Shown one piece after another: positions 1-64,000 of a DNA stretch of 64,000 bases (positions are counted from its first letter, which is position 1; the number at the start of each line of letters is the position of its first letter). The translations under genes were made by a program, and so were the position numbers. This DNA is from Acidovorax sp. KKS102 (GTDB lineage: Bacteria > Pseudomonadota > Gammaproteobacteria > Burkholderiales > Burkholderiaceae_C): the NCBI RefSeq assembly GCF_000302535.1, contig NC_018708.1:496001-560000 (forward strand). The letters run 5' to 3'. The notes beneath the pieces are model-generated. The model was not told where the DNA came from. It worked only from the letters and a program-made list of their open reading frames with translations, and made no database searches.

Positions 1-165
1 CTGTGCCTGTGTGGACGGGGACGGCGTGGCCTTTAAGGCAGGGCCTGCGCAGCCTGCCAGGGTGGCCAGGCAGGCCACGGCCAGGACTGCGGAGACAGGG
101 CGCCAGAGGGGCGCACGGCGGGTGCGGTGGGCAGACTGGAGAACAGGGCGGCTGGGCGTGTGCAT
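1..165 (-). CDS. putative lipoprotein, N-terminal part only (runs off the left edge)
   Basis: Reading leftwards from an ATG at 165 the frame stays open for 55 codons to the window edge. The product has a basic start (residues 15-17 R-R-A region), a hydrophobic stretch at about 24-37 and a lipobox L-A-G-C with Cys39, then an Ala/Pro/Thr-rich stretch as in mature lipoprotein linkers. That is a classic type II signal peptide, so the protein is probably anchored in an inner or outer membrane leaflet. It is divergent from narX and shares the FNR-type box at 190-203. Function cannot be told from this fragment; accessory lipoproteins of anaerobic respiration (for example NosL-like) are one possibility only. 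Confidence 0.5.
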   Translation of the reverse strand, partial: MHTPSRPVLQSAHRTRRAPLWRPVSAVLAVACLATLAGCAGPALKATPSPSTQAQ

Positions 166-189
166 TCGGCCATGCTAGCGGGCGCGCAC

Positions 190-203
190 TTGACGCAGGT
201 CAA
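190..203. promoter_or_regulatory. FNR/CRP-family binding site (TTGAC-N4-GTCAA)
   Basis: The 14 bases form a perfect palindrome TTGAC-GCAG-GTCAA, one base per half-site away from the FNR/ANR consensus TTGAT-N4-ATCAA. It lies between the divergent lipoprotein gene and narX. Its centre (196.5) is 41.5 bases before position 238, the spacing of class II FNR activation, with a -10-like hexamer at 226-231. Control of the nitrate respiration operon by an FNR-type anaerobic regulator is well established in other bacteria; use of this site is inferred. Confidence 0.7.
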
Positions 204-225
204 GAACCGCACAAAACCCCTTGCC

Positions 226-231
226 TACACT
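226..231 (+). promoter_or_regulatory. probable -10 element of narX
   Basis: TACACT matches TATAAT at four of six positions, including the key first T, A and last T. It sits 23 bases after the FNR-type box and would place the transcription start at about 237-238, on the narX start codon itself. No Shine-Dalgarno sequence lies before that ATG, consistent with a leaderless message. Confidence 0.45.
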
Positions 232-236
232 GCGCC

Positions 237-2192
237 ATGCGCTCGCGGCCCACCCTTTCCACCAAGCTCCTGGCCATGGGCGCCGGATTTTTGCTGGTGG
301 CCCTGGCTTCCATCGGACTCACCTTGTGGGTGACCTGGAAGCTCGAAGGCGGCGCGGCGGCCGTCAACGAGGCCGGCCGCCTGCGCATGAACATGCTGCG
401 CATGGTGCTGGTGCTCCAGAACGAGCCGCCCGAGGCCGTGCAAGAGCGCGCGCGCCAGTTCGACGCCAGCCTGGAGTTGCTGCGCACGGGCGATCCGTCG
501 CGCCCGCTGTTTGTGCCGTGGAGCGACGAGACGCGCACCCGGTTCGACGGCATCCGCGCCCGCTGGACCGAGGCCCGCACGGGGTGGGTCAGCGCCTTGC
601 CCCCCGACCGGGCCCGGAACCTGGCCGAGGCCGATGCCTTTGTGCAGCAGGTGGACGGCTTCGTGGATGCCATCGAAATCCAGATCGCAGGCTGGACCGC
701 CGCGCTGCACCTGTTCCAGCTGTTCATGATGGCGCTGGCCATCGTGGCGGCCGTCACCTTCATGGCCGTGAGCTATTTGCTGGTGATCAACCCCGTGGCG
801 CGCCTGCAGCAGGCCCAGGCCCGGCTGCGCCAGGGCGAGCTGGGCACGCGGCTGCAAGTGGACACTGACGATGAGTTCGGCCAGCTCTCGGCCGGCTTCA
901 ACCTGATGGCGCACGCGCTGCAGGCCTCGCACGACGAGCTGGAGCACAAGGTGCGCGAAAAGACCGCCAGCATCGCCGTGCAGAACCAGCGGCTGGCCGC
1001 GCTGTACGAGGTCAGTGCGCTGGCCAGCACCGCCAGCAGCCTGGAGCTGCTGGCCCAGGGTTTTGTGCAGCAGATTCGCCGCGTGGCGGGCGCCGATGCC
1101 GCCGCCGTGCGCTGGTCCAACGAGGCGAATGAGCGCTACGTGCTGCTGGCAGGTGATGGCCTGCCTGTGGCCATGGCCGAGGGCGAGCATTGCCTGCACA
1201 CCGGCAGCTGCCTGTGCGGTCAGCCGCAGGAGCAGGCGCGCACCCGGGTCATCCCCATCACGCCATCCACCGAGGTCGCCTTGCCGCACTGCCGCGATGC
1301 AGGGTTTGAAACCATGGTCACCATCCCCGTCAAGATGCAGATGCGCATGCTGGGCGAGGTCAACCTGTTCTTCCGATCGCCCGTCGAGATGACCGACGAG
1401 CTGCGCGATCTGCTCGAAGCCATGACCCGCCACCTGGCCAGCGCCATGGAGGGCCTGCGTGCCATCGCACTGGAGCGCGAGGCGGCCGTGGCCGAGGAGC
1501 GCGGCCTGCTCGCGCGCGAGCTGCACGACTCCATCGCGCAGTCGCTGGCCTTCCTCAAGATCCAGACCCAGCTGCTGCGCGACGCCGTGGCGCGTGGCGA
1601 CGATGCCAAGCGCGACCGCAGCATCGGCGAGCTGGATGTGGGCGTGCGGGAGTGCTATTCGGATGTGCGCGAACTGCTGGTGCACTTTCGCACCCGCACC
1701 AGCGAGGAAGACATTGAATCGGCGCTGCGCGCCACCTTGTCCAAGTTCGAGCACCAGACCGGCATGGTCACTACGCTGGGCATGGTGGGCCATGGCCTGC
1801 CACTGGCGCAGGACGTGCAGATCCAGGTGCTGCACATGGTGCAGGAGGCGCTGTCGAACGTGCGCAAGCACTCGGGCGCCACGCGGGTCGATGTGCTGGT
1901 GCACCGCCACCCCCGCTGGCGCTTTGAGGTGCAGGACAACGGCACGGGTTTTGACGTGACGGCCGTGCCGCCCGATTCGCTGCACGTGGGCATGGGCATC
2001 ATGCGCGAGCGGGCCCAGCGCATTGGCGCCGTGGTCCAGGTGGAGTCCGCGCCAGGGCAGGGCACCCGGGTGTGCATCGAGCTGCCCTCGGTCGTGCCCG
2101 CCCAGACCGTGGCCGTTGCGTCTGAGGGGCCATTGGCTCAAGCTGCCTACGCTGCCCAGGCCGACATTCCCCACACCGCCAACACTCCATGA
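237..2192 (+). CDS. narX: nitrate/nitrite sensor histidine kinase NarX
   Basis: Membrane sensor kinase of 651 residues that senses periplasmic nitrate/nitrite and phosphorylates NarL. A first membrane helix lies at about residues 15-36. It is followed by the conserved P-box-like stretch around N-E-A-G-R-L-R-M, a periplasmic domain, a second helix near 165-185, a HAMP domain, a GAF-like cysteine-containing central module (residues near 320-330 hold the C-x-C pair) and a HisKA_3/HATPase_c kinase end. The phosphorylated His is in the R-E-L-H-D-S motif, and the ATP-binding N and G boxes follow near Q-D-N-G-T-G. The ATG at 237 is chosen because the sequence before it has no family character; the frame stays open upstream only by chance of high GC. 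The stop overlaps narL by four bases, so the pair is translationally coupled. Confidence 0.93.
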   Translation: MRSRPTLSTKLLAMGAGFLLVALASIGLTLWVTWKLEGGAAAVNEAGRLRMNMLRMVLVLQNEPPEAVQERARQFDASLELLRTGDPSRPLFVPWSDETRTRFDGIRARWTEARTGWVSALPPDRARNLAEADAFVQQVDGFVDAIEIQIAGWTAALHLFQLFMMALAIVAAVTFMAVSYLLVINPVARLQQAQARLRQGELGTRLQVDTDDEFGQLSAGFNLMAHALQASHDELEHKVREKTASIAVQNQRLAALYEVSALASTASSLELLAQGFVQQIRRVAGADAAAVRWSNEANERYVLLAGDGLPVAMAEGEHCLHTGSCLCGQPQEQARTRVIPITPSTEVALPHCRDAGFETMVTIPVKMQMRMLGEVNLFFRSPVEMTDELRDLLEAMTRHLASAMEGLRAIALEREAAVAEERGLLARELHDSIAQSLAFLKIQTQLLRDAVARGDDAKRDRSIGELDVGVRECYSDVRELLVHFRTRTSEEDIESALRATLSKFEHQTGMVTTLGMVGHGLPLAQDVQIQVLHMVQEALSNVRKHSGATRVDVLVHRHPRWRFEVQDNGTGFDVTAVPPDSLHVGMGIMRERAQRIGAVVQVESAPGQGTRVCIELPSVVPAQTVAVASEGPLAQAAYAAQADIPHTANTP

Positions 2193-2911
2193 CGAACCAA
2201 GCTGCCTCCGCCACCGCATCTTCTCCCCTGGTCACGCTGCTGGTGGTGGACGATCACACGCTGTTCCGGCGCGGGTTGATCGCGCTGCTGGGCCAGTATG
2301 AGGGCCTGTCCGTGGTGGGTGAGGCGGGGGATGCCGCGCAGGCCCTGCGGCTTGCGCCCCAGCTGCAGCCCCAGGTCATCCTGCTCGACAACCACCTGCC
2401 CGGCGTGATGGGCGTGGATGCGATCCAGGGGCTGCGCGAGGTGTCGCCCACCTCGCGCGTGCTCATGCTCACCGTGAGCGAGGACGCGCAGGACCTGGCG
2501 ACCGCGCTGCGCAATGGTGCCCAGGGCTACCTGCTCAAGACCATCGACGGCGAGCTGCTGGCGCAGGCCATTCACCGCGCCGCCAGGGGCGAGCCCGTGG
2601 TCAGCCCTGAGCTGATGGGCAAGCTCGTGGCGGCGTTCCAGTCGCAGGGCGCGCCCGAGGCGCCCCCCGCGCCGATGCCACCTGCCGACGCAGCGGCGGC
2701 CGCCCCCAACGGTTTCACCCCCCTGTCGCCGCGCGAGGAAGACGTGCTGCGCGAGATCGCCCGGGGTGCGAGCAACAAGGAGATCGCCCGCACGCTCGAC
2801 ATCGCCGAGACCACGGTGAAGATCCACGTGCAGCACATCCTGCGCAAGCTGGGTCTCAGCTCGCGCGTGCAGGCAGCGGTGTACGCCTCGGACCGGCAGC
2901 GCGCCGAATAG
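2189..2911 (+). CDS. narL: nitrate/nitrite response regulator NarL
   Basis: Response regulator of 240 residues partnering NarX. The receiver domain (about 15-135) shows the acidic pair D21/D22, the phospho-acceptor D67 in L-L-D-N-H-L-P and the conserved K117. A Pro/Ala linker (about 155-172) leads to a LuxR-type helix-turn-helix (about 177-235; L-S-P-R-E-x-x-V-L, then N-K-E-I-A and the recognition helix T-V-K-I-H). The ATG overlaps the narX stop in an ATGA. Phosphorylated NarL normally activates narK and narG promoters at TACYYMT heptamers; the 219 bases downstream, before narK1, are where such sites would be expected, but only an imperfect TACTCCC at 3033 was seen. Confidence 0.93.
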   Translation: MTNQAASATASSPLVTLLVVDDHTLFRRGLIALLGQYEGLSVVGEAGDAAQALRLAPQLQPQVILLDNHLPGVMGVDAIQGLREVSPTSRVLMLTVSEDAQDLATALRNGAQGYLLKTIDGELLAQAIHRAARGEPVVSPELMGKLVAAFQSQGAPEAPPAPMPPADAAAAAPNGFTPLSPREEDVLREIARGASNKEIARTLDIAETTVKIHVQHILRKLGLSSRVQAAVYASDRQRAE

Positions 2912-3097
2912 CACACGCATAGACGTCTGCACGCCCGCACACGCGGCGTGCATCGCGTGCTTGGCGGGCAGGGGCAGCACCGTCCAACGCGTGCGCCATA
3001 GTTCTTTCGGACGATGCCGCACCCCCAGTGACTACTCCCTCTGCCGCGCCGCACACCCTCTAGCGAAGGATGTGCAAAAGCCTCTGCACACGCGACC

Positions 3098-3124
3098 ATT
3101 CCTCTCATGCAAAAAGAGAGGAAT
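3098..3124 (+). promoter_or_regulatory. hairpin enclosing the narK1 ribosome binding site
   Basis: A perfect 9-base inverted repeat: ATTCCTCTC (3098-3106) and GAGAGGAAT (3116-3124) with a 9-base loop ATGCAAAAA. The right arm contains the only Shine-Dalgarno-like run (GAGAGGAA, about 7 bases before the narK1 ATG at 3131). In the mRNA the ribosome binding site would therefore be paired. This suggests translational control of narK1, or coupling to RNA structure or temperature. The role is inferred from sequence alone. Confidence 0.5.
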
Positions 3125-3130
3125 CGCGCA

Positions 3131-4423
3131 ATGGCCAACGCAACTTTGCCGCCGGGCGACAGCCCGCAGCGCACCCGTCAGGCGTGGTCGGTGCTCATCG
3201 TCAGCACCTTCGCCTTCACCGTCTGCTTCATGGTCTGGATGATGTTTGGCGTCATCGGCATCCCCATCAAGAAGATGCTGAACCTGAACTCCACGCAGTT
3301 CGGGCTGCTGATGTCCATGCCCGTGCTCACGGGCTCACTGGTGCGGGTGCCCCTGGGTATCTGGACCGACAAGTTCGGTGGCCGCATCGTGATGGCGGCC
3401 GTCATGGCCACCACCGTGCCTGCTATCTGGCTCATGAGCTATGCCACGGAGTACTGGCACTTCCTGACGATCGGCCTGTTTGTGGGCTTGGCGGGGGGCT
3501 CGTTCTCAGTGGGTACGCCTTATGTGGCGCGCTGGTTCCCCAAGCATCGCCAGGGCACGGCCATGGGTGTGTATGGTGCGGGTAACTCGGGTGCAGCCGT
3601 GAACAAGTTCGTGGCGCCCGTGATCCTGGTGGCCTTTGGCTGGACCATGGTGCCGCAGGTGTATGCGGCCATCATGCTCGGCACGCTGGTGCTGTTCTGG
3701 CTGTTCAGCTACAGCGACCCGGCCCACCTGGTGCCCAGCAACGTCAAGTTCACCGACCAGCTCAAGGCGCTCAAGGACCCCAAAGTGCTCAAGTACTGCC
3801 AGTACTACAGCATTGTGTTTGGCGGCTACGTGGCGCTGTCGCTGTGGATGGTGCAGTACTACGTGGGCGAATACGGCCTGGACATCCGCGTGGCCGCGCT
3901 GCTGGCCGCCTGCTTCTCGCTGCCCGGTGGCGTGCTGCGCGCCATTGGCGGCATTTTGAGTGACAAGTACGGCGCCCACAGCGTGACCTGGTGGGTGATG
4001 TGGGTGAGCTGGATCTGCCTGTTCCTGCTGAGCTACCCGCAGACCGACTTCACAATCCTCACCGTCAACGGACCGCAGACCTTCCACATCGGCCTGAACG
4101 TGTACATGTTCACTGGCCTCATGTTCCTGCTGGGCATCTGCTGGGCCTTCGGCAAGGCCAGTGTCTTCAAGTACATCAGCGACGACTACCCCCACAACAT
4201 CGGCGCCATCAGCGGCATCGTGGGTCTGGCCGGCGGCATGGGCGGCTTCGTCCTGCCCATCCTGTTCGGCGCGCTGATGGACCTCACCGGCATCCGTTCC
4301 AGCGCTTTCATGCTGATGTATGGCGTGGTGTGGGTTTCGCTCATCTGGATGTACTTCACCGAAGTGCGCAACACCCGTCTCATGGGCTCGCAAAGCGCCG
4401 TCGCACAGACGGCCGCCCGCTGA
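3131..4423 (+). CDS. narK1: NarK1-type nitrate transporter (MFS)
   Basis: Twelve-helix MFS protein of 430 residues of the nitrate/nitrite porter family, inner membrane. The nitrate signature glycine-rich helices are visible: G-L-A-G-G-S-F-S-V-G-T-P-Y-V in the first half and G-I-V-G-L-A-G-G-M-G-G-F-V-L-P in the second. The short, loop-poor form resembles NarK1 (nitrate/proton symport) of Paracoccus and Pseudomonas. An in-frame ATG at 3107 exists, but it lies in a hairpin loop without a ribosome binding site; the ATG at 3131 has GAGAGGAA before it and is preferred. It heads the narK1K2GHJI run; narK2 follows after 20 bases. Confidence 0.9.
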   Translation: MANATLPPGDSPQRTRQAWSVLIVSTFAFTVCFMVWMMFGVIGIPIKKMLNLNSTQFGLLMSMPVLTGSLVRVPLGIWTDKFGGRIVMAAVMATTVPAIWLMSYATEYWHFLTIGLFVGLAGGSFSVGTPYVARWFPKHRQGTAMGVYGAGNSGAAVNKFVAPVILVAFGWTMVPQVYAAIMLGTLVLFWLFSYSDPAHLVPSNVKFTDQLKALKDPKVLKYCQYYSIVFGGYVALSLWMVQYYVGEYGLDIRVAALLAACFSLPGGVLRAIGGILSDKYGAHSVTWWVMWVSWICLFLLSYPQTDFTILTVNGPQTFHIGLNVYMFTGLMFLLGICWAFGKASVFKYISDDYPHNIGAISGIVGLAGGMGGFVLPILFGALMDLTGIRSSAFMLMYGVVWVSLIWMYFTEVRNTRLMGSQSAVAQTAAR

Positions 4424-4443
4424 TTTTTCCAAGGACTCTCACC

Positions 4444-5853
4444 ATGTCTGCCATCACCACCAGCGGGCGCCAGGGGCGTCTTCTCACCCTCTGGGCCCCG
4501 GAGGACAAATCGTTCTGGGAGCGCGAAGGCGAAGCCATTGCCAAGCTCAACCTCTGGATCTCGGTGCCCGCGCTGTTCCTGGCCTTTGCCATCTGGCAGG
4601 TCTGGAGCGTGGTTGCCGTGAGCCTGCCCGGCCTCGGCTTCAAGTACTCGACCAACCAGCTGTTCTGGCTGGCGGCCGCGCCCGCACTCTCGGGCGCCAC
4701 GCTGCGCATCTTCTATTCGTTCATGGTGCCGCTGGTCGGTGGCCGCCGCTGGACGGCGATCTCCACCGCCTCGCTGCTGATTCCGGCGCTGGGCATCGGC
4801 TTTGCGGTGCAGGACAACACTACAGCCTACCCCACCATGCTCATCCTGGCGCTGCTGTGTGGCCTGGGTGGTGGCAACTTCAGCTCCAGCATGGCCAACA
4901 TCAGCTTCTTCTTTCCGAAGGAGCGCAAGGGGTCGGCGCTGGGTGTGAACGCGGGCCTGGGCAACCTGGGCGTGTCGGTGGTGCAGTTCCTGAGCCCTCT
5001 GGTCGTCACGGCCGGCATCTTTGGAGTTTTTGGGGGTGATGCCCAGACCATCGTCAAGAACGGCCAGACCGCACAGGTCTGGACGCAGAACGCCGCTTTC
5101 ATCTGGGTGCCATGGATTGCGCTGACCGCGCTGGCGGCTTGGTTTGGCATGAACGATATTGCCGACGCGCGCGCTTCGTTCGCTGCGCAGGCCGCCATTT
5201 TCAAGCGCAAGCACAACTGGCTGATGTGTGTGCTGTACCTCGGCACCTTCGGCTCGTTCATCGGCTACGCCGCAGGCTTTCCGCTGCTCATCAAGAGCCA
5301 GTTTCCCAGCATCAACCCCCTGGCCTACGCCTGGCTGGGGCCGCTGGTGGGTGCAGTGGTGCGGCCCTTTGGGGGCTGGCTGGCCGACAAGCTCGGCGGT
5401 GCTCGCGTCACGCTGTGGAACTTCATCGTGATGGCCATCGCCGTGGTCGGTGTGACGGTGTTCCTGCCATCGGGCGGTAACGAGGGCCAGTTCGCCGGCT
5501 TCTTTGTGTGCTTCCTGGTGCTTTTCCTCACCACCGGCATCGGCAACGGCTCCACCTTCCGCATGATCCCCGTGATCTTCCTGACCGAAGCCATGCGCGG
5601 CGTGGACCCCCTCAACACGGCCGCTGTGGCCCAGGCCAACAAGGAAGGCAACACCCTGGGTGCCGCCACGCTGGGTTTCACCGCTGCCATGGCGGCCTAC
5701 GGCGGGTTCTTTATTCCAAAGAGCTACGGCAGCTCCATCGCGCTGACCGGCAGCCCCCACGCCGCGCTGTGGACGTTCTTCGCCTTCTACCTCGTATGCA
5801 TCGTGATCACCTGGTGGCACTACGCGCGCAAGAACGCCGCCATGCCTTGCTGA
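4444..5853 (+). CDS. narK2: NarK2-type nitrate/nitrite antiporter (MFS)
   Basis: MFS porter of 469 residues, close in style to E. coli NarK. It has a soluble N-terminal stretch with W-A-P-E-D-K-x-F-W-E, then twelve predicted helices. The nitrate signatures are G-L-G-G-G-N-F-S-S-S-M-A-N-I-S-F-F-F-P in the first half and a second Gly-rich motif around G-N-T-L-G-A-A-T-L-G. Such proteins exchange nitrate for nitrite, supplying NarG and removing its toxic product. Paracoccus carries the same two proteins as a single NarK1-NarK2 fusion; here they are separate genes 20 bases apart. A run AAGGA precedes the ATG. Confidence 0.92.
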   Translation: MSAITTSGRQGRLLTLWAPEDKSFWEREGEAIAKLNLWISVPALFLAFAIWQVWSVVAVSLPGLGFKYSTNQLFWLAAAPALSGATLRIFYSFMVPLVGGRRWTAISTASLLIPALGIGFAVQDNTTAYPTMLILALLCGLGGGNFSSSMANISFFFPKERKGSALGVNAGLGNLGVSVVQFLSPLVVTAGIFGVFGGDAQTIVKNGQTAQVWTQNAAFIWVPWIALTALAAWFGMNDIADARASFAAQAAIFKRKHNWLMCVLYLGTFGSFIGYAAGFPLLIKSQFPSINPLAYAWLGPLVGAVVRPFGGWLADKLGGARVTLWNFIVMAIAVVGVTVFLPSGGNEGQFAGFFVCFLVLFLTTGIGNGSTFRMIPVIFLTEAMRGVDPLNTAAVAQANKEGNTLGAATLGFTAAMAAYGGFFIPKSYGSSIALTGSPHAALWTFFAFYLVCIVITWWHYARKNAAMPC

Positions 5854-5887
5854 TGACCCCTGAACAGAACAGAACAAGGAGCCCCCG

Positions 5888-8800
5888 ATGAGCCATTTCC
5901 TCGATCGCCTTTCGTACTTCTCGCAGCCCCGCGAAACCTTTGCGCAGGGCCATGGCCAGACCAACGGTGAAGACCGCACCTGGGAAGACGCCTACCGCGA
6001 CCGCTGGGCGCACGACAAGATCGTGCGCAGCACCCACGGCGTGAACTGCACCGGCAGCTGCAGCTGGAAGATCTACGTCAAGGGCGGCATCGTCACCTGG
6101 GAAACCCAGCAGACCGACTACCCCCGCACCCGCCCCGACCTGCCCAACCACGAGCCCCGTGGCTGCGCGCGCGGCGCCAGCTACAGCTGGTACCTGTACA
6201 GCGCCAACCGCGTGAAGTACCCCATGGTGCGCGGCCGGCTGCTCAAGCACTGGCGTGCCGCCATCGCGCTGGCCAAGAGCCCGGTCGATGCCTGGGCCAG
6301 CATCGTCGAGAACGATGCCTCGCGCAGCGAATGGCAAAAGCAGCGCGGCCTGGGCGGCTTTGTGCGCAGCACCTGGGACGAGGTGAACCAGATGATCGCT
6401 GCGGCCAACGTCTACACCATCAAGAAACACGGCCCGGACCGCATCATCGGTTTCTCGCCCATCCCGGCCATGTCGATGATTTCGTACGCCGCTGGCTCAC
6501 GTTACCTGAGCCTGATTGGCGGCGTATGCATGAGCTTCTACGACTGGTACTGCGACCTGCCCCCCAGCAGCCCGCAGACCTGGGGCGAGCAAACCGACGT
6601 GCCCGAGTCGGCCGACTGGTACAACAGCTCGTACATCATTGCTTGGGGCTCCAACGTGCCCCAGACGCGCACGCCCGACGCGCACTTTCTGACCGAGGTG
6701 CGCTACAAGGGCACCAAAGTCGTGTCCATCACCCCCGACTACTCCGAAGTCGCCAAGCTGGGCGACTTGTGGATGCACCCCAAGCAGGGCACCGACGCTG
6801 CCGTGGCCATGGCCATGGGCCACGTGATCCTGAAAGAGTTCTACTTCAAGGACGGCGGCAAGGGCCGCAGCGCGTACTTTGATGACTACGCCCGCCGCTA
6901 CACCGATCTGCCCCTGCTGGTGGTGCTCAAGGAAAAGACGCTGCCCGATGGCCGCACGGTGATGGTGCCCGACCGCTATGTGCGCGCCAGCGACTTCCCT
7001 GGCCAGCTCGACCAGTCCAACAACCCTGACTGGAAGACCGTGGGCTATGACGAGCTAGGCCAGGTCACGCTGCCCAACGGCTCCATCGGCTTCCGCTGGG
7101 GGGCCGACGGTCGCACCGACCAGGGCCTGTGGAATCTGGAGAACAAGGACGCTCGTACCGCCAATACCGTCAAGCTCAAGCTGTCGGTGATCGAGGATGG
7201 CGCGCAGGCCCATGACGTGGCCGATGTCGCCTTCCCGTATTTCGGTGGCGTACATGCGCCGAATTTCACGGCCAATGAACAGGGCAGTGACGTGATGGTG
7301 CGCCGCGTGCCGGTGTCCCATCTGGAGCTGTCCGGCCACGAGGCCCAAGGCCGTGTGATGGTGGCCACGGTGTTCGACCTGCTGGCCGCCAACTACGGCA
7401 TTGACCGGGGCCTGCCCGGCGAAGAACAAGGCGTCACCTACGACAGCGACCGCCCCTACACCCCCGCATGGCAAGAAAAGATCACCGGCGTGCCACGCGA
7501 TCAAGTCATCACCGTGGCCCGCCAGTTTGCCGACAACGCGCACAAGACCCACGGCAAGTCCATGGTGATCATCGGCGCAGCCATGAACCACTGGTACCAC
7601 AGTGACATGAACTACCGGGGCATCATCAACATGCTGATGCTGTGCGGCTGCATCGGCCAAAGCGGTGGCGGCTGGGCGCACTATGTGGGTCAGGAAAAGC
7701 TGCGGCCCCAAACCGGCTGGACCGCGCTGGCCTTTGCGCTGGACTGGATCCGCCCACCCCGCCAGATGAACAGCACGAGCTTCTTCTACGCCCACACCGA
7801 CCAGTGGCGCTACGAGAAGCTGGGCATGGAAGAAATCCTCTCGCCCCTGGCCGACAAGAAGGCCTACCACGGCGCACAGATCGACTACAACGTGCGCGCC
7901 GAACGCATGGGCTGGCTGCCATCGGCACCCCAGCTCAAGACCAGCCCGCTGCAGGTGGCCAAGGACGCTGCTGCTAAGGGCATGGACACCAAGGACTACG
8001 TGGTGCAGTCGCTCAAGAACGGCAACCTGCAAATGAGCTGCGAGGACCCGGACCACCCCTCCAACTGGCCGCGCAACATGTTCGTGTGGCGCTCCAACAT
8101 CCTGGGCTCGTCGGGCAAGGGGCATGAGTACTTCCTCAAGCACTTGCTGGGCACCACCCACGGCGTGCAGGGCAAGGACCTGGGCCAGGACGAAGCCAAG
8201 CCCGAGGAAGTGCAGTGGCACGCCAAGGCCCCGGAAGGCAAGCTGGACCTGCTGGTCACGCTGGACTTCCGCATGAGCACGACCTGTTTGTATTCGGACA
8301 TCGTGTTGCCCACGGCCACCTGGTATGAGAAGAATGACCTCAACACCAGCGACATGCACCCCTTCATCCACCCGCTGTCCACCGCCGTGGACCCTGCCTG
8401 GCAGGCCAAGAGCGACTGGGAGATCTACAAGGGCTTCGCCAAGGCCGTGAGCGAGGTCAGCGTGGGCCACCTGGGCGTGGAGAAGGACGTGGTGCTCACG
8501 CCCATCATGCACGACACGGCGGGCGAAATGGCCCAGCCTTACGGCGTGCGCGACTGGAAGCACGGCGACTGCGACCTCATCCCCGGCAAGACCGCACCGC
8601 AGGTCACGGTGGTGGAGCGTGACTACCCCAACCTGTACAAGCGCTTCACGGCCCTGGGCCCGCTGATGGACAAGGTCGGTAACGGCGGCAAGGGCATCGG
8701 CTGGAACACGCAGACCGAAGTGGGTCAGCTGGGCGACCTGAACGGCCGCGTGAAGGAAGAGGGCGTGACGCAAGGCATGCCCCGCATCGTGAGCGACATC

Positions 8801-9685
8801 GACGCCACAGAAGTGGTGATGATGCTCGCCCCCGAAACCAACGGCCACGTGGCCTGCAAGGCCTGGGAAGCCCTGGGCAAGCAAACGGGCCGCGACCACG
8901 TGCACCTGGCACTGCACCGCGAGGACGAGAAGATCCGCTTCCGCGACATCCAGGCGCAGCCGCGCAAGATCATCAGCTCGCCCACCTGGTCGGGCCTGGA
9001 AAGCGAAAAGGTCAGCTACAACGCGGGCTACACCAACGTGCATGAGCTGATCCCATGGCGCACCCTCACGGGCCGCCAGCAGTTCTACCAGGACCACCCC
9101 TGGATGCGCGACTTCGGCGAAGGCTTTGTGAGCTACCGCCCCCCGGTGCACCTGAAGACGCTGGAAGAAGTCGAAGGCAAGAAGCCCAACGGCCACCGCG
9201 AGATTGCGCTGAACTTCATCACGCCGCACCAGAAGTGGGGCATCCACAGCACGTACAGCGACAACCTGATGATGCTCACGCTGAACCGGGGCGGCTCGGT
9301 GGTGTGGCTGAGCGAGGACGACGCCAAGAGCGCCGGCATCGTGGACAACGACTGGGTGGAGCTGTTCAACGCCAACGGCGCCATTGCGGCCCGCGCGGTG
9401 GTAAGCCAGCGTGTGAACCCCGGCATGGTGATGATGTACCACTCGCAAGAGAAGATCATCAACACCCCCGGCTCCGAGATCACCGGCACGCGCGGTGGCA
9501 TCCACAACTCGGTCACGCGCATCGTGCTCAAGCCCACCCACATGATCGGTGGCTACGCGCAGTACAGCTACGGCTTCAACTACTACGGAACCATCGGCAC
9601 CAACCGCGACGAGTTCGTGCTGGTGCGCAAGATGGACCGCATCGACTGGATGGATGGCGAAGCCGCTGCATCCGACCACGCCTGA
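5888..9685 (+). CDS. narG: respiratory nitrate reductase alpha subunit NarG
   Basis: Catalytic Mo-bisMGD subunit, 1265 residues, the usual family length; reduces nitrate to nitrite on the cytoplasmic face. The FS0 [4Fe-4S] ligands are visible as H50, C54, C58 and C93. The Mo-ligating aspartate falls at about D223 in Y-D-W-Y-C-D-L-P (E. coli D222). There is no functional twin-arginine signal, only the degenerate N terminus typical of NarG. The start has AAGGAG about 8 bases before it. Next gene narH begins 23 bases on. Confidence 0.97.
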   Translation: MSHFLDRLSYFSQPRETFAQGHGQTNGEDRTWEDAYRDRWAHDKIVRSTHGVNCTGSCSWKIYVKGGIVTWETQQTDYPRTRPDLPNHEPRGCARGASYSWYLYSANRVKYPMVRGRLLKHWRAAIALAKSPVDAWASIVENDASRSEWQKQRGLGGFVRSTWDEVNQMIAAANVYTIKKHGPDRIIGFSPIPAMSMISYAAGSRYLSLIGGVCMSFYDWYCDLPPSSPQTWGEQTDVPESADWYNSSYIIAWGSNVPQTRTPDAHFLTEVRYKGTKVVSITPDYSEVAKLGDLWMHPKQGTDAAVAMAMGHVILKEFYFKDGGKGRSAYFDDYARRYTDLPLLVVLKEKTLPDGRTVMVPDRYVRASDFPGQLDQSNNPDWKTVGYDELGQVTLPNGSIGFRWGADGRTDQGLWNLENKDARTANTVKLKLSVIEDGAQAHDVADVAFPYFGGVHAPNFTANEQGSDVMVRRVPVSHLELSGHEAQGRVMVATVFDLLAANYGIDRGLPGEEQGVTYDSDRPYTPAWQEKITGVPRDQVITVARQFADNAHKTHGKSMVIIGAAMNHWYHSDMNYRGIINMLMLCGCIGQSGGGWAHYVGQEKLRPQTGWTALAFALDWIRPPRQMNSTSFFYAHTDQWRYEKLGMEEILSPLADKKAYHGAQIDYNVRAERMGWLPSAPQLKTSPLQVAKDAAAKGMDTKDYVVQSLKNGNLQMSCEDPDHPSNWPRNMFVWRSNILGSSGKGHEYFLKHLLGTTHGVQGKDLGQDEAKPEEVQWHAKAPEGKLDLLVTLDFRMSTTCLYSDIVLPTATWYEKNDLNTSDMHPFIHPLSTAVDPAWQAKSDWEIYKGFAKAVSEVSVGHLGVEKDVVLTPIMHDTAGEMAQPYGVRDWKHGDCDLIPGKTAPQVTVVERDYPNLYKRFTALGPLMDKVGNGGKGIGWNTQTEVGQLGDLNGRVKEEGVTQGMPRIVSDIDATEVVMMLAPETNGHVACKAWEALGKQTGRDHVHLALHREDEKIRFRDIQAQPRKIISSPTWSGLESEKVSYNAGYTNVHELIPWRTLTGRQQFYQDHPWMRDFGEGFVSYRPPVHLKTLEEVEGKKPNGHREIALNFITPHQKWGIHSTYSDNLMMLTLNRGGSVVWLSEDDAKSAGIVDNDWVELFNANGAIAARAVVSQRVNPGMVMMYHSQEKIINTPGSEITGTRGGIHNSVTRIVLKPTHMIGGYAQYSYGFNYYGTIGTNRDEFVLVRKMDRIDWMDGEAAASDHA

Positions 9686-9708
9686 AGCCGAAGACAAGGA
9701 GAAACACG

Positions 9709-11232
9709 ATGAAAATTCGCGCACAAATCGGCATGGTGCTCAACCTGGACAAGTGCATCGGCTGCCACACCTGCTCGGTCACCTGCAAGAACGTCTGGAC
9801 CAGCCGCCCCGGCGTGGAATACGCCTGGTTCAACAACGTCGAAACCAAGCCCGGCATTGGCTACCCCAAGGAATGGGAAAACCAGGACCGCTGGAACGGT
9901 GGCTGGGTGCGCAGCCCCGACGGCTCCATCGCCCCCCGCCAGGGCGGCAAGTGGAAGCTGCTCATGCGCATCTTCGCCAACCCTAATCTGCCGCAGATCG
10001 ACGACTACTACGAGCCCTTCACGTTCGACTACGACCATCTGCAGTCGGCGCCTGAAAGCAAGGCCGCTCCCACGGCCCGGCCGCGCAGCCTGATCACGGG
10101 CAAGCGCATGGAGAAGATCGAGTGGGGCCCGAACTGGGAGGAAATCCTGGGCGGCGAGTTCAGCAAGCGCAGCCAGGACAAGAACTTCGACGATGTGCAA
10201 AAGGACATCTACGGCCAGTTCGAAAACACCTTCATGATGTATCTGCCGCGCCTGTGTGAGCACTGCCTGAACCCGGCGTGCGTGGCATCGTGCCCCAGTG
10301 GCTCGATCTACAAGCGCGAGGAAGACGGCATTGTGCTGATCGACCAGGACAAGTGCCGTGGCTGGCGCATGTGCGTGAGCGGTTGCCCCTACAAGAAGAT
10401 TTACTACAACTGGCAGTCGGGCAAGGCCGAGAAGTGCATCTTCTGCTACCCCCGCATCGAGGCGGGCCAGCCCACGGTGTGCTCCGAAACCTGCGTGGGT
10501 CGTATCCGTTACCTGGGCGTGCTGCTGTACGACGCGGACCGCATCCAGGAAGCCGCCAGCGTGGAGCGCGACCGCGACCTGTACCAGGCCCAACTCGATA
10601 TCTTCCTGAACCCGAACGACCCGGACGTCATCAAGCAGGCGCGCATCGACGGTATCCCCGACAGCTGGATGGAAGCCGCCCGCAACAGCCCCGTCTACAA
10701 GATGGCCGTGGACTGGAAGGTGGCCCTGCCGCTGCACCCCGAGTACCGCACGCTGCCCATGGTCTGGTACGTGCCGCCGCTCTCGCCCATCACGGCTGCC
10801 GCCAACGCGGGCCATGTGGGCGTGAATGGCGAGATTCCGGACGTGTCGCAACTGCGCATCCCGGTGCAATACCTGGCCAACCTGCTCACCGCCGGTGACA
10901 CCGGCCCGGTGGTGCGCGCGCTCGAACGCATGCTGGCCATGCGCACCTACCAGCGCGACAAGCATGTGGAGCAGCGCCAGAACCTGTCGGTGCTCAAGCA
11001 GGCAGGCCTGTCGATGGCCGAGGTCGAAGAGATGTACCAGGTGATGGCGATTGCCAATTACGAAGACCGCTTCGTGATCCCGTCGGCCCACCGCGAGTAC
11101 GCCGAGAACGCATTCGACATCCGGGGTGGCTGCGGCTTCTCGTTTGGCAACGGCTGCTCGGATGGCGCGACGGAAGTCAGCATGTTCGGCGGCAAGAAGC
11201 CGCGGACCATCCCGATCAAGGCCACGGTCTGA
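9709..11232 (+). CDS. narH: respiratory nitrate reductase beta subunit NarH
   Basis: Iron-sulfur electron transfer subunit of 507 residues linking NarI hemes to NarG. Four cysteine clusters can be followed: C16/C19/C22/C26; C183/C186/C191/C195; a cluster with tryptophan in place of one cysteine (C216-x2-W219-x2-C222-x3-C226), which marks the [3Fe-4S] centre exactly as in E. coli; and a fourth set around C-I-F-C and C-S-E-T-C. The ATG at 9709 follows an AAGGAG run; the frame is open further upstream only as a shadow of narG. Confidence 0.97.
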   Translation: MKIRAQIGMVLNLDKCIGCHTCSVTCKNVWTSRPGVEYAWFNNVETKPGIGYPKEWENQDRWNGGWVRSPDGSIAPRQGGKWKLLMRIFANPNLPQIDDYYEPFTFDYDHLQSAPESKAAPTARPRSLITGKRMEKIEWGPNWEEILGGEFSKRSQDKNFDDVQKDIYGQFENTFMMYLPRLCEHCLNPACVASCPSGSIYKREEDGIVLIDQDKCRGWRMCVSGCPYKKIYYNWQSGKAEKCIFCYPRIEAGQPTVCSETCVGRIRYLGVLLYDADRIQEAASVERDRDLYQAQLDIFLNPNDPDVIKQARIDGIPDSWMEAARNSPVYKMAVDWKVALPLHPEYRTLPMVWYVPPLSPITAAANAGHVGVNGEIPDVSQLRIPVQYLANLLTAGDTGPVVRALERMLAMRTYQRDKHVEQRQNLSVLKQAGLSMAEVEEMYQVMAIANYEDRFVIPSAHREYAENAFDIRGGCGFSFGNGCSDGATEVSMFGGKKPRTIPIKATV

Positions 11233-11254
11233 TCGCACACAGGAAGGAATCACC

Positions 11255-11956
11255 ATGTTCAAGAAGAACCCGACCTCTGTGCGCCTGACCCTGCGCGCCC
11301 TGGGCTACCTGCTGAGCTATCCCGATGCGCAGCTGCGCAGTGTGATGCCGCAGCTCATCGATGCGCTGCAGGCCGAGCAGGCCCTCAGCGCTGAGCGCAT
11401 GGACGAGCTGAAGGCCGTGTGCCAGCACCTCGCGGCGCTGGACCCACTGGAAGCCGAGGCCCGCTACGTGGACAACTTTGACCGGGGCCGCCAGACTTCG
11501 CTGCACCTGTTCGAGCATGTGCACGGCGATTCGCGCGACCGGGGACCGGCGCTCATCGACCTGCTGCAGACCTACGAAAAGGCGGGCCTGCAGTTTGAAG
11601 CCGACGAGCTGCCCGACCACCTGCCGGTGGTGCTGGAGTTTGCCTCCACCCAGCCACCCGCCGTGGCCAAGGAGTTTTTGGGCGAAATGGCCCACATCCT
11701 CAACGCCTTGTTCAGCGCGTTGGTGGCAAGGAGCAGCCCCTACGCCAGCGTGATCGCTGCGGTGCTCGAAGTCTCGGGCCAGCGCGTGCAGTCGGTGGCG
11801 CTCACGCCCGAGCCGCCCATGGACGAGGTCTGGGCCGAGCCCGAAGCGTTCGGCGGTTGCAGCACCCAGGGCCAGTCCAAGCCTGACCAGCCGCAACCCT
11901 TGCATTTTGTCCGTACCCCCCGCGCCGAGCGGGCCCCCGAAGGAGTCTCAGCATGA
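11255..11956 (+). CDS. narJ: nitrate reductase molybdenum cofactor assembly chaperone NarJ
   Basis: Cytoplasmic chaperone of 233 residues of the TorD/NarJ family, needed to insert the Mo cofactor into NarG before membrane attachment; not part of the final enzyme. The all-helical body has the family stretch L-L-S-Y-P-D near residues 19-24 and a central H-L-F-E-H-V-H-G-D-S-R-D-R-G motif. The C-terminal tail is Pro-rich. A ribosome binding site AGGAAGGA precedes the ATG at 11255. The stop overlaps the narI start (ATGA). Confidence 0.94.
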   Translation: MFKKNPTSVRLTLRALGYLLSYPDAQLRSVMPQLIDALQAEQALSAERMDELKAVCQHLAALDPLEAEARYVDNFDRGRQTSLHLFEHVHGDSRDRGPALIDLLQTYEKAGLQFEADELPDHLPVVLEFASTQPPAVAKEFLGEMAHILNALFSALVARSSPYASVIAAVLEVSGQRVQSVALTPEPPMDEVWAEPEAFGGCSTQGQSKPDQPQPLHFVRTPRAERAPEGVSA

Positions 11957-12687
11957 CTACCCCCTGGCTCGATACCCTGTTGTTTGGCATCTATCCCTAC
12001 ATCTGCCTGGCCGTGTTCTTCATCGGCAGCTGGGCGCGGTTTGACCGCGACCAGTACACCTGGAAAAGCGACTCGTCGCAGCTGCTGCGCACCGGCAGCC
12101 TGCGCTGGGGCAGCAACCTGTTCCACATCGGCGTGCTGTTCCTGTTCTTCGGGCACACCTTTGGCATGCTGACGCCGCACTTTGTGTATGAGCATTTCAT
12201 CAGCGCGGGCAACAAGCAGCTGATGGCCATGGTCACCGGGGGCATTGCGGGCTTGCTGGCCTTCGTGGGCATCTCCATCCTGCTGCACCGCCGCCTGTCG
12301 GACGCGCGCATCCGCGCCACGTCCAAGACCAGCGACATCGTGCTGCTGATCCTGCTCTGGCTGCAGCTGGCCCTGGGCCTGGCCACCATCCCGCTGTCGG
12401 CGCAGCACCTGGATGGCTCCATGATGATGAAGCTGGCCGAGTGGGGCCAGCGCGTGGTCACCTTCCGCAGCGGTGGTGTGGAGCTTCTGGCTGAGGCGGG
12501 CTGGATCTTCAAGGCCCACATGTTCCTGGGCATGAGCATCTTCCTGATCTTCCCGTTCACCCGCCTGGTGCATGTGTGGAGCGGCTTTGGCACGCTGGCC
12601 TACGTGCTGCGCCCCTACCAGGTGGTGCGTGCGCGCCGCCTGAACCTGCCCGCTGGCCACCTGCAGTCGCAAGACCGCCGCGCCTGA
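11953..12687 (+). CDS. narI: respiratory nitrate reductase gamma subunit NarI (cytochrome b)
   Basis: Integral membrane di-heme cytochrome b, 244 residues, which oxidises quinol and passes electrons to NarH. Five membrane helices are predicted. The four heme ligands are H58, H68, H189 and H207, each offset by exactly two from E. coli H56, H66, H187 and H205. The ATG is inside the narJ stop (ATGA overlap). Confidence 0.96.
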   Translation: MTTPWLDTLLFGIYPYICLAVFFIGSWARFDRDQYTWKSDSSQLLRTGSLRWGSNLFHIGVLFLFFGHTFGMLTPHFVYEHFISAGNKQLMAMVTGGIAGLLAFVGISILLHRRLSDARIRATSKTSDIVLLILLWLQLALGLATIPLSAQHLDGSMMMKLAEWGQRVVTFRSGGVELLAEAGWIFKAHMFLGMSIFLIFPFTRLVHVWSGFGTLAYVLRPYQVVRARRLNLPAGHLQSQDRRA

Positions 12688-12714
12688 GACCCACTGACCA
12701 TCCAGGAGCACACC

Positions 12715-13656
12715 ATGAGCGGATGTGGAACCGGGAGCTGCGGATGCGGCTCCACCGACAGCAGCGTGGCAGCAGCCCCTGCCAGCACGCTGACCCCTAC
12801 GCAGACTGCGGCCTACGAGGCCCTGGTGGCGACGATGGCCGATGCACCCGTGCAGGCGATGCCCGCGCCCGCAGCAAGTGGGCCAGTGGCCGTGGCTGAC
12901 ATCGCACGCATCAACGGCGTGGCCCTCAACGCCCCGCACGAGTTGCTGGACGAAGAGGCCCTGCGCCAACGTGCCTGCACCGAGCTGCTGCGTCAGGCGG
13001 CCCAGCAGGCGGGGTTGCTGTCGGCCGACGATGTGCCGGGCGCCTTGGGTGCTATCAGCACCGAGGCCTCCGACGCCATCGAGCAGTTGCTGGACCGCGA
13101 GCTGCCGATCCCCGATCCGTCGGAAGAAGCCTGCCGCCGCTACCACGAGGCCCACCCTGCGGCGCACGCCCAGGGCGAGCGCGCACAACTGCGCCACGTG
13201 CTCTTTGCCGTGACGCCGGGCGTGGATGTGAAACAGCTGCGCCTGCGCGCCGAGGCGCTGTTGATCGACTTGCGCTGCGCCGATGACGGGGGGGCAAAGT
13301 TTGCCGAAGCCGCTGCCCAGTGGTCCAACTGCCCCAGCGGCCAGCAAGGCGGTGACCTGGGTTGGCTCACCCGCGCCGACTGTGCGCCAGAGTTCGCCCG
13401 CGAAGTATTTGGCAGCGCCGAAATCGGCGTGCTGGCGCGCCTGGTGCACAGCCGCTTTGGCTTGCATGTGGTGGAAGTGGTAGCGCGCGAGGCCGGGCAA
13501 CAGCCCGCGTTCGAGGACGTGCGCCAGGCCATCGCGCTCACCCTGCGCCAGCAGGCCTGGGTGAATGCGCTGCGCCAGTATCTGCAACTGCTGGCAGGTG
13601 CTGCGGTGGTTGAAGGGGTGGCGCTGGACGCGGCCGAATCGCCGCTGGTGCAGTAA
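12715..13656 (+). CDS. PpiC-type (parvulin) peptidyl-prolyl isomerase, nar-linked
   Basis: Protein of 313 residues with a parvulin rotamase domain in the second half (about 155-265: L-R-H-V-L-F-A-V start, G-G-D-L-G-W-L near 220 and H-S-R-F-G-L-H-V-V-E-V near 247). No signal peptide is seen, so it should be cytoplasmic. The N terminus is unusual: four cysteines in the first eleven residues (M-S-G-C-G-T-G-S-C-G-C-G), a possible metal or cluster site. It begins 27 bases after narI with AGGAG before the ATG, so it is probably part of the nar operon and may help fold or mature the reductase. That role is an inference from position. Confidence 0.8.
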   Translation: MSGCGTGSCGCGSTDSSVAAAPASTLTPTQTAAYEALVATMADAPVQAMPAPAASGPVAVADIARINGVALNAPHELLDEEALRQRACTELLRQAAQQAGLLSADDVPGALGAISTEASDAIEQLLDRELPIPDPSEEACRRYHEAHPAAHAQGERAQLRHVLFAVTPGVDVKQLRLRAEALLIDLRCADDGGAKFAEAAAQWSNCPSGQQGGDLGWLTRADCAPEFAREVFGSAEIGVLARLVHSRFGLHVVEVVAREAGQQPAFEDVRQAIALTLRQQAWVNALRQYLQLLAGAAVVEGVALDAAESPLVQ

Positions 13657-13716
13657 TCGCGCCGCACACCCAGTGAGCCCTATTGCTTCATCCCCTCATC
13701 GCCTCATTGCCCGCCC

Positions 13717-14394
13717 ATGCCCGACGAGTTGCTGGACCGTTTGCGCCGCTTTCATGACGACGCCTTTCCCCAGTACCGCCAGCAGTTCCAGGCGCTGGTG
13801 GACGAGGGGCAGCATCCCACGACGCTGTTCATCGGGTGCTCAGACTCCCGCCTGGTGCCCTACCTGCTGACCGGCGCGGGGCCGGGCGAGCTGTTTCTGG
13901 TGCGCAATGTGGGGGCCTTCATCCCGCCCTACGACGGATCGCACGGCCACCATGGCACCACGGCGGCCATCGAATTTGCAGTGCTCAACCTGCAGGTGCG
14001 CCGCATCGTGGTGTGCGGCCACAGTCACTGTGGGGCTATCAAGGCGATGTATGGTGAGGTTTCGCCCGAGGCCCCCAACCTCAACCGCTGGCTGGACCTG
14101 GGGCGCGAAGCCCTGCTGCCCATGCAGCCGGGCCCCGAGGTGTTGCGCCGCACCGAGCAGCGCGCGGTGGTGCTGCAGCTGGAGCGCCTGATGGAGTACC
14201 CCATGGTGCGCAGCCGGGTGCAGTCGGGCCAGATCAGCCTGCACGGATGGCACTATGTGATCGAGGATGGCGAGGTGCATGTGTTTGATGTGCAGACTGG
14301 CGGGTTCGTGCCCGCCTCGCAGTCGGACCACAGCGGTACCGGCCCCTACCAGCCCTATGTGGAGCATGACGGGCAAGTGCTGGTGGACGAGTGA
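13717..14394 (+). CDS. beta-class carbonic anhydrase
   Basis: Zinc enzyme of 225 residues interconverting CO2 and bicarbonate in the cytoplasm. The active-site ligands are plain: C41-x-D43-S-R, and H102-x2-C105 in C-G-H-S-H-C-G-A. Length and motif order are normal for the family. It lies 60 bases after the parvulin gene on the same strand, at the end of the nar cluster. In this position it could supply bicarbonate to anaplerotic or anaerobic biosynthetic steps, which is a guess. Confidence 0.92.
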   Translation: MPDELLDRLRRFHDDAFPQYRQQFQALVDEGQHPTTLFIGCSDSRLVPYLLTGAGPGELFLVRNVGAFIPPYDGSHGHHGTTAAIEFAVLNLQVRRIVVCGHSHCGAIKAMYGEVSPEAPNLNRWLDLGREALLPMQPGPEVLRRTEQRAVVLQLERLMEYPMVRSRVQSGQISLHGWHYVIEDGEVHVFDVQTGGFVPASQSDHSGTGPYQPYVEHDGQVLVDE

Positions 14395-14493
14395 TCGGTC
14401 CCTGCTTGCCAGGAGCCGGCATTCGGAGTGGAATGAGCGCTCCTTGACCGAACGCAACCCCGTTTCAGCCCGCAACCCAAATCATCGGCCCCC

Positions 14494-16935
14494 ATGAAAC
14501 GCGAACCCCAGCCCCCTCTCCACCCCACCGCTTCCCTGCAGCCCATCAGCCTGGATGTGCTGAGCGAGAAATACCTCAAACCCGGCGAAACCACGGCCGA
14601 CGAGCTGTACCAGCGCGTGGCGCGGGCCCTGGCCTCGGTCGAAAAGCCGGAGCTGCGCGCAAAGTACGAGTCCTTATTCCTCGCCAACCTGAAGGCGGGC
14701 GCCATCGGCGCGGGCCGCATCATGAGCGCGGCGGGCACCGACATCCAGGCCACCCTCATCAACTGCTTTGTGCAGCCCGTGGGTGACTGCATCCAGGGTG
14801 TGGACGACGAAGGCTTTCCGGGCATCTACGAGGCGCTGCGCGAAGCCGCCGAAACTATGCGGCGCGGCGGCGGCGTGGGCTACGACTTCTCGCGCATCCG
14901 CCCCAAGGGTGCGCAGGTCAAGGCCACGGCCTCCATGGCCTCGGGGCCCTGCAGCTACATGAACGTGTTCGACCAGTCCTGCTCCACGGTGGAGAGCGCG
15001 GGCGCACGCCGGGGCGCGCAGATGGGCGTGCTGCGCATCGACCACCCCGATGTGCACGAGTTCATCACCGCCAAACGCACGCCGGGCCGCTGGAACAACT
15101 TCAACGTGTCGGTCGGCGTGTCGGACGCGTTCATCCAGGCCGTGCAGAACAACGCACCGTGGGAGCTGGTGCACAAGGCCCGCCCCGGCGCCGCACTGCT
15201 GGCCCAGGGCGCCCGCCAGCGCGCCGATGGCCTGTGGGTCTACGCCACCGTGCAGGCGCGCGAGTTGTGGGACACGATCATGAAGTCGGCCTACGACTTT
15301 GCCGAGCCGGGCATCCTGTTCCTGGGCCGCATCAACGAAGACAACAACCTGCATTACTGCGAAGACATTGCTGCGACCAACCCGTGCGGCGAACAGCCGC
15401 TGCCGTCGTACGGCTGCTGTGACCTGGGACCCATCATCCTTACCCGCTTTGTGCGCCACCCCTTCGGGTTTGGCGGCGTGGCCGCGTTTGATTTTGACGC
15501 CTTCACCCAGGCCGTGGCGCTGCAGGTGCGTGCACTCGACAACGTGCTGGATGTGACCTACTGGCCGCTGCCGCAGCAGCGCGACGAGGCCATGGCCAAA
15601 CGCCGCATTGGCGTGGGCTTTACCGGCATGGGCAACACGCTGGCCATGCTGTGCCTGCGCTACGACCTGCCCGAGGGCCGCACCATGGCAGCGCGCATTG
15701 CCGAGTGCATGCGCGATGCGGCCTATGCTGCGTCGGTGGAGCTGGCGCGCGAGAAAGGCGCGTTTCCGAAGTTCGATGCGCGGGGCTATCTGGCGGAGGG
15801 CACGTTTGCGAGCCGGTTGCCCGAATCGCTCAAGGCCGCGATCCACCAGCATGGCATCCGCAACAGCCACCTGTTGTCCATCGCGCCCACGGGCACAGTG
15901 AGCCTGGCGTTTGCCGACAACGCCTCCAACGGCATCGAGCCGCCGTTCTCGTGGATGTACAAGCGCAAGAAGCGCGAGTCGGACGGCAGCACCACCGAAT
16001 ACGCGGTGGAAGACCACGCCTGGCGCCTGTACCGCGAGCTGGGCGGCGATGTGAACGCGCTGCCCGACTACTTTGTCTCGGCCCTGGCCATGTCCGCGCA
16101 GGACCACATCGCCATGATGGAAGCCGTGCAGCCCTTTGTGGACACGGCCATCTCCAAGACCGTGAACATCCCGGCGGACTACCCGTACGAGGACTTCAAG
16201 GACCTGTATCTGCAGGCCTGGCGCGCGCGGCTCAAAGGCCTGGCCACTTACCGGCCCAACAGCATCCTGGGCTCGGTGCTGGAAACGCATGCAGAGCCTG
16301 CACCCGCGCCCGCTGCGGCTGCAGCGCCCGTCGCCGCCCCCGTGGACCCGATGCGCACCGTGATCGAGAGCCGCCCGCAAGGCGGCCTCTCCGCCGTGGC
16401 CGAAAAGCTTGAATACTGGACGCAGGAAGGCCACAAGACGCTGTACCTCATCGTGTCCTTCCTGCCCGTGCCTACGGGGGTGGGCAACCGTACTGTGGAC
16501 CGTGCCATTGAGTTCTTCATGCCTGTGGGCCAGAGCGGCGAGTCGCAGCAGTGGATCACCTCCAGCATGCGCCTGCTCTCGCTGGCCGCGCGGGGCGGTT
16601 TTCTGGAGCGAGCCTTGAGCGACATGCGCAAGGTCGCCTGGGACCGGGGCCCCGTGCGCCTGGGCACCCACCGCAAGGACGACGGCACGCTGGTGCCCAT
16701 GTGGCACGACTCCGAGGTGGCGGCCATGGCCTACGCCATCCAGAACATCCTGGCGCGCCGCGTGGCCGACCCGGTGCAGCAGCAATTGCCGCTGGACGAG
16801 CCCACCCCGCCACCCGTGGCCGTGCCCCAGGCCATGGCGGGCAAGAAGTGCAGCGAGTGCGGTGCCCATGCGGTCATCCGCAAGGACGGCTGCGACTACT
16901 GCACGCAATGTGGGCACCTGGGGAGCTGCGGATGA
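14494..16935 (+). CDS. nrdJ: adenosylcobalamin-dependent (class II) ribonucleotide reductase
   Basis: Enzyme of 813 residues making deoxyribonucleotides without oxygen, using coenzyme B12 to form the active-site thiyl radical. The catalytic loop N-P-C-G-E-Q-P-L is present with C298 and E300, followed by the double cysteine S-Y-G-C-C-D-L-G. The start L-K-A-G, N-C-F and Q-P region and G-G-G-V-G-Y-D-F-S-R motif fit the monomeric NrdJ type. The C terminus is a zinc-ribbon-like end with four C-x2-C type cysteines (about 786-812). A Pro/Ala linker lies near 600-615. Placement beside nitrate respiration genes suits anaerobic DNA synthesis. No cobalamin riboswitch was recognised in the 99-base leader. 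Confidence 0.93.
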   Translation: MKREPQPPLHPTASLQPISLDVLSEKYLKPGETTADELYQRVARALASVEKPELRAKYESLFLANLKAGAIGAGRIMSAAGTDIQATLINCFVQPVGDCIQGVDDEGFPGIYEALREAAETMRRGGGVGYDFSRIRPKGAQVKATASMASGPCSYMNVFDQSCSTVESAGARRGAQMGVLRIDHPDVHEFITAKRTPGRWNNFNVSVGVSDAFIQAVQNNAPWELVHKARPGAALLAQGARQRADGLWVYATVQARELWDTIMKSAYDFAEPGILFLGRINEDNNLHYCEDIAATNPCGEQPLPSYGCCDLGPIILTRFVRHPFGFGGVAAFDFDAFTQAVALQVRALDNVLDVTYWPLPQQRDEAMAKRRIGVGFTGMGNTLAMLCLRYDLPEGRTMAARIAECMRDAAYAASVELAREKGAFPKFDARGYLAEGTFASRLPESLKAAIHQHGIRNSHLLSIAPTGTVSLAFADNASNGIEPPFSWMYKRKKRESDGSTTEYAVEDHAWRLYRELGGDVNALPDYFVSALAMSAQDHIAMMEAVQPFVDTAISKTVNIPADYPYEDFKDLYLQAWRARLKGLATYRPNSILGSVLETHAEPAPAPAAAAAPVAAPVDPMRTVIESRPQGGLSAVAEKLEYWTQEGHKTLYLIVSFLPVPTGVGNRTVDRAIEFFMPVGQSGESQQWITSSMRLLSLAARGGFLERALSDMRKVAWDRGPVRLGTHRKDDGTLVPMWHDSEVAAMAYAIQNILARRVADPVQQQLPLDEPTPPPVAVPQAMAGKKCSECGAHAVIRKDGCDYCTQCGHLGSCG

Positions 16936-17007
16936 GCCGTGGCAGCCTACACGGCCTGTCCCGGTGTGCCTTGTTGTTGACGCGGTAAGCATTCCGAGGA
17001 TTTCCCC

Positions 17008-17685
17008 ATGTCTGTGATTCCCTGGCCGTTGAACCCTTCGTCCCGTGCGCAGCCGGCTGCGGCGCGGGCCAGTGCGCCGGACGATGTGGCCGGGCTGGCG
17101 GCAGCGCTGATCCAGTCGCGCCAGACCATCCTGCCCAAGCGCCTGGGCGGCCCTGGCCCCAGCGCGTCCGAGCTGGCGCAGATCCTCCAGGCCGCAGCCC
17201 ATGCGCCAGACCATGGACAGCTATTGCCCTGGCGCTTCATCCTCGTACCGCAGGCCGCGCGCCCGCCGCTGGCCGATGTGTTTGCGCAAGCCCTGCTGGA
17301 GCGCGACCCTGCTGCGACCGCTGAGCAGGCCGAGCAGGCGCGCGAGAAGGCGTTTCGATCCCCGGTGTTACTGCTGGCCGTGGTGGATGCGGAGCGGGGC
17401 GACGCCGAGATCGATCTGGCCGAGCGCACCGTCTCTGCGGGCTGCGCTGTGCAGAACATGCTGCTGATGGCGACGGCGCAGGGCTACGGCTCCGCGCTGA
17501 CCAGCGGCAAGGCGCTGAAGGCGCCCAGCCTGCGGGCCTTGTTCCAGCTGGCGGCCTCCGAGCAGGCCCTGTGCTTCATCAGCATTGGCACCGTGCTGTC
17601 GCGCAAGGCGGTGCGTGCACGCCCGGCGGCCAGTGCCTATGTGAGCACGCTGGATGCCGAGCGGGGCGTGTTGCCCGGTTTTTGA
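17008..17685 (+). CDS. nitroreductase family protein (YdjA-like, FMN)
   Basis: Protein of 225 residues with the nitroreductase fold: R-Q-T-I-L-P-K-R near residue 36, the A-P-D-H-G-Q-L-x-P-W-R-F block (about 65-77) for FMN binding, and A-V-Q-N-M-L-L-M-A-T-A-Q-G-Y-G in the middle. The short single-domain form resembles E. coli YdjA, which uses FMN and NAD(P)H; the natural substrate is unknown. It begins 72 bases after nrdJ and is followed by a small gene 46 bases on. Confidence 0.85.
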   Translation: MSVIPWPLNPSSRAQPAAARASAPDDVAGLAAALIQSRQTILPKRLGGPGPSASELAQILQAAAHAPDHGQLLPWRFILVPQAARPPLADVFAQALLERDPAATAEQAEQAREKAFRSPVLLLAVVDAERGDAEIDLAERTVSAGCAVQNMLLMATAQGYGSALTSGKALKAPSLRALFQLAASEQALCFISIGTVLSRKAVRARPAASAYVSTLDAERGVLPGF

Positions 17686-17731
17686 GGCGCGCTGGTGGGC
17701 CCCAACCTTTCATTGATTGCGAGACCTTTGC

Positions 17732-18145
17732 ATGGATATTTCCAGTTTTGACGACCTGCTGCAGGCTGCACGCATGCAGCCCGAGCCACAGCGCCTGCTG
17801 TTCGTCTTCGCGGCGGTGGAACTGCCCGACGACGCCACCCCGGCGCAGCGTGCGCGCTACGAGGCCGGCCAGGGCGGTGCCCTGGTGCCGCTGATGTGTG
17901 TGGACAAGACGCCGCAGGAGCTGGCATCGTTTGACGCGCTGGTGGCCGAGGCCCGCCAGTTCACCGCCCCAGGCCACGACTGGGCCATCGTGTTTGCGGC
18001 GGCGATGTCCGGCACGCTGAACAAGCCGCCCACCAGTGCCGACGCCGAGGCGCCCTTGCAGCGCATGGTGGATGCCATCAAGGGCGGTGCGCATGGGGCG
18101 TTCATTCCGTTCGACCGCCGGGGCCACCCTGTGCGGTTTGGCTGA
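17732..18145 (+). CDS. uncharacterised conserved small protein next to nrdJ
   Basis: 137 residues, no signal peptide, no membrane helix. Visible features are an N-terminal helix (D-D-L-L-Q-A-A-R), a beta strand L-L-F-V-F-A-A-V-E-L, a V-P-L-M-C-V-D-K-T block with the only cysteine, a second strand W-A-I-V-F-A-A-A-M, and a conserved-looking C terminus G-A-F-I-P-F-D-R-R-G. I recall relatives in betaproteobacteria carrying the label ribonucleotide reductase subunit alpha, but nothing in this sequence resembles a reductase; the label probably reflects its neighbour nrdJ. The ATG at 17732 is preferred to a TTG at 17717. Confidence 0.7.
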   Translation: MDISSFDDLLQAARMQPEPQRLLFVFAAVELPDDATPAQRARYEAGQGGALVPLMCVDKTPQELASFDALVAEARQFTAPGHDWAIVFAAAMSGTLNKPPTSADAEAPLQRMVDAIKGGAHGAFIPFDRRGHPVRFG

Positions 18146-18153
18146 ATCGGGCC

Positions 18154-18750
18154 ATGACACGCGCCATGACACCGGCTTCCGTACCTGCGTCCGCACCCGC
18201 ATCTGCTGCAGCGCCACGGCATCTGCCTGGCTTCAGCGCGCCTGCCGTGGGCTTTGAGCAGCCTTTTGCCATGCTGGAGGCTTGCCACGAGCGCGTGCAG
18301 CGCACGCTGGGGTTGCTGGGTCGCTTGCGGGAGCATGTGCGAAAGCAAGGGGTGGACGACGATGCCCGCCAGGCCGCGCGCGATGTGCTTCGGTACTTTG
18401 ACATCGCGGCGCCGCTGCACCACCAGGACGAAGAGCTGCATGTGTTCCCCCTGTTGTTGGCCCAGGCCACGCCCGAGGTCCAGGCGCTGGTCACCCGCCT
18501 TCAGCAGGACCACGTGGCCATGACCGCCGACTGGGCGGCGGCCCGCGCCGGGCTGCAAGCCTTGCTGGACGAAAACGCGACCGGCTTCACGCCCCAGGAC
18601 GAGGCCGCGCTGGACCGTTTTGCCATGCGGTATGACGCCCACATCGCCGCCGAAGAAGGCATGGCCTACCCCGCCGCTGCCGCTTTGCTGCCGCCTGCCG
18701 CCCTGGAGGTGATGGGGCGTGAGATGGCAGCGCGGCGGGGTGCTGCCTGA
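18154..18750 (+). CDS. hemerythrin-like (HHE) domain protein
   Basis: 198 residues. After an Ala/Pro-rich start, a four-helix HHE cation-binding bundle is suggested by spaced His/Glu: C-H-E-R near residue 48, H-H-Q-D-E-E-L-H near 88-95, Q-Q-D-H near 114 and Y-D-A-H-I-A-A-E-E near 165-173. Such proteins bind a di-iron centre and are often linked to oxygen, nitric oxide or iron-sulfur repair. It begins eight bases after the previous stop, so the two are likely cotranscribed. A nitrosative-stress role next to nitrate respiration is a reasonable but unproven reading. Confidence 0.82.
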   Translation: MTRAMTPASVPASAPASAAAPRHLPGFSAPAVGFEQPFAMLEACHERVQRTLGLLGRLREHVRKQGVDDDARQAARDVLRYFDIAAPLHHQDEELHVFPLLLAQATPEVQALVTRLQQDHVAMTADWAAARAGLQALLDENATGFTPQDEAALDRFAMRYDAHIAAEEGMAYPAAAALLPPAALEVMGREMAARRGAA

Positions 18751-18752
18751 TT

Positions 18753-18818
18753 GCTATTAAAAATATAGCTGCTTGGGCATATTCGACTAGCGCATCAGGC
18801 CGCTGGGGCTGAAATTTT
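18753..18818 (+). repeat. dispersed short intergenic repeat (TAGCTGCT family), copy 1
   Basis: About 66 bases containing ATAGCTGCTT, GCATATTCGACTAGCGCAT and a trailing AAATTTT. It aligns without gaps over the core to the copy at 24162-24226 (reverse strand) and resembles those at 31469, 39737 and 46174. AT-rich ends around a GC-rich core distinguish it from the surrounding DNA. Confidence 0.6.
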
Positions 18819-18981
18819 GCTGTTTGCCACCCGTCAGGGCGCCTGAGCACCCGGTGCAAGGTGGCCGTTGCCCGGTGGCGATGCCTGCCGTTCCGTCTGG
18901 GCAGCGCCTGCACGGCGGCCAGGGCGGTAGGTCGCGCGATACTGCGGGGTTGCGCGCGCCTCCCGCCGCGCCCGTCTGTCC

Positions 18982-18997
18982 GCCTGCCTGCCTGCCT
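18982..18997 (+). repeat. tetranucleotide repeat (GCCT)4
   Basis: Four tandem GCCT units 12 bases before the chosen start of the AbrB-type gene. Short tetranucleotide runs can slip, but four units is few and the repeat lies outside the likely coding region. Confidence 0.6.
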
Positions 18998-19009
18998 GTC
19001 GTTCTCCGT

Positions 19010-20092
19010 ATGCGCCCCCTTTTCATTGTTCGCACCGTGGCCACCCTGGCCCTGGCATGGGCCGCTGCTGCTGCCTGTGTGGCCCTGCAGACCCCGCTGC
19101 CCTGGATGATCGGCCCGCTGTTGGCCACCTCCGTCGTGTCGATGGCCGGCGGCCCCACCGAAAGCTGGGGCCCGCTGCGCAATGCCGGGCAATGGACCAT
19201 TGGCGCCGCCCTGGGCCTGTATTTCACGCCCCAGGTGGTGGCGCTGATTGGGGGGCTGTGGTGGGCCATCGTGCTGGGCATTGTGTGGGCGCTGTTCCTG
19301 GGCTGGCTGTTTGGCGCCTGGCTCTACCGCGTGCACGCGCCGCGCATGCACGGGGTTCCGGCACCGATGCTGCGCGCCACCAGCTACTTTGCCGGCGCGA
19401 TTGGTGCGGCGTCCGAGATGACCTTGTTGTCCGAGCGCGAAAACGCGCGCACCGACCTGGTGGCCGCCAGCCACAGCCTGCGGCTGCTCATCGTCACGGT
19501 GACCATTCCGTTTGCGCTGCAGTTCAGCGGCCTGCACGGCCTTGATATCCTGCCGCCCACGCTGCGGGTGGTGAACTGGCCGGGGCTGGCGCTGATGGCG
19601 CTGCTGACCGGGGCCGGGGCGCTGCTGATGGACCGGCTGGGCCGCGCCAACCCGTGGTTCATGGGGGCGATGCTCGTGTCCATGGGCCTGACCATGGCGG
19701 GCCAAAGCCTGTCGGCGGTGCCCCAGGGCATGGTTAACGCCGCGCAGCTCGTGATCGGGGTGAGCCTGGGTGTGCGGTTTCGCGCGGAGTTCTTGCACAC
19801 CGCGCCGCGTTGGCTGGCGTCGGTGGCGCTGGGCACCGTGGGGCTGATGGGCGTGTGCGCCCTGTTCGCCGGTGCCCTGGCCTGGGCCACGGGGCTGCCC
19901 TGGGTCACCTTGTTGCTGGGCACCTCGCCCGGCGGCATCACCGAGATGGCCATCACGGCCAAAGTGCTTCAACTGGGCGTACCGGTAGTGACGGCGTTCC
20001 AGGTGTGCCGACTGATTGCGGTGCTGATGCTGGTGGACCCGCTGTACCGGCGGATCTATCCGTCCAGCGCACCCGAAGGTGCGCTGGGCTGA
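19010..20092 (+). CDS. AbrB family membrane protein (PF05145-like)
   Basis: Hydrophobic protein of 360 residues with about ten membrane helices in two repeats, each with the family motif around P-W-M-I-G-P-L-L-A-T and N-P-W-F-M-G-A-M-L. The C-terminal half shows G-T-S-P-G-G-I-T-E-M-A-I-T-A-K, characteristic of this family (often mislabelled ammonia monooxygenase or AbrB regulator). Transport or regulation has been suggested; the true role is unknown. The start at 19010 (M-R-P-L-F-I-V-R) is chosen because the 62 open codons upstream are Pro/Arg-rich without family character. Confidence 0.8.
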   Translation: MRPLFIVRTVATLALAWAAAAACVALQTPLPWMIGPLLATSVVSMAGGPTESWGPLRNAGQWTIGAALGLYFTPQVVALIGGLWWAIVLGIVWALFLGWLFGAWLYRVHAPRMHGVPAPMLRATSYFAGAIGAASEMTLLSERENARTDLVAASHSLRLLIVTVTIPFALQFSGLHGLDILPPTLRVVNWPGLALMALLTGAGALLMDRLGRANPWFMGAMLVSMGLTMAGQSLSAVPQGMVNAAQLVIGVSLGVRFRAEFLHTAPRWLASVALGTVGLMGVCALFAGALAWATGLPWVTLLLGTSPGGITEMAITAKVLQLGVPVVTAFQVCRLIAVLMLVDPLYRRIYPSSAPEGALG

Positions 20093-20119
20093 GTTAACGC
20101 GCGGGCCTCGGACGTGGCG

Positions 20120-20419
20120 TCAGTGCACCACCACCGGGTGTTGTGCCAGGCCCGCGTAGCGGTCCAGCGCGTCTTCCACTTCTTCCTGGGTCGGGGTTTC
20201 GCGCTGCCAGGCCAGGATCTGCTCCTGGAACATCTCGGCCCAGGAGCCGTCCAGGTACACCTCCTTGCCGGAGCGCTTGTCCACGATCTCGAAGCCGTGG
20301 CGTGCAAGCTGGGGAACGGCGGGGGCAGTGTCGTTGAGCGCCTGGGTGCTCTTTTTCTCCACGGCGTCGGGCAGCATATGGACCACCACGAAGGATTCTG
20401 AGTCGTAGAGCATGTGCAT
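20120..20419 (-). CDS. DUF3567 family protein
   Basis: 99 residues, soluble, convergent with the AbrB-type gene 27 bases away. It matches the DUF3567 pattern: M-H-M-L-Y-D-S-E-S-F-x-V-V at the start and G-F-E-I-V-D-K-R-S-G-K-E-V-Y-L-D-G in the middle, then an acidic helical end. The family is typical of Burkholderiales and has no known function. The ATG at 20419 is preferred over one 18 codons upstream because the family begins there and AAGGGGAA precedes it. Confidence 0.82.
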   Translation of the reverse strand: MHMLYDSESFVVVHMLPDAVEKKSTQALNDTAPAVPQLARHGFEIVDKRSGKEVYLDGSWAEMFQEQILAWQRETPTQEEVEDALDRYAGLAQHPVVVH

Positions 20420-20479
20420 CGTGTTCCCCTTGTCGATATAAACGTCAGATGACAGCGGGTGCGCAGAGTTCAAGGGCTT

Positions 20480-20749
20480 AGAACCTGTTCAAAGTCTTTT
20501 TGGAGATTGCATTGGAGTGCAATCGGGATGAGTGAACGCTTCGGATGCGCCGCATGGGCTCGTGCCCATGCAAGCAGCCGGGGCGTCCAATCGCCCGATT
20601 TCACTCCAACCCTTCGGGCAAGTCCCTTGCCGGGCGGTCTGCGGCGTTGCGGCGCTTGTGGATAGCAGGGCTATCGACTGCGCCCCGCGCCTTGCATCCC
20701 ATCCCGGCAAGGGACTTGTGCAACTCAAAAAAGACTTTGAACAGGTTCT
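20480..20749. mobile_element. MITE-like 270-bp element with 22-bp terminal inverted repeats
   Basis: The 469-base gap between DUF3567 and DUF3108 holds this element. Ends at 20480-20501 (starting AGAACCTGTTCAAAG) and 20728-20749 are perfect inverted copies over 22 bases. Inside lies a second perfect 16-base inverted pair (20619-20634 CAAGTCCCTTGCCGGG and 20703-20718), plus hairpins at 20505-20524 (7-base arms) and 20552-20571 (8-base arms, TCGT loop). No transposase and no convincing gene are present, and no target duplication is obvious. The remainder of the gap (20750-20888) shows no clear feature. Confidence 0.6.
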
Positions 20750-20888
20750 TGGGTAAACCACGGTTTTTGTCCCCTGCTGCGTTGCAGTATTTCATGAAAA
20801 ACGGGGCACGCCAGGTTCGTGGGGCTTTTTTGCCCGGATGGCGCTTGGGCGCAACACTCCGTGCAGCGCAAGCGATCGCAGGCAATGC

Positions 20889-22064
20889 TCAGGGCGGGCC
20901 GCTGGCACGCAGCAGCAGGTCGGCGAAATCGCCGTTGGCCTGGGTGAGCTTGATGCGCACGGGCAGGTAGCCCAGCCCCGGGGCCACCCAGAGTTCGGCC
21001 TTCTGGTCGTAGTCCTTGCGGGGCAGGCGCAGCAGCTTGAGGGCGGGCGTGGGCCCGGCGGGCAGGTCCAGGGTTTCGGGGCCTTCCACGGTGAAGGTCC
21101 AGCGGTCGGCACTGCGGGCGCTCACCGTGGTCAGCGTGATCTGGGTGCCAGGCACAAATCGGCCCGGGTCTGCGGCCAGCATCGCGCCCAGCTGGATGAA
21201 CAGGCTCAGGCGGTCCTGCACGCCGGGGCCTGCCGCCGCGTCGGGCGTGTTGGCGCTGAAGGTGACGCGGCCCTTGGCGTAGTCAAAATGCGCGGCCTGC
21301 TCGCTGCGGGATTTGTCGGAGAACTTCTCGGGCAGCAGTCCTTGCTCCGTGACCGTGCCGACGCTGCGCTGCGTGCGTGTGCCCACCAGAAAGGCGCTGA
21401 TCTCCTGGCGCGCCTCGTAGCGGTTGCCGTCGTGCTGCCACAGCAGCTCGGCCCGGGCGCTGTAGGCGAACTTTTTGGCCTGGCCGCTCACATCAAACGT
21501 GAGGCGTGTGGGGGCGGGTATGCGCACGGGCGGTGGTGGGGTGCTGGCGCTGCGGCCGGTACCTCCGGGCGGGCGGATGTCCACGCCCGTGCCGGTTTGG
21601 GTGTCCTCGGTGGCCGGCTCTGCAGGGGCGGCTGGAGCCGATGCTGCATGGGCGGCTGGAGCCGAGGCTGCAGGTGCGGGCACCGGAGCGGCGTCGTTGG
21701 CAGGCGCCTCAGGGGTTGCGCTGGCCACGGTGGTTGCTGCGCCAGTGTCTGCAGGCGCCTCGGCCTCTGCGACGGGAGCCGCTGTCGGTGCGGGTTCGGG
21801 ACGGTCCTGGGCTGCAGGGGCTGGGGGGCGCTTGGGGGAAGGCGCCTTTTTGCGGGGCGGAGGTTGCGGTGCGGCAACCGGCACGGCAGTCACGCCGGGA
21901 GGTGCAACGGTTGGTGGGGGCGGCGCGGGTGCGATGCTGCGTGTGCTGAACACTTGGCGGGACGGCTGCGCGGGGCTGTCCCAGGCCAGGGGCACGCCGC
22001 TGAGCACCAGCCAGTGCAGGGCCAGCACCAGGGCCGTGATGAAAACCAGCGCGCGCCGTGGCAT
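20889..22064 (-). CDS. DUF3108 domain protein, membrane-anchored with Pro/Ala-rich linker
   Basis: 391 residues. One N-terminal hydrophobic helix (about 6-25) probably anchors it in the inner membrane. A long Pro/Ala/Thr linker (about 40-165), TonB-like in composition, spans the periplasm. The C-terminal half is the DUF3108 beta-rich domain (starting F-D-V-S-G-Q-A-K-K-F-A-Y-S-A-R-A-E-L-L-W and ending G-L-G-Y-L-P-V-R-I-K-L-T-Q). Function unknown; the family is thought to be periplasmic or outer-membrane related. It lies 23 bases after the IclR gene on the same strand. Confidence 0.8.
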   Translation of the reverse strand: MPRRALVFITALVLALHWLVLSGVPLAWDSPAQPSRQVFSTRSIAPAPPPPTVAPPGVTAVPVAAPQPPPRKKAPSPKRPPAPAAQDRPEPAPTAAPVAEAEAPADTGAATTVASATPEAPANDAAPVPAPAASAPAAHAASAPAAPAEPATEDTQTGTGVDIRPPGGTGRSASTPPPPVRIPAPTRLTFDVSGQAKKFAYSARAELLWQHDGNRYEARQEISAFLVGTRTQRSVGTVTEQGLLPEKFSDKSRSEQAAHFDYAKGRVTFSANTPDAAAGPGVQDRLSLFIQLGAMLAADPGRFVPGTQITLTTVSARSADRWTFTVEGPETLDLPAGPTPALKLLRLPRKDYDQKAELWVAPGLGYLPVRIKLTQANGDFADLLLRASGPP

Positions 22065-22087
22065 CTTGTCCGTGCGTGGCGGGGCCG

Positions 22088-22870
22088 TCAGGCGCTGCCC
22101 GCGCCCAGGTCGCTGGACAGCTGGGCCGCCGCCGCGCGCAGCGGTGCATCAATGGCGCCGCCCCACTCGGGGTCGAAGGTGGCGATGGAGCCCAGCGTGG
22201 TGATGCCCAGCTCCAGGTGGCCGTCGGCGTCGAACACCGGGGCGCAGAAAGCGACGATGCCGGGCAGCAGCGTGTCCACCACGCGGGCGGCGCCGCGCTC
22301 GCGCACCTCGGCCAGCAGGGTATTCACTTCGGCCATGGTGGCGGGTAGGTCGGTGCGGCGCATCTTCACGGCGCGGGCCAGTTCTTCTTTCAGCAGCGGC
22401 GCCACCACCTCGGGCGACATGAAGGCCGCAAAACACCGGCCCGTGGCCGACGACAGCAGCGGCATCACGTCGCCCAGGCGCAGGTTGGCGGTGACGGCCT
22501 GGGGCGATTCCTCCCAGTGCACGATGGTGGGGCCATGGTTGCCCCACACGGCCAGTGCCAGCGTGTGGCCGATGGTTTCCATCAGTGCCGGCATGCGCTC
22601 GCGGGCCAGGCGCACGCCATCGAGCCGCGTCAGCGACGCCAGCCCCAGCTTGAGTGCGGCCGGGCCCAGGTCATAGCGCGCGGTGCGCGGGTCTTGCGTG
22701 ACCAGGCCCAGACGCTGAAAGCTCACCAGATACCGGTGCGCCTTGGCCGCGCTCATGCCCGCCGAGGCGGCCACATCCTTGAGCATCAGCGGCCCGCGCG
22801 AGCGGGTCAGCCCCTCCAGCAGGGCAAAACCCACCTCGACCGATTGAATTCCTGCACGTTCTTTGTCCAT
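22088..22870 (-). CDS. IclR family transcriptional regulator
   Basis: 260 residues: N-terminal winged helix-turn-helix (about 8-65, with L-M-L-K-D-V-A-A-S-A-G and the recognition helix S-A-A-K-A-H-R-Y-L) and a C-terminal IclR ligand-binding domain (about 80-250; S-S-A-T-G-R-C-F-A-A-F near 140). The gene is divergent from the FAH-family hydrolase and Bug receptor, which it probably controls. A second in-frame ATG lies two codons upstream (22876). An imperfect palindrome TTTA-GT-TAAA at 22895-22904 is a possible operator. Confidence 0.88.
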   Translation of the reverse strand: MDKERAGIQSVEVGFALLEGLTRSRGPLMLKDVAASAGMSAAKAHRYLVSFQRLGLVTQDPRTARYDLGPAALKLGLASLTRLDGVRLARERMPALMETIGHTLALAVWGNHGPTIVHWEESPQAVTANLRLGDVMPLLSSATGRCFAAFMSPEVVAPLLKEELARAVKMRRTDLPATMAEVNTLLAEVRERGAARVVDTLLPGIVAFCAPVFDADGHLELGITTLGSIATFDPEWGGAIDAPLRAAAAQLSSDLGAGSA

Positions 22871-22936
22871 GTGCACTAAAATTTGCGAGTTTTGTTTAGT
22901 TAAATCAATTTACCCAAGCGTAATTATCGCTAGGGG

Positions 22937-23091
22937 TGGCCTGCATAACCCTCGCGGGTTGGTGGTAGTGTGGATCGGGATGGGCCGCAAGGCATCTTTT
23001 TGCAGCCAATAGCCCAGCTATTGGCAAGAAAAGCAACGCAGCGGACCGCCCGAGCCTCGCTATCACCGACCGCAGGGAGTTATGCAGGCCA
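22937..23091. repeat. 155-bp inverted-repeat element in the IclR/FAH intergenic region
   Basis: Bounded by 13-base perfect inverted repeats TGGCCTGCATAAC (22937-22949) and GTTATGCAGGCCA (23079-23091). The centre holds a strong hairpin, GCCAATAGC (23005-23013) and GCTATTGGC (23017-23025) with a 3-base loop. It ends 46 bases before the FAH gene. No coding potential was seen. It may be a small non-autonomous mobile element or a structured leader. Confidence 0.5.
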
Positions 23092-23137
23092 TCCGTAGGG
23101 TGCCCATCAACCCTTCTGAGACAAAGGTCCTGCCACC

Positions 23138-24148
23138 ATGAAACTCGCTACCTACAAAGACGGCTCGCGCGACGGCCAACTGGTTGTCGTCTCCCGCGAC
23201 CTGGGCACGGCCCATTATGCGACCGGCATTGCCAGCAAGATGCAGCAGGTGCTGGACGACTGGGGCTTCCTGTCGCCCCAGCTGCAGGACCTGTACGACC
23301 AGCTCAACAGCGGCCGCGCACGCCACGCTTTCCCCTTCGACCCGGCCCAATGCATGGCACCGCTGCCCCGCGCCTACCAGTGGGCTGACGGGTCTGCGTA
23401 CATCAACCACGTCGAACTGGTGCGGAAAGCGCGCAACTCCGAAGTGCCCGAAAGCTTCTATACCGACCCGCTGATGTACCAGGGCGGCAGCGACGACTTC
23501 ATCGGCCCCTGCGACGACGTGGTAGTGCCCAGCGAGGCGATGGGCATCGATTTCGAGGCCGAGATCGCCGTCATCACCGGCGACGTGAAGATGGGCACCA
23601 ATGCCGACCAGGCGCTGGACGGCATCCGCCTGGTGATGATTGCCAACGACGTGAGCCTGCGCAACCTGATCCCGGCCGAGCTGGCCAAGGGCTTTGGCTT
23701 CTTCCAGAGCAAGCCCGCCACCGCCTTCGGCCCCGTGGCCGTCACACTGGACGAGCTGGGCGACGCCTGGGACCACGGCCGCGTCAACCTCACCGTGCAG
23801 TCCACCTGGAACGGCCGCAAGGTCGGCATGTGCGACGCGGGGCCTGAAATGACCTTCCACTTCGGCCAGCTCATTGCCCACATCGCCAAGACGCGCAACG
23901 TGCGCGCCGGCTCCATCGTGGGCAGCGGCACCGTCAGCAACAAAGGCGTGGAGCAGAACGGCCGCATGGAATGGCCCAAGGGCTACAGCTGCATCGCCGA
24001 AAAACGCTGCATCGAAACCATCCAGGACGGCAAGCCCAGCACCGAGTTCATGAAGTTCGGCGACACCATCCGCATCGAGGTGAAGGGCAAAGACGGCGCT
24101 AGCATCTTCGGTGCCATCGACCAGACCATTGCCGCACCGGCCGCCTGA
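23138..24148 (+). CDS. fumarylacetoacetate hydrolase (FAH) family protein
   Basis: 336 residues, cytoplasmic. The FAH catalytic domain fills the C-terminal two thirds, with the metal-binding acidic set in G-I-D-F-E-A-E-I-A-V-I near residues 145-155 and D-V-S-L-R-N around 172, and S-G-T-V-S-N-K-G near 270. The N-terminal part resembles the FAA_hydrolase_N extension. It probably cleaves a C-C bond in a diketo or aromatic-ring product. It sits beside an IclR regulator and upstream of a Bug-type receptor, an arrangement common for aromatic or organic acid catabolism in this group. The exact substrate is unknown. Confidence 0.85.
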   Translation: MKLATYKDGSRDGQLVVVSRDLGTAHYATGIASKMQQVLDDWGFLSPQLQDLYDQLNSGRARHAFPFDPAQCMAPLPRAYQWADGSAYINHVELVRKARNSEVPESFYTDPLMYQGGSDDFIGPCDDVVVPSEAMGIDFEAEIAVITGDVKMGTNADQALDGIRLVMIANDVSLRNLIPAELAKGFGFFQSKPATAFGPVAVTLDELGDAWDHGRVNLTVQSTWNGRKVGMCDAGPEMTFHFGQLIAHIAKTRNVRAGSIVGSGTVSNKGVEQNGRMEWPKGYSCIAEKRCIETIQDGKPSTEFMKFGDTIRIEVKGKDGASIFGAIDQTIAAPAA

Positions 24149-24161
24149 GGCCGCGCAGCGC

Positions 24162-24226
24162 AAAATCTGAATAAAACCGGCTGCATGCGCTAGTTGAATA
24201 TGCGCTAGCAGCTATCAAATTCATAG
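24162..24226 (-). repeat. dispersed short intergenic repeat (TAGCTGCT family), copy 2
   Basis: On the minus strand it reads ATAGCTGCTAGCGCATATTC then ACTAGCGCATGCAGCC and a T-rich tail, aligning closely with the copy at 18753-18818. It occupies most of the leader of the downstream receptor gene but leaves its AAGGAG site (24231-24236) free. Confidence 0.65.
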
Positions 24227-24244
24227 TATCAAGGAGACAACCCC

Positions 24245-25222
24245 ATGCAACGCCGTACCCTCTTGTCCGCCCTGGCCGCCGCAGGCGCCACCACCGCCGC
24301 GCCCTGGGCCGCCGCCCAGTCCGCCTGGCCCGACCAGCCCCTGCGCTGGGTGGTGCCGTACCCCGCCGGTGGCGGCACCGACGTGCTGGCCCGCACCGTG
24401 GCCGAGGCCATGCGCCAGACCCTGGGTCAGCAGATCGTGGTGGACAACCGCCCCGGCGCGTCCACCAACATCGGCGGCCAGATGGTGGCCACCGCCAAGC
24501 CCGACGGCAACACCTTCATGTCGGCCGACAACGCCATCCTGGCCTACAACGAACACCTGTTCACCAAGCTGCCGTTCAACCCCGAAAAGGACTTCACCTA
24601 CGTGGGCGGCATCAGCCGCTTTCCGCTGGCACTGGTGGTGAACCCTGCGTTTGAAGCCAAGACGGTGAAAGAGTTTCTGGCCTACGCGCGCGCCAACCCC
24701 GGCAAGCTCAACTACGCCTCGCCGGGCAATGGCTCGCCACACCATCTGGCAATGGAGATGTTCAAGAACCGCACCAAGACCTTCCTCACCCACATCCCCT
24801 ACCGTGGCGCCGCGCCCGCGCTGCAGGATGTGATGGGTGGCCAGGTGCCCTGCATGTTCCTGGACCTGGCCGCCGGCCTGCCCGTGATCACCTCGGGCAA
24901 GGTGCGAGCGCTGGCCATCGGCTCGGCCAAGCGCGTGGCCGCATTGCCCGACGTGCCCACGCTGGCCGAAGCCGGTGTGCCCAACACTGAGGTGTTCGCG
25001 TTCCAGGGCATCCTGGCGCCCGCCGGTCTGCCCGCTGCCATCACCACACGTTTGAACACCGACCTGAACAAGGCGCTCCTCAACCCCGCCGTGGTCAAGC
25101 GCATGGCCGACTTTGGGATGGAAGCCCTGCCCGGCACGCCCGAGCAGTTCCGCGCCATGGCACGCGCCGAGTCCAAGCGCTGGGGCGAGATCATCAAGGC
25201 GGCGGGTGTGAAACTCGACTGA
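24245..25222 (+). CDS. Bug family tripartite tricarboxylate transporter (TTT) solute receptor
   Basis: 325 residues with an N-terminal export signal (R-R-T-L-L-S-A-L then A-A-A-Q/S near residue 25), so periplasmic. The Bug-family core is clear: W-P-D-Q-P-L-R-W-V-V-P-Y-P-A-G-G-G-T-D at the mature start, the V-D-N-R-P-G-A-S-T-N-I-G motif, and Y-A-S-P-G-N-G-S-P-H-H-L. Such receptors bind small carboxylates or aromatics; no TTT membrane components are nearby, as is usual for this expanded family. Upstream FAH and IclR genes suggest the ligand is the substrate of that pathway. Confidence 0.9.
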   Translation: MQRRTLLSALAAAGATTAAPWAAAQSAWPDQPLRWVVPYPAGGGTDVLARTVAEAMRQTLGQQIVVDNRPGASTNIGGQMVATAKPDGNTFMSADNAILAYNEHLFTKLPFNPEKDFTYVGGISRFPLALVVNPAFEAKTVKEFLAYARANPGKLNYASPGNGSPHHLAMEMFKNRTKTFLTHIPYRGAAPALQDVMGGQVPCMFLDLAAGLPVITSGKVRALAIGSAKRVAALPDVPTLAEAGVPNTEVFAFQGILAPAGLPAAITTRLNTDLNKALLNPAVVKRMADFGMEALPGTPEQFRAMARAESKRWGEIIKAAGVKLD

Positions 25223-25225
25223 CCC

Positions 25226-25330
25226 CCTGAGCGGCTGCGCCGCTTCCCCCCACGGGGACGCACCCGGTGGCCTGGCAAAGCCAGTTCCACGGGGCGCACT
25301 CGCCTGGCGACGCGCCCTCTGCGGAGGGTG
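25226..25330. repeat. GC-rich hairpin-containing convergent intergenic segment
   Basis: The space between the converging receptor and VOC genes holds two compact hairpins: AGCGGC-TGC-GCCGCT near 25229 and CCCTC-TGC-GGAGGG near 25315. There are no T-runs for classic termination. The wording resembles GC-rich intergenic repeats seen often in this bacterial family, which I judge from memory only. Confidence 0.35.
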
Positions 25331-25342
25331 CAGCGGTGTTTC

Positions 25343-25756
25343 TTACTCCGGCATGTGGCACACCGCTTCGATGTTGTTGCCCTCGGGGTCGATGACAAAC
25401 GCGCCGTAGTAGTGCGCGTGGTAGTCGGGCCGCAGGCCCGGGGCTCCGTTGTCTTTGCCCCCGGCTTCCATGGCGGCGCGGTAGAAGGCATCGACCTGGG
25501 CCCGCGTGGTGGCCCGCCACGCCAGGTGGCAGCCCGTGGTGGCGGGCGGCCCGCCGTAGGGCGAGGGGCCGTCGATGAACCATACATCGGCCTTCTTACC
25601 GTCGGGCTCGGACGGCGCCGGGTAGGCAAAGCCCAGCATGTTCGAGCCGTAATTGCCTTCAAAACACAGGCTGTAGCCCAAAGGCGCGAGGGCGGCGGTG
25701 TAGAACGCCTTGGTGCGCGCGATGTCGGTGACGCGGAAGGTCATGTGGTCCAGCAT
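25343..25756 (-). CDS. VOC (glyoxalase/bleomycin-resistance) family protein
   Basis: 137 residues of the vicinal oxygen chelate fold. The first beta-alpha module begins M-L-D-H-M-T-F-R-V-T-D with metal-type H4, and the second ends with the typical Y-Y-G-A-F-V-I-D-P-E-G-N-N-I-E-A-V-C-H, where E is the usual metal ligand. Substrate unknown: small lactoylglutathione-lyase-like proteins are widespread. GAGGAG precedes the start. A LexA-like box lies 43 bases upstream of its ATG. Confidence 0.85.
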   Translation of the reverse strand: MLDHMTFRVTDIARTKAFYTAALAPLGYSLCFEGNYGSNMLGFAYPAPSEPDGKKADVWFIDGPSPYGGPPATTGCHLAWRATTRAQVDAFYRAAMEAGGKDNGAPGLRPDYHAHYYGAFVIDPEGNNIEAVCHMPE

Positions 25757-25798
25757 GGGAGGTCTCCTCGGGTTATGAGCCCCGTTTTATACCTGAAT

Positions 25799-25818
25799 AA
25801 CTGTTTATAAATACAGTA
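25799..25818. promoter_or_regulatory. LexA-like SOS box
   Basis: AACTGTTTATAAATACAGTA agrees at 17 of 20 positions with the E. coli SOS consensus (TACTG, five TA steps, CAGTA) and keeps the essential CTGT-N8-ACAG. It is AT-rich in GC-rich DNA, upstream of the VOC gene on the minus strand. A -10-like TATAAA (minus strand, near 25786-25791) lies between it and the gene. The neighbouring dehydrogenase ends rather than begins here, so the VOC gene is the only plausible target. Confidence 0.6.
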
Positions 25819-25884
25819 TTTTTCAACCCGATACACAACCCATCGCGCTGATCATGCGGCGCACCCTGCGGGGCCCGCAATGCT

Positions 25885-26907
25885 TCAGGCCCACCCCTCC
25901 AGCACCAGCTTGCCCCGCGCCTTGCCGCTCTCGATGAGCGCATGTGCGCGCTTGAGATTCTCGGCATTGATGGTGCCAAAGCGTTGGTCCAGCGTGGTGC
26001 GGATCAGCCCGGCGTCCACCAGCTGCGCTACCTCGGTCAGCAGGCGGTGCTGGCCGATCATGTCGGCGGTGCCGAACAACGCACGCGTGAACATCAGCTC
26101 CCAGTGCACCGACACCGACTTGCGCTTGAACTTCGTCACGTCGAGCGACACCGGGTCGTCGATCAGCGCGAACTGGCCCTGGGGCGCAATGGCCTCAACG
26201 ATCTGGTCGAAGTGCGCGTCGGTCTGTGTCAGGCTGACGATGATGTCCACCGTGGGGTGGCCGATGCGCGCCAGCTCCTCAGTGAGCGGCTGGCTGTGGT
26301 CGATGACGTGGTGGGCGCCCAGGTCGCGCACCCACTGCTGCGTTTCGGGGCGCGATGCGGTGCCGATGATCGTGAGGCTGGTCAGCCGCGCCGCCAGCTG
26401 CGTGAGGATGGAGCCCACGCCGCCGCTCGCGCCGATGATGAGCAGGGTCTTGTTCGTGGGCTGCTTGCCGGGGGCCACACGCAGGCGGTCAAACAGCAGC
26501 TCCCACGCGGTGATGGTGGTCAGCGGCAGCGCGGCGGCTTCGGCAAAGTCCAGCGACTTCGGCGCATGGCCCACGATGCGTTCATCCACCAGGTGCAGTT
26601 CGCTGTTGGTGCCGGGGCGGGCGATGGAGCCTGCGTACCAGACGCGGTCGCCGGGCTGGAACAGCGTCACCTCGGGCCCCACGGCGCGCACGACGCCGCT
26701 GGCGTCCCAGCCCAGCACCTTGTAGTCGGGGCCGTCACCGCTGCGTGAGCTGCTTTTGCGCACCTTGGTGTCTACGGGGTTCACTGAGACGGCATGCACT
26801 TCCACCAACAGATCGTGGCTCGTGGCCACCGGGTCGGGCAGGGTGATGTCGAGCAGCGACTCGGGGTGGTCGATGGGGTGAGCGGTTTGGTAGCCAACGG
26901 CTTTCAT
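25885..26907 (-). CDS. zinc-type alcohol dehydrogenase-like / quinone oxidoreductase (MDR superfamily)
   Basis: 340 residues of the medium-chain dehydrogenase superfamily. A GroES-like domain comes first (S-V-N-P-V-D-T-K-V-R near residue 43, G-W-D-A-S-G-V-V in the middle). A Rossmann domain follows with I-G-A-S-G-G-V-G-S near 155 for NADPH. The catalytic zinc ligands of true alcohol dehydrogenases are missing, so it fits the zinc-independent enone/quinone reductase branch. The start at 26907 (M-K-A-V-G-Y) matches the family; 30 codons upstream are also open but lie in the promoter region. Divergent from a LysR regulator. Confidence 0.87.
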   Translation of the reverse strand: MKAVGYQTAHPIDHPESLLDITLPDPVATSHDLLVEVHAVSVNPVDTKVRKSSSRSGDGPDYKVLGWDASGVVRAVGPEVTLFQPGDRVWYAGSIARPGTNSELHLVDERIVGHAPKSLDFAEAAALPLTTITAWELLFDRLRVAPGKQPTNKTLLIIGASGGVGSILTQLAARLTSLTIIGTASRPETQQWVRDLGAHHVIDHSQPLTEELARIGHPTVDIIVSLTQTDAHFDQIVEAIAPQGQFALIDDPVSLDVTKFKRKSVSVHWELMFTRALFGTADMIGQHRLLTEVAQLVDAGLIRTTLDQRFGTINAENLKRAHALIESGKARGKLVLEGWA

Positions 26908-26978
26908 GGGGAGGTCCTGATTGTCAAAGAAGGGTGCCCCGATGATGGGTTTTGCGAAATTGTTTTTAAATGGGGTGC

Positions 26979-27000
26979 TGATTGAATCCATCTTCAATCA
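26979..27000. promoter_or_regulatory. probable LysR-type operator
   Basis: Perfect 8-base inverted repeat TGATTGAA-TCCATC-TTCAATCA in the divergent promoter region between the MDR dehydrogenase and the LysR gene. It contains the T-N11-A pattern expected of a LysR-type recognition site and lies 39 bases before the regulator start. This supports control of the dehydrogenase by the adjacent regulator. Confidence 0.55.
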
Positions 27001-27038
27001 TTGTTTGTAAATAAACCCCTCCGCACTCAAGGCACGCC

Positions 27039-27956
27039 ATGAAAAGCCTGCAAGACCTCGACATCTTTGTGCGCACCGTGGACAGCGGCAGCCTCTCGGC
27101 CACGGCGCGTGCGCTGGACCTCACGCCCGCCGCCGCGAGCGCCGCGCTCAAGCGGCTGGAGGCCGAGCTGGGCGTGGCGTTGTTCGTGCGCTCTACGCGC
27201 AGCCTGCGGCTCACGCAGGAGGGCGCGCTGTTCCTGGAGCATTGCCGCCCCGCGCTGGCGGCGCTGCAGCAGGTGCAAGGCCAGCTGGCAGGCGGGCGCG
27301 CCGGTGGCTTGCGCGGCACGCTGCAACTGGCCGCGCCGTCGGACTTGGGGCGCAATGTGCTGCTGCCCTGGCTCGATGCCTTCCAGGCCGAGCACCCGGC
27401 CATCGATATCCGCCTGCAGCTGGCTGACCGCGTGGCCAACGTCTACAGCGAGCCGGTGGACGCCGCCTTCCGCTACGGCAAGCCGCAGGATTCGAGCCTG
27501 GTCGCACTGCCGCTGGCCGCCGACCACCGGCGTGTGCTCTGCGCGGCGCCCGCCTACCTGGCTGCACACGGCATGCCCGGCACGCCCCACGCACTGGCCG
27601 CGCACGAGGGCCTGTGCTTCATGCTGGGCGAGGACGTGCACGACCGCTGGCGCTTCTGGGACGCCGCTGGTCAGGAGGTCGTGGTGCGCGTGCGCAGCCG
27701 CAACGTGGCCAACGATGGCGATGTGGTGCGCCGCTGGGCCGTGCTGGGCCGGGGCATTGCGTACAAGTCGTACTTTGATGTGGCTGATGATCTGGCCGCC
27801 GGGCGGCTGGTGCCGCTGTGCCCTGGCTGGACCACCGAGGCCGTGCCGCTCTTTCTGGTTGCCCCCAGCCGCCGCCAGTTCACGCCGCTGGTGCGGGCAC
27901 TGCGCGACTTCGTGGCCGGTCGCCTGCAGGCGCTCATGGATCGGGCGCCACGCTGA
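27039..27956 (+). CDS. LysR family transcriptional regulator
   Basis: 305 residues. N-terminal helix-turn-helix (about 5-62; S-L-S-A-T-A-R-A-L-D-L-T-P-A-A-A-S recognition region, then R-S-T-R-S-L-R-L-T-Q-E-G). C-terminal substrate-binding domain of the type seen in CrgA/DsdC-like LysR proteins (about 90-290). It is divergent from the MDR dehydrogenase, with a palindromic operator between them. Effector unknown. Confidence 0.9.
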   Translation: MKSLQDLDIFVRTVDSGSLSATARALDLTPAAASAALKRLEAELGVALFVRSTRSLRLTQEGALFLEHCRPALAALQQVQGQLAGGRAGGLRGTLQLAAPSDLGRNVLLPWLDAFQAEHPAIDIRLQLADRVANVYSEPVDAAFRYGKPQDSSLVALPLAADHRRVLCAAPAYLAAHGMPGTPHALAAHEGLCFMLGEDVHDRWRFWDAAGQEVVVRVRSRNVANDGDVVRRWAVLGRGIAYKSYFDVADDLAAGRLVPLCPGWTTEAVPLFLVAPSRRQFTPLVRALRDFVAGRLQALMDRAPR

Positions 27957-28159
27957 GCGCTAGCAGCAACCGCAACCGCAAGCGCTGCGCCGACCTGCCG
28001 CACGAGGCTCTGCCAGCAGCAGGGCTATCGCACACGCGACCGGCGCCGCCCACCCGTGCGCCGCACAATCGCGCCCTTGCTGCCGCCACCGAGCGCGGCG
28101 CTCCTTGCGCAGCCAAGTGCCCGGTGCTGCGGCAACGCCATTGACGGAGAAAGACGATC

Positions 28160-29323
28160 ATGCTGAATTTCGACTTCCACAACCCCACCCACATCGCCTT
28201 CGGCCAGGGCCGCATTGCCGACCTGGCCAAGCTCGTGCCCGCTGCCGCCAAGGTGTTGATCCTGGTGGGCGGTGCCAGCGCCGAAAAGACCGGCACCCTG
28301 GCCGAGGTGCGCGCCGCGCTGGGCGATCGCCAGCACGCCACCTTCAGCGGCATCGAGCCCAACCCGAGCTACGAAACCTCCATGAAGGCCGTGGCGCAGA
28401 TCCGCGAAGGCGGGTTTGACTTTCTACTGGCCGTGGGCGGTGGCTCGGTGATCGACGCCACCAAATTCATCGCTGCCGCCGTGCGTTTTGAGGGCGCCGA
28501 CCCCTGGGCCATCCTCGAAAAGCACGGCCGCAACATCCAGGGGGCGATGCCATTCGGCTCGGTGCTCACGCTGCCCGCCACGGGCTCGGAGATGAACAAC
28601 GGCGGCGTCATCACCCACCGCGGCAAGGGCGCCAAGCTGTCGTTTGGCAGCGTGCACACCTACCCGGTGTTCTCGGTGCTTGACCCCACCAAGACCTATA
28701 CCCTGCCGCCGCAGCAACTGGCCAACGGCGTGGTAGATGCGTTTGTGCACACGGTGGAGCAGTACCTCACCTACCCGGTCAACGCGCCCGTGCAGGACCG
28801 ATTTGCCGAAGGCATCCTGCAAACACTGATCGAAGTGGGCCCGCGCCTGCTGACCGCCCCTGAGCCCGTGTATGACGACCGTGCCAACCTCATGTGGGCC
28901 GCCACCATGGCGCTCAACGGCCTGATTGGCGCGGGCGTGCCGCAGGACTGGGCCACGCACATGATCGGCCACGAGCTGACGGCCCTGCACGGCATCGACC
29001 ACGCGCGCACCCTGGCCATCGTGCTGCCCGCGCTGCTGAACGAGCGCCGGGTGGCCAAGCGCGCCAAGCTGCTGCAGTACGGCGAGCGCGTGTGGGGCAT
29101 CACCACCGGGACCGACGACGAGCGCATCACCGCCGCCATCGAGCGCACGCGCGACTTCTTTGAAAGCATGGGCATCGCCACGCGCCTGTCGGGCTACGGC
29201 CTGGGCGGCGACACGGTGACCGCCGTGGTGGCGCAGCTCGAAGCGCATGGCATGGTGACCCTGGGCGAACAGCGCGAGATCACACCCGCCGTGAGCCGCC
29301 GCATCCTCGAAGCCGCTCTGTAA
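28160..29323 (+). CDS. yqhD: iron-containing alcohol dehydrogenase, YqhD-like
   Basis: 387 residues, the same size as E. coli YqhD, an NADPH-dependent aldehyde reductase that protects against reactive aldehydes. The nucleotide motif G-G-G-S-x-x-D is at 93-99. The metal ligands D193, H197, H267 and H281 match E. coli D194, H198, H267 and H281. AACGGAGAAAGA-like ribosome binding region precedes the ATG. The 203 bases upstream show no clear feature. Confidence 0.9.
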   Translation: MLNFDFHNPTHIAFGQGRIADLAKLVPAAAKVLILVGGASAEKTGTLAEVRAALGDRQHATFSGIEPNPSYETSMKAVAQIREGGFDFLLAVGGGSVIDATKFIAAAVRFEGADPWAILEKHGRNIQGAMPFGSVLTLPATGSEMNNGGVITHRGKGAKLSFGSVHTYPVFSVLDPTKTYTLPPQQLANGVVDAFVHTVEQYLTYPVNAPVQDRFAEGILQTLIEVGPRLLTAPEPVYDDRANLMWAATMALNGLIGAGVPQDWATHMIGHELTALHGIDHARTLAIVLPALLNERRVAKRAKLLQYGERVWGITTGTDDERITAAIERTRDFFESMGIATRLSGYGLGGDTVTAVVAQLEAHGMVTLGEQREITPAVSRRILEAAL

Positions 29324-29495
29324 TCGGCTGCGGGCTGTCGGGGCGAGGGGCGGGGCGCACATGCGCTCGCCCCTTCCACAGCGCATTTCGCGCCACACAG
29401 CCGCGTTTCGTCGCAGGGCGCTGGAGCCCGCCGGTTGCGCCACCTACAGTGCCGTCAAGCCGCCTCTCCGGGTGGCATTTGACGAAAGGCGCACC

Positions 29496-30578
29496 GTGAC
29501 CCTCATCCTCCTCCTGGCCCTCCGCTCTGCATGGCGCACGGCCCGTGCCCCGCTGCTGACGGCTTTTGTAGCACTGCTGGCCTGGGCCACGCCGGCATCG
29601 GCCCAGTATGCCGGGCTGCGCACCCTGGTGGTCCCGGGCGTCGAGCCGGTGACCGTGGCGCTGTTCTACCCCACGCCGGTAGTGGCACGCACCCTGACGA
29701 TGGGCCCCTGGCGGCCCGTGGTCACGCCCGGCGCACCGGTGGCGGCCGTGCCCCTCAAGGGTCTGATCCTCATCTCGCACGGCACCGGCGGCCATGAACT
29801 GGGCCACCACAACCTGGCCACACGCCTGGCGGCCGACGGCTATCTGGTGGCCGCGCTGCGCCACCCGGGCGACAACTGGGAAGATCGGTCGATGATCACC
29901 TCGGGCCGCTACTTCAGCGAACGCCCCCGCCAGGTGAGCCGCGTGCTGGATTCCCTGCTGGCCAGCCCCGAGTGGGGCCCCCGCATTCCGGCCGGCCGCA
30001 TTGGCGCCGTGGGGCACTCGGCAGGTGGCTACACCGTGCTGGCCCTGGCTGGCGCGCAGGCCGAACCGGCCCGTGCGGCAGAGCACTGCCGCAACGTGTC
30101 GGACGACCCGGGCTTTTGCAGCCTGGGCAAGCTCCCGAGCCGCCCCCAGTCAGGCCAGGCCGCACCAGCCGTTGCCGCTGCGGTGACTGCGCAGGGCCCT
30201 GCCGCCGAGCAGGACGGCCCGCTGGTCTCCGTGGCAGACCCCCGCATCCGTGCCGTGGTGGCCATGGCACCCATGGCCGTGGTGTTCACACCGGGCAGCC
30301 TGAAGGCCATCAGCGTGCCCGTGCGGCTCATGGTGGCCGAGCGCGATGCCGTGCTCGCGGGCAAGTACCACGGCGCTTATGTGGCGGCTAATTTGCCTGC
30401 TGCACAGGCCAGCACGGTGCCGGGCGCGGGCCACTTTGCCTTCATGGCCCAGTCCGTCTGGCCGCTGGCGTCCGAGGCGGGAGACGCCGCGGCCAACCCC
30501 GAGAGCTTTGACCGCGTGGCCTACCACGCCACGCTGGAGAACGAGGTGGCGGAGTTTCTGGAGCGGCAGCTGCGTTGA
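29496..30578 (+). CDS. secreted alpha/beta hydrolase (dienelactone hydrolase / PAF-acetylhydrolase-like)
   Basis: 360 residues counted from a GTG at 29496, which has GAAAGG about 8 bases upstream and yields a proper signal peptide (hydrophobic about 20-33, A-S-A cleavage). Translation from the ATG at 29361 would add 45 residues with no signal character. The hydrolase core has the oxyanion region S-H-G-T-G-G-H and the nucleophile elbow G-H-S-A-G-G-Y. A C-terminal histidine in G-A-G-H-F-A-F completes the likely triad. Substrate unknown; probably an ester in the periplasm. Confidence 0.78.
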   Translation: MTLILLLALRSAWRTARAPLLTAFVALLAWATPASAQYAGLRTLVVPGVEPVTVALFYPTPVVARTLTMGPWRPVVTPGAPVAAVPLKGLILISHGTGGHELGHHNLATRLAADGYLVAALRHPGDNWEDRSMITSGRYFSERPRQVSRVLDSLLASPEWGPRIPAGRIGAVGHSAGGYTVLALAGAQAEPARAAEHCRNVSDDPGFCSLGKLPSRPQSGQAAPAVAAAVTAQGPAAEQDGPLVSVADPRIRAVVAMAPMAVVFTPGSLKAISVPVRLMVAERDAVLAGKYHGAYVAANLPAAQASTVPGAGHFAFMAQSVWPLASEAGDAAANPESFDRVAYHATLENEVAEFLERQLR

Positions 30579-30720
30579 AGGGCGAACGGCGCGGCACGCA
30601 CGGCAGTGCCGTGCTGTAAGCCAATGCCGCAAACCTGCCCGCATCGCGGGACAAGATGCGCGATGGCTGCTACGGTGGTGGTTTGGTTTTCCGATCCACC
30701 CCCTACAGAAAGCGACCTCC

Positions 30721-31401
30721 ATGGCACACATCCTCATGGTTCTCACGTCCCACGACCAACTGGGCGATACCGGCAAAAAGACGGGCTTCTGGCTGGAAGA
30801 GTTTGCCGCCCCGTACTACGTGTTCAAGGACGCTGGCGCGCAGATCACCCTGGCATCGCCCCACGGCGGCCAGCCGCCGCTGGACCCCAAGAGCGACGAC
30901 GAAAACGCCCAGACCGATGCCACGCGCCGTTTCAAGGCCGATGCCGAAGCGCAAAAGCAGCTGGCCAGCACCGTGCCTTTGTCCAGCGTGAAGGCCGGGG
31001 ACTTTGACGCCGTGTTCTACCCCGGCGGCCACGGCCCGCTGTGGGACCTGGCCGAAGACGCGCAGTCCATCGCCCTCATCGAAAAGACCTTTGCTGCAGG
31101 CAAGCCGCTGGCGCTGGTGTGCCACGCACCGGGCGTGCTGCGCCACACCAGGGCGCCCGACGGGTCGCCGCTGGTCAAGGGCAAAAAGGTCACGGGGTTT
31201 ACCAACAGCGAAGAAGACGGGGTGCAGTTGACAAAGATCGTGCCCTTCCTGGTGGAGGACATGCTCAAAGCCAACGGCGGCGTGTATTCCAAAGGCCCCG
31301 ACTGGGCGCCCTATGTGTTGACCGACGGCACGCTGGTCACGGGGCAGAACCCGGCATCGTCCGAGCAGGGGGCGCACGCGTTGCTGAAGCTGTTGGGGTA
31401 A
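30721..31401 (+). CDS. DJ-1/PfpI superfamily protein (Hsp31/glyoxalase III-like)
   Basis: 226 residues of the type 1 glutamine amidotransferase-like fold. The reactive cysteine is C134 in L-V-C-H-A-P-G with H135 beside it, and a glutamate in the E26-E27 pair is the usual partner. This is the Hsp31-like subgroup, whose members act as holdase chaperones or methylglyoxal/glyoxal hydratases. It is cytoplasmic. It lies downstream of YqhD and the hydrolase on the same strand but 142 bases away, so it may have its own promoter. Confidence 0.88.
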   Translation: MAHILMVLTSHDQLGDTGKKTGFWLEEFAAPYYVFKDAGAQITLASPHGGQPPLDPKSDDENAQTDATRRFKADAEAQKQLASTVPLSSVKAGDFDAVFYPGGHGPLWDLAEDAQSIALIEKTFAAGKPLALVCHAPGVLRHTRAPDGSPLVKGKKVTGFTNSEEDGVQLTKIVPFLVEDMLKANGGVYSKGPDWAPYVLTDGTLVTGQNPASSEQGAHALLKLLG

Positions 31402-31468
31402 CGGACCGCGAAGGAGCCCTGCACAGCCGCAGATCCTGCGCAGAACGGGTGTTTGCGCAGGTTAAGGG

Positions 31469-31525
31469 TCAAAATGGCTGCAAGCGCCAGCGCATATTGC
31501 GCAAGCAGCTATTGAATAGATAGCA
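31469..31525 (-). repeat. dispersed short intergenic repeat (TAGCTGCT family), copy 3
   Basis: On the minus strand it reads CAATAGCTGCTTGCGCAATA then GCGCTGGCGCTTGCAGCC and ATTTTG. It lies between the converging DJ-1 and molybdoenzyme genes and shares the core words of the copies at 18753 and 24162. Confidence 0.6.
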
Positions 31526-31547
31526 ATCCGAGCGTCTCACGCTGCCC

Positions 31548-33668
31548 TTAGGCCGTGGTGCTGGCGTGGGCGCCGGCGTCCATGTCGGCATCGGCGGCGC
31601 CTGCGGCCTCCACTTCCACTAAGCAGTCGTAAAACGTGGGCGCACGACCCAGGTCGGTCAGGGCCTGGCTGGTCACCTCGTTCACGTTGGTGCCGTTCAG
31701 CCCCAGCTTGCGCCACCAGATGCCCAGGCCGTTGACCACGCCCGGCCGCGCGCGGCGGGACACGGTGGCGTGGCACAGGTAGCTGCCCCGGTCGTTGAAC
31801 ACGCGCACCACGGCGTCGTTGGCAATGCCGCGCGCTTCGGCGTCGTCGGGGTGGATCTCCAGCACGGGGCGGCCCTCGATGTTGCGCAGGCTCTGCACAT
31901 TCACGAAGGTGGAGTTCAAGAAGTTGCGCGCGGGCGGCGAGATCATCGCCAGCGGGTAGCGGGTGTTGGTGCCCTGCAGTTCGTAGTTGGGCAGGTGGTC
32001 GGGCAGGCCGTCCAGTCCCTGCGCGGCCAGGCGGGCGCTGTAGAACTCGCACTTGCCCGAAGGCGATGGGAAGTTGCCCTCGGCAAACGGCGCATCGGGC
32101 AGCGCCAGCGTGGCAAAGCCCTGGCTTTCGAGCAGTGCGTAGTCCACGGCGTCGCCAAAGGCCTGGCGGCACAGCGCCTCATCAGTGTCGGCAAAACACG
32201 GCTCGGTGAAGCCCATGCGCGCGGCCAGGTCGCGGAAGATCTGCGCATTGCTGCGCGCCTGGCCCTGCGGCGCAATGGCGGGGCGGTTGAGCAGCACGTC
32301 GGTGTGGCCGTAGCTCAGGTGGATGTCCCAGTGCTCCAGCTGCGTGGTGGCGGGCAGGATGTAGTCGGCGTAGTCGGCCGTGTCGGTTTTGAAATGCTCC
32401 AGCACCACGGTGAACAAATCCTCGCGCGCAAAGCCCTGCACCACCTTGCTGGAGTCCGGCGCCACGGCCACGGGGTTGCTGTTGTAGACCACGATGGCCT
32501 CGACCTTCGGGCCGAACGTGGGCGAGGCCTCGCGCAGCAGGTCGTCGCCAATGGTGGACATGTTGATGGTGCGCGGCGTCTTGGCGGGCATCAGGTCGGG
32601 CCGCTGCAGCACGCCGCGCTGCGCGGGGAACTGGCCCGAGCTGGACAGCAGCACGCCGCCCGCGCGGTGGCGCCAGGCGCCCGTGAGCGCAGGCAGGCAG
32701 GCCACGGCGCGCACCGCATTGCCGCCGCCGCGCACGCGCTGCATGCCGTAGTTCAGGCGGATGGCGGCGGGCTTCGTCGTGCCGTAGTCCTTGGCCAGCT
32801 GGCGGATCTGCTCCACCGGAATGTCGCAGACCTCGGCCGCGCGCTCGGGCGGCCACTGCAGTGCGCGCTCGCGCAGCTGGTCCCAGCCCAGCGTGTGGCG
32901 GGCGATGTAGTCGTGGTCGAGCCAGTCGTTCTGGATCAGCTCGTGCATCAGCGCCAGGGCCAGCGCCGCGTCGGTGCCGGGGCGCAGGGCAATGTGCTCG
33001 TGGCACTTGTCAGCCGTCTCGCTTTTGCGCGGGTCGATGCACACCAGCTTGGCGCCATTGCGCTTGGCCTGTTGCGCGTAGCGCCAGAAATGCAGGTTGC
33101 TGCCGATGGAGTTGCTGCCCCAGATCAGGATGAGCTGCGACTCGGCAAAAAACTCCACTTTCATGCCCACCTTGCCGCCCAGGGTCTGCGTGAGCGCCTC
33201 GGCACCGGCGGATGCGCAGATGGTGCGGTCGAGCTGCGAGGCGCCCAGCTTGTGGAAGAAGCGCCGGTCCATGCTCTCGCCCTGCACCATGCCCATGGTG
33301 CCCGCGTAGCTGTAGGGCAGGACGGCCTCGGGCGCGCGCGCGGCGATGGACTGCAGGCGCTGGGCAATGTCAGCCAGGGCTTCGTCCCAGGTCGCGGGGG
33401 CGAACTGACCGCTGCCTTTGGGGCCGATGCGCTTGAGCGGCGTGAGCACGCGCTCAGGGTGGTAGCTGCGCTCGGTGTACTTGCTCACCTTGGCGCACAG
33501 CGCGCCGTCGGTGTGGCGGTGGTCGGGGTTGCCCTGCACGCGGGTGGCTACGCCATGTTCGTCCACGGTGGTGAGCAGGGCGCAGGTGTCGGGGCAGTCG
33601 TGGGGGCAGGCGCCGCGCACCTGAATCAGTGCCGATGGAGGGGATTTAGCGTCAGAAGGCGTGGGCAT
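31548..33668 (-). CDS. molybdopterin oxidoreductase (DMSO reductase superfamily), cytoplasmic
   Basis: 706 residues. Near the N terminus, C21, C25, C29 and C58 form a [4Fe-4S] site, followed by the large Mo-bisPGD domain and a C-terminal molydop-binding domain (about 575-690). There is no twin-arginine signal, so it should act in the cytoplasm. The probable Mo-ligand region is in D-R-T-I-C-A-S-A-G; which residue binds Mo cannot be settled here. No partner iron-sulfur or membrane subunit lies nearby, so the electron partner and substrate are unknown. Many such solitary enzymes in betaproteobacteria are poorly described. Confidence 0.82.
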   Translation of the reverse strand: MPTPSDAKSPPSALIQVRGACPHDCPDTCALLTTVDEHGVATRVQGNPDHRHTDGALCAKVSKYTERSYHPERVLTPLKRIGPKGSGQFAPATWDEALADIAQRLQSIAARAPEAVLPYSYAGTMGMVQGESMDRRFFHKLGASQLDRTICASAGAEALTQTLGGKVGMKVEFFAESQLILIWGSNSIGSNLHFWRYAQQAKRNGAKLVCIDPRKSETADKCHEHIALRPGTDAALALALMHELIQNDWLDHDYIARHTLGWDQLRERALQWPPERAAEVCDIPVEQIRQLAKDYGTTKPAAIRLNYGMQRVRGGGNAVRAVACLPALTGAWRHRAGGVLLSSSGQFPAQRGVLQRPDLMPAKTPRTINMSTIGDDLLREASPTFGPKVEAIVVYNSNPVAVAPDSSKVVQGFAREDLFTVVLEHFKTDTADYADYILPATTQLEHWDIHLSYGHTDVLLNRPAIAPQGQARSNAQIFRDLAARMGFTEPCFADTDEALCRQAFGDAVDYALLESQGFATLALPDAPFAEGNFPSPSGKCEFYSARLAAQGLDGLPDHLPNYELQGTNTRYPLAMISPPARNFLNSTFVNVQSLRNIEGRPVLEIHPDDAEARGIANDAVVRVFNDRGSYLCHATVSRRARPGVVNGLGIWWRKLGLNGTNVNEVTSQALTDLGRAPTFYDCLVEVEAAGAADADMDAGAHASTTA

Positions 33669-33804
33669 TCGGGGGCTGGATCGTTAAACTGGCTGTCAGG
33701 GTTGGAACAGGCGTGCATATGGGCCCCTGTTTCCACGGGGCTGCCTACCGGCAGTGCAGAGGGGGATGCCCCTTCTTTCTTCTTACAAGAGCAGAGATTT
33801 CACC

Positions 33805-34953
33805 ATGAACCAGACAGTATTGGGGCGCAGGCAGTTTTCGGTGGGCATGGGGGCCGTGGCGCTGGGCGGGTTCGGCCTGGCGCGTGCGCAGGGAGAGGGG
33901 CGCATCGTGCTGGGGCAGTCGGCGGCCTTCACCGGGCCGGCGGCCCAGCTGGGCGTGCAGTTCAACCAGGGTGCCAAACTCTTTTTTGACCAGCTCAACG
34001 CCCAGGGCGGCGTGGGCAAGCGCATGGTGGAGATCCGCACCATGGACGACGGCTACGAGCCCGACCGCTGCGCCGAGAACACCCGCAAGCTGATTGCCGA
34101 CGAGGTGTTTGCCCTGTTTGGCTACATCGGCACCCCCACCAGCCTGGCCGCGCTGCCGCTGTTCACCAAAGAGAAGGTGCCGTTTTTTGGCCCCTTCACC
34201 GGCGCTGAGGCGCTGCGCCAGCCGTTCAACCGGCTGATCTTCCATGTGCGCGCGTCCTACTACGACGAAACCGCGCTCATCGTGCGCCAGCTCACCAACC
34301 TGGGGCTCAAGAAGATCGCGGTGTTCTACCAGAACGACGCCTACGGCAAGGCGGGGCTCGATGGCGTGACCCGTGCGCTGGCCGAGCTGAAGCTGGCCCC
34401 CGTAGCGACCGCCACCGTGGAGCGCAATTCCACCGACGTGAAAGCGGCCGTGGACAAGCTGGTGCCCGCCACGCCCGATGCGGTGGTGCAGATTGCCGCC
34501 TACGCCGGCAGCGCTGCCTTTGTGCGCGCGGCGCGCAAGGCGGGTTTTGGCGGCACGTTCTACAACGTGTCATTTGTGGGCACGCAGGCGCTGGCCGACG
34601 AGTTGGGCAAGGACGGTGCGGGCGTGGTGGTGTCGCAGGTGGTGCCCTCGCCTTACCAGCCCTCGCGCCAGATCACGCGCGAGTTTCTGGAGGCCATCAA
34701 GAAGGGCGGCGACAAGGTGCAGCCCAACTACTCCAGCATGGAGGGATACCTGGCTGCGCGCGTCTTTACGGAGGGCCTGCGCCAAGCCCAGGCGGGCGGC
34801 AAAGTCACCCGCGAGAGCTTCATCACCGGCACCGAGGCCATCGGCAATCAGGTGATCTCGGGCTTTCCGGTCTCGTTCAGCGCCACCAGCCATGCGGCGT
34901 CGAAGTTTGTCGAGATGTCGATGCTGACCGGGGACGGCCGGGTGAGGACCTGA
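33805..34953 (+). CDS. ABC transporter substrate-binding protein (branched-chain amino acid type, Peripla_BP_6)
   Basis: 382 residues with an R-R-Q-F-type export signal ending in A-R-A-Q near residue 29, suggesting Tat or Sec export. The mature protein starts I-V-L-G-Q-S-A-A-F-T-G-P and has the two-lobe Leu/Ile/Val-binding pattern (F-Q-N-D-A-Y-G-K-A-G in the middle). No permease or ATPase genes adjoin, so it is an orphan receptor. The ATG at 33805 is preferred to an ATG 17 codons upstream because the signal peptide starts there. Confidence 0.88.
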   Translation: MNQTVLGRRQFSVGMGAVALGGFGLARAQGEGRIVLGQSAAFTGPAAQLGVQFNQGAKLFFDQLNAQGGVGKRMVEIRTMDDGYEPDRCAENTRKLIADEVFALFGYIGTPTSLAALPLFTKEKVPFFGPFTGAEALRQPFNRLIFHVRASYYDETALIVRQLTNLGLKKIAVFYQNDAYGKAGLDGVTRALAELKLAPVATATVERNSTDVKAAVDKLVPATPDAVVQIAAYAGSAAFVRAARKAGFGGTFYNVSFVGTQALADELGKDGAGVVVSQVVPSPYQPSRQITREFLEAIKKGGDKVQPNYSSMEGYLAARVFTEGLRQAQAGGKVTRESFITGTEAIGNQVISGFPVSFSATSHAASKFVEMSMLTGDGRVRT

Positions 34954-34999
34954 TCTCTGTTGGGCGGGGGCACGCGCAGGCCCCGCAGCCCTGAAGCGA

Positions 35000-36160
35000 T
35001 CAGCCCAGCGTGCGCGTTCGCGCCAGCCCCTGCATGAACGCTTCGCAGCGTCCCAGCTGTTCTAGGCTCACGTATTCATCCGGCTGGTGCGCCTGCTGGA
35101 TGCTGCCGGGGCCGCACACTACGGTGGAGATGCCTGCGTTCTTGAACAGGCCCGCCTCGGTGCCAAAGGCCACCAGCGTGGTGCTCTTTTCGCCCGACAG
35201 CTCTTGCGCCAGGCGCGTCACCGGGTCGTCCTTGCTGCCCAGGAAGCTCGGGATTTCGCAGATGGTTTCGAATTCGAAACCCGCTGCCGGCGCCACCTTC
35301 TTCATGGCGGGCTCCAGCGATTTGGCGTAGGCCACCACTTCTGACTGCATCTGCGCGGCGTTGGCCGTGGGCAGGTCGCGGAACTCGTAGCGGAACTCGG
35401 CGTCGCGCGGCACCACGTTGTCGGCGATGCCGCCGTGGAACTGGCCCACACTGCTGGTGGAAAACGGCACGTCAAAGCCCTCGAAGCGGGGCTCGCTCTT
35501 TTCAAAGTCTTCCGCCATGTCGCGCACCCGGCCCACCACGCGGGCGGCCATCTCGATGGCGTTGACCGAATGCGGCGTGAGGGAGGAATGCGCCTCCTTG
35601 CCGCGCACGCAGCACTTGTAGCGGTACACGCCCTTGTGCGCGATGGCGGGGATCATGCTGGTGGGCTCGCCCACGATGCAGGCCAGGGGCTGGATGTTGG
35701 CATCGCGCAGGTCGGCGATGAGTTCCTTCACGCCAAAGCAGCCAATCTCTTCCTCGTAGCTGAACGCATAGTGAAGGGCAAACGGCGCATCGCTGTTCAG
35801 GAACTGCTCGGCCTGCGACACGGCCACGCCGATGAAGGCCTTCATGTCGGCACTGCCGCGCCCGTACAGGTTGCCGTCCTTGACCAGCGCACTCAGCGGG
35901 TCCATGGTCCAGTCCTGCCCATCCCACGGCACCGTGTCGGTGTGGCCCGAGAGGATGATGCCCGCGGGCTTGCCCTCGCCCAGCGTGGCGAACAGGTTGG
36001 CCTTGGTCTTGTCTTCGTTGAAGGTCAGGCGGCTTTTCACGCCCAGCCGGGCCAGGTGGTCGCGGATGAAATGGATCAGCTCCAGGTTGGAGTGGTGGCT
36101 GACGGTGTTCATGCGCACCAGGGTTTGCGCAAGTTCGAGGGCGTGCGGGGAGAGTGTCAT
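35000..36160 (-). CDS. argE: acetylornithine deacetylase (M20 family)
   Basis: 386 residues. Zinc site motifs of the M20 family: S-G-H-T-D-T-V-P-W near residue 75-83, E-E-E-I-G-C with the catalytic glutamate, and D-M-K-A-F-I. The length and S-T-S/G-T-E-A-G-L-F motifs fit ArgE, which removes acetyl from N-acetylornithine in arginine synthesis; other N-acyl deacylases of the family are possible. It is divergent from the next M20 gene. Confidence 0.86.
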   Translation of the reverse strand: MTLSPHALELAQTLVRMNTVSHHSNLELIHFIRDHLARLGVKSRLTFNEDKTKANLFATLGEGKPAGIILSGHTDTVPWDGQDWTMDPLSALVKDGNLYGRGSADMKAFIGVAVSQAEQFLNSDAPFALHYAFSYEEEIGCFGVKELIADLRDANIQPLACIVGEPTSMIPAIAHKGVYRYKCCVRGKEAHSSLTPHSVNAIEMAARVVGRVRDMAEDFEKSEPRFEGFDVPFSTSSVGQFHGGIADNVVPRDAEFRYEFRDLPTANAAQMQSEVVAYAKSLEPAMKKVAPAAGFEFETICEIPSFLGSKDDPVTRLAQELSGEKSTTLVAFGTEAGLFKNAGISTVVCGPGSIQQAHQPDEYVSLEQLGRCEAFMQGLARTRTLG

Positions 36161-36237
36161 GTTGCAGTGCAAATAAACCCGGAGTGGCGCAAGGTCCGGT
36201 CCGCGGGCTAGACTGTGAGATCGTAAGGATACATATC

Positions 36238-37449
36238 ATGAACGTTATTGACTCCATCGTCACCCACGCCGCCAGTATTGCAGCGGTGCGCCGGGACATT
36301 CACGCCCACCCCGAGCTGTGCTTCGAAGAGGTGCGCACCGCCGACGTGGTGGCGCAAAAGCTCACCGAGTGGGGCATTCCCATCCACCGGGGCCTGGGCA
36401 AGACGGGCGTGGTGGGCATCGTCAAGGGGCGCGATGGCGGCGCCAACGGCCGCGCCATCGGCCTGCGCGCCGACATGGACGCCCTGCCCATGCAGGAGTT
36501 CAACACCTTCGCCCACGCCAGCAAACACCAGGGCAAGATGCACGCCTGCGGTCACGACGGTCACGTGGCCATGCTGCTGGCGGCGGCCCAGCACTTTGCC
36601 AAGCACCGCAACTTTGACGGCACCGTGTACCTGATCTTCCAGCCGGCCGAAGAGGGCGGTGGCGGTGCCCGCGTGATGATCGAGGACGGCCTGTTCGAGC
36701 AGTTCCCCATGGAGGCCGTGTACGGCATGCACAACTGGCCCGGCATGCCCGTGGGCACCTTTGCGGTGAGCCCCGGCCCGGTGATGGCATCGACCAGCGA
36801 ATTCAAGATCACCATCCGGGGCAAGGGCGGCCATGCGGCGCTACCGCACACCGGTATCGACCCGGTGCCGATTGCCTGCGGCATGGTGCAGACCTTCCAG
36901 ACCATCATCAGCCGCAACAAGAAGCCGGTGGACGCGGGCGTGATCTCGGTCACCATGATCCACGCGGGCGAGGCCACCAACGTGGTGCCCGACAGCGTGG
37001 AGCTGCAGGGCACGGTACGCACCTTCACCACCGAAGTGACGGACCTCATTGAAAAGCGCATGCGCCAGATCGCCGAGAACCATTGCGCTGCGCACGACGC
37101 CACCTGCGAGTTCGAGTTCGTGCGCAACTACCCGCCCACCGTCAACTCCCCCGCCGAGGCCGAGTTTGCCCGCAAGGTCATGACCGGCATCGTGGGTGAA
37201 GAGCATGTGGTGGCCCAGGAGCCCACCATGGGCGCCGAAGACTTTGCCTACATGCTGCAGGCCAAGCCCGGTGCGTACTGCTTCATCGCCAACGGCGACG
37301 GTGCCCACCGCGAGATGGGCCACGGCGGCGGCCCCTGCATGCTGCACAACCCCAGCTATGACTTCAACGACGACCTGATCCCGCTGGGCGCGACCTACTG
37401 GGTCAAGCTGGCCGAGGAATGGCTGGCCCAGCCTGCCAAAGCAGCCTGA
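36238..37449 (+). CDS. M20 family amidohydrolase (hippurate hydrolase type)
   Basis: 403 residues, cytoplasmic. The aminoacylase signature R-R-D-I-H-A-H-P-E-L near residue 20, R-A-D-M-D-A-L-P around 77, H-A-C-G-H-D-G-H for metal binding, and E-E-G-G-G-G-A with catalytic Glu. Such enzymes cleave N-acyl amino acids (hippurate, N-acetyl or indole-acyl conjugates). The ATG at 36238 matches the family start. A strong terminator follows at 37481. Confidence 0.88.
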   Translation: MNVIDSIVTHAASIAAVRRDIHAHPELCFEEVRTADVVAQKLTEWGIPIHRGLGKTGVVGIVKGRDGGANGRAIGLRADMDALPMQEFNTFAHASKHQGKMHACGHDGHVAMLLAAAQHFAKHRNFDGTVYLIFQPAEEGGGGARVMIEDGLFEQFPMEAVYGMHNWPGMPVGTFAVSPGPVMASTSEFKITIRGKGGHAALPHTGIDPVPIACGMVQTFQTIISRNKKPVDAGVISVTMIHAGEATNVVPDSVELQGTVRTFTTEVTDLIEKRMRQIAENHCAAHDATCEFEFVRNYPPTVNSPAEAEFARKVMTGIVGEEHVVAQEPTMGAEDFAYMLQAKPGAYCFIANGDGAHREMGHGGGPCMLHNPSYDFNDDLIPLGATYWVKLAEEWLAQPAKAA

Positions 37450-37480
37450 AGCAGCTTGGCGCGCCGTTGATCCTCCTCCA

Positions 37481-37519
37481 CCCGGGCGTGCGCAGCGCGC
37501 GTGCCCGGGTTTTCTTTTT
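37481..37519 (+). terminator. rho-independent terminator after the M20 amidohydrolase gene
   Basis: CCCGGGC (37481-37487) pairs with GCCCGGG (37503-37509) and is followed by TTTTCTTTTT (37510-37519). Confidence 0.8.
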
Positions 37520-37550
37520 GTCTTCCCACTGACTCCTGAAAGCCCTGCCC

Positions 37551-38648
37551 ATGACCGGAATCGTTGAAGCCTTCTCGCCCAGCTACGCCCAGGCGCGCAC
37601 AAAGTTTCTGGAGGCCGCCGCAGCCGCCGGCCTGTCCATCGAGTCGCACGTCCACCCGCTCAAGGGCCGCGACGGCGAAGACCTGGCCATGGACGTGGTG
37701 CGCGACGGCCCGGCCGATGCCAAAAAGCTGCTCATCGTGAGCAGCGCCTGCCATGGCGTCGAGGGCTACTGCGGCAGCGGCGTGCAGGTGTTTGCGCTGC
37801 ACGATGCCGAGTGGCGCGCCAAGGCGCGCGATGCCGGTGTGGCCACGCTCTACATCCACGCGCTCAACCCGTATGGCTTCTCGCACGTGCGCCGCTTCAC
37901 GCACGAGAACGTGGACCTGAACCGCAACTTCCAGGACTTCAGCAAGCCCCTGCCGGTGAACACGGCCTACCGCGAGGTACAGCCCCTGCTGCTGCCCGAG
38001 CAATGGCCGCCCGGCCCCGAAAACCAGGCGGCGGTGGCGGAGTACATCGCCACCAAGGGCGAGGCCGCGTGGCAGGCCGCCATCTCGCAGGGCCAGCACG
38101 AGTTTCCGCAGGGCGTGTTCTTTGGCGGCACCGAGCCCACCTGGAGCAACCGCACGCTGCGCCAGGTGCTGCGCCAGCACGGTGCCGCAGCTTCCAAGAT
38201 TGCCTGGATCGACCTGCACACGGGCCTGGGCCCCAGCGGCCATGGCGAGCGCATTTATGCCGGCAATGACGACGCCGTGGCCGTGGCCCGCGCACGCGCC
38301 TGGTGGGACGGCGGCGGCGCCACGCCGGTCACATCGATCTACGACGGCTCGTCCACCTCGGCCTTCCTCACCGGCCTGATGTGGACCTCGATCTACGACG
38401 AGTGCCCCCATGCCGAGTACACGGGCATTGCCATGGAGTACGGCACGGTGCCCGTGCTCGACGTGATGAACGCCATCCGTGCCGAGCAATGGCTCAATCT
38501 GCACCCCGAAACTCCGGCTGACAAGGCGGCCCAGATCAAGGCGCAAATGCTGGCGGCGTTCTACACCGACACGGACGTGTGGAAGGGGCAGATCATCAGC
38601 CAGGCACGGCAGTCCATGTTCCAGGCGGTGGACGGGTTGATGGGATGA
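37551..38648 (+). CDS. DUF2817 / M14-like zinc carboxypeptidase family protein
   Basis: 365 residues. The start S-S-A-C-H-G-V-E-G-Y-C-G-S-G (about 64-77) supplies the M14-type H-x2-E zinc pair. Later come N-V-D-L-N-R-N-F, and the third His in I-D-L-H-T-G-L-G. These are the hallmarks of the DUF2817 branch of the carboxypeptidase fold; substrate unknown. It lies just past the terminator of the M20 gene. The IS30-family element begins 10 bases after its stop codon, so any original downstream sequence has been displaced. Confidence 0.86.
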   Translation: MTGIVEAFSPSYAQARTKFLEAAAAAGLSIESHVHPLKGRDGEDLAMDVVRDGPADAKKLLIVSSACHGVEGYCGSGVQVFALHDAEWRAKARDAGVATLYIHALNPYGFSHVRRFTHENVDLNRNFQDFSKPLPVNTAYREVQPLLLPEQWPPGPENQAAVAEYIATKGEAAWQAAISQGQHEFPQGVFFGGTEPTWSNRTLRQVLRQHGAAASKIAWIDLHTGLGPSGHGERIYAGNDDAVAVARARAWWDGGGATPVTSIYDGSSTSAFLTGLMWTSIYDECPHAEYTGIAMEYGTVPVLDVMNAIRAEQWLNLHPETPADKAAQIKAQMLAAFYTDTDVWKGQIISQARQSMFQAVDGLMG

Positions 38649-38657
38649 GGCTTCAGG

Positions 38658-39733
38658 CGGCGGTTTCAACAACGAAGTGCACCAGTCCCCAGTGTAAGTG
38701 GGGTCACTTTGTAGCCGTGGAACACCTCATGCGGAGTCTTCCAGCCCAAGCATCTGCGGGGTCGGTGGTTGAGCCGGTACACGGCTTGGAGCACCTCTTG
38801 CTCGCTGGCCTTGCCCAGATCGCTGCCCTTGGGGAAGTAGTGGCGTAGCAGCCCATTGTGGTTCTCGTTGAGTCCTCGCTGCCAGGGGCTGTGCGGGTCA
38901 GCAAAGTACACCTTCGTCTTCAGGCGTCTGTGCACCCACCTGTGCTCGGCGAACTCCTTGCCGTTGTCCAGCGTCAGGGTGTGGCGGCGCTTGGGATGGG
39001 GCCTGAGCATTTCGATGATGGCCTGGCCCACCGGCTCGGCCTGGCGCCGCTGCACACGCTGCGCCAGTGTGTAGCGCGAGCGCCGCTCGGTCAGGGTCAC
39101 CAGCCCTGCCAGCCCACCCGCACCCGAGACGATGGTGTCGCCCTCCCAATCCCCCAGGCGCGCTCGCTTGTCCACGATGGCGGGGCGCTGTGCGATACCC
39201 ACGCGATCGCGCAGTTGCCCCGCACCCTGTGTGCCTTGCGCCGGCAATGGCCGCAACGCAGGCGCGGTGCAGCTTGTCCCATGCGGCGCAGCCGGTTGTA
39301 GATGCAGGTGTGGCTGATGCGCAGGCGCCTTTCCAGCCCCAGGCGGGCGGCTGCCTGCTGAGGCGACAGGTCCAGCTGCAGATACGACAGCACCAGCTCC
39401 CACTGGGCACCGTCAAAGCGCTGAGCGTTGGTCTGGCCGCTTTGGCGCGAGAGAGCCTGTTGATGGGCGTTGTGGGCTTGGTAGGCTGTGCTGGCGTCGC
39501 TGTTGCGCCGGATCTCGCGGGCAATGGTGCTGCGGTGGCGCCCCAGGCGCAGGGCTGTCTGTGTGATCGACAGCCCCACGTCGCGCAGGCATTGGATTTG
39601 GTAACGTTCGCTTTGGCTCAGATGGGTGTAGTTCATGGTGCACTTGGGTTGACTGGCAGGTCACACAAGTCATCTTCACTTACTTGTCTGGGCCTACCTT
39701 TTGGCAACGTGCACTTCGTTGTTGAAACCGCCG
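38658..39733. mobile_element. IS30-family insertion sequence
   Basis: About 1,076 bases with perfect 25-base inverted ends: 38658-38682 (CGGCGGTTTCAACAACGAAG...) and 39709-39733. The transposase fills the minus strand. IS30 elements make 2-3 base target duplications; none can be assigned because the immediate flanks also read CGG/CCG. The exact outer boundary is therefore uncertain by a few bases. Confidence 0.82.
38666..39636 (-). pseudogene. IS30-family transposase, frameshifted
   Basis: The N-terminal part (39636 down to about 39222) has the IS30 helix-turn-helix (L-S-Q-S-E-R-Y-Q-I, then R-H-R-S-T-I-A-R-E-I-R-R-N). The C-terminal part in another frame (about 39218 to 38666) carries the DDE core: G-D-W-E-G-D-T, T-L-D-N-G-K-E-F and the P-x-S-P-W-Q-R-G-L-N-E-N-x-N-G motif. 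Restoring one base in the C4 run at 39218-39221 joins them into one reading frame. This could be a true inactivating deletion, a sequencing slip in a homopolymer, or (less likely) programmed frameshifting. Confidence 0.78.
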
Positions 39734-39736
39734 GCC

Positions 39737-39792
39737 AAAATGGCCTGAAGTCCAGGTTTTATAAAGTTATATAGCTATACAAATAATAGCAA
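39737..39792. repeat. degenerate copy of the TAGCTGCT repeat family beside the IS element
   Basis: AAAATGGCCTGAAG, an AT-rich core and ATAGCTATAC then AATAATAGCA resemble the ends of the copy at 31469-31525, but the GC-rich middle is lost. It begins four bases outside the right end of the IS. Confidence 0.4.
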
Positions 39793-39822
39793 TGGAACGA
39801 GGGGGTAGTGTGCGAAGCCAGG

Positions 39823-40413
39823 TCAGTCGTCCAGCCGCGCGCCCTGTGTCGCACCGTGGCCGGTGGTGACGTCGAATTGCTTTTCGCGCTCGATATGCTC
39901 CTGCAGCAGGGCCTGGCCCAGGGTGTTGGCGTTGCGCTCCAGCGTGGCGCAGTCGCTGGCGGCGGGCATGTCGGCTATGGCACGGTCAATGGCCTGCGCG
40001 GCGTCGCGGCCCACCTGTACATGGCCCTGCTCGTGTTGTGACAGGGCCGGCAGATACCGGTCGAAACGGGCTTGCTGTGCCTCGGTGCCACGGCGCAGGT
40101 CGGGTAGCTGCACCTCGGTGGTCAGTCGCGTTTTCACCTGCGTGATACGGCAGCGGCCCTGCGGGTCGGGGGCCCACTGGAACTGCCAGCGCACATACCA
40201 GCGCGTGTACCCGTGAAACCGCTTGCCATTGACCAGGATAGGAGTGGCCGCGTTCAGCGCGTGGCGCAGCGACTGGTTCGGTTCTGCATGAACGGCGTAT
40301 TTGCGCTCGGCATGCTCCTCCTGCACCGCAGCCTGGGCACAGGCTGGTCCATACAGTGCCAGTGCGGTGACTGAAGCGCGCAGTAGCGACGAGGGTGGGT
40401 GTTTGTGCATCAT
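39823..40413 (-). CDS. DUF922 family secreted putative zinc protease
   Basis: 196 residues with an N-terminal signal peptide (cleavage near A-Q-A-A, residue 27-29). The DUF922 signature is present: the Y-x-V-x-G-like start, R-W-Y-V-R-W-Q-F for substrate strands, and the H-E-x-x-H-like S-Q-H-E-Q-G-H-V near residue 126-132. The family is predicted to be zinc-dependent peptidases of the envelope, without proven substrates. Its ATG overlaps the stop of the wax ester synthase gene (ATGA), so the two are translationally coupled. A second ATG follows immediately. Confidence 0.8.
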   Translation of the reverse strand: MMHKHPPSSLLRASVTALALYGPACAQAAVQEEHAERKYAVHAEPNQSLRHALNAATPILVNGKRFHGYTRWYVRWQFQWAPDPQGRCRITQVKTRLTTEVQLPDLRRGTEAQQARFDRYLPALSQHEQGHVQVGRDAAQAIDRAIADMPAASDCATLERNANTLGQALLQEHIEREKQFDVTTGHGATQGARLDD

Positions 40414-42044
40414 TCGCCCCAGGGTAGCATCAGCGTGAGCAGCGACAGCTGGTCGAACTCGGGCGCAAAGGCATCAATGATCTGCTGCGGCTCGGGGCAC
40501 AGCGTGGTGTCGGTGATCACGCCAAACTGTACGCCGCCGCCGTAGCTGAGGATGGAGACCCCCAGGCCGATGTCACCCGACTGCGGCACCCAGAACATGC
40601 ACTGCGTGACACGTGCGCCGCACAGCGTGAGCTGCTCCTTGGGGCCGGGCACGTTGGTCATCACGGCCGTGGTCTTGCGGCCAAACAGGTTGAGCAGTGC
40701 GTCCTGCGCGGGCTTGATCATCAGCCCCGCCACCGCCAGCATGGCGAACGCCAGGATGGGCTGGGTGCTGCCCTTGAGCGCATTCATGCGCTTGCGCACT
40801 TCGTACACGCGCTCGATGGGGTTGGCCACGCCAATCGGCAGCACCAGGGGCACCAAGCCAAAGCGGTTGCCCAGCTTCCAGGCCTCCTCCATGGGGCGCA
40901 GGTTCACCGGGATCATGGCGCGGATCTCCTGGCCCGTGGGGTCATCGCCCTGGCTGCGCAGGTAGCCGCCGATGGCGCCCGCCACGCACGACAGCAGCAC
41001 ATCGTTGATGGAGCAGTTCAGTGCCTTGCCGATGGCCTTGACTTCTTCGAGCGGGATCGGTGGGCACCAGGCCACGCGCTTGGCGCTGCCGGGTTGGCCC
41101 TTGAGGCGGGTGGGGGAGTCGTCTGGCATCAACGCCAGCGCTGCCGCATCGCTGACGAGCTGGTAGGCCACGCGGGCCATGTCGGCCGTGCCCGAGAGCC
41201 CATGCTGCATGGCCTTCTCCGGATCGCCCAGCATTTGCAACGACTTGGCCGCGCTGTCGCCTGCCAAGTCCAGCGCCTTCACGGTGAGGCCAGTGAAGGG
41301 CTTGATCAGGGCATCCGCAATCCAGTCCTCGGCGGTGGCGGCTTCCTTGCCCGTTCGCGCCTTGCGCTTGGGGGGCTCCGAGCCGCCATCCACCAGCGAC
41401 ATGGTCACCGAGATGAGGGCAATGCCGTCGGCAATGCAGTGGTGGATGCGCACGATGAGCGCGCTGCCTTGGGTGCCGTCGTCGCCCACAAAGTCTTCGA
41501 TCAGGTGCATCTGCCACAGCGGGCGGCGGGTATCGAGCGGCTGCATGGCCAGTTCGCCCACGCGGTCTTGCAGCGCACGCTGCATGCTGTGGCCTTTGCG
41601 GTGGGGCAGCTTCTCGCGCAGTACGTGGGCGGCAATGTCGAAGTTGCGGTCCTCCACCCAGGTTGCGCCTGCCGCATCTTCCACCACCCGCTGGCGAAAG
41701 CGCGGGTACTGCAGCAAGCGCTGCTGCACGCGTTCGCAGAGCGCCTCCCAGGTGATGCCGGGCGACAGGGTCCACACGCCGTTGATCATCATCAGGTTGC
41801 TGTGCGAGTCCATGCGCAGCCAGGCGGTATCGACCTTGCTCATGCGCTCGCCCGACAGGCCCAGCATGCCGGTGGCCGCGCGGCGCACGTTCTTCTGCAC
41901 CACGGTGGCGGCTTTGCGAGCGGCGGGGGGCAGGGCCTGGGCCGCCTTGCGCGCCACCTCAGGCCCTTGGTCGCGCAGGGTGCGCAGGGGGCTTGTGCTG
42001 TGGCCGGGTGCGGCTTTGCGGGGGGCAGGAATGCGGGTCACCAT
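40410..42044 (-). CDS. wax ester synthase / diacylglycerol acyltransferase (WS/DGAT)
   Basis: 544 residues of the bifunctional WS/DGAT family, which esterifies fatty acyl-CoA with alcohols or diacylglycerol to make storage lipids at the membrane. The catalytic H-H-C-I-A-D-G (H201, H202, D206, G207) is present, as is P-L-D-x-x-R-P-L-W near 169-177 and a late N-V-P-G-P motif. The first 70 residues, Arg/Ala/Pro-rich and basic, are an N-terminal extension unlike the usual start. It is divergent from the acyl-CoA-binding protein gene, a natural partner. Confidence 0.9.
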   Translation of the reverse strand: MVTRIPAPRKAAPGHSTSPLRTLRDQGPEVARKAAQALPPAARKAATVVQKNVRRAATGMLGLSGERMSKVDTAWLRMDSHSNLMMINGVWTLSPGITWEALCERVQQRLLQYPRFRQRVVEDAAGATWVEDRNFDIAAHVLREKLPHRKGHSMQRALQDRVGELAMQPLDTRRPLWQMHLIEDFVGDDGTQGSALIVRIHHCIADGIALISVTMSLVDGGSEPPKRKARTGKEAATAEDWIADALIKPFTGLTVKALDLAGDSAAKSLQMLGDPEKAMQHGLSGTADMARVAYQLVSDAAALALMPDDSPTRLKGQPGSAKRVAWCPPIPLEEVKAIGKALNCSINDVLLSCVAGAIGGYLRSQGDDPTGQEIRAMIPVNLRPMEEAWKLGNRFGLVPLVLPIGVANPIERVYEVRKRMNALKGSTQPILAFAMLAVAGLMIKPAQDALLNLFGRKTTAVMTNVPGPKEQLTLCGARVTQCMFWVPQSGDIGLGVSILSYGGGVQFGVITDTTLCPEPQQIIDAFAPEFDQLSLLTLMLPWGE

Positions 42045-42191
42045 CAGATGTACACCTATTGTTTGATTTTTGGGGGCTTGCCTCTATGGATTGAGCGGCC
42101 CCAGGCCATGCTCAGCCCGTAAGATACAACGCAGCAATCCCTTGCCGACACCGTTCTTTCCCTCCCCCATACAAACCCAAGGAGCACCGAC

Positions 42192-42446
42192 ATGGCCGAC
42201 CTGAACGCCACCTTCGAAGCCGCTGTGGCCAATTCCAAGAACCTGAGCGAGCGTCCCGACAACGCCACGCTGCTCAAGATCTATGCGCTGTACAAGCAAG
42301 CCACCGCCGGCGACAACACCGAGAAGAAGCCCAGCTTCTCCGACATGGTGGGCCGCGCCAAGTGGGACGCCTGGGAAAAGCTCAAGGGCACCGGCGCCGA
42401 CGACGCCAAGCAGCAGTATGTGGACCTGATCACCTCGCTGAGCTGA
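42192..42446 (+). CDS. acyl-CoA-binding protein
   Basis: 84 residues, the standard size. ACBP four-helix fold with the conserved Y-A-L-Y-K-Q-A-T-A-G-D motif near residues 31-41 and K-W-D-A-W near 56-60, which bind the CoA moiety. It carries long-chain acyl-CoA in the cytoplasm; small ACBPs are sporadic in bacteria. Placed divergently from the WS/DGAT gene, it may feed acyl-CoA to that enzyme. AAGGAG precedes the ATG, and a strong terminator follows. Confidence 0.92.
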   Translation: MADLNATFEAAVANSKNLSERPDNATLLKIYALYKQATAGDNTEKKPSFSDMVGRAKWDAWEKLKGTGADDAKQQYVDLITSLS

Positions 42447-42458
42447 TACGGCAGTACC

Positions 42459-42496
42459 CCAAAGAAAAAGGCGACCGAGGTCGCCTTTTTCTTTGG
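42459..42496. terminator. bidirectional rho-independent terminator
   Basis: Perfect 18-base inverted arms (42459-42476, CCAAAGAAAAAGGCGACC, and 42479-42496) with a 2-base gap. T-runs on the right (CCTTTTTC) and A-runs on the left serve both the ACBP gene and the converging HMG-CoA lyase gene. Confidence 0.9.
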
Positions 42497-42507
42497 TTGC
42501 CCCGGGG

Positions 42508-43428
42508 CTATGCCTTGGTCCACCCCTTGGGCAGCCCCGCCTCCGGCGTCATGCCGTAAATGGGCTCGCTCGGCAGCCCCGCCTGCAGCGGCGCGCGGGC
42601 GGCCATCAGGCGCTCCAGGTCCACCCCCGTGGTGATGCCCATGGCCTCAAACATGAACACCAGGTCTTCGGTCACCACATTGCCCGACGCGCCCGGTGCA
42701 TAGGGGCAGCCGCCCAGCCCGCCCAGCGACGCATCAAAGGTGCGCACCCCCACGTCGTAGGCCGCCAGGCAGTTGGCCAGGCCCAGGCCTCGGGTGTTGT
42801 GCATGTGGGCCGCCCCGGCCTTGGCACCCAGCTCGGCGCGCAAACGCGTGAACAGGCGGCGCACCTGGGCCGGGTTGGCCATGCCGGTGGTGTCCGACAA
42901 GCCCACCTCGTCGGCACCCGCCTCGGCACACAGGCCGGCGAGCCAGATCACATCGTCCTCGGGCACTGCGCCCTGCAGCGTGCAACCAAAGGCGGTAGAC
43001 AGCCCCACCTCCACCAGCATGCCAGGCGCCTGCGCGTCGCGCAGCTGTGCCACGGCGCGCACCTCTTCGACCATGGCCTCGCGCGTCTTGCGCACATTGG
43101 CCAGCGAATGGGCGGCGCTGGCCGACACCGGCAGCGTGACCTTGTGCACCCCGGCCGCCAGCGCGGCCTCGGCCCCACGCAGGTTGGGCGCCAGCGCCAT
43201 CACGGTGATGCCAGGGTGGGTGAGCGTATGGCGCACCACCTCGGCCACATCGGCCATCTGGGGCAGCAAGCGGGCGGGCACGAAGGAGCCGACCTCGATC
43301 TCCCGCAGGCCCGCCGCCACCAGCGCGTCGATCCAGCGCAGCTTGTGGGTGGTGGGCATGGTGGCCTGGACGGACTGCAGGCCGTCGCGCGGGCCGACTT
43401 CGCTGATGAGGATTTCTGGGGACGTCAT
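42508..43428 (-). CDS. mvaB: hydroxymethylglutaryl-CoA lyase
   Basis: 306 residues, HMGL-like TIM barrel: V-G-P-R-D-G-L-Q at the start (about 9-16) and H-M-H-N-T-R-G near the end for metal binding, with the signature G-L-G-G-C-P-Y-A-P-G-A-S-G-N-V (about 235-250) holding the catalytic cysteine. It cleaves HMG-CoA into acetoacetate and acetyl-CoA in leucine degradation; no other leucine-pathway gene is in the window. The ATG at 43428 is chosen by the family start; an in-frame codon further upstream would add 31 unrelated residues. Confidence 0.92.
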   Translation of the reverse strand: MTSPEILISEVGPRDGLQSVQATMPTTHKLRWIDALVAAGLREIEVGSFVPARLLPQMADVAEVVRHTLTHPGITVMALAPNLRGAEAALAAGVHKVTLPVSASAAHSLANVRKTREAMVEEVRAVAQLRDAQAPGMLVEVGLSTAFGCTLQGAVPEDDVIWLAGLCAEAGADEVGLSDTTGMANPAQVRRLFTRLRAELGAKAGAAHMHNTRGLGLANCLAAYDVGVRTFDASLGGLGGCPYAPGASGNVVTEDLVFMFEAMGITTGVDLERLMAARAPLQAGLPSEPIYGMTPEAGLPKGWTKA

Positions 43429-43628
43429 GGTGCGGGGCAAATCAAGCGGCAGAGGATAGCGCGTGGGCTGCGCCAAACGCAGCCCTGGGCTTTTGAGCAA
43501 AGTGGCAATTTTGGCTGGCATACCGGCAAACCGCCCTGCAATAGGCGGCAGTTTGGGCGATTCCCATTGTTTTTGCGCTTCGGGACACTGGCTGCAGACG
43601 CATACATCGGCACCCGGAGACCCACACC

Positions 43629-44693
43629 ATGGCTACCCCCCAGCACTTTTCCACCCTGTACCTCAGCGCCCCTGATGTGATCGCGCTGGTGCAGCGCAAG
43701 GGCATCGAGGCCTGCCTGCGCGGCATCTCCGACTACATCCATGATGACTTCTTGCGCTGGGGCGCCTTCGACAAATCCGCACGGGTAGCCAGCCACTCGC
43801 GCGACGGCGTGATCGAACTCATGCCCATTGCAGATGGGCAGACCTATGCATTCAAGTACGTCAACGGCCACCCCAAGAACACGCGCTGGGGCCTGTCCAC
43901 GGTGATGGCGTTTGGCGTGCTGGCCGATGTGTCCACGGGCGCGCCGCTGCTGTTGAGCGAACTCACCCTCACCACCGCGCTGCGCACCGCCGCCATGTCG
44001 GCCGTGGCCGCACGGGCCTTGGCCCGCCCCGGTGCCCGCACCATGGCGCTGATTGGCAACGGTGCACAGAGCGAGTTCCAGGCGCTGGCCTTTCACCATC
44101 TGCTGGGTATCGACTCCCTGCGTTTATTCGACACCGATCCGGCTGCAACGGCCAAGCTGCAGGCCAACCTGCAAGGCACGGTGGGCCTGCGCCCCGTGGC
44201 CTGCACCAGCACGGCCGAGGCCGTGCGCGGCGCCGACATCGTGACCACGGTGACGGCCGACAAAACCAACGCCACCATCCTCACGCCCGGCATGCTGGCC
44301 CCCGGCATGCACATCAACGCCGTGGGCGGCGACTGCCCCGGCAAGACCGAGATGCATGCCGACGTGCTGCGCCAGGCCCAGGTGTTTGTGGAATACGCGC
44401 CGCAAACGCGCATCGAAGGCGACATCCAGCAACTGCCGCCTGACTTTGCAGTGACCGAGCTGTGGCAAGTGTTGGCGGGCCAGCATGGCGGGCGCGCCAG
44501 CGATGCGGCGGTGACGGTGTTCGACTCGGTAGGCTTTGCGCTGGAGGACTTTTCTGCGCTGCGCTTCTTGCGCGACGCGGCGGCCGAGCTGGGCATGGGT
44601 CAGCCCATCGAACTCATCCCCCAGCTGTCAGATCCCAAGAACCTGTTTGGGTTGCTGCATACACGCAGTCCCCTGCTGCGCGTTGTGGCCTGA
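43629..44693 (+). CDS. ornithine cyclodeaminase family protein
   Basis: 354 residues of the OCD/mu-crystallin family. NAD-binding turn I-G-N-G-A-Q-S-E-F (about 141-149) and the N-terminal substrate domain with K-Y-V-N-G-H-P-K-N near 76-84. Ornithine cyclodeaminase converts ornithine to proline with ammonia release; related enzymes act on other amino or imino acids, so the substrate is not certain. No arginine catabolism genes adjoin. Confidence 0.87.
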   Translation: MATPQHFSTLYLSAPDVIALVQRKGIEACLRGISDYIHDDFLRWGAFDKSARVASHSRDGVIELMPIADGQTYAFKYVNGHPKNTRWGLSTVMAFGVLADVSTGAPLLLSELTLTTALRTAAMSAVAARALARPGARTMALIGNGAQSEFQALAFHHLLGIDSLRLFDTDPAATAKLQANLQGTVGLRPVACTSTAEAVRGADIVTTVTADKTNATILTPGMLAPGMHINAVGGDCPGKTEMHADVLRQAQVFVEYAPQTRIEGDIQQLPPDFAVTELWQVLAGQHGGRASDAAVTVFDSVGFALEDFSALRFLRDAAAELGMGQPIELIPQLSDPKNLFGLLHTRSPLLRVVA

Positions 44694-44721
44694 CGCCCGT
44701 CAGGTCCCGCCTCTCGGCGTC

Positions 44722-45429
44722 TCAGTCCTTCCACACCACGCTGCTGGCCGGGTCGGCGCGGGTGGTGCGGAAATGGTTGGCCGGCTGGGCTGGGTCTGCC
44801 ATGCCGAACGAAATGCCGCAGACAATGCTGCGGTCCTCGCCAATGCCCAGCACGTCACGCAGCACGCCAGGGTAGGAGGCCAGCGCGGCCTGCGCGATGG
44901 AGCCCACGCCCAGGCTGTGCGCGGCCAGCATGAAGTTGCTCACATACGCACCGCAGTCCACCGCGCCGTACACGCCCAGGGCCTCGTCGCTGGTGACGAT
45001 GGCCACATGCGGCGCACCAAACATGGTGAAGTTCTGCGCCGCCTGGCGCGCCGAAGCTTCGCGGTCGCCCTTGGCAATGCCCAGGGCTTCGTACAGGCCC
45101 CAGCCACATTCGCGCCGCCGCTCCTGGTACACGCCCCGGTACTCGCGCGGCCAGGGCAGGTCGGGCTGGGGTGCCGCGGCGAGCATGTGGGATTGCAGGG
45201 CGCTGCGCAGACGCGCCAGCGCAGCGCCGCTGGCAATGGTGAGTTGCCAGGGCTGCGCGTTGCACCACGAGGCCGTGCGCTGCGCGGCGGCCAGGATGGC
45301 TTCGATGGTGCTGCGCGGGAGCGGCTCGGGCAGAAAGGCGCGGCAGCTGTAGCGGGTGTGCAGCAGCGTGGAGAGGGTGTCAAATGCCGGGCTGTGGGCG
45401 TTGTTGGCCTCGTTCGCGGTGGATGTCAT
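44722..45429 (-). CDS. nitroreductase family protein (FMN)
   Basis: 235 residues with the nitroreductase fold: R-Y-S-C-R-A-F near residue 25, the S-W-C-N-A-Q-P-W-Q-L block (about 53-62) binding FMN, and A-H-S-L-G-V-G-S-I near 160. Substrate unknown. The start at 45429 is after 56 open but Arg/Pro-rich codons. It lies 16 bases after the PHA-system gene on the same strand, so they are probably cotranscribed. Confidence 0.84.
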   Translation of the reverse strand: MTSTANEANNAHSPAFDTLSTLLHTRYSCRAFLPEPLPRSTIEAILAAAQRTASWCNAQPWQLTIASGAALARLRSALQSHMLAAAPQPDLPWPREYRGVYQERRRECGWGLYEALGIAKGDREASARQAAQNFTMFGAPHVAIVTSDEALGVYGAVDCGAYVSNFMLAAHSLGVGSIAQAALASYPGVLRDVLGIGEDRSIVCGISFGMADPAQPANHFRTTRADPASSVVWKD

Positions 45430-45445
45430 GGCGGGGCCCCTGCGG

Positions 45446-45853
45446 CTAGGCCTTCTTGGCCTTGGCGGCAGGCTTGGCGGCTGCCTTGAGGGCTGGCTTG
45501 CCGGCATCCGTGTCTGTCGCCGCTTTCTTCTTGTCGGCCGCTGGCTTCTTGGCACTGGGGTGCGGTGCATTGAGCAGCGCATCCAGCTGTTCGCCAATCT
45601 CGGCCTCGATGCGGTCCTTGAAGGCGCCCAGCAAAAAGCCCAGCTGGGCCTTCATCTCGAACTGATGGGCATCCACCAGCAGCGTGCCTTTGACGCCAGT
45701 GCGGGTGAAGGTGAGCAGGTCTTCCTTCTCGCCCTCTTCGTAGGTGCATTCCATATCGAATTTTTCTTCGGCCTTCTCGGCCCAGGAGAAGGCGACCTTG
45801 CGGGCTTCCTTGAAACCCAGATGGTGTTCGCGGTGGATATGAATGTCAGGCAC
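45446..45853 (-). CDS. polyhydroxyalkanoic acid system family protein
   Basis: 135 residues. The first 90 match the PHA granule-associated family: M-P-D-I-H-I-x-R-E-H at the start, L-G-F-K-E-A-R-K-V-A, and strands around V-K-G-T-L-L-V. The C-terminal 40 residues are a Lys/Ala/Pro tail, histone H1-like, which could bind DNA or granule surfaces. Its start overlaps the end of the aminopeptidase gene by eight bases. The role in polyhydroxyalkanoate storage is known only by family name. Confidence 0.85.
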   Translation of the reverse strand: MPDIHIHREHHLGFKEARKVAFSWAEKAEEKFDMECTYEEGEKEDLLTFTRTGVKGTLLVDAHQFEMKAQLGFLLGAFKDRIEAEIGEQLDALLNAPHPSAKKPAADKKKAATDTDAGKPALKAAAKPAAKAKKA

Positions 45854-47018
45854 CGGCTGTCTCCTTGAGGTGTTGCGGGTCAGGTAAAAGGGCGCGCAGG
45901 GCCTCGTGCCGCTCGGGCCGGGGCTGCTGCGTCAGTTGTCGTACGGCATCATAAAACCGGGGCCAGCTGCGGCCCTCGCGTTCAAACAAGGCCTCGAACG
46001 CGGGCACCAGTTCGTCGTAGGCGGCCTGGGCCGCAAAGCTGGCGTTGTTGGCCTGGGCCACCCAGCGGTCGTAGCCGGCCACCTGGGCGGTTGTGGCCCG
46101 GGGCGGCGTGCCGCCGGGCGCGTCCAGCCAGCGTGCGCGCAGCGCGGCATAGTCGTTTCGGAAAGCCTTCATTGCTTCTGTTTTCATAGCATTCAGCGCA
46201 TGATCCTCTAGCGCTTGAAGCTCTTTTTGCTCGTAAATGGCCGCCAGGCGGGTGCGTGTGGCCCGGGTGAGCGCGCGGAAGGCGCTGCGCCGCGCCTCGC
46301 TGGTGGCATAGGCTTCGCGCGCGGCGGGGGTGGATTGCGTGGCCAGCCACTGCGCCACGCCGAGGCGCTCCACCGCCGTGGCAAAGGACTCGTTGAACAA
46401 GGTGTCGTTTTGGGCGTAGACCACCTGGTGCGCCAGCTCGTGGAACAGCAGGCGCACAAAGTCGCCCTCGGGCCAGGCGATGAAGGTGGACAGCAGCGGG
46501 TCGCCGCCCGCCCAGTTCATGTAGCCCAGCGTGGAGTACGCGGGGACGCCGTACACCTCCACCTCCAGGCCCTGCGCGGCCAGCTCAGCGGCTTCGGCCT
46601 GAGCTGCGGCCTCGGTGAAGTAACCCCGGTAGCCGATGCAGCCTGTGACCGGGAAGCACCAGGTGTGCAGCGTCAGCGAATAGGGCGGTGCAGCCACCAC
46701 GTTCCACACGGCGGCGGAGCGCTTCAGGTCGGCATAGCGGCGGTAGCTGGCGTTGTCGGGCAGGCCGAGTTCGGTGACCGCAAAGGCCCGCGCACGTTGC
46801 GCCAGCTGCAGCCGCTCGCGCAGGGCGGGCGAGATGTCTTTGCGCGCCACCCAGTCGTCAATGGGTTCTGCGGCATGCATGATCTGCATGTGCCCGCGCA
46901 GCGATTGCCAGTAGTAGCCCCAAGCGTTGGAGGGGCCGGTGGTGCTGGCGCAGCCGCCCAGCACCAGGCAAAACATCAGGCTGAAAGTGACCCGCAGGCG
47001 GGAAAGTGGCTCACGCAT
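45846..47018 (-). CDS. zinc aminopeptidase lipoprotein (PF10023-like)
   Basis: 390 residues with a lipoprotein signal (L-G-G-C, Cys23), so envelope-anchored. The metallopeptidase motif H-E-L-A-H (193-197) and downstream N-E-S-F-A-T-A-V-E (209-217) match the putative aminopeptidase family. Residues 264-282 are encoded by a segment (46174-46229) that is a copy of the dispersed TAGCTGCT repeat family, read in frame without breaking the gene. The ATG at 47018 gives the lipoprotein signal. Confidence 0.85.
   Translation of the reverse strand: MREPLSRLRVTFSLMFCLVLGGCASTTGPSNAWGYYWQSLRGHMQIMHAAEPIDDWVARKDISPALRERLQLAQRARAFAVTELGLPDNASYRRYADLKRSAAVWNVVAAPPYSLTLHTWCFPVTGCIGYRGYFTEAAAQAEAAELAAQGLEVEVYGVPAYSTLGYMNWAGGDPLLSTFIAWPEGDFVRLLFHELAHQVVYAQNDTLFNESFATAVERLGVAQWLATQSTPAAREAYATSEARRSAFRALTRATRTRLAAIYEQKELQALEDHALNAMKTEAMKAFRNDYAALRARWLDAPGGTPPRATTAQVAGYDRWVAQANNASFAAQAAYDELVPAFEALFEREGRSWPRFYDAVRQLTQQPRPERHEALRALLPDPQHLKETAGA
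46174..46229 (+). repeat. copy of the dispersed TAGCTGCT repeat inside a coding sequence
   Basis: Reads TTTTCATAGCATTCAGCGCA then TGATCCTCTAGCGCTTGAAG and CTTTTTG. Aligned without gaps to the minus strand of 24162-24226 it agrees at about 36 of 54 positions, including ATAGC, AGCGCAT and CTAGCGC. It encodes residues 264-282 of the aminopeptidase. Confidence 0.5.
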
Positions 47019-47100
47019 GCAGTGCAGTTTATGGGCAGATCGGGCCCTTTGTCTCCGCCCTGTCAGCAGCCTGGCTGTGGTGGTTTCTAGAATGCCGCGC

Positions 47101-47775
47101 ATGATCCCTCCGACTGCTCAAGACCCTGTTCGCCCACCCGCACTGGCCGACGGCCTGTTTGCTGACGAAGCCGGTTGCCCGCGTTGCTCCTGGTGCCAGG
47201 CCACGCCGCTGTACCGCCACTACCACGACACCGAGTGGGGCTTCCCGGTGGCGGACGACCGCCGGCTGTTCGAGAAGATCTGCCTGGAGGGTTTTCAGTC
47301 GGGCCTGAGCTGGCTCACCATCCTGAACAAGCGCGAGGGCTTTCGCGCCGCGTTCGCCAACTTCGACGCCGAGCAGGTCGCGGCCTTCGGCCCGGCCGAG
47401 GTTGAGCGCCTGGTGCAGGACGCGGCCATCGTGCGCCACCGGGGCAAGATCGAGTCCACCATCAACAACGCGCGCCGGGTGCTGGAGCTGCGGCGCGAGT
47501 TCGGCTCGCTGGCGCACTACGCCTGGCGCTACGAGCCCGCCGCCACCGACCGGCCCGAGCGGCTCACGCGCGAAGTGGCGCGCACCCTGTCCACGTCGCC
47601 CGCGTCGGTTGCCATGTCCAAGGACCTGAAGAAGCGTGGCTGGAGTTTTGTAGGCCCGACCACGGTGTACGCCTTCATGCAGGCCATGGGGCTGGTCAAC
47701 GATCACCTGGAGGGCTGCCATTCGCGTCCCGCAGCGCTCGCGGCGCGCAAGGCGTTTGTGGTGCCCCGCGGCTGA
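47101..47775 (+). CDS. tag: DNA-3-methyladenine glycosylase I
   Basis: 224 residues, Tag family: removes 3-methyladenine from alkylated DNA. The zinc-snap C-S-W-C near residue 27-30 and H-D-T-E-W-G-F-P, E-K-I-C-L-E-G-F-Q-S-G-L-S-W and F-V-G-P-T-x-x-Y-A-F-M-Q are the family landmarks. An N-terminal stretch of about 22 residues precedes the family core. An ATG three codons upstream (47092) is an alternative start. Divergent from the aminopeptidase, convergent with the MFS gene. Confidence 0.92.
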   Translation: MIPPTAQDPVRPPALADGLFADEAGCPRCSWCQATPLYRHYHDTEWGFPVADDRRLFEKICLEGFQSGLSWLTILNKREGFRAAFANFDAEQVAAFGPAEVERLVQDAAIVRHRGKIESTINNARRVLELRREFGSLAHYAWRYEPAATDRPERLTREVARTLSTSPASVAMSKDLKKRGWSFVGPTTVYAFMQAMGLVNDHLEGCHSRPAALAARKAFVVPRG

Positions 47776-47803
47776 CTGATGGATCGACGGAGCGATAGCT
47801 CGT

Positions 47804-49003
47804 TCAGGCCCGCGCCACAGGCCGCAGCAGCCACAGCGCTGCCAATGCAGCCAGTCCCAATAGTGTGGTGAGCCATAGAGCGGAGGCGCCAGCACGGTCC
47901 AGCGCCATGCCGAACAGCACCGGTGCAAACGCCTGCGCCACACGGGCGGGCACCATCATCAGGCCCTGGCGCGCGCCGTAGCCTGCGGGGCCAAACAGCA
48001 CCAGCGGCAGCGTGCCCTTGGCAATGGTCAGGATGCCGTTGCCCGCGCCATGCAGCAGGGTGAACACCGCCGCCGCAGGCCCGCCCAGCACCATTAGCAG
48101 GCCCGCGCCCACGGGGTGTGCAGCGGCGGCCAGCTGGGCCGACAGCAGCGGGTGCAGGCGGCGCAGCAAGCCAAACTCCAGCAGGCGCGCCGCCACCTGG
48201 GCCGGGCCTACCAGCGCGGCCATGGCCACAGCCGCTTGCAGCGACGTACCGCTGGCCTGCAGCAGGCGCGGCAGGTGGGCCGCCATGGCGGTGCTGGTGA
48301 ACCAGGTGACGGCAAATACAAAGGACAGCAGCACAGTGGTGCGCAGCGGGTGGGCGGCAGTGGACGGGGAGGGTTCAGCCGGTTCCGAGGCTGCCGCCAC
48401 AGGCTCATCCGCCGAAGGTGGGGGCGGTTTCTTTGCAGTGTCGGCGCGTGGCAGCCAGCCGTTGAGCGGCACGCCCACCAGCAGGTGCAACGCCGCCCAG
48501 CCCGCGCAGGCGCCCCGCCAGCCCCACTGCGTCTCCATCCAGGCCGACAGCGGCCACCCCACGGTGCTCGCAAACCCCGCAATCAGCGTGATGCCGGTGA
48601 TCGCGCCGCGTGCGCCCTGGCCGTACAGCCGCACCAGCGTGGCAAACGCTGCCTCGTACAGGCCCGAGCCCATGGCCACACCCATCAACACCCAGGCGGC
48701 AAACAGACCCACCGGGCCTTGCGCCAGCGCCATGCCCACCAGGGCAACTGCAAACAATAGGTTGGTGCCCACCAGCACCGGGCGGCCGCCGTGGCGGTCA
48801 ATGGCCCGGCCCGCGAAAGGCCCGAGCAGCGCCGACACGATGAGCGCCACCGAAAACGCCGCGAACACGGTGGGTGTGGCCACACCCAGGTCGTGCGCCA
48901 TGGGCGCGGCCAGCATGGCGGGCAGGTAGTAGGACGAGGCCCAGGCCAGGGTCTGGGCCGTGCCCAGGCGCGCCACGGTCCAGCGTTGCGAGGCGGCGCT
49001 CAT
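47804..49003 (-). CDS. MFS exporter, last gene of the phnF-arsC arm (possible arsenical exporter)
   Basis: 399 residues, twelve predicted helices, with a hydrophilic central loop rich in Pro/Ala/Glu (about 185-215). The first loop has the MFS A motif G-R-A-I-D-R-H-G-G-R. The start R-L-G-T-A-Q-T-L-A-W-A-S-S-Y-Y-L-P is reminiscent of MFS proteins found near arsenic genes such as ArsK, but I recall this only loosely. It begins 39 bases after arsC on the same strand, which supports a linked function. Substrate is not shown by sequence. Confidence 0.75.
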   Translation of the reverse strand: MSAASQRWTVARLGTAQTLAWASSYYLPAMLAAPMAHDLGVATPTVFAAFSVALIVSALLGPFAGRAIDRHGGRPVLVGTNLLFAVALVGMALAQGPVGLFAAWVLMGVAMGSGLYEAAFATLVRLYGQGARGAITGITLIAGFASTVGWPLSAWMETQWGWRGACAGWAALHLLVGVPLNGWLPRADTAKKPPPPSADEPVAAASEPAEPSPSTAAHPLRTTVLLSFVFAVTWFTSTAMAAHLPRLLQASGTSLQAAVAMAALVGPAQVAARLLEFGLLRRLHPLLSAQLAAAAHPVGAGLLMVLGGPAAAVFTLLHGAGNGILTIAKGTLPLVLFGPAGYGARQGLMMVPARVAQAFAPVLFGMALDRAGASALWLTTLLGLAALAALWLLRPVARA

Positions 49004-49042
49004 GCCGCGCGGTGGGCCATGGTGGGCGCGCGCGACGTGGTC

Positions 49043-49465
49043 TCAGACACGCTGGCCCTGCGCGTTGATGACGACCTCGCCATCCTCCTTGGTGAAGGCA
49101 CCTTTTTGTAGCGCGGGCAGGATGTCCAGCACCTTCTCGGACGGGCGGCACAGCCGCGTGCCCAGGGGCGTGACCACGATGGGGCGGTTGATGAGGATGG
49201 GGTGCTGCAGCATCGCGTCGATGAGCTGGGCGTCGGTGACGCCCGGTGCGTCCAGCTGCAGCTCGGTGAAGACCGCTTCCTTGGTGCGCACAGCGTTGAT
49301 CACCGGCTCGCCGGTCGCCGCAATCAGCGCCACCAGTGTTGCGCGGTCGGGCGGGGTTTTCAGGTATTCAATGACCTCGGGCTCCACGCCGCTGTTGCGG
49401 ATCATGGCGAGGGTGTTGCGGGACGTGCCGCACTTCGGGTTGTGATAGATCGTGATGGTGGTCAT
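49043..49465 (-). CDS. arsC: arsenate reductase ArsC (glutaredoxin-coupled type)
   Basis: 140 residues. Catalytic C12 in H-N-P-K-C-G-T-S-R, with R60, R94 and R107 all at the same numbers as in plasmid R773 ArsC. It reduces arsenate to arsenite using glutathione/glutaredoxin. The ATG at 49465 overlaps the phnN stop (ATGA), so it is translationally coupled to a phosphonate gene. Unusually no arsR or arsB is present nearby. Confidence 0.93.
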   Translation of the reverse strand: MTTITIYHNPKCGTSRNTLAMIRNSGVEPEVIEYLKTPPDRATLVALIAATGEPVINAVRTKEAVFTELQLDAPGVTDAQLIDAMLQHPILINRPIVVTPLGTRLCRPSEKVLDILPALQKGAFTKEDGEVVINAQGQRV

Positions 49466-50076
49466 GGCGTGCTGGAAAGTAGGGGAGCGATGGGCGAAAG
49501 TTTGCCACTGCGCCGGGGCCAGCCTGGCAAATGCTCCAGCGCGTTCAGCAGCCGCTGGCCCGCATCGCCCAGCGCGCCGTCGTTGTGCACCTCCAGGCTG
49601 GCGGCTCCGGGGGGCGGGGTATAGGCCAGCGCGCGCTGCACCCGGGCCTCCACCTCTTCGCGCGTCTCGCGGCCGCGCGACAGCAGGCGCTCGCGTAGCA
49701 CTTGGGGGCTGGCGGTGATGTGTACGGCCACCAGGTCCGGGAACCGCGCCAGGGCCTCGGGCAGGTAGGCGCGCGAACCATTGAGCAGCACCCAGTGGCC
49801 CTGCACCAGCGGCGCCAGTTGCGCATGCCGCACGCCGTAATCCAGGCCGTTGGCATGCCAGTGCAGGGCAAAGGCGTGCTCGCTGCACAGCGCTGCAAAC
49901 GCTTGGGGCGAAACGCTGTCGTGCGCTTCACCTCCGGATGTCGCGGCACGGCTGATGGTGCGCTGCGCCCAGTGCACGGGGCAAGGCTGGGGCAGGTGCG
50001 TGCGTAGCCAGTCCAGAAGGCTGTCCTTGCCCGCTCCCGATGGGCCCATGCAGTAGACCAGCCGACCGGTGGTCAT
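49462..50076 (-). CDS. phnN: ribose 1,5-bisphosphate phosphokinase PhnN
   Basis: 204 residues. P-loop G-P-S-G-A-G-K-D (11-18) and guanylate-kinase-like fold with R-x2-S-R near 40-45. In C-P lyase pathways it turns ribose 1,5-bisphosphate into PRPP, recycling the ribosyl group. The ATG is inside the DUF1045 stop (ATGA), and its own stop overlaps arsC. Confidence 0.92.
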   Translation of the reverse strand: MTTGRLVYCMGPSGAGKDSLLDWLRTHLPQPCPVHWAQRTISRAATSGGEAHDSVSPQAFAALCSEHAFALHWHANGLDYGVRHAQLAPLVQGHWVLLNGSRAYLPEALARFPDLVAVHITASPQVLRERLLSRGRETREEVEARVQRALAYTPPPGAASLEVHNDGALGDAGQRLLNALEHLPGWPRRSGKLSPIAPLLSSTP

Positions 50077-50801
50077 GCGCCCATCTCCAGGTGGTCCAGC
50101 AACACAAAGTCCGCGCCCGGCGTGGGCTCTGCGAACAAGGCGAGGCTGTTGAATTTGAGGATGGGCAGGTCGGAGAAGAACTCCTGCGCGGCTTCGAACA
50201 CCAGCGACTGCGTGGGTGCGTCTACCTGCGCCAGGCTGCCGGTGAGCGACATGTGGAATCGGAACTCGTCCAGCACAAACGGGTAGCCCCATTGCTGCAG
50301 CAGCGCGTCTTGCCGGGCGGTGAGCACCGCTGCACGGCGCCGGGCCAGGTCGGCGTCGGACAGGGGCGCGGCCAAGGGCTGCAGCGCGGTCACGCAGGTG
50401 GCAGCGGTTTCCTGGATCTGCGCATTGGCGGGGTGCAACGCCGGGGGCACCAGCGCCAGAAAGTCGTCGATGCGCTGCACCTGCAGCGGCGGCAGCACAA
50501 AGGGTTGCAGCCCGCGCGCCACCTCCTGCACGGCCTGGTGCAGCGTGATCCAGTCGGTGCCGGGCGCCAGCGCAAACGGTGCCTTGAGCGTGGCGTGCCA
50601 GCCGTAGCGGCGGGGTGCTGCGGTCAGGCGGTGCAGCGTGTCGGCCGCCACGCCGTCGATGGCGAGCTGCTGCAGCGGCTGCAGCAACGCAGCGCAGCGT
50701 CCCAGCCAGTGGCTGCCGGCCAGCCAGCCCAGGCTGCCCGGGTTGGGTGCGAAATAGACCGCATAGCGGTGGTGGGTGGGTGGCATGTCAGGCGTGTTCA
50801 T
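50073..50801 (-). CDS. DUF1045 putative phosphonate metabolism protein (2H phosphoesterase fold)
   Basis: 242 residues. Two H-x-T/S motifs mark the 2H phosphoesterase fold: G-W-H-A-T-L-K-A-P-F near residue 65-75 and F-H-M-S-L-T-G near 185. The family is found almost only with phosphonate genes (TIGR03223-like); it may open the ribosyl cyclic phosphate, but this is not shown. The ATG at 50801 is preferred to a TTG three codons upstream. It overlaps the end of phnF by 14 bases. Confidence 0.85.
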   Translation of the reverse strand: MNTPDMPPTHHRYAVYFAPNPGSLGWLAGSHWLGRCAALLQPLQQLAIDGVAADTLHRLTAAPRRYGWHATLKAPFALAPGTDWITLHQAVQEVARGLQPFVLPPLQVQRIDDFLALVPPALHPANAQIQETAATCVTALQPLAAPLSDADLARRRAAVLTARQDALLQQWGYPFVLDEFRFHMSLTGSLAQVDAPTQSLVFEAAQEFFSDLPILKFNSLALFAEPTPGADFVLLDHLEMGA

Positions 50802-51570
50802 TGTGGTCAATCGTCAGTTTCACGCGGTCGCCCGCAAACCAGGCACGGGCCCATTCGATGGGTGTGCCTGCCAGGTCCACGTTCAGGCTCTCCACCTGCA
50901 GCACGGGGCGTGACGTGGGCTGGCGCAGCTGGGCGGCCACTTCGGGGCTGGGCAGCTCGGCGGTGATGCGGCTTTCGCGGCGCGTGTAGTCGGCCACGCC
51001 ATGGGCGGTGAAGCCTGCGGTGATGGAGCCTGTCTCGCGCACCACGGCCGCCAGGTTCTCGAAGCGCGGCAGGGGAAAGTAGCGCTCGCTGATGTGCAGG
51101 GGCTGGCCCTCGGCGTCGCCCCGCACGCGCAGCGCCAGCAGCGGGCTGCGCGCGGGCACCTGCAACGCCTTGGCCAGCGCCACCGTGGCGCGCGTGGTCT
51201 GGGCCTGCAGCACCACCAGGCTGCCGCGCAGTCCCGCCTGCGCCAGGCCCTGCTGATGGCGCGTTCGCTTGCCCAGCACCAGGTCCACCGCAAAGTCTTC
51301 CACATAGGTGCCGCTGCCCTGCGTGATGCGCACCAGCCCCTGGCTGCACAGGCTGGCGAGCGAGCGGCGGATGGTGTGCCGGTTCACGCCGAACTGCTCG
51401 GCCAGCGCGTGTTCCGAAGGCAGGCGCTGGCCGGGCGGGTAGACGCCGCTGCCGATGGCCTCGGCCAGCTCAGCGGCAATCCGCGTCCAGAAACTGTCGC
51501 GCGCAGGGCGCAGTGGGGGTGCATTTGGGGCCTGCAAAGGAGGCGGGAGAGAAGTGGTGCTGGCTGTCAT
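50788..51570 (-). CDS. phnF: GntR family phosphonate regulator PhnF
   Basis: 260 residues. N-terminal GntR winged helix (about 28-92; R-L-P-S-E-H-A-L-A-E-Q-F-G-V-N-R-H-T-I-R-R-S-L) and C-terminal UTRA effector domain (about 110-250) as in the HutC/PhnF subgroup. It should repress the phosphonate genes and be relieved by a pathway ligand. It is divergent from phnG, with a TTGTCTATACAA operator-like site between, and heads the leftward arm. Confidence 0.9.
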   Translation of the reverse strand: MTASTTSLPPPLQAPNAPPLRPARDSFWTRIAAELAEAIGSGVYPPGQRLPSEHALAEQFGVNRHTIRRSLASLCSQGLVRITQGSGTYVEDFAVDLVLGKRTRHQQGLAQAGLRGSLVVLQAQTTRATVALAKALQVPARSPLLALRVRGDAEGQPLHISERYFPLPRFENLAAVVRETGSITAGFTAHGVADYTRRESRITAELPSPEVAAQLRQPTSRPVLQVESLNVDLAGTPIEWARAWFAGDRVKLTIDHNEHA

Positions 51571-51614
51571 GAAACCTACATGCGCGCTCTTTAAGCTGGC
51601 GCCAGTTGTTCAAT

Positions 51615-51626
51615 TTGTCTATACAA
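51615..51626. promoter_or_regulatory. probable PhnF operator in the phnF-phnG divergent promoter
   Basis: TTGTCTATACAA; its reverse complement TTGTATAGACAA resembles the GTATAGAC core recognised by HutC/PhnF-type regulators. As I recall, mycobacterial PhnF binds TGGTATAGACCA. It lies 20 bases before the phnG ATG and 45 before phnF, so one site could control both arms. Confidence 0.6.
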
Positions 51627-51645
51627 CTTTCAGGGTACCACTTCC

Positions 51646-52158
51646 ATGTTTCAAGCCTTTGACAACCCGGGGCCGGGCCGCCCCCTGGGCCGCGCGCAGT
51701 GGATGGCGCTGCTGGCCCGGGCGCCGCTGGGGCTGCTCGAATCTGCCTTGCATGAGCATGCCACGCGCCCCGCGCGCTGGCTGCGTGCGCCCGAGACCGG
51801 CTTGATGATGGTCCAGGGCCGCGCTGGCGGCACCGGTGAGCGCTTCAACCTGGGCGAGGTCACCGTCACCCGCTGCGCGCTGCGCGTGGCCGACGCATCG
51901 GACGCTGCCGAGGCCACTGTGGGCGTGGCCTACGTGCTGGGCCGATCGCACCGCCAGGTGCAACTCGCGGCCCTGGCCGATGCGCTGCTGCAAGACCCTG
52001 TTCAGCAACCGGTGCTGGACGCACAACTGCTCGAACCCATCCGCACCCACCTGCGCACCACCCAGGCCGAGCGCCAGGCGCGGGCCGCCAGCACCAAGGT
52101 GGACTTTTTCACCGTGGCGCGCGAGAGCGGTACCGACAACGACGAGGACACCGAATGA
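51646..52158 (+). CDS. phnG: C-P lyase core subunit PhnG
   Basis: 170 residues of the PhnG family; with PhnH, PhnI and PhnJ it forms the core complex, and with PhnI promotes ribosyl transfer of phosphonate from ATP. Family marks: R-A-Q-W-M-A-L-L-A-R near the start and F-N-L-G-E-V-T-V-T-R-C in the middle. A weak CAGGG ribosome site precedes the ATG. The stop overlaps phnH (ATGA). Confidence 0.93.
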   Translation: MFQAFDNPGPGRPLGRAQWMALLARAPLGLLESALHEHATRPARWLRAPETGLMMVQGRAGGTGERFNLGEVTVTRCALRVADASDAAEATVGVAYVLGRSHRQVQLAALADALLQDPVQQPVLDAQLLEPIRTHLRTTQAERQARAASTKVDFFTVARESGTDNDEDTE

Positions 52159-52805
52159 GCAAGAACCCAGTGACCCCTTTGGCATCTCTGGGTGCCGGAT
52201 TCTCGAACGAAGCCTTTGGTAGCCAGGCGGTGTTTCGGGCCGTGTTGCAGGCGCTGTCGCACCCCGGACGCACGGTGGCCGTGGAACACGACGCGCAGAC
52301 TCCCGCCGTGGGGCATGCCGCATCGGCGGCCGTGCTGCTGGCGCTGCTCGACAGTGACTGCACGCTGTGGCTTTCGCCGCGCCTGGCCGCCAGCGATGCG
52401 GGTGCGTGGCTGCGCTTTCACACGGGCTGCACCTTGGTGAGCGAGGCGGCTCAGGCTCGCTTTGTGTGGGTGGCGCAAGGCGACGTGGTACCGCCCCTCG
52501 ACAGTCTCGAACTGGGTACCGACATCTACCCCGACCAGTCCGCGACGTGCGTGGTCGATGTCCTGCGCGCCAGGGCCACCACGACAGATTCCGAAGGTGC
52601 TTGGTACTTGCGCGGCCCCGGCATCCAGGAGGTGGCGGCCTTGCAGTTGGGCGGCTTGCCCGACGACTTCGAGACCCAGTGGGCGGCCAACCAGGCAATG
52701 TTTCCGCGCGGGGTGGACTTGTTGCTGGCCACTGCAGACCACATCGTGGGTCTGCCACGCACCACGCGGGCAACGCGCGGTGCCACTGCTCTTCAGGAGG
52801 CTTGA
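52155..52805 (+). CDS. phnH: C-P lyase core subunit PhnH
   Basis: 216 residues. PhnH-family pattern: F-R-x-V-L-Q-A-L-S-H-P-G-R near 28-40, followed by a central L-L-x-L-L-D-S-D block and G-P-G-I-Q late. Structural subunit of the C-P lyase core complex. Starts inside the phnG stop and is followed by phnI after two bases. Confidence 0.93.
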   Translation: MSKNPVTPLASLGAGFSNEAFGSQAVFRAVLQALSHPGRTVAVEHDAQTPAVGHAASAAVLLALLDSDCTLWLSPRLAASDAGAWLRFHTGCTLVSEAAQARFVWVAQGDVVPPLDSLELGTDIYPDQSATCVVDVLRARATTTDSEGAWYLRGPGIQEVAALQLGGLPDDFETQWAANQAMFPRGVDLLLATADHIVGLPRTTRATRGATALQEA

Positions 52806-52807
52806 GT

Positions 52808-53911
52808 ATGTACGTAGCCGTCAAAGGCGGAGAAGCCGCCATTCTCAACAGCTACCAGCTGCTGGCGCGCCAGCGCCGGGGCGATGTAGCACAGCCCGAA
52901 CTCTCGGTGCCGCAGATCCGCCAGCAGCTCAAGCTGGCGGTGGACCGCGTCATGACCGAGGGTTCGGTCTACGACCCCGAACTCGCCGCGCTGGCCATCA
53001 AGCAAGCGGCGGGCGACCTGGTGGAAGCCATCTTTTTGCTGCGCGCCTACCGAGCCACGCTGCCGCGCCTGGGCACCACCTGCCCGCTGGACACCAGCCG
53101 CATGGCGCTGGACCGGCGCATCTCCGCCACCTTCAAGGACCTGCCCGGCGGGCAGGTGTTGGGCCCCACGTACGACTACACGCAGCGACTGCTGGACTTC
53201 AAGCTGCTGGCCGAAGGTACGGTGACGCCACCTGCCGCTGTGGCTGCTGCGGTGCCACCCGGCCCCACGCCGCGTGTGGTGGATCTGCTCAACCAGGAAG
53301 GCTTGATCGAAACCCGCCCCGTCCCCCCAGGCGACCCCGCGCCCACCGATCTGACCCGCGAGCCGCTGCGCTTCCCCGCCAACCGGGCCACGCGCCTGCA
53401 AAACCTGGCGCGCGGCGACGAGGGCTTCCTGCTTGCCATGGCGTACTCCACGCAGCGCGGCTACTCACACTCGCACCCGTTTGTGGGCGAGGTGCGCCTG
53501 GGCACGGTGGCGGTGGAGATCGTGCCGGAAGAGCTGGGCTTTGCCATCGACATCGGCGACATCGAGATCACTGAGTGCGAGATGGTGAACCAGTTTGCCG
53601 GCAGCAAGAGCCAGCCGCCGCAGTTCACGCGTGGCTACGGCCTGGCGTTCGGCCACAGCGAGCGCAAGGCCATGGCCATGAGCCTGGTGGACCGCGCCCT
53701 GCGTGCCGACGAGCTGGGCGAGCCCGTCGAGTCCCCCGCGCAGATGCAGGAGTTTGTGCTGGGCCACAGCGACAGCCTGGAGGCCTCGGGCTTCGTGCAG
53801 CACTTGAAGCTGCCGCACTACGTGGACTTTCAGTCCGAACTGGAGCTGGTGCGCAAGATGCGCGCCGCTGCCGCCCAACCCTCAACCCCTATCGATGAGG
53901 ACGCCGCATGA
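52808..53911 (+). CDS. phnI: C-P lyase core subunit PhnI
   Basis: 367 residues. PhnI start M-Y-V-A-V-K-G-G-E-x-A-I is exact to the family; the R-G-Y-x-H-S-H-P block near 220 and Y-G-L-x-F-G-x-S-E-R-K-A-M late in the protein also fit. PhnI is a nucleosidase that displaces adenine of ATP with phosphonate. The ATG follows an AGGAGGCTTGAGT run; the stop overlaps phnJ (ATGA). Confidence 0.94.
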   Translation: MYVAVKGGEAAILNSYQLLARQRRGDVAQPELSVPQIRQQLKLAVDRVMTEGSVYDPELAALAIKQAAGDLVEAIFLLRAYRATLPRLGTTCPLDTSRMALDRRISATFKDLPGGQVLGPTYDYTQRLLDFKLLAEGTVTPPAAVAAAVPPGPTPRVVDLLNQEGLIETRPVPPGDPAPTDLTREPLRFPANRATRLQNLARGDEGFLLAMAYSTQRGYSHSHPFVGEVRLGTVAVEIVPEELGFAIDIGDIEITECEMVNQFAGSKSQPPQFTRGYGLAFGHSERKAMAMSLVDRALRADELGEPVESPAQMQEFVLGHSDSLEASGFVQHLKLPHYVDFQSELELVRKMRAAAAQPSTPIDEDAA

Positions 53912-54837
53912 ACGCGCCCATGGAATCCGCTGTGATGGGCCTGCCCGCCGACGCCGCGCCGGTGGACGGCCACTTCAACTTTGCCTACCTGGACGAGCGC
54001 ACCAAGCGCATGATCCGCCGCGCCATCCTCAAGGCCGTGGCCATCCCCGGCTACCAGGTGCCTTTTGGCTCGCGCGAGATGCCGCTGCCCTATGGCTGGG
54101 GCACGGGCGGCATCCAGGTCACCGCGTCCATCATCGGCCCGCAGGACTGCCTCAAGGTCATCGACCAGGGTTCGGACGACACGGTCAACGCGGTCAACAT
54201 CCGCCGCTTCTTCGAGCGCACCACAGCCGTGGCCACCACCACCCGCACGCGGGAGGCCACGCTGATCCAGACGCGCCACCGCATCCCCGAGACGCCGCTG
54301 GCCGAAGGCCAGGTCATCGTCTACCAGGTGCCCGTGCCCGAGCCCATGCAGCGCCTGGAGCCGCGCGAGACCGAAACGCGCACCCTGCACGGCCTGGCCG
54401 AGTACGGGCTCATGCACGTCAAGCTCTACGAAGACATTGCGCGCTACGGCCGTATCGCCACCACGTACGACTACCCGGTGCTGGTCAACGGCCGGTACGT
54501 GATGGCGCCATCGCCCATCCCCAAGTTCGACAACCCCAAGATGCACATGAACCCCGCGCTGCAGCTGTTTGGCGCGGGCCGCGAGAAACGCATCTACGCC
54601 GTGCCGCCCTACACGCCGGTGGAGAGTCTGGGGTTTGAGGACCACCCCTTTGAAGTGCAGCGCTGGGACGCCGCGTGCGCGCTGTGCGGCGCCACCGACA
54701 GCTTTCTGGACGAGGTCATCACCGACGACCAGGGTGGCCGCATGCATGTGTGTTCCGACTCGGACTACTGCCAGGAGCGCCAGGCAGAGCGGGTGCAGCA
54801 GGCCGAATCGGCGGTGGAACAAGGCGGCGCCGCATGA
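53908..54837 (+). CDS. phnJ: carbon-phosphorus lyase PhnJ (radical SAM)
   Basis: 309 residues. The catalytic subunit that breaks the C-P bond of ribosyl-phosphonate, giving an alkane and a cyclic phosphate. The cluster cysteines are C257, C260, C282 and C288 (C-x2-C-x21-C-x5-C), matching the E. coli arrangement C241/C244/C266/C272 spaced identically. Family start G-x-F-N-F-A-Y-L-D-E-R-T-K-R-M-I-R-R is present. The stop overlaps the next gene's ATG. Confidence 0.96.
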   Translation: MNAPMESAVMGLPADAAPVDGHFNFAYLDERTKRMIRRAILKAVAIPGYQVPFGSREMPLPYGWGTGGIQVTASIIGPQDCLKVIDQGSDDTVNAVNIRRFFERTTAVATTTRTREATLIQTRHRIPETPLAEGQVIVYQVPVPEPMQRLEPRETETRTLHGLAEYGLMHVKLYEDIARYGRIATTYDYPVLVNGRYVMAPSPIPKFDNPKMHMNPALQLFGAGREKRIYAVPPYTPVESLGFEDHPFEVQRWDAACALCGATDSFLDEVITDDQGGRMHVCSDSDYCQERQAERVQQAESAVEQGGAA

Positions 54838-55295
54838 GCCCCGTGCACATTCGCGAAGCCCGGCAGGCCGACCTGGAGAGCGTGCTGGCGCTGTATGCCG
54901 CCATTGAAGACAGCTCCGCCGACGTGCTGACGCTGGAAGAGGCACAGGCCGTGTGGGCGCAGTTTGCGCGCTACCCCAGCTACCGCCTGTGGGTGGCCTG
55001 CGACCCCGCGCAGCACGGCGCGGTGGTGGGCACCTATGCGCTGCTCGTCATGCACAACCTGGCGCACCGGGGCGCGCCCTCGGCCATCGTCGAAGACGTG
55101 GTGGTGGCACAGGACCAGCAGGGCCGTGGCATTGGCCGCCAGATGATGGCCCACGCCGTGCAGCAGGCGCGTGAGGCGGGCTGCTACAAGCTTGCGCTCT
55201 CGTCCAACGCCCGCCGCAAGGACGCGCATGCCTTCTATGAATCCCTGGGCTTTGCGCAGCATGGCCTGAGCTTTGTTGTCGAGACCCTCACATGA
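54834..55295 (+). CDS. GNAT acetyltransferase within the phn operon (PhnO-like role possible)
   Basis: 153 residues. GNAT fold with the acetyl-CoA loop Q-D-Q-Q-G-R-G-I-G-R (about 93-102) and the C-terminal A-F-Y-E-S-L-G-F. E. coli PhnO, which acetylates aminoalkylphosphonates, is in the same superfamily and also lies in a phn operon, but at a different position. Here the gene is inserted between phnJ and phnK with ATGA overlaps on both sides. Phosphonate N-acetylation is the natural guess. Confidence 0.78.
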   Translation: MSPVHIREARQADLESVLALYAAIEDSSADVLTLEEAQAVWAQFARYPSYRLWVACDPAQHGAVVGTYALLVMHNLAHRGAPSAIVEDVVVAQDQQGRGIGRQMMAHAVQQAREAGCYKLALSSNARRKDAHAFYESLGFAQHGLSFVVETLT

Positions 55296-56080
55296 ATCAC
55301 CCCGAACCTTCTGCGCCGCTGCTGAGCGTGCGGAACGTCAGCAAGCGCTATGGCGACCGCGTGGCGCTGCAAGGCGCATCCTTTGACCTGTGGCCCGGCG
55401 AGGTGCTGGCCGTGGTGGGCGAGTCGGGCTCCGGCAAGTCCACGCTGCTCAACGCCATTGCCGCGCGCAGCGCCCCGGACGAAGGCACGGTGCAGTTCCG
55501 ACAGCGCAGTGGCGAGCTGCAGGACATCTATGCCATGACCGAAGCGCAGCAGCGTCTGCTGGCCCGCACCGACTGGGGCTTTGTGCACCAGAACGCTGCG
55601 GACGGACTGCGCATGGATGTGTCCGCCGGTGCCAATGTGGGCGAGCGCCTCATGGGCCTGGGCGAGCGCCACTACGGCCGCCTGCGCGCCACGGCCATGG
55701 AGTGGCTGCAGCGCGTGGAGATCGACGGGGCGCGCATCGACGACGCACCGCGCACGTTTTCGGGCGGCATGCGCCAGCGCCTGCAGATTGCGCGCAACCT
55801 CGTCACGCAGCCCCGCCTGGTGTTCATGGATGAGCCCACCTCGGGCCTCGATGTGTCGGTGCAAGCGCGCCTGCTGGACCTGCTGCGCCAGCTCACGCGG
55901 CAGATGCAGCTGGCGGCCATTGTGGTCACGCACGACCTGGCCGTGGCGCGCCTGCTGGCGCACCGCATGGTGGTCATGCAGCGCGGCCGTGTGGTCGAGG
56001 CGGGCCTGACCGACCAGGTGCTCGACGACCCGCAACACCCCTACACCCAGCTCCTCGTTTCTTCGGTACTGCAGCCATGA
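55292..56080 (+). CDS. phnK: C-P lyase ATP-binding protein PhnK
   Basis: 262 residues of ABC ATPase type. Walker A G-E-S-G-S-G-K-S-T (43-51), signature F-S-G-G-M-R-Q-R (about 153-160) and Walker B with D-E-P-T-S-G. PhnK docks on the core complex rather than on a transporter. Both ends overlap neighbouring genes by ATGA. Confidence 0.93.
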   Translation: MNHPEPSAPLLSVRNVSKRYGDRVALQGASFDLWPGEVLAVVGESGSGKSTLLNAIAARSAPDEGTVQFRQRSGELQDIYAMTEAQQRLLARTDWGFVHQNAADGLRMDVSAGANVGERLMGLGERHYGRLRATAMEWLQRVEIDGARIDDAPRTFSGGMRQRLQIARNLVTQPRLVFMDEPTSGLDVSVQARLLDLLRQLTRQMQLAAIVVTHDLAVARLLAHRMVVMQRGRVVEAGLTDQVLDDPQHPYTQLLVSSVLQP

Positions 56081-56811
56081 ACCAGCCTCCTTCCATTGCG
56101 CCCATCCTCCAGATGCAAGGGGTGGCCAAGCGCTTCACCCTGCACCACCAGAACGGCATCGAACTGCCCGTGCTCGCCCAGGTGGACCTGGCCGTGCAGC
56201 CGGGCGAGTGCGTGGTGCTTGACGGCCCCTCGGGCATGGGCAAGAGCACGCTGCTCAAGATGATCTACGCCAACTACCGGGCCAATGCCGGCCGCATCAC
56301 CGTGCGGTCGGCCGATGGCACCGTGGTGGACGTGACGCAGGCCACGCCGCGTGCGCTGGTGCAGCTGCGCCGCGACACCGTGGGCTATGTGAGCCAGTTC
56401 CTGCGGGTCATCCCGCGTGTGTCGGCCCTGGATGTGGTGGCCGAGCCGCTGGCCGAAGACGCGGGCGACGACCCTGCGGGCATCGAGGCCGCGCGCCAGG
56501 AAGCGCGCCGGTGGCTGACCCGCCTGCGCATTCCCGAGCGGCTGTGGCACCTGCCGCCCGCCACGTTCTCCGGTGGCGAGCAGCAGCGCATCAACATCGC
56601 CCGCAACATGATCAAGCCCAAGCCGCTGTTGTTGCTGGACGAGCCGACTGCATCGCTCGACGCGGCCAACACCGAGACCGTGATTGCCATGATCCGCGAA
56701 GCCGTGGCGCGCGGCGCGGCCCTGGTGGGCATTTTTCACGACGCGCAGGTGGGTGCCGCTGTGGCCACGCGCCGCGTGAATGTGGGTGACTTCCGGGGGG
56801 TATCGGCATGA
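56077..56811 (+). CDS. phnL: C-P lyase ATP-binding protein PhnL
   Basis: 244 residues of ABC ATPase type. Walker A G-P-S-G-M-G-K-S-T near 50-58, signature F-S-G-G-E-Q-Q-R and D-E-P-T-A-S-L-D. It acts with PhnK on the C-P lyase complex. ATG overlaps phnK; its stop overlaps phnM. Confidence 0.93.
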   Translation: MNQPPSIAPILQMQGVAKRFTLHHQNGIELPVLAQVDLAVQPGECVVLDGPSGMGKSTLLKMIYANYRANAGRITVRSADGTVVDVTQATPRALVQLRRDTVGYVSQFLRVIPRVSALDVVAEPLAEDAGDDPAGIEAARQEARRWLTRLRIPERLWHLPPATFSGGEQQRINIARNMIKPKPLLLLDEPTASLDAANTETVIAMIREAVARGAALVGIFHDAQVGAAVATRRVNVGDFRGVSA

Positions 56812-57962
56812 CCGCGACCGTGTTCAAAAACGCCCGCATGGTGCTGCCGGGCGAAGTGGTGTTGGGCAGCCTGCAGGTGGATGCTGGGCGCATCGCGTCG
56901 GTGGACGGCGGTGGCACATCGGCGTTGCAGGGCATTGACCTGGGCGGCGACTACCTGCTTCCGGGCCTGGTGGAAATTCACACCGACAACTTCGAGCGCC
57001 ACCTCATGCCGCGCCCCAAGGTGCAATGGGCCGAGATGCCCGCGCTGCTGGCGCACGACGCCGAGATTGCGGCCGCAGGCATCACCACGGTTCTGGACGC
57101 GCTGGGCGTGGGTGAGGCCGATGTGGACAGCTTGCGCGGCAGCGCCTGGAATCGCGTGCTCGACACCATCGACACCTGCACCGAGCGCAACCTGCTGAGG
57201 GCCGACCACCACCTGCATGTGCGCTGCGAGCTGCCCGCACCCAATACCATCGACCTGTTCGAGCCGTTTCACGGGCACCCGCGCCTGTCGTTGATCTCAC
57301 TGATGGACCACACCCCAGGTCAGCGCCAGTGGGAGAACATCGAGCAGGCGCGCACCTACTACACCGGCAAGAAGGGCTGGAGCGCCGAGAAATTCGAGCG
57401 CCAGGTGGCGCACGCTGCCACGCTGCAGGCGCAGTACGCCGAGCCACACCGTGCGTACTTTGTGGATTACTGCCGCACGCACGGCATCTCGCTGGCCAGC
57501 CACGACGACACCACGGTGGCCCATGTGGAGCAGGCCCATGCCGAAGGGGCCGCGATGTCGGAGTTCCCGACCACACTGGCCGCAGCCCAGGCCGCGCACG
57601 AATGTGGCTTGCTCACCGTGATGGGCGGGCCCAACGTGGTGCGCGGTGGTTCGCATTCGGGCAACGTGGCGGCGGCCGACCTGGCGCGCAGGGGTCTCTT
57701 GGACATCCTCTCGTCCGACTATGTGCCCGGCAGTCTGCTGAGCGCGGTGATGCGGCTGGTGCAGGACGACATCCTGCCCTTGCCACAGGCTGTGGCCACC
57801 GTCACCCACAACCCTGCCAAGGCGGCGGGCATGCTGGACCGGGGCGCGCTGGCGCCCGGCCTGCGCGCCGACCTGGTGCAGGTGCACATGGCCGAGCTGC
57901 CCGATGGCGGTCGCCAGGCCGTGGTGCGTGGGGTGTGGCGTGAAGGGCAGCGGGTGCTGTAG
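56808..57962 (+). CDS. phnM: PhnM, alpha-D-ribose 1-methylphosphonate 5-triphosphate diphosphatase
   Basis: 384 residues of amidohydrolase fold. Metal-binding regions: V-E-I-H-T-D-N-F-E-R-H near residue 56-66, D-H-T-P-G-Q-R-Q-W near 165 and S-H-D-D-T-T near 230. It removes pyrophosphate to give ribose-phosphonate monophosphate, the PhnJ substrate. The ATG overlaps the phnL stop. A Pho box and a stem-loop separate it from phnC. Confidence 0.94.
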   Translation: MTATVFKNARMVLPGEVVLGSLQVDAGRIASVDGGGTSALQGIDLGGDYLLPGLVEIHTDNFERHLMPRPKVQWAEMPALLAHDAEIAAAGITTVLDALGVGEADVDSLRGSAWNRVLDTIDTCTERNLLRADHHLHVRCELPAPNTIDLFEPFHGHPRLSLISLMDHTPGQRQWENIEQARTYYTGKKGWSAEKFERQVAHAATLQAQYAEPHRAYFVDYCRTHGISLASHDDTTVAHVEQAHAEGAAMSEFPTTLAAAQAAHECGLLTVMGGPNVVRGGSHSGNVAAADLARRGLLDILSSDYVPGSLLSAVMRLVQDDILPLPQAVATVTHNPAKAAGMLDRGALAPGLRADLVQVHMAELPDGGRQAVVRGVWREGQRVL

Positions 57963-58002
57963 AGCGCGTGCAAGTCTTTCCTGACATCCAAACTTCTCCC
58001 AA

Positions 58003-58020
58003 CTGTCAAAGCACTGTCAC
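58003..58020 (+). promoter_or_regulatory. Pho box (PhoB binding site)
   Basis: Two CTGTCA direct repeats, 58003-58008 and 58014-58019, with 11-base spacing between starts (CTGTCA-AAGCA-CTGTCAC). This is the standard PhoB box layout. A CTGACAT at 57981 keeps the same 11-base phase. It follows phnM and precedes phnC, implying a separate phosphate-starvation promoter for phnCDE and the HD gene. Confidence 0.75.
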
Positions 58021-58055
58021 GCCCGACCACCACACTCCGGTTGTCTAGACGACTT

Positions 58056-58156
58056 ATTCCGTTTCCAAATCATCCGTGTCGTTGTTGCTTCGCCTTGCCG
58101 TGCTACAGCACTGTCTGCGGCTTCGCGCCTAGACACGAATGATTTGGAAACGGAAT
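58056..58156. repeat. large stem-loop repeat between phnM and phnC
   Basis: 25-base arms (58056-58080, starting ATTCCGTTTCCAAATCAT, and 58132-58156) are inverted copies at 24 of 25 positions. The 51-base loop contains a smaller palindrome GTGCT-AC-AGCAC. It lies between the Pho box and the phnC ribosome site, so any transcript from that promoter would carry it. It may be a mobile-repeat copy or a regulatory structure. Confidence 0.6.
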
Positions 58157-58177
58157 TAACCCCCTAAGGAGGCTGCC

Positions 58178-59038
58178 ATGACTGCCGCACTGCACATCCA
58201 CCAACTGAACAAGCATTTCGCCAACGGCAAACACGCCCTGCGCGACATCAATCTCACCGTACAGCGCGGCGAGATGGTGGCGCTGATTGGTGCCTCGGGC
58301 TCGGGAAAGTCCACCCTGCTGCGTCATGTGGCGGGCCTGGTGGTGGCCGATGCGTCCAGCGATTCGCTGATCGAGGTGGATGGCCGCTGCGTGCAGCAGG
58401 CGGGGCGCATTCACAGTGACATCCGCAAGGTGCGTTCGCAGGTGGGCTTTGTGTTTCAGCAGTTCAACCTGGTGGACCGCTTGCCCGTGCTGATGAACGT
58501 GCTGGTGGGCCTGCTGCACCGCACGCCCTGGTGGCGCGGCTGGCTGCGCATGTTCAAGCCGCAGGAGCGCGCGCTGGCGCTCGAAGCGTTGCACCGCGTG
58601 GGCATTGCCGAGTGCCATGCGCAGCGCGCATCCACCCTGTCAGGCGGGCAACAGCAGCGGGCGGCCATTGCCCGCACGCTGGTGCAGGGCGCCAAGGTGG
58701 TGCTGGCCGACGAACCCATCGCCTCGCTCGACCCCGAATCCTCCCGCAAGGTCATGGACATCCTGGCACGCATCAACCGCGAAGACCGTTGCACCGTCAT
58801 CGTGTCGTTGCACCAAGTGGATGTGGCCATCAAGTATTGCCCGCGCGTGGTGGCCTTGCACCATGGACAGGTGGTGTACGACGGCCCGTCAGCCGCACTC
58901 ACGCCCGCATTGCTGCGGGGCCTGTATGGCGTGCAGGCCGACGAAATCCTCTCGGATGCATCCAGCGCCCACCCTGCACCTGCGCATGCCCCCATGCCCG
59001 CGCCGCAGTGGTCGCCCGCCATGGTGCAGGCCGCTTGA
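58178..59038 (+). CDS. phnC: phosphonate ABC transporter ATP-binding protein PhnC
   Basis: 286 residues. Walker [10 protein letters not shown] (38-46), signature L-S-G-G-Q-Q-Q-R near 155 and D-E-P-I-A-S-L-D. ATPase of the phosphonate importer. The C-terminal 30 residues are Ala/Pro-rich beyond the usual end. AAGGAGG precedes the ATG. Confidence 0.93.
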
Positions 59039-59083
59039 TCGGTGATTCGGTTCCCTTCATTTCCTTTCTCTGGAGCTTTCAAC

Positions 59084-60031
59084 ATGTTCAAGAAACTGTG
59101 TGCTGCCCTGACACTCGGGCTGGGATTGACCACGGGCGCGCTGGCCCAGGACATCAACTTCGGCATGATCTCGACCGAGGCCACGCAAAACCTCAAGGCC
59201 GACTGGCAGCCGCTGCTGGACGACATGGCCAAGCAGACGGGCCTGAAGATCAACGCCTTCTTTGCGTCCGACTACGCGGGCCTGATCGAAGCCATGCGCT
59301 TCAACAAGATGCAGGTGGCCTGGCTGGGCAACAAGTCGGCCATGGAAGCCGTGGACCGCGCCAACGGCGAAGTCTTTGCACAAATGGTGAATGCCGACGG
59401 CACCCAGGGCTACTACTCGCACCTCATCGTGCACAAGGACAGCCCCCTGGCCAGCCTGGACGACGTGCTCAAGAACGGCAAGGCGCTGAGCTTTGGCAAT
59501 GGCGACCCCAACTCCACCTCGGGCTTCCTGGTGCCCGGCTACTACGCGTTTGCGCAGAACAAGATCGACGCGAAGACGCACTTCAAGATCACGCGCAGCG
59601 CCAACCACGAGACCAACGCGCTGGCCGTGGCCAACAAGCAGGTGGATGTGGCCACCAACAACAGCGAAAACCTGGAAAAGATCAAGGAACGCCAGCCCGA
59701 GAAGTTCAAGGACATCAAGATCGTCTGGACCTCGCCCCTGATTCCGCTGGACCCGCTGGTGATGCGCAAGGACCTGCCCGAGGCCACCAAGACCAAGATC
59801 CGCAACTTCTTCTACAACTACGCCAAGACCGATGCGCGTGAGAAGGAGATCGTGATGAAGATCTCCAAGCTGTCGGGCTTCAAGCCCTCGACCAACGCCC
59901 AGCTCACGCCCATCCGTCAGCTCGACCTGTTCGGCAAGCGCAACAAGATCGAGGCCGACGCCACCTTGGCCGATGCCGACAAGAAGACCCGCCTGGCCGA
60001 GATCGACCAGCAGCTGGCGTCGCTCAAGTAA
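59084..60031 (+). CDS. phnD: phosphonate ABC transporter substrate-binding protein PhnD
   Basis: 315 residues with a signal peptide (M-F-K-K-L-C start; cleavage after A-L-A near residue 21). Periplasmic phosphonate receptor; N-S-T-S-G and S-N-H-E-T-N-A-L segments in the middle match PhnD ligand loops. Start at 59084 is chosen by the signal peptide. It lies 45 bases after phnC. Confidence 0.93.
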
Positions 60032-60065
60032 TCCGCCGCTTGGTTGTTCTGGCCCGGGTGTCCCC

Positions 60066-60872
60066 ATGTCCTCAACATTGAATCCATCTCTGGCCACGCT
60101 GGCCAGCACCACGTCGCCCAAGCGCAGCCTGGCCAGGTATCTGTCGTGGGGCATCCTGCTGGTGTTGCTGGCCGCGTCCTGGCAAGGTGCCGACATGCGC
60201 CCGCTGGCCCTGTGGAACGACTCGGGCAACATGGTCAGCTACGCAGCGGAGTTCTTTCCTCCCAATTTTGCGCAGTGGCAAATCTATGTGCAGGAGATGC
60301 TGGTCACGCTGCAGATCGCGCTGTGGGGCACGGCACTCGCCGTGATCACCGCCGTGCCGCTGGCGCTGCTGGCCTCGTCCAACATCGTGCCCTGGTGGGT
60401 GTACCAGCCGGTGCGCCGCGTACTCGACGCGTGCCGCGCCATCAACGAAATGGTGTTTGCCATGCTGTTCGTGGTGGCCGTGGGCCTGGGGCCGTTTGCG
60501 GGCGTGCTGGCGCTGTGGATCCACACCTCGGGCACACTGGCCAAGCTGTTTTCTGAAGCCGTGGAGGCGATTGACCCGCAGCCCGTGGAGGGCATCCGCT
60601 CCACCGGCGCGAGCGCGCTGCACGAGATCATCTACGGCGTGATCCCGCAGGTGATGCCGCTGTGGATCTCGTACACGCTGTACCGCTTTGAAGCCAACGT
60701 GCGTTCGGCCTCGGTCGTGGGCATGGTCGGCGCAGGCGGCATTGGCGTGGTGCTGTGGGAAATCATTCGCGGCTTTCAGTACGCCGAGACCTGCGCGGTG
60801 ATGCTCATCATCGTGGTGACGGTGAGCGTGATTGACCTGGTCTCTGCGCGTATTCGTAAAGCGTTGGTCTGA
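60066..60872 (+). CDS. phnE: phosphonate ABC transporter permease PhnE
   Basis: 268 residues with about six membrane helices. The permease EAA loop region is near [22 protein letters not shown]. Start at 60066 follows phnD by 34 bases. Completes the phnCDE importer. Confidence 0.92.
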
Positions 60873-60884
60873 CAAGGAAAGACA

Positions 60885-61445
60885 ATGGCATTGAGCCTGG
60901 AAGACATTGCCCACCTGCTCGCCACCCGGGGCGTGAATCAATATGGCCGCGAGGCGGTCAGCCAGCTGGAGCATGCCTTGCAGTGCGCGCAGTGGGCCGA
61001 AAAGTCGGGCGAGACCCCCGCGACGGTCGCAGCGGCTTTGCTGCACGACCTGGGCCACCTGCTGGCACCCGGGGGCGACACGGCCGAGCAGGACGACCTG
61101 CACCAGTACATGTCCCTCCCGTTCCTGCGGGGCCTGCTGCCCGACGCGGTGCTGGAGCCCATCCGCCTGCATGTGGATGCCAAGCGCTACCTGTGCACCA
61201 TGGAGCCGGGGTACTGGGAGACGCTGTCACCCGCATCGCAGCACAGCCTGGTGCTGCAGGGCGGGCCCTTCACGCCCAAAGAGGCGATGCAGTTTGCGGC
61301 GCAGCCCTTTGCACAGGAGGCCATCCGCCTGCGCCGGTATGACGATCATGCCAAGGTGCCGGGGCTCGCCACCCAGCCGCTTCGCTACTACATGGCCGGG
61401 TTGGAGCGGCTGGCCCTCGTTCCCGAGGCGGCCTTGGTGCATTGA
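60885..61445 (+). CDS. PhnZ-like HD-domain phosphonate oxygenase
   Basis: 186 residues of the phosphonate-associated HD family (TIGR03276-like). Ligand candidates H30, H54, D55, H73, H96 and D153 line up, by offsets of about 4 to 8, with the di-iron ligands I recall for PhnZ (H34, H58, D59, H80, H104, D161); Y20 and E23 likewise match the lid residues Y24 and E27. PhnZ oxidatively cleaves 2-amino-1-hydroxyethylphosphonate. No PhnY-type dioxygenase is present in the window. It starts 12 bases after phnE, so it is part of that operon. An HD phosphohydrolase role cannot be excluded. Confidence 0.8.
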   Translation: MALSLEDIAHLLATRGVNQYGREAVSQLEHALQCAQWAEKSGETPATVAAALLHDLGHLLAPGGDTAEQDDLHQYMSLPFLRGLLPDAVLEPIRLHVDAKRYLCTMEPGYWETLSPASQHSLVLQGGPFTPKEAMQFAAQPFAQEAIRLRRYDDHAKVPGLATQPLRYYMAGLERLALVPEAALVH

Positions 61446-61505
61446 ACGCGCACCCTCAACGGGGGGGAACGTCCGCTTCGGTTTCTGAGCGCGTGCGGCT
61501 AGCGC

Positions 61506-62522
61506 TCAGGTCGGCTTGTTCGCAGGACGGCATTGCGCTGGCTCCAGCCCCAGGTGCTGCTGCATCGCACGGATCATGGTATCCACAGAGCCGAAACCGC
61601 TGCGCGCTGCGATCTTCTCCTGAGGCCAGTCGGTCTGGCGCAGCAGCGCCGCAGCGTGCTGCGCACGCACCTGGGCCACGAAGCGGGCAGGCGTGCAATG
61701 GGCCTGCGCCGCAAACGCACGAGCGAAGTTGCGGGGGCTCATGTGTGCACGCTGGGCCAAGGCATCTACCGACAGATCCTGGGTCAGATGCCCCTGAATC
61801 CAGGCCATCAGCTCGCGCATGCGGACCGATGCATCGGTCTGCGCCAGCAGTGCCGGGCTCAGCTGCGGTGTGGTGTCTGTGCGCAGCGTGAACACCGCCA
61901 GATCCCGGGCGATCTGCATGGCCACGGCGCGGCCCAGGTCTTCTTCGATCAGGGCCAGGGCCATGTCCAGCCCTGTGGTTACACCAGCCGACGTCCAGAG
62001 CGCGCCGTCGCGCACAAAAATTCGGTCACGCTGTACCTGTGTGCCAGGGCATAACTGGGCGAGCAGATCGCAGGCATTGATGTGGGTCGTCGCCTTGCAC
62101 CCTTCCAGCAGCCCTGCAGCGGCCAGCGCAAAGGCGCCCGTGCAGACGCTGGCCACCCGCCGTGACCGCTGCGCAGCCTGGGCCAGCCACGCCCCCGCGC
62201 CGTCCTCGTAGATCGCGCGGCGCAGGGCGTCCTCCTCACCACCCGCCACGATCAGTGTGTCGATCGAACCGCCCATGGCCTGCATGGGGACGGTGTCGGC
62301 CACCGCAAATCCCGCACTGGTGCGCACGGCGCCTCCACGTGGTGAAGCCATGTGAACCCGGTAGGCCCCCGGCACAGCGAGGGTGGCCTTGCTGAATGCA
62401 CTGGCGGGTGCCGCAATGTCGATGGCCTCCACCCCTTCAAAGGCCAGCAGGACCACTTCGCGGCAAGGGGCGTGGGCAGCGGCCTTGGCAGGAACTGCGG
62501 CGGATTTGGCATGGCGGGGCAT
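61506..62522 (-). CDS. GlxA family AraC-type transcriptional regulator (DJ-1 plus AraC domains)
   Basis: 338 residues. N-terminal DJ-1/PfpI-like domain (about 20-190) with S-V-C-T-G-A at the nucleophile elbow, used here as a ligand-sensing domain. C-terminal AraC helix-turn-helix pair (about 235-330; M-S-P-R-N-F-A-R-A-F and S-G-F-G-S-V-D-T-M). Ligand unknown. Divergent from a secreted DJ-1-domain protein. Confidence 0.88.
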   Translation of the reverse strand: MPRHAKSAAVPAKAAAHAPCREVVLLAFEGVEAIDIAAPASAFSKATLAVPGAYRVHMASPRGGAVRTSAGFAVADTVPMQAMGGSIDTLIVAGGEEDALRRAIYEDGAGAWLAQAAQRSRRVASVCTGAFALAAAGLLEGCKATTHINACDLLAQLCPGTQVQRDRIFVRDGALWTSAGVTTGLDMALALIEEDLGRAVAMQIARDLAVFTLRTDTTPQLSPALLAQTDASVRMRELMAWIQGHLTQDLSVDALAQRAHMSPRNFARAFAAQAHCTPARFVAQVRAQHAAALLRQTDWPQEKIAARSGFGSVDTMIRAMQQHLGLEPAQCRPANKPT

Positions 62523-62587
62523 CGTGATGCAACCTAAGCTGGAGCCGGTGAACGAGGTGAATAGTGGATGTCAACAGGAGGCGGGGC

Positions 62588-63748
62588 GTGGCGATATTGT
62601 GGCGTTGGATGGAGGTGGTGATCATGGGGCTCGTAGCAATGGCAGCGTGGACTGCAGGTGCGACCTCGGGGTTCGCGCAGCCTATGGAGGCGCACCAGGG
62701 TGCCCGGGCCGCTGCGCCTTTCGCGCTGGCCCTGCGCCCCCCGCCGGCCGGGGGCACCGCCCCCGTGATTGCCGTGCTGGCATTGAACGAGGGGACGGAA
62801 ACCACAGACTTCCTGGTTCCCCATGCCGTGCTGCAGCTGGCCCAGGTGGGCGTGGTGGAGGCCGTGGCCTCACGCGCAGGCGCGGTCACCTTGATGCCCG
62901 CGCTGCAAGTGGAGGTGCCACGCAGCTTCGCGGCCTTTGATTCCGTGTATCCGCAGGGGGCAGACATCGTGGTGGTGCCTGCTCTGCACACCGAAGACGA
63001 CCCGGCGGTACTGGCGTGGCTACAGGCCCAGGCGGCCAAAGGGGCTGTGGTGGTCGGTATCTGCAGCGGGGCCAGGGTGTTGGGCCGGGCGGGGTTGCTG
63101 GAGGGGCGCCGCTTTGCGGGGCACTGGTATGACCGCAGCACTTTGCTGCGGCGCCACGCGGGCGCGGTGCATGTACCCGGGCAGCGCTATGTGGCCGATG
63201 GGCCGGTGGTGACCACCACGGGGGTGTCCGCGTCTTTGCCCGTGTCGCTGGCTTTGGTCGAGACGCTGGCGGGTGCCGAGCGGGCGCGTGCTGTTGCGAC
63301 CGCACTGGGCATGCCATCCTGGGGCCCTGCACACCGCAGCGAACGGTTCGGTCTGTCGCTTGCGCATGTGGGGACCCTCTCGGTCAACACCCTGCTGTTC
63401 TGGCGGCATGAGCGCATCGACATCCCCGTGGTGGATGGGGTGGACGATGTGGCGCTGGCCCTGGCGGCAGATGCGTGGTCGCGCACCTACCGCTCTCGCG
63501 CTGAGGCGGTGAACGCCCTCGCCAGCCCCGTGCACCTGCGCAGCGGCTTGTTGCTGCGGGCTGCACCGCCTGATGCGTCGGCGACCACGGTCTTGCTGGA
63601 CAGGGACATGCAGCCCGCCTGTGTGCTGGACCACAGCCTGCAGATGATCGGTCAGCGTTACGGGGCGGCTACGCGCCAGTGGGTCGCTACACAACTGGAA
63701 TACGAAGACCCCGAGGTGCGCTGTGGGGCAGCGGGCCCGTCTCCGTGA
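62588..63748 (+). CDS. exported DJ-1/PfpI-domain protein
   Basis: 386 residues from a GTG at 62588 that has AGGAGG six bases upstream; it gives an N-terminal hydrophobic signal (about 9-30, ending G-F-A-Q). Other starts at 62564 and 62624 are possible. The DJ-1 domain (about 45-215) carries the elbow V-G-I-C-S-G-A. The C-terminal 170 residues have no family I recognise but include a second alpha/beta module (S-L-A-H-V-G-T-L-S-V-N-T-L). It is divergent from a GlxA-type regulator with its own DJ-1 domain, its likely controller. Function unknown. Confidence 0.7.
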   Translation: MAILWRWMEVVIMGLVAMAAWTAGATSGFAQPMEAHQGARAAAPFALALRPPPAGGTAPVIAVLALNEGTETTDFLVPHAVLQLAQVGVVEAVASRAGAVTLMPALQVEVPRSFAAFDSVYPQGADIVVVPALHTEDDPAVLAWLQAQAAKGAVVVGICSGARVLGRAGLLEGRRFAGHWYDRSTLLRRHAGAVHVPGQRYVADGPVVTTTGVSASLPVSLALVETLAGAERARAVATALGMPSWGPAHRSERFGLSLAHVGTLSVNTLLFWRHERIDIPVVDGVDDVALALAADAWSRTYRSRAEAVNALASPVHLRSGLLLRAAPPDASATTVLLDRDMQPACVLDHSLQMIGQRYGAATRQWVATQLEYEDPEVRCGAAGPSP

Positions 63749-63765
63749 TTGACTACTCTCTACGC

Positions 63766-63788
63766 GCCTGGGGCTGGGGTACCCAGGC
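63766..63788. other. hairpin between converging genes
   Basis: GCCTGGG (63766-63772) and CCCAGGC (63782-63788) with a 9-base loop lie between the DJ-1-domain gene and the Lrp-type gene. There is no T-run; a weak terminator is possible. Confidence 0.35.
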
Positions 63789-63799
63789 TACTGCGGTTG

Positions 63800-64000
63800 T
63801 TATCCGCCTTTGTCGGCGTTGACCCACCCCAGGTCCAGCGGCCGGTCCTCGAATTCGGTGTTCAGGACCACGGTGCTCGTGGTGCGCGCCACGCCGGGAA
63901 TCGCCTTGATCTGGTAGAGCACGTCCTCCAGTCCGCGCGCGTGCGTGGTGCGGATCTTGGCCAGGAAGTCGTGCTCGCCAGCCACGCTGTGCAATTCTTC
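63800..64000 (-). CDS. Lrp/AsnC family regulator, C-terminal part only
   Basis: The frame runs from beyond the right edge to a TAA at 63800-63802, giving the last 66 residues. They match the end of the Lrp/AsnC ligand-binding (RAM) domain: H-S-V-A-G-E-H-D-F-L-A-K-I-R, the helix G-L-E-D-V-L-Y-Q-I-K-A-I-P-G-V and T-S-T-V-V-L-N-T-E-F-E. The DNA-binding part is outside the window. Confidence 0.85.
   Translation of the reverse strand, partial: EELHSVAGEHDFLAKIRTTHARGLEDVLYQIKAIPGVARTTSTVVLNTEFEDRPLDLGWVNADKGG

Follow-up and report, generated by a model that had tools for sequence, protein, structure and literature searches.

A hairpin over the narK1 ribosome site of Acidovorax and a possible translation lock on RNA started upstream

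Introduction

In the transposase genes of IS10 and IS50, the ribosome site is covered by a fold in read-through RNA and is left uncovered in RNA made from the internal promoter, and at pyrC a shift of the transcription start by a few nucleotides at one promoter decides whether a hairpin covers the Shine–Dalgarno sequence. In RNA thermometers and translational riboswitches the Shine–Dalgarno sequence is likewise held in a stem. For T4 gene e, the relevant passages of the published account describe long early RNAs that hide the ribosome site and late promoters within the region encoding the 5′ strand, the short RNAs of which escape (PMC3014915). For I-TevI, the corresponding passages describe a helix over the ribosome site in the long RNAs and a separate promoter of the gene in the 5′ strand region (PMC2988022).

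The narK1 locus of Acidovorax sp. KKS102 resembles T4 gene e, soc and I-TevI in that its predicted promoter falls within the sequence coding for the 5′ strand and its long RNA is predicted to be closed. Two traits of gene e, a ribosome site that is paired in the long RNA and an own RNA that lacks the 5′ strand, are found at narK1 by prediction, and a third trait of such locks, pairing that is kept in relatives despite sequence change, is found in tests of own against foreign segments. On paper the narK1 device would work like gene e, the T4 system being defined by the difference in translation between long and short RNAs. Unlike gene e, narK1 belongs to a chromosomal respiratory operon, has a predicted sigma-70-type promoter behind narXL, and carries an arm sequence that is not conserved. 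The protection of IS10 and IS50 from outside transcription follows the same logic as the lock proposed for narK1, although narK1 is not a mobile element. The 5′ end would decide about the hairpin at both pyrC and narK1, but the narK1 arm lies upstream of +1. The Shine–Dalgarno sequence of narK1 lies in a stem as in thermometers and riboswitches, but narK1 has no Rfam match and its predicted own mRNA lacks one arm. No description of such a lock at narK was found in searches of open-licence papers, and the sections considered of a review on nitrate respiration (PMC8139620) make no mention of such a narK hairpin.

Results

A hairpin covers the ribosome site of narK1

The analysis is based on a window of 64,000 nucleotides of the Acidovorax sp. 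KKS102 genome (NC_018708.1, positions 496,001 to 560,000), to which all coordinates refer (table 1). A NarX/NarQ-like kinase and a NarL-like regulator are encoded 5′ of narK1 on the same strand, and a second NarK-type gene followed by narG lies downstream. The best named matches of the narK1 protein belong to Acidovorax (the first listed is A. delafieldii DSM 64, 98% protein identity), and the protein was matched in 119 out of 148 related genomes.

Table 1. Features of the narXL–narK1 region, in coordinates of the window
Feature	Position	Strand	Remark
narXL FNR-type box (190–203) and −10 box TACACT (226–231)	190–231	+	
narL-like response regulator gene	2189–2911	+	co-directional with narK1; likely source of read-through
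GAAGGAT (G..GGAT)	3065–3071	+	conserved; adjoins the −35 element; probable activator contact
−35-like element TGTGCA	3071–3076	+	spaced 17 bp from the −10 box; conserved positions
Outer left arm CGCGA	3091–3095	+	MFE structure; pairs with 3124–3128 in read-through RNA
−10 box GACCAT	3094–3099	+	A-11 and T-7 invariant in relatives
Left arm ATTCCTCTC	3098–3106	+	inverted repeat; shared with the last part of the −10 box and with the −10/+1 spacer
Loop, 9 nt	3107–3115	+	contains the predicted narK1 start near A3107
Right arm GAGAGGAAT	3116–3124	+	contains Shine–Dalgarno GAGAGG
Outer right arm TCGCG	3124–3128	+	MFE structure
narK1	3131–4423	+	NarK-type MFS transporter; ATG at 3131

The original prediction of a perfect 9-bp hairpin at the narK1 Shine–Dalgarno sequence was borne out: ATTCCTCTC and GAGAGGAAT are fully complementary across a 9-nt loop, and the GAGAGG lies 9 nt before the ATG. 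RNA from 3090 to 3160 folds with −24.9 kcal/mol (z = −2.57), which was equalled or bettered by 4 out of 200 dinucleotide shuffles. The predicted helix is longer than first noted, as the outer arms also pair across a 3-nt bulge and bring the total to 13 pairs. Control genes were drawn from the same genome (400 kb sampled, 228 ORFs kept, 55 of them with a good Shine–Dalgarno sequence), and a perfect stem over the ribosome site of at least 9 bp was present in 0 out of 55 and one of at least 7 bp in 1 out of 55. An Rfam search of positions 2400–4500 returned no family at E ≤ 1.

The left arm overlaps a predicted, conserved promoter

Comparison of leaders predicts a sigma-70-type promoter that sits on the left arm, with +1 near A3107 in the loop. 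The left arm shares sequence with the −10 box and with the spacer between it and +1, and transcripts of this promoter are therefore expected to begin within the hairpin. The predicted +1 lies 7–8 nt past the −10 box, and CA is found within −2 to +2 in 109 out of 127 leaders of related narK1 genes. All but one of these 127 anchored leaders (126) have GGAT, GAAT or GTAT at a distance of exactly 26 nt from the hexamer, on its 5′ side, in a search that favoured this spacing and demanded an A and a T as the second and sixth letters of the hexamer. When the anchoring was repeated on the single motif G..GGAT alone, A-11 and T-7 were present in every leader (114/114), and anchoring on G..GGAT only at fresh loci gave the same result (70/70). 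The leaders also share a T-G-N-N-C-A element 17 bp before the hexamer. A generic sigma-70 scan of positions 2850–3200 reported no promoter, since both GACCAT and TGTGCA deviate strongly from consensus, and in this the narK1 promoter would seem to resemble activated promoters. No FNR box was seen at the narK1 promoter.

The G..GGAT motif beside the −35 element is conserved throughout the family, and NarL as its binder would be a guess from position; a by-eye comparison with the NarL heptamer gave no good fit. The predicted narK1 RNA (3107–3131) would open with an AUG in frame with the start codon at 3131 (MQKERNRA before M), a feature that is not kept in relatives.

The left segment matches its own ribosome site across the family

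If the left segment were purely promoter sequence, its match to its own ribosome site should be no better than to foreign ones. Homologue searches yielded a total of 139 unique leaders, of which 127 were anchored (12 were not) and reduced to 61 representatives. The hypothesis was formed from a by-eye reading of these first-set leaders, and an independent set therefore provides the fair test. This second set started from 100 loci (4 without a start call, 24 without the exact motif, 2 with two motifs, and 70 anchored), and 36 leaders were kept after 34 of the 70 had been dropped as at least 80% alike to others.

Among the 61 representatives, segments starting 12 nt upstream of the −10 box scored −13.8 kcal/mol with their own ribosome site versus −10.4 kcal/mol when permuted (z = −10.2), and segments starting at the end of the hexamer gave z = −7.8; segments from the predicted +1 carried no complementarity signal (z = −0.2 and +1.4). 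With 8-nt windows, the signal peaked at about −10 to +4 and was gone from +1. Sliding windows placed the left side of the pairing in the −10 box and the spacer to about +1, and the right side in the Shine–Dalgarno sequence and the start codon. In the first sliding-window test, left windows with a start at 0 or beyond run into the right window in 6 to 45 leaders, and reliance was therefore placed on the non-overlapping windows of that test and on the 8-nt windows. Reversed left segments gave no signal at the peak windows, with z = −3.0 in one neighbouring window (start −9), and a score restricted to Watson–Crick pairs gave z = 8.7 in the first set.

In the independent 36 leaders, the own pairing was reached in 0 out of 10000 permutations for the duplex, the Watson–Crick and both MFE scores, and segments from +1 again gave no signal (z = −0.14); the reversed-left duplex control was not clean in this set (z = −2.36). 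Combining the two sets (97 leaders) gave z = 10.2, with 8.1 when permuting within hexamer classes, 8.0 within bins of like G+C, and 0.89 for reversed left segments. The signal was absent at the starts of narK2 (22 representatives), narG (28) and narL (13), and at 20 genes behind FNR-type promoters.

The stems that underlie the signal can be wholly different in their letters, as in GGTGCTC/GAGCACC (L053), CTCCTCA/TGAGGAG (L048), GTGAGCT/AGCTCAC (L067), the 9-bp CAGTGCTCC/GGAGCACTG (L110) and the stem of the window. A lock is missing from several leaders (L091, L120, L125, L134, L230 and L236). Mismatches are divided between G-U and A-C (8 vs 9), which does not favour RNA over DNA, and the gain is modestly larger for the sense than for the antisense strand (3.2 vs 2.6 kcal/mol). 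Judged from these comparisons of leaders, pairing of the −10/+1 segment with the ribosome site appears to be under selection in relatives.

The computed cost of opening the ribosome site points in the same direction as regards own and foreign segments. In the window it is 19.3 kcal/mol in the long RNA versus 4.3 kcal/mol in RNA from +1, and the means over the 61 representatives are 10.9 and 5.1 kcal/mol. The left segment raises the cost by 5.7 kcal/mol when own versus 2.9 kcal/mol when foreign. In the 55 control genes the mean rise was 1.5 kcal/mol and a rise of 15 kcal/mol was reached by none. Across both sets, 44 out of 96 leaders have a value within the highest tenth of those obtained with foreign left segments.

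The stem shifts register between clades

A column-by-column count was made on 44 leaders (43 distinct) of proteins with at least 88% identity. The AGAGG motif is nearly invariant in these leaders and 63.8% of the 384 cells of the 9-bp stem are paired. Two pairs display two-sided changes, of which one (11 cells) depends on a single clade and perhaps on how the leaders were aligned, and the other (2 cells) comes from a pair of sister sequences. Compensatory changes in the arms, which the original prediction proposed to look for in related genomes, are absent from the 17 closest leaders, hand-picked from the 44 (85.6% paired, 0 two-sided changes), whereas pairing in the own-versus-foreign comparison is kept family-wide. 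Taken alone, the column-wise counts would argue against a conserved stem and lend poor support to a conserved mRNA stem, but the stem shifts register between clades, to which a column-wise count is blind. Homologues in which the pairing is destroyed and the ribosome site is the same, named beforehand as evidence against the proposed control, do occur in part: the L003-type and L030-type clades have lost the ATTCCTCTC-type stem and retain AGAGG. Some of these pair the start codon instead, as in L009, which lacks the ATTCCTCTC stem and in which CCATTGCGC pairs with GCGCAATGG over the start codon.

Possible transcription from upstream

Of the 98 leaders with a narL match, 97 have narL upstream of narK1 and in the same orientation (29 out of 127 leaders were without a match). 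In the narL–narK1 gap of the window, two scans found no clear same-strand intrinsic terminator and a laxer scan lists a weak candidate. Terminator strength in this gap and strength of the lock are not correlated, either in 95 leaders (rho = −0.08, p = 0.47) or in 41 representatives (rho = −0.15, p = 0.34), and a trade-off between the two, suggested by an inverse relation seen by eye in a few clades, was rejected after this systematic test. Leaders with a co-directional narL have stronger locks in the first set (p = 0.025, 40 vs 20); the difference was not replicated in the new set (p = 0.44, 22 vs 14) and is weak when both are pooled (p = 0.043). The upstream gene is seemingly divergent in some lineages with strong stems (L110 and L108), and strong stems beside divergent genes could be due to leakage of transcription that began at other sites upstream.

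An AGTTCTT-like motif is kept upstream of narK1 (positions 2997–3010 in the window, CATAGTTCTTTCGG). Many relatives use it as the 3′ arm and T-run of an apparent narL terminator, a role that is not clear in the window.

Discussion

The hairpin, the conserved promoter geometry and the species-specific complementarity, which stops at about +1 and is missing from control starts, were all obtained by computation, and several explanations can be weighed against them. The original prediction placed both arms on the native narK1 mRNA, as a structural switch opened by temperature, a ligand or translation, which would move the real start further upstream. The strength of the stem and its position over the Shine–Dalgarno sequence would suit such a switch, a second upstream start is possible, and the promoter is far from consensus; nevertheless the invariant −10 positions place +1 at the loop, segments from there carry no complementarity signal, no Rfam family was matched and the stem is lost in some clades. 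This switch is unlikely, although it comes nearest to being credible among the alternatives. Of the original proposal, the stem over the ribosome site stands, together with pairing that appears selected in relatives, but a lock on the narK1 mRNA itself is not supported: the left arm lies upstream of the predicted +1, so the own RNA would lack it. A transcript starting inside the hairpin, which had been named as contrary evidence, is what the predicted +1 near A3107 indicates, and a narK1 mRNA that is locked and then freed by heat or ligand is unlikely. Barely less improbable than the switch is selection on the DNA itself, with an inverted repeat from the −10/+1 region to the start codon acting as an operator or a DNA structure and not through RNA pairing. 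The repeat overlaps the promoter, its mismatches are not RNA-like and the antisense gain is nearly equal; against this, the sense gain is the larger one, the right arm is always on the Shine–Dalgarno sequence or the start codon, and arm letters that are wholly different between clades are unlike the site of a conserved binding protein.

A variant with the start site at its centre is switching within one promoter, as in pyrC, where a start a few nucleotides upstream would include part of the arm and be silent. The arm does extend to between +1 and +4 in several lineages, and a window at offset 10 still gives z = −3.3, but in the window of KKS102 and at the signal peak all of the arm precedes +1, at distances of up to 9 nt, and this variant is given somewhat less weight than selection on the DNA. 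A fortuitous match in this genome, or one due to common base composition, is very improbable: the absence of two-sided changes in the 17 closest leaders and the reversed-left control of the new set would be in keeping with it, but the signal was replicated on independent leaders with 0 out of 10000 permutations, it holds when permuting within like G+C, and such a stem was found in none of the 55 control genes.

The explanation to which we give a slightly better than even chance is a translation lock at narK1 that depends on the transcription start site. A conserved pairing whose bases are in part missing from the predicted native RNA points to RNA begun upstream. We infer the start site, read-through, repression of translation, an activator and a physiological purpose. 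RNA entering narK1 from upstream, in Acidovorax sp. KKS102 most likely by read-through from narXL, would carry positions 3091–3106 and fold onto the Shine–Dalgarno region, and no NarK1 would be made. RNA from the narK1 promoter, which is presumably nitrate/NarL-responsive, would start near 3107 without the left segment and leave the ribosome site open. Lack of oxygen alone would thus yield no NarK1 until the narK1 promoter fires; the lock would stop the oxygen signal alone because narXL has an FNR-type promoter and none was seen at narK1. Untranslated narK1 RNA might also end early via Rho, which would silence the whole operon. The purpose is put forward tentatively, because terminator strength is uncorrelated with the lock and the effect of orientation is weak and unreplicated.

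The broader proposal, that in Acidovorax and the Comamonadaceae the spacer of a nitrate-respiration promoter was selected to pair with the ribosome site, locking read-through RNA such that the oxygen signal cannot bypass nitrate, is held with a little less than even confidence. If true, a promoter spacer would be under selection for its RNA effect in transcripts coming from elsewhere, a respiratory operon would be governed by a simple RNA-level AND gate, and a lock on a chromosomal metabolic operon would be kept by covariation without sequence conservation. The own-versus-foreign test of complementarity could in that case find such locks genome-wide without any sequence motif.

At the upstream end of the locus, the ATG of narX lies at position 237 and the narX mRNA is predicted to be leaderless. 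FNR-type boxes with TACACT at equal spacing are found in many Acidovorax genomes, several of them near nar loci.

Follow-up and report, generated by a model that had tools for sequence, protein, structure and literature searches.

A PhnZ-type HD-domain oxygenase gene accompanies the phosphonate importer genes phnCDE at the end of a C-P lyase locus in Acidovorax sp. KKS102

Results

A complete C-P lyase locus ends with the oxygenase gene

The 64,000-nucleotide stretch of Acidovorax sp. KKS102 DNA analyzed here (contig NC_018708.1, positions 496,001 to 560,000; hereafter the window) carries a complete C-P lyase locus comprising phnGHIJKLM and phnCDE. The genes phnG, phnH, phnK, phnL, phnM, phnC, phnD, phnE, phnF, and phnN were recognized by NCBIfam models, and phnI and phnJ by Pfam models. 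The minus strand carries phnN, a DUF1045 gene, and phnF, and the plus strand reads phnG, H, I, J, a GNAT acetyltransferase gene, K, L, M, C, D, E and, in final position, the gene of an HD-domain oxygenase (HD). In window coordinates, the features are as follows:

49462..50292, minus strand: phnN (TIGR02322, 182.7 bits, residues 76-253)
50073..50810, minus strand: DUF1045/TIGR03223 phosphonate-locus protein (PF06299, 170.9 bits; TIGR03223, 231 bits, just below the cut-off of 248.95)
50788..51570, minus strand: phnF, divergent GntR-type regulator (TIGR02325, 199.7 bits)
51646..52158, plus strand: phnG (TIGR03293, 153.6 bits)
52155..52805, plus strand: phnH (TIGR03292, 163 bits)
52802..53911, plus strand: phnI (PF05861, 541.2 bits)
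53908..54837, plus strand: phnJ, radical SAM C-P lyase (PF06007, 499.5 bits)
54834..55295, plus strand: GNAT acetyltransferase, resembling PhnO in position and weakly in sequence (Pfam Acetyltransf_1)
55292..56080, plus strand: phnK (TIGR02323, 387.4 bits)
56077..56811, plus strand: phnL (TIGR02324, 317.9 bits)
56808..57962, plus strand: phnM (NF011984, 552.2 bits; TIGR02318, 462.4 bits)
58178..59038, plus strand: phnC, importer ATPase (TIGR02315, 303 bits, cut-off 266.1)
59042..60031, plus strand: phnD, phosphonate-binding protein (TIGR03431, 341.3 bits, cut-off 261.1)
60072..60872, plus strand: phnE, importer permease (TIGR01097, 302.9 bits, cut-off 216.7)
60874..60879, plus strand: AAGGAA, Shine-Dalgarno-like site seen in the sequence after the phnE stop (60870-60872) and ahead of the HD start
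60885..61445, plus strand: Phn-HD (PhnZ-type) oxygenase gene, ATG to TGA, 186 amino acids (TIGR03276, PDB relatives, residue map, and model)

Only 12 nt, which contain the AAGGAA motif, separate the phnE stop codon from the HD start codon, and a scan for terminators and promoters 3′ of HD found none. Because the PhnN domain begins at residue 76 of its open reading frame, with about 75 additional residues in front of it, translation probably starts within the listed frame. The best NCBIfam match of the GNAT protein is aminoalkylphosphonate N-acetyltransferase (55.1 bits, under the cut-off of 142); GNAT genes also occur in the C-P lyase loci L089, L075 (right after HD), and L145 on a Nostoc plasmid. 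By eye, a Pho-box-like sequence with one perfect and one poor half (CTGTCAT-GAAA-CCTACAT, 51564-51581) was noticed in the phnF-phnG gap, overlapping the phnF start. Beside the operon lie two divergent genes with DJ-1/PfpI domains (61506-62522, minus strand, and 62564-63748, plus strand), the former encoding an AraC-type regulator related to FtrA/GbdR.

The HD protein has the iron ligands, lid, and fold of PhnZ and TmpB

The product of the terminal gene is a full-length member of the Phn-HD/PhnZ type, scoring 224.7 bits (cut-off 214.6, residues 4-175) on the NCBIfam model TIGR03276, "phosphonate degradation HD-domain oxygenase." This match and the final position of HD in a complete C-P lyase locus confirm the preliminary description of this DNA, which had reported a PhnZ-like oxygenase ending a C-P lyase operon; its further point, that one locus combines a radical SAM C-P lyase with a PhnZ-type oxygenase, also stands on the NCBIfam and Pfam matches. 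The gene is present in a single copy in the 5.197-Mb single-contig genome, and the protein is 94% identical to its counterparts in Acidovorax benzenivorans and an Acidovorax metagenome-assembled genome (MAG). A sequence search of the PDB returned TmpB (6npa, 1.9e-26) and PhnZ (4mlm/4n71, about 3e-21) as the only clear relatives. The protein fell below the cut-off of 300 bits of both relevant equivalog models, with 141.5 bits for TmpB (NF049941) and 140.9 bits for hydroxymethylphosphonate dioxygenase (NF052439).

What the ligand set and the YxxE loop do in PhnZ and TmpB has been described (PMC8177086). Aligned to the PDB sequence of PhnZ, from which the PhnZ numbering was taken, the HD protein has the complete H...HD...H...H...D ligand pattern, with H30, H54, D55, H73, H96, and D153 corresponding to PhnZ H34, H58, D59, H80, H104, and D161. 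The lid pair Y20/E23 of the YxxE loop corresponds to Y24/E27, the phosphonate-side residues K100, S118, Q125, and R150 to K108, S126, Q133, and R158, and H58 to H62; ligands, lid pair, and phosphonate-side residues align with TmpB in the same way. In an alignment of 55 sequences, all six ligands were invariant and Y20 and E23 were at least 90% conserved. The match of metal ligands and lid to PhnZ proposed earlier thus holds in the PDB alignment, the residue map, and the 55 sequences, and careful alignment revealed no missing di-iron ligand. The five invariant histidines that mark TIGR03276 proteins (PMC11203657) are H30, H54, H58, H73, and H96, all unchanged in these sequences.

Structure modeling, which the preliminary description had suggested, gave an AlphaFold model of mean pLDDT 93 whose fold is closest to those of TmpB and substrate-bound PhnZ (Z 26.0 and 25.4, respectively), with 174 residues superimposed at an rmsd of 1.8 to 1.9 Å (1.8 Å for PhnZ). 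Myo-inositol oxygenase followed at Z 11.3 and the remaining HD proteins at 9.4 or less, and Foldseek likewise placed TmpB and PhnZ on top by a wide margin. The protein is 33% identical to PhnZ, the (R)-1-hydroxy-2-aminoethylphosphonate (R-HAEP) dioxygenase of uncultured bacterium HF130_AEPn_1, and 33% identical to TmpB of Leisingera caerulea. Moreover, PhnZ works with PhnY*, which the window locus lacks, as it lacks TmpA. On its sequence and model, the protein is very probably a PhnZ/TmpB-type di-iron C-P oxygenase.

HD joins C-P lyase genes in several phyla and accompanies phnCDE in betaproteobacteria

Among 150 sampled genomes of the same family, 14 carried phnJ, 47 carried Phn-HD (matches over 100 bits), and 10 carried both (Fisher p 0.0015); in 7 of these 10, the two genes lay within 6.2 kb of each other. 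Such proximity greatly exceeds what chance would give, with the caveat that the genomes are related. In a phylum-wide sample of 398 genomes, phnJ was found over cut-off in 83, Phn-HD in 38, and both in 18, with the two together in only 3 of the 18; linkage is therefore a minority arrangement, commoner in the family of Acidovorax sp. KKS102. A C-P lyase context was seen for 17 of the 80 named Phn-HD loci, a share that chance pairing cannot explain. The linked loci include those of Leptolyngbya PCC 7375 and of MAGs of Actinomycetota, Alphaproteobacteria, and Gammaproteobacteria, and the pairing thus recurs in several bacterial phyla, cyanobacteria among them.

RefSeq already uses the name "phosphonate degradation HD-domain oxygenase" inside two C-P lyase loci. 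Plasmid 4 of Variovorax sp. SRS16 has the gene order of the window but lacks a GNAT gene in the phnJ-phnK interval. Unlike the window, the conjugative plasmid pNsp_b of Nostoc sp. ATCC 53789 has HD within the core, immediately 5′ of phnJ, in an operon with GNAT and FosA-like genes. Between phnI and HD, this plasmid carries a gene for a FosA-like thiol transferase and a second gene resembling phnM (L145:9342-10969).

In betaproteobacterial C-P lyase loci, HD is the final gene of a phnC-D-E-HD cassette. Layouts ending in this way are the window type, L044/L045/L075, L140, L141, and L142/L143, and the position of the cassette relative to phnG-M varies: behind, before, or on the opposite strand. 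All exceptions (L084, L089, L103, L109, L097, and Nostoc) fall outside the betaproteobacterial group.

Most betaproteobacterial C-P lyase-linked HD proteins form a clade beside those of phnWAY and HpnW-phnX clusters

In a 93-row tree, whose deep placements are uncertain owing to several long branches, the betaproteobacterial C-P lyase-linked HD proteins, all but that of L075, formed one clade (support 96/89). Its sister group (support 97/87) comprised HD proteins encoded in phnWAY and HpnW-phnX clusters. These clusters are likewise without PhnY*, and the neighbors named in them by NCBIfam are phosphonoacetaldehyde dehydrogenase, PhnA, PhnR, PhnW, PhnX, HpnW, and Phn_aa_oxid. The "C-P lyase" label requires about 6 changes on the tree, of which well-supported branches impose at least 2; repeated gain or loss of the pairing is thus probable.

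Four positions distinguish the C-P lyase clade from its sister, namely, G21 (S in the sister), A24 (P), A117 (D), and Y152 (W). G21 and A24 lie in or beside the lid loop, and Y152 adjoins the ligand D153; these differences suggest that the substrate of the C-P lyase-linked clade may differ. One member of this clade (L139:8718-9260) belongs to a genome in which phnJ was not detected, possibly as a relic or a transplanted gene, and is followed by an open reading frame that by eye resembles a PhoX-type phosphatase.

Linkage to phnCDE points to probable import of an already hydroxylated substrate

A PhyH profile built for this analysis detected no PhyH-type open reading frame in the 64-kb window; neither PhnY* nor TmpA is encoded there, the local absence of PhnY having been noted before. 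HD accordingly lacks the adjacent α-ketoglutarate/Fe(II) hydroxylase (PhyH or TauD) of a two-gene PhnY*-PhnZ pathway. Across the 80 loci, a PhyH gene was absent beside HD except in L097 and L110. L097, from an Actinomycetota MAG, has C-P lyase, HD, and a PhnY*-like gene together, so the lack of PhnY is usual and not universal; a full oxidative pair is possible in such loci, and most are without one. The PhyH gene of L097 is methylphosphonate-hydroxylase-like (284.2 bits, cut-off 500), and the region (L097:2200-13600) reads in one row phnHIJKLM, this PhyH gene, the HD oxygenase gene, a GntR-like gene, and phnD-C-E-E.

The best hint on the source of the substrate is that HD tracks phnCDE, which favors import through PhnCDE. 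The preliminary description had reasoned that the substrate would come from the environment or from another enzyme; that was fair, and the coupling to phnCDE sharpens it toward import. We thus consider it probable that HD is a PhnZ/TmpB-type oxygenase serving a side branch that would free phosphate from an imported α-hydroxyphosphonate, R-HAEP being the leading candidate. From sequence and model, the substrate is very likely an α-hydroxyphosphonate, and its import, as opposed to synthesis inside the cell, is likely. PhnCDE would bring the compound in from the environment already hydroxylated, making a PhnY* step unneeded. The subsequent steps can be modeled on the mechanism of PhnZ (PMC8177086, PMC10574752): at a mixed-valent di-iron site, the substrate would push Y20 off one iron, O2 would take the freed site, and the C-P bond would be cleaved into phosphate and a carboxylate (glycine if the substrate is R-HAEP). 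The C-P lyase would deal in parallel with unhydroxylated phosphonates.

As to other sources and routes, phosphonate biosynthesis by the organism itself was rejected: none of the five PEP-mutase superfamily genes in the genome reaches the PEP mutase cut-off, the top-scoring model being methylisocitrate lyase for four of them (scores under its cut-off) and isocitrate lyase for the fifth. A search of the genome for PhnW and PhnX found neither over cut-off, leaving C-P lyase and HD as the recognized C-P breakers among those searched.

R-HAEP is favored because E23 is kept and because PhnZ homologues without PhnY* have been interpreted in this way in the literature: those of phnWX/phnWAY clusters have been proposed to handle R-HAEP entering with AEP (PMC8154272), and HAEP has been predicted for the Achromobacter TIGR03276 protein (PMC11203657). 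Even so, R-HAEP in particular has about an even chance of being the substrate. Since the TmpB and hydroxymethylphosphonate scores are alike and low, sequence does not choose the substrate and leaves R-HAEP, hydroxymethylphosphonate, and methylated forms as candidates.

The same chemistry and import with hydroxymethylphosphonate, N-methylated HAEP, or a 1-hydroxyalkylphosphonate as the main substrate is the strongest alternative, though an unlikely one. It would fit the equal model scores, the clade-specific lid-loop changes, and the HD gene of L097, which comes after the methylphosphonate-hydroxylase-like gene in a C-P lyase operon. However, the L097 protein is distant from that of the window in the tree and scores 188.7 bits on the hydroxymethylphosphonate model against 140.9, and the lid glutamate of PhnZ equivalent to the retained E23 contacts the substrate amino group (PMC8177086).

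A split pathway, in which a hydroxylase encoded elsewhere in the genome supplies the oxygenase, appears improbable. A genome-wide search with PF05721 (PhyH) and PF02668 (TauD), answering the earlier call for a PhnY homologue, did find one gene of each family. The sole PhyH gene (C1:2948446), whose product may, going by its sequence, be such a hydroxylase and so count against import, lies among hut genes, and the protein matches none of the NCBIfam PhnY models. The sole TauD gene (C1:2228227) has its highest score on the taurine dioxygenase model (285.3 bits, cut-off 313) and adjoins a gene for an ABC-type substrate-binding protein. Furthermore, PhyH was undetected in 4 of the 17 genomes or bins behind the C-P lyase-linked HD loci, namely, three MAGs and Acidovorax sp. 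SRB_14 (L038/G540), which has the same operon as the window.

That HD serves the C-P lyase pathway itself, acting on one of its intermediates or by-products, is very improbable: the repeated occurrence of HD beside C-P lyase genes in several phyla and its place next to phnJ on the Nostoc plasmid would suit it, but betaproteobacterial HD goes with phnCDE and not with phnG-M, its near relatives lie beside phnWAY and phnX with no C-P lyase nearby, and to our knowledge no C-P lyase intermediate is an α-hydroxyphosphonate. Least credible is an ordinary HD-domain phosphohydrolase, a candidate that we rejected because, although Pfam sees just a generic HD domain (24.8 bits), the five-histidine di-iron set, the YxxE lid, and a fold far nearer PhnZ and TmpB than hydrolases speak against it.

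Discussion

The enzyme family, its occurrence without PhnY*, and its RefSeq name are already known; it is the genomic context that is under-described. PhnY*-less PhnZ homologues have been published for phnWX/phnWAY clusters (PMC8154272) and for phosphonatase clusters (PMC11203657), the latter being the sole result of a full-text literature search for TIGR03276/PhnHD. The searchable literature, with subscription papers out of reach, yielded no account of the phnC-D-E-HD cassette inside C-P lyase loci, of its own clade, or of its recurrence in other phyla.

The Achromobacter PhnHD proteins (L048/L051), encoded beside phosphonatase operons, are of the same NCBIfam family, also lack PhnY*, and are predicted to act on HAEP (PMC11203657). 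They differ from the HD protein studied here in belonging to the sister clade and in having HpnW and phnX, not C-P lyase genes, as neighbors. The phnWX/phnWAY clusters that contain a phnZ homologue (Table 1 of PMC8154272) are alike in adding a PhnY*-free PhnZ-type side branch to another C-P-breaking route; in contrast, their partner route is hydrolytic, and the survey did not cover C-P lyase clusters.

Speculatively, the phnCDE-linked clade might have its own imported α-hydroxyphosphonate, one unusable by or harmful to C-P lyase, so that the importer cassette would carry a dedicated O2-dependent C-P-cleaving enzyme. PhnO, present in some operons for 1-aminophosphonates, offers a parallel for such an arrangement.

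Environmental surveys, of which PMC9381506 is an example, have taken PhnZ-type genes as a marker of 2-AEP breakdown via PhnY*-PhnZ. Given the lack of PhnY* here and in most related loci, counts of PhnZ-type genes may instead mark the use of ready-hydroxylated phosphonates. The phnC-D-E-HD cassette provides a concrete guess at how the substrate would enter the cell, namely, by import. How often PbfA occurs has prompted the question of how common R-HAEP is (PMC8154272), and the cassette suggests that α-hydroxyphosphonates may be common enough in the environment to merit a dedicated gene.
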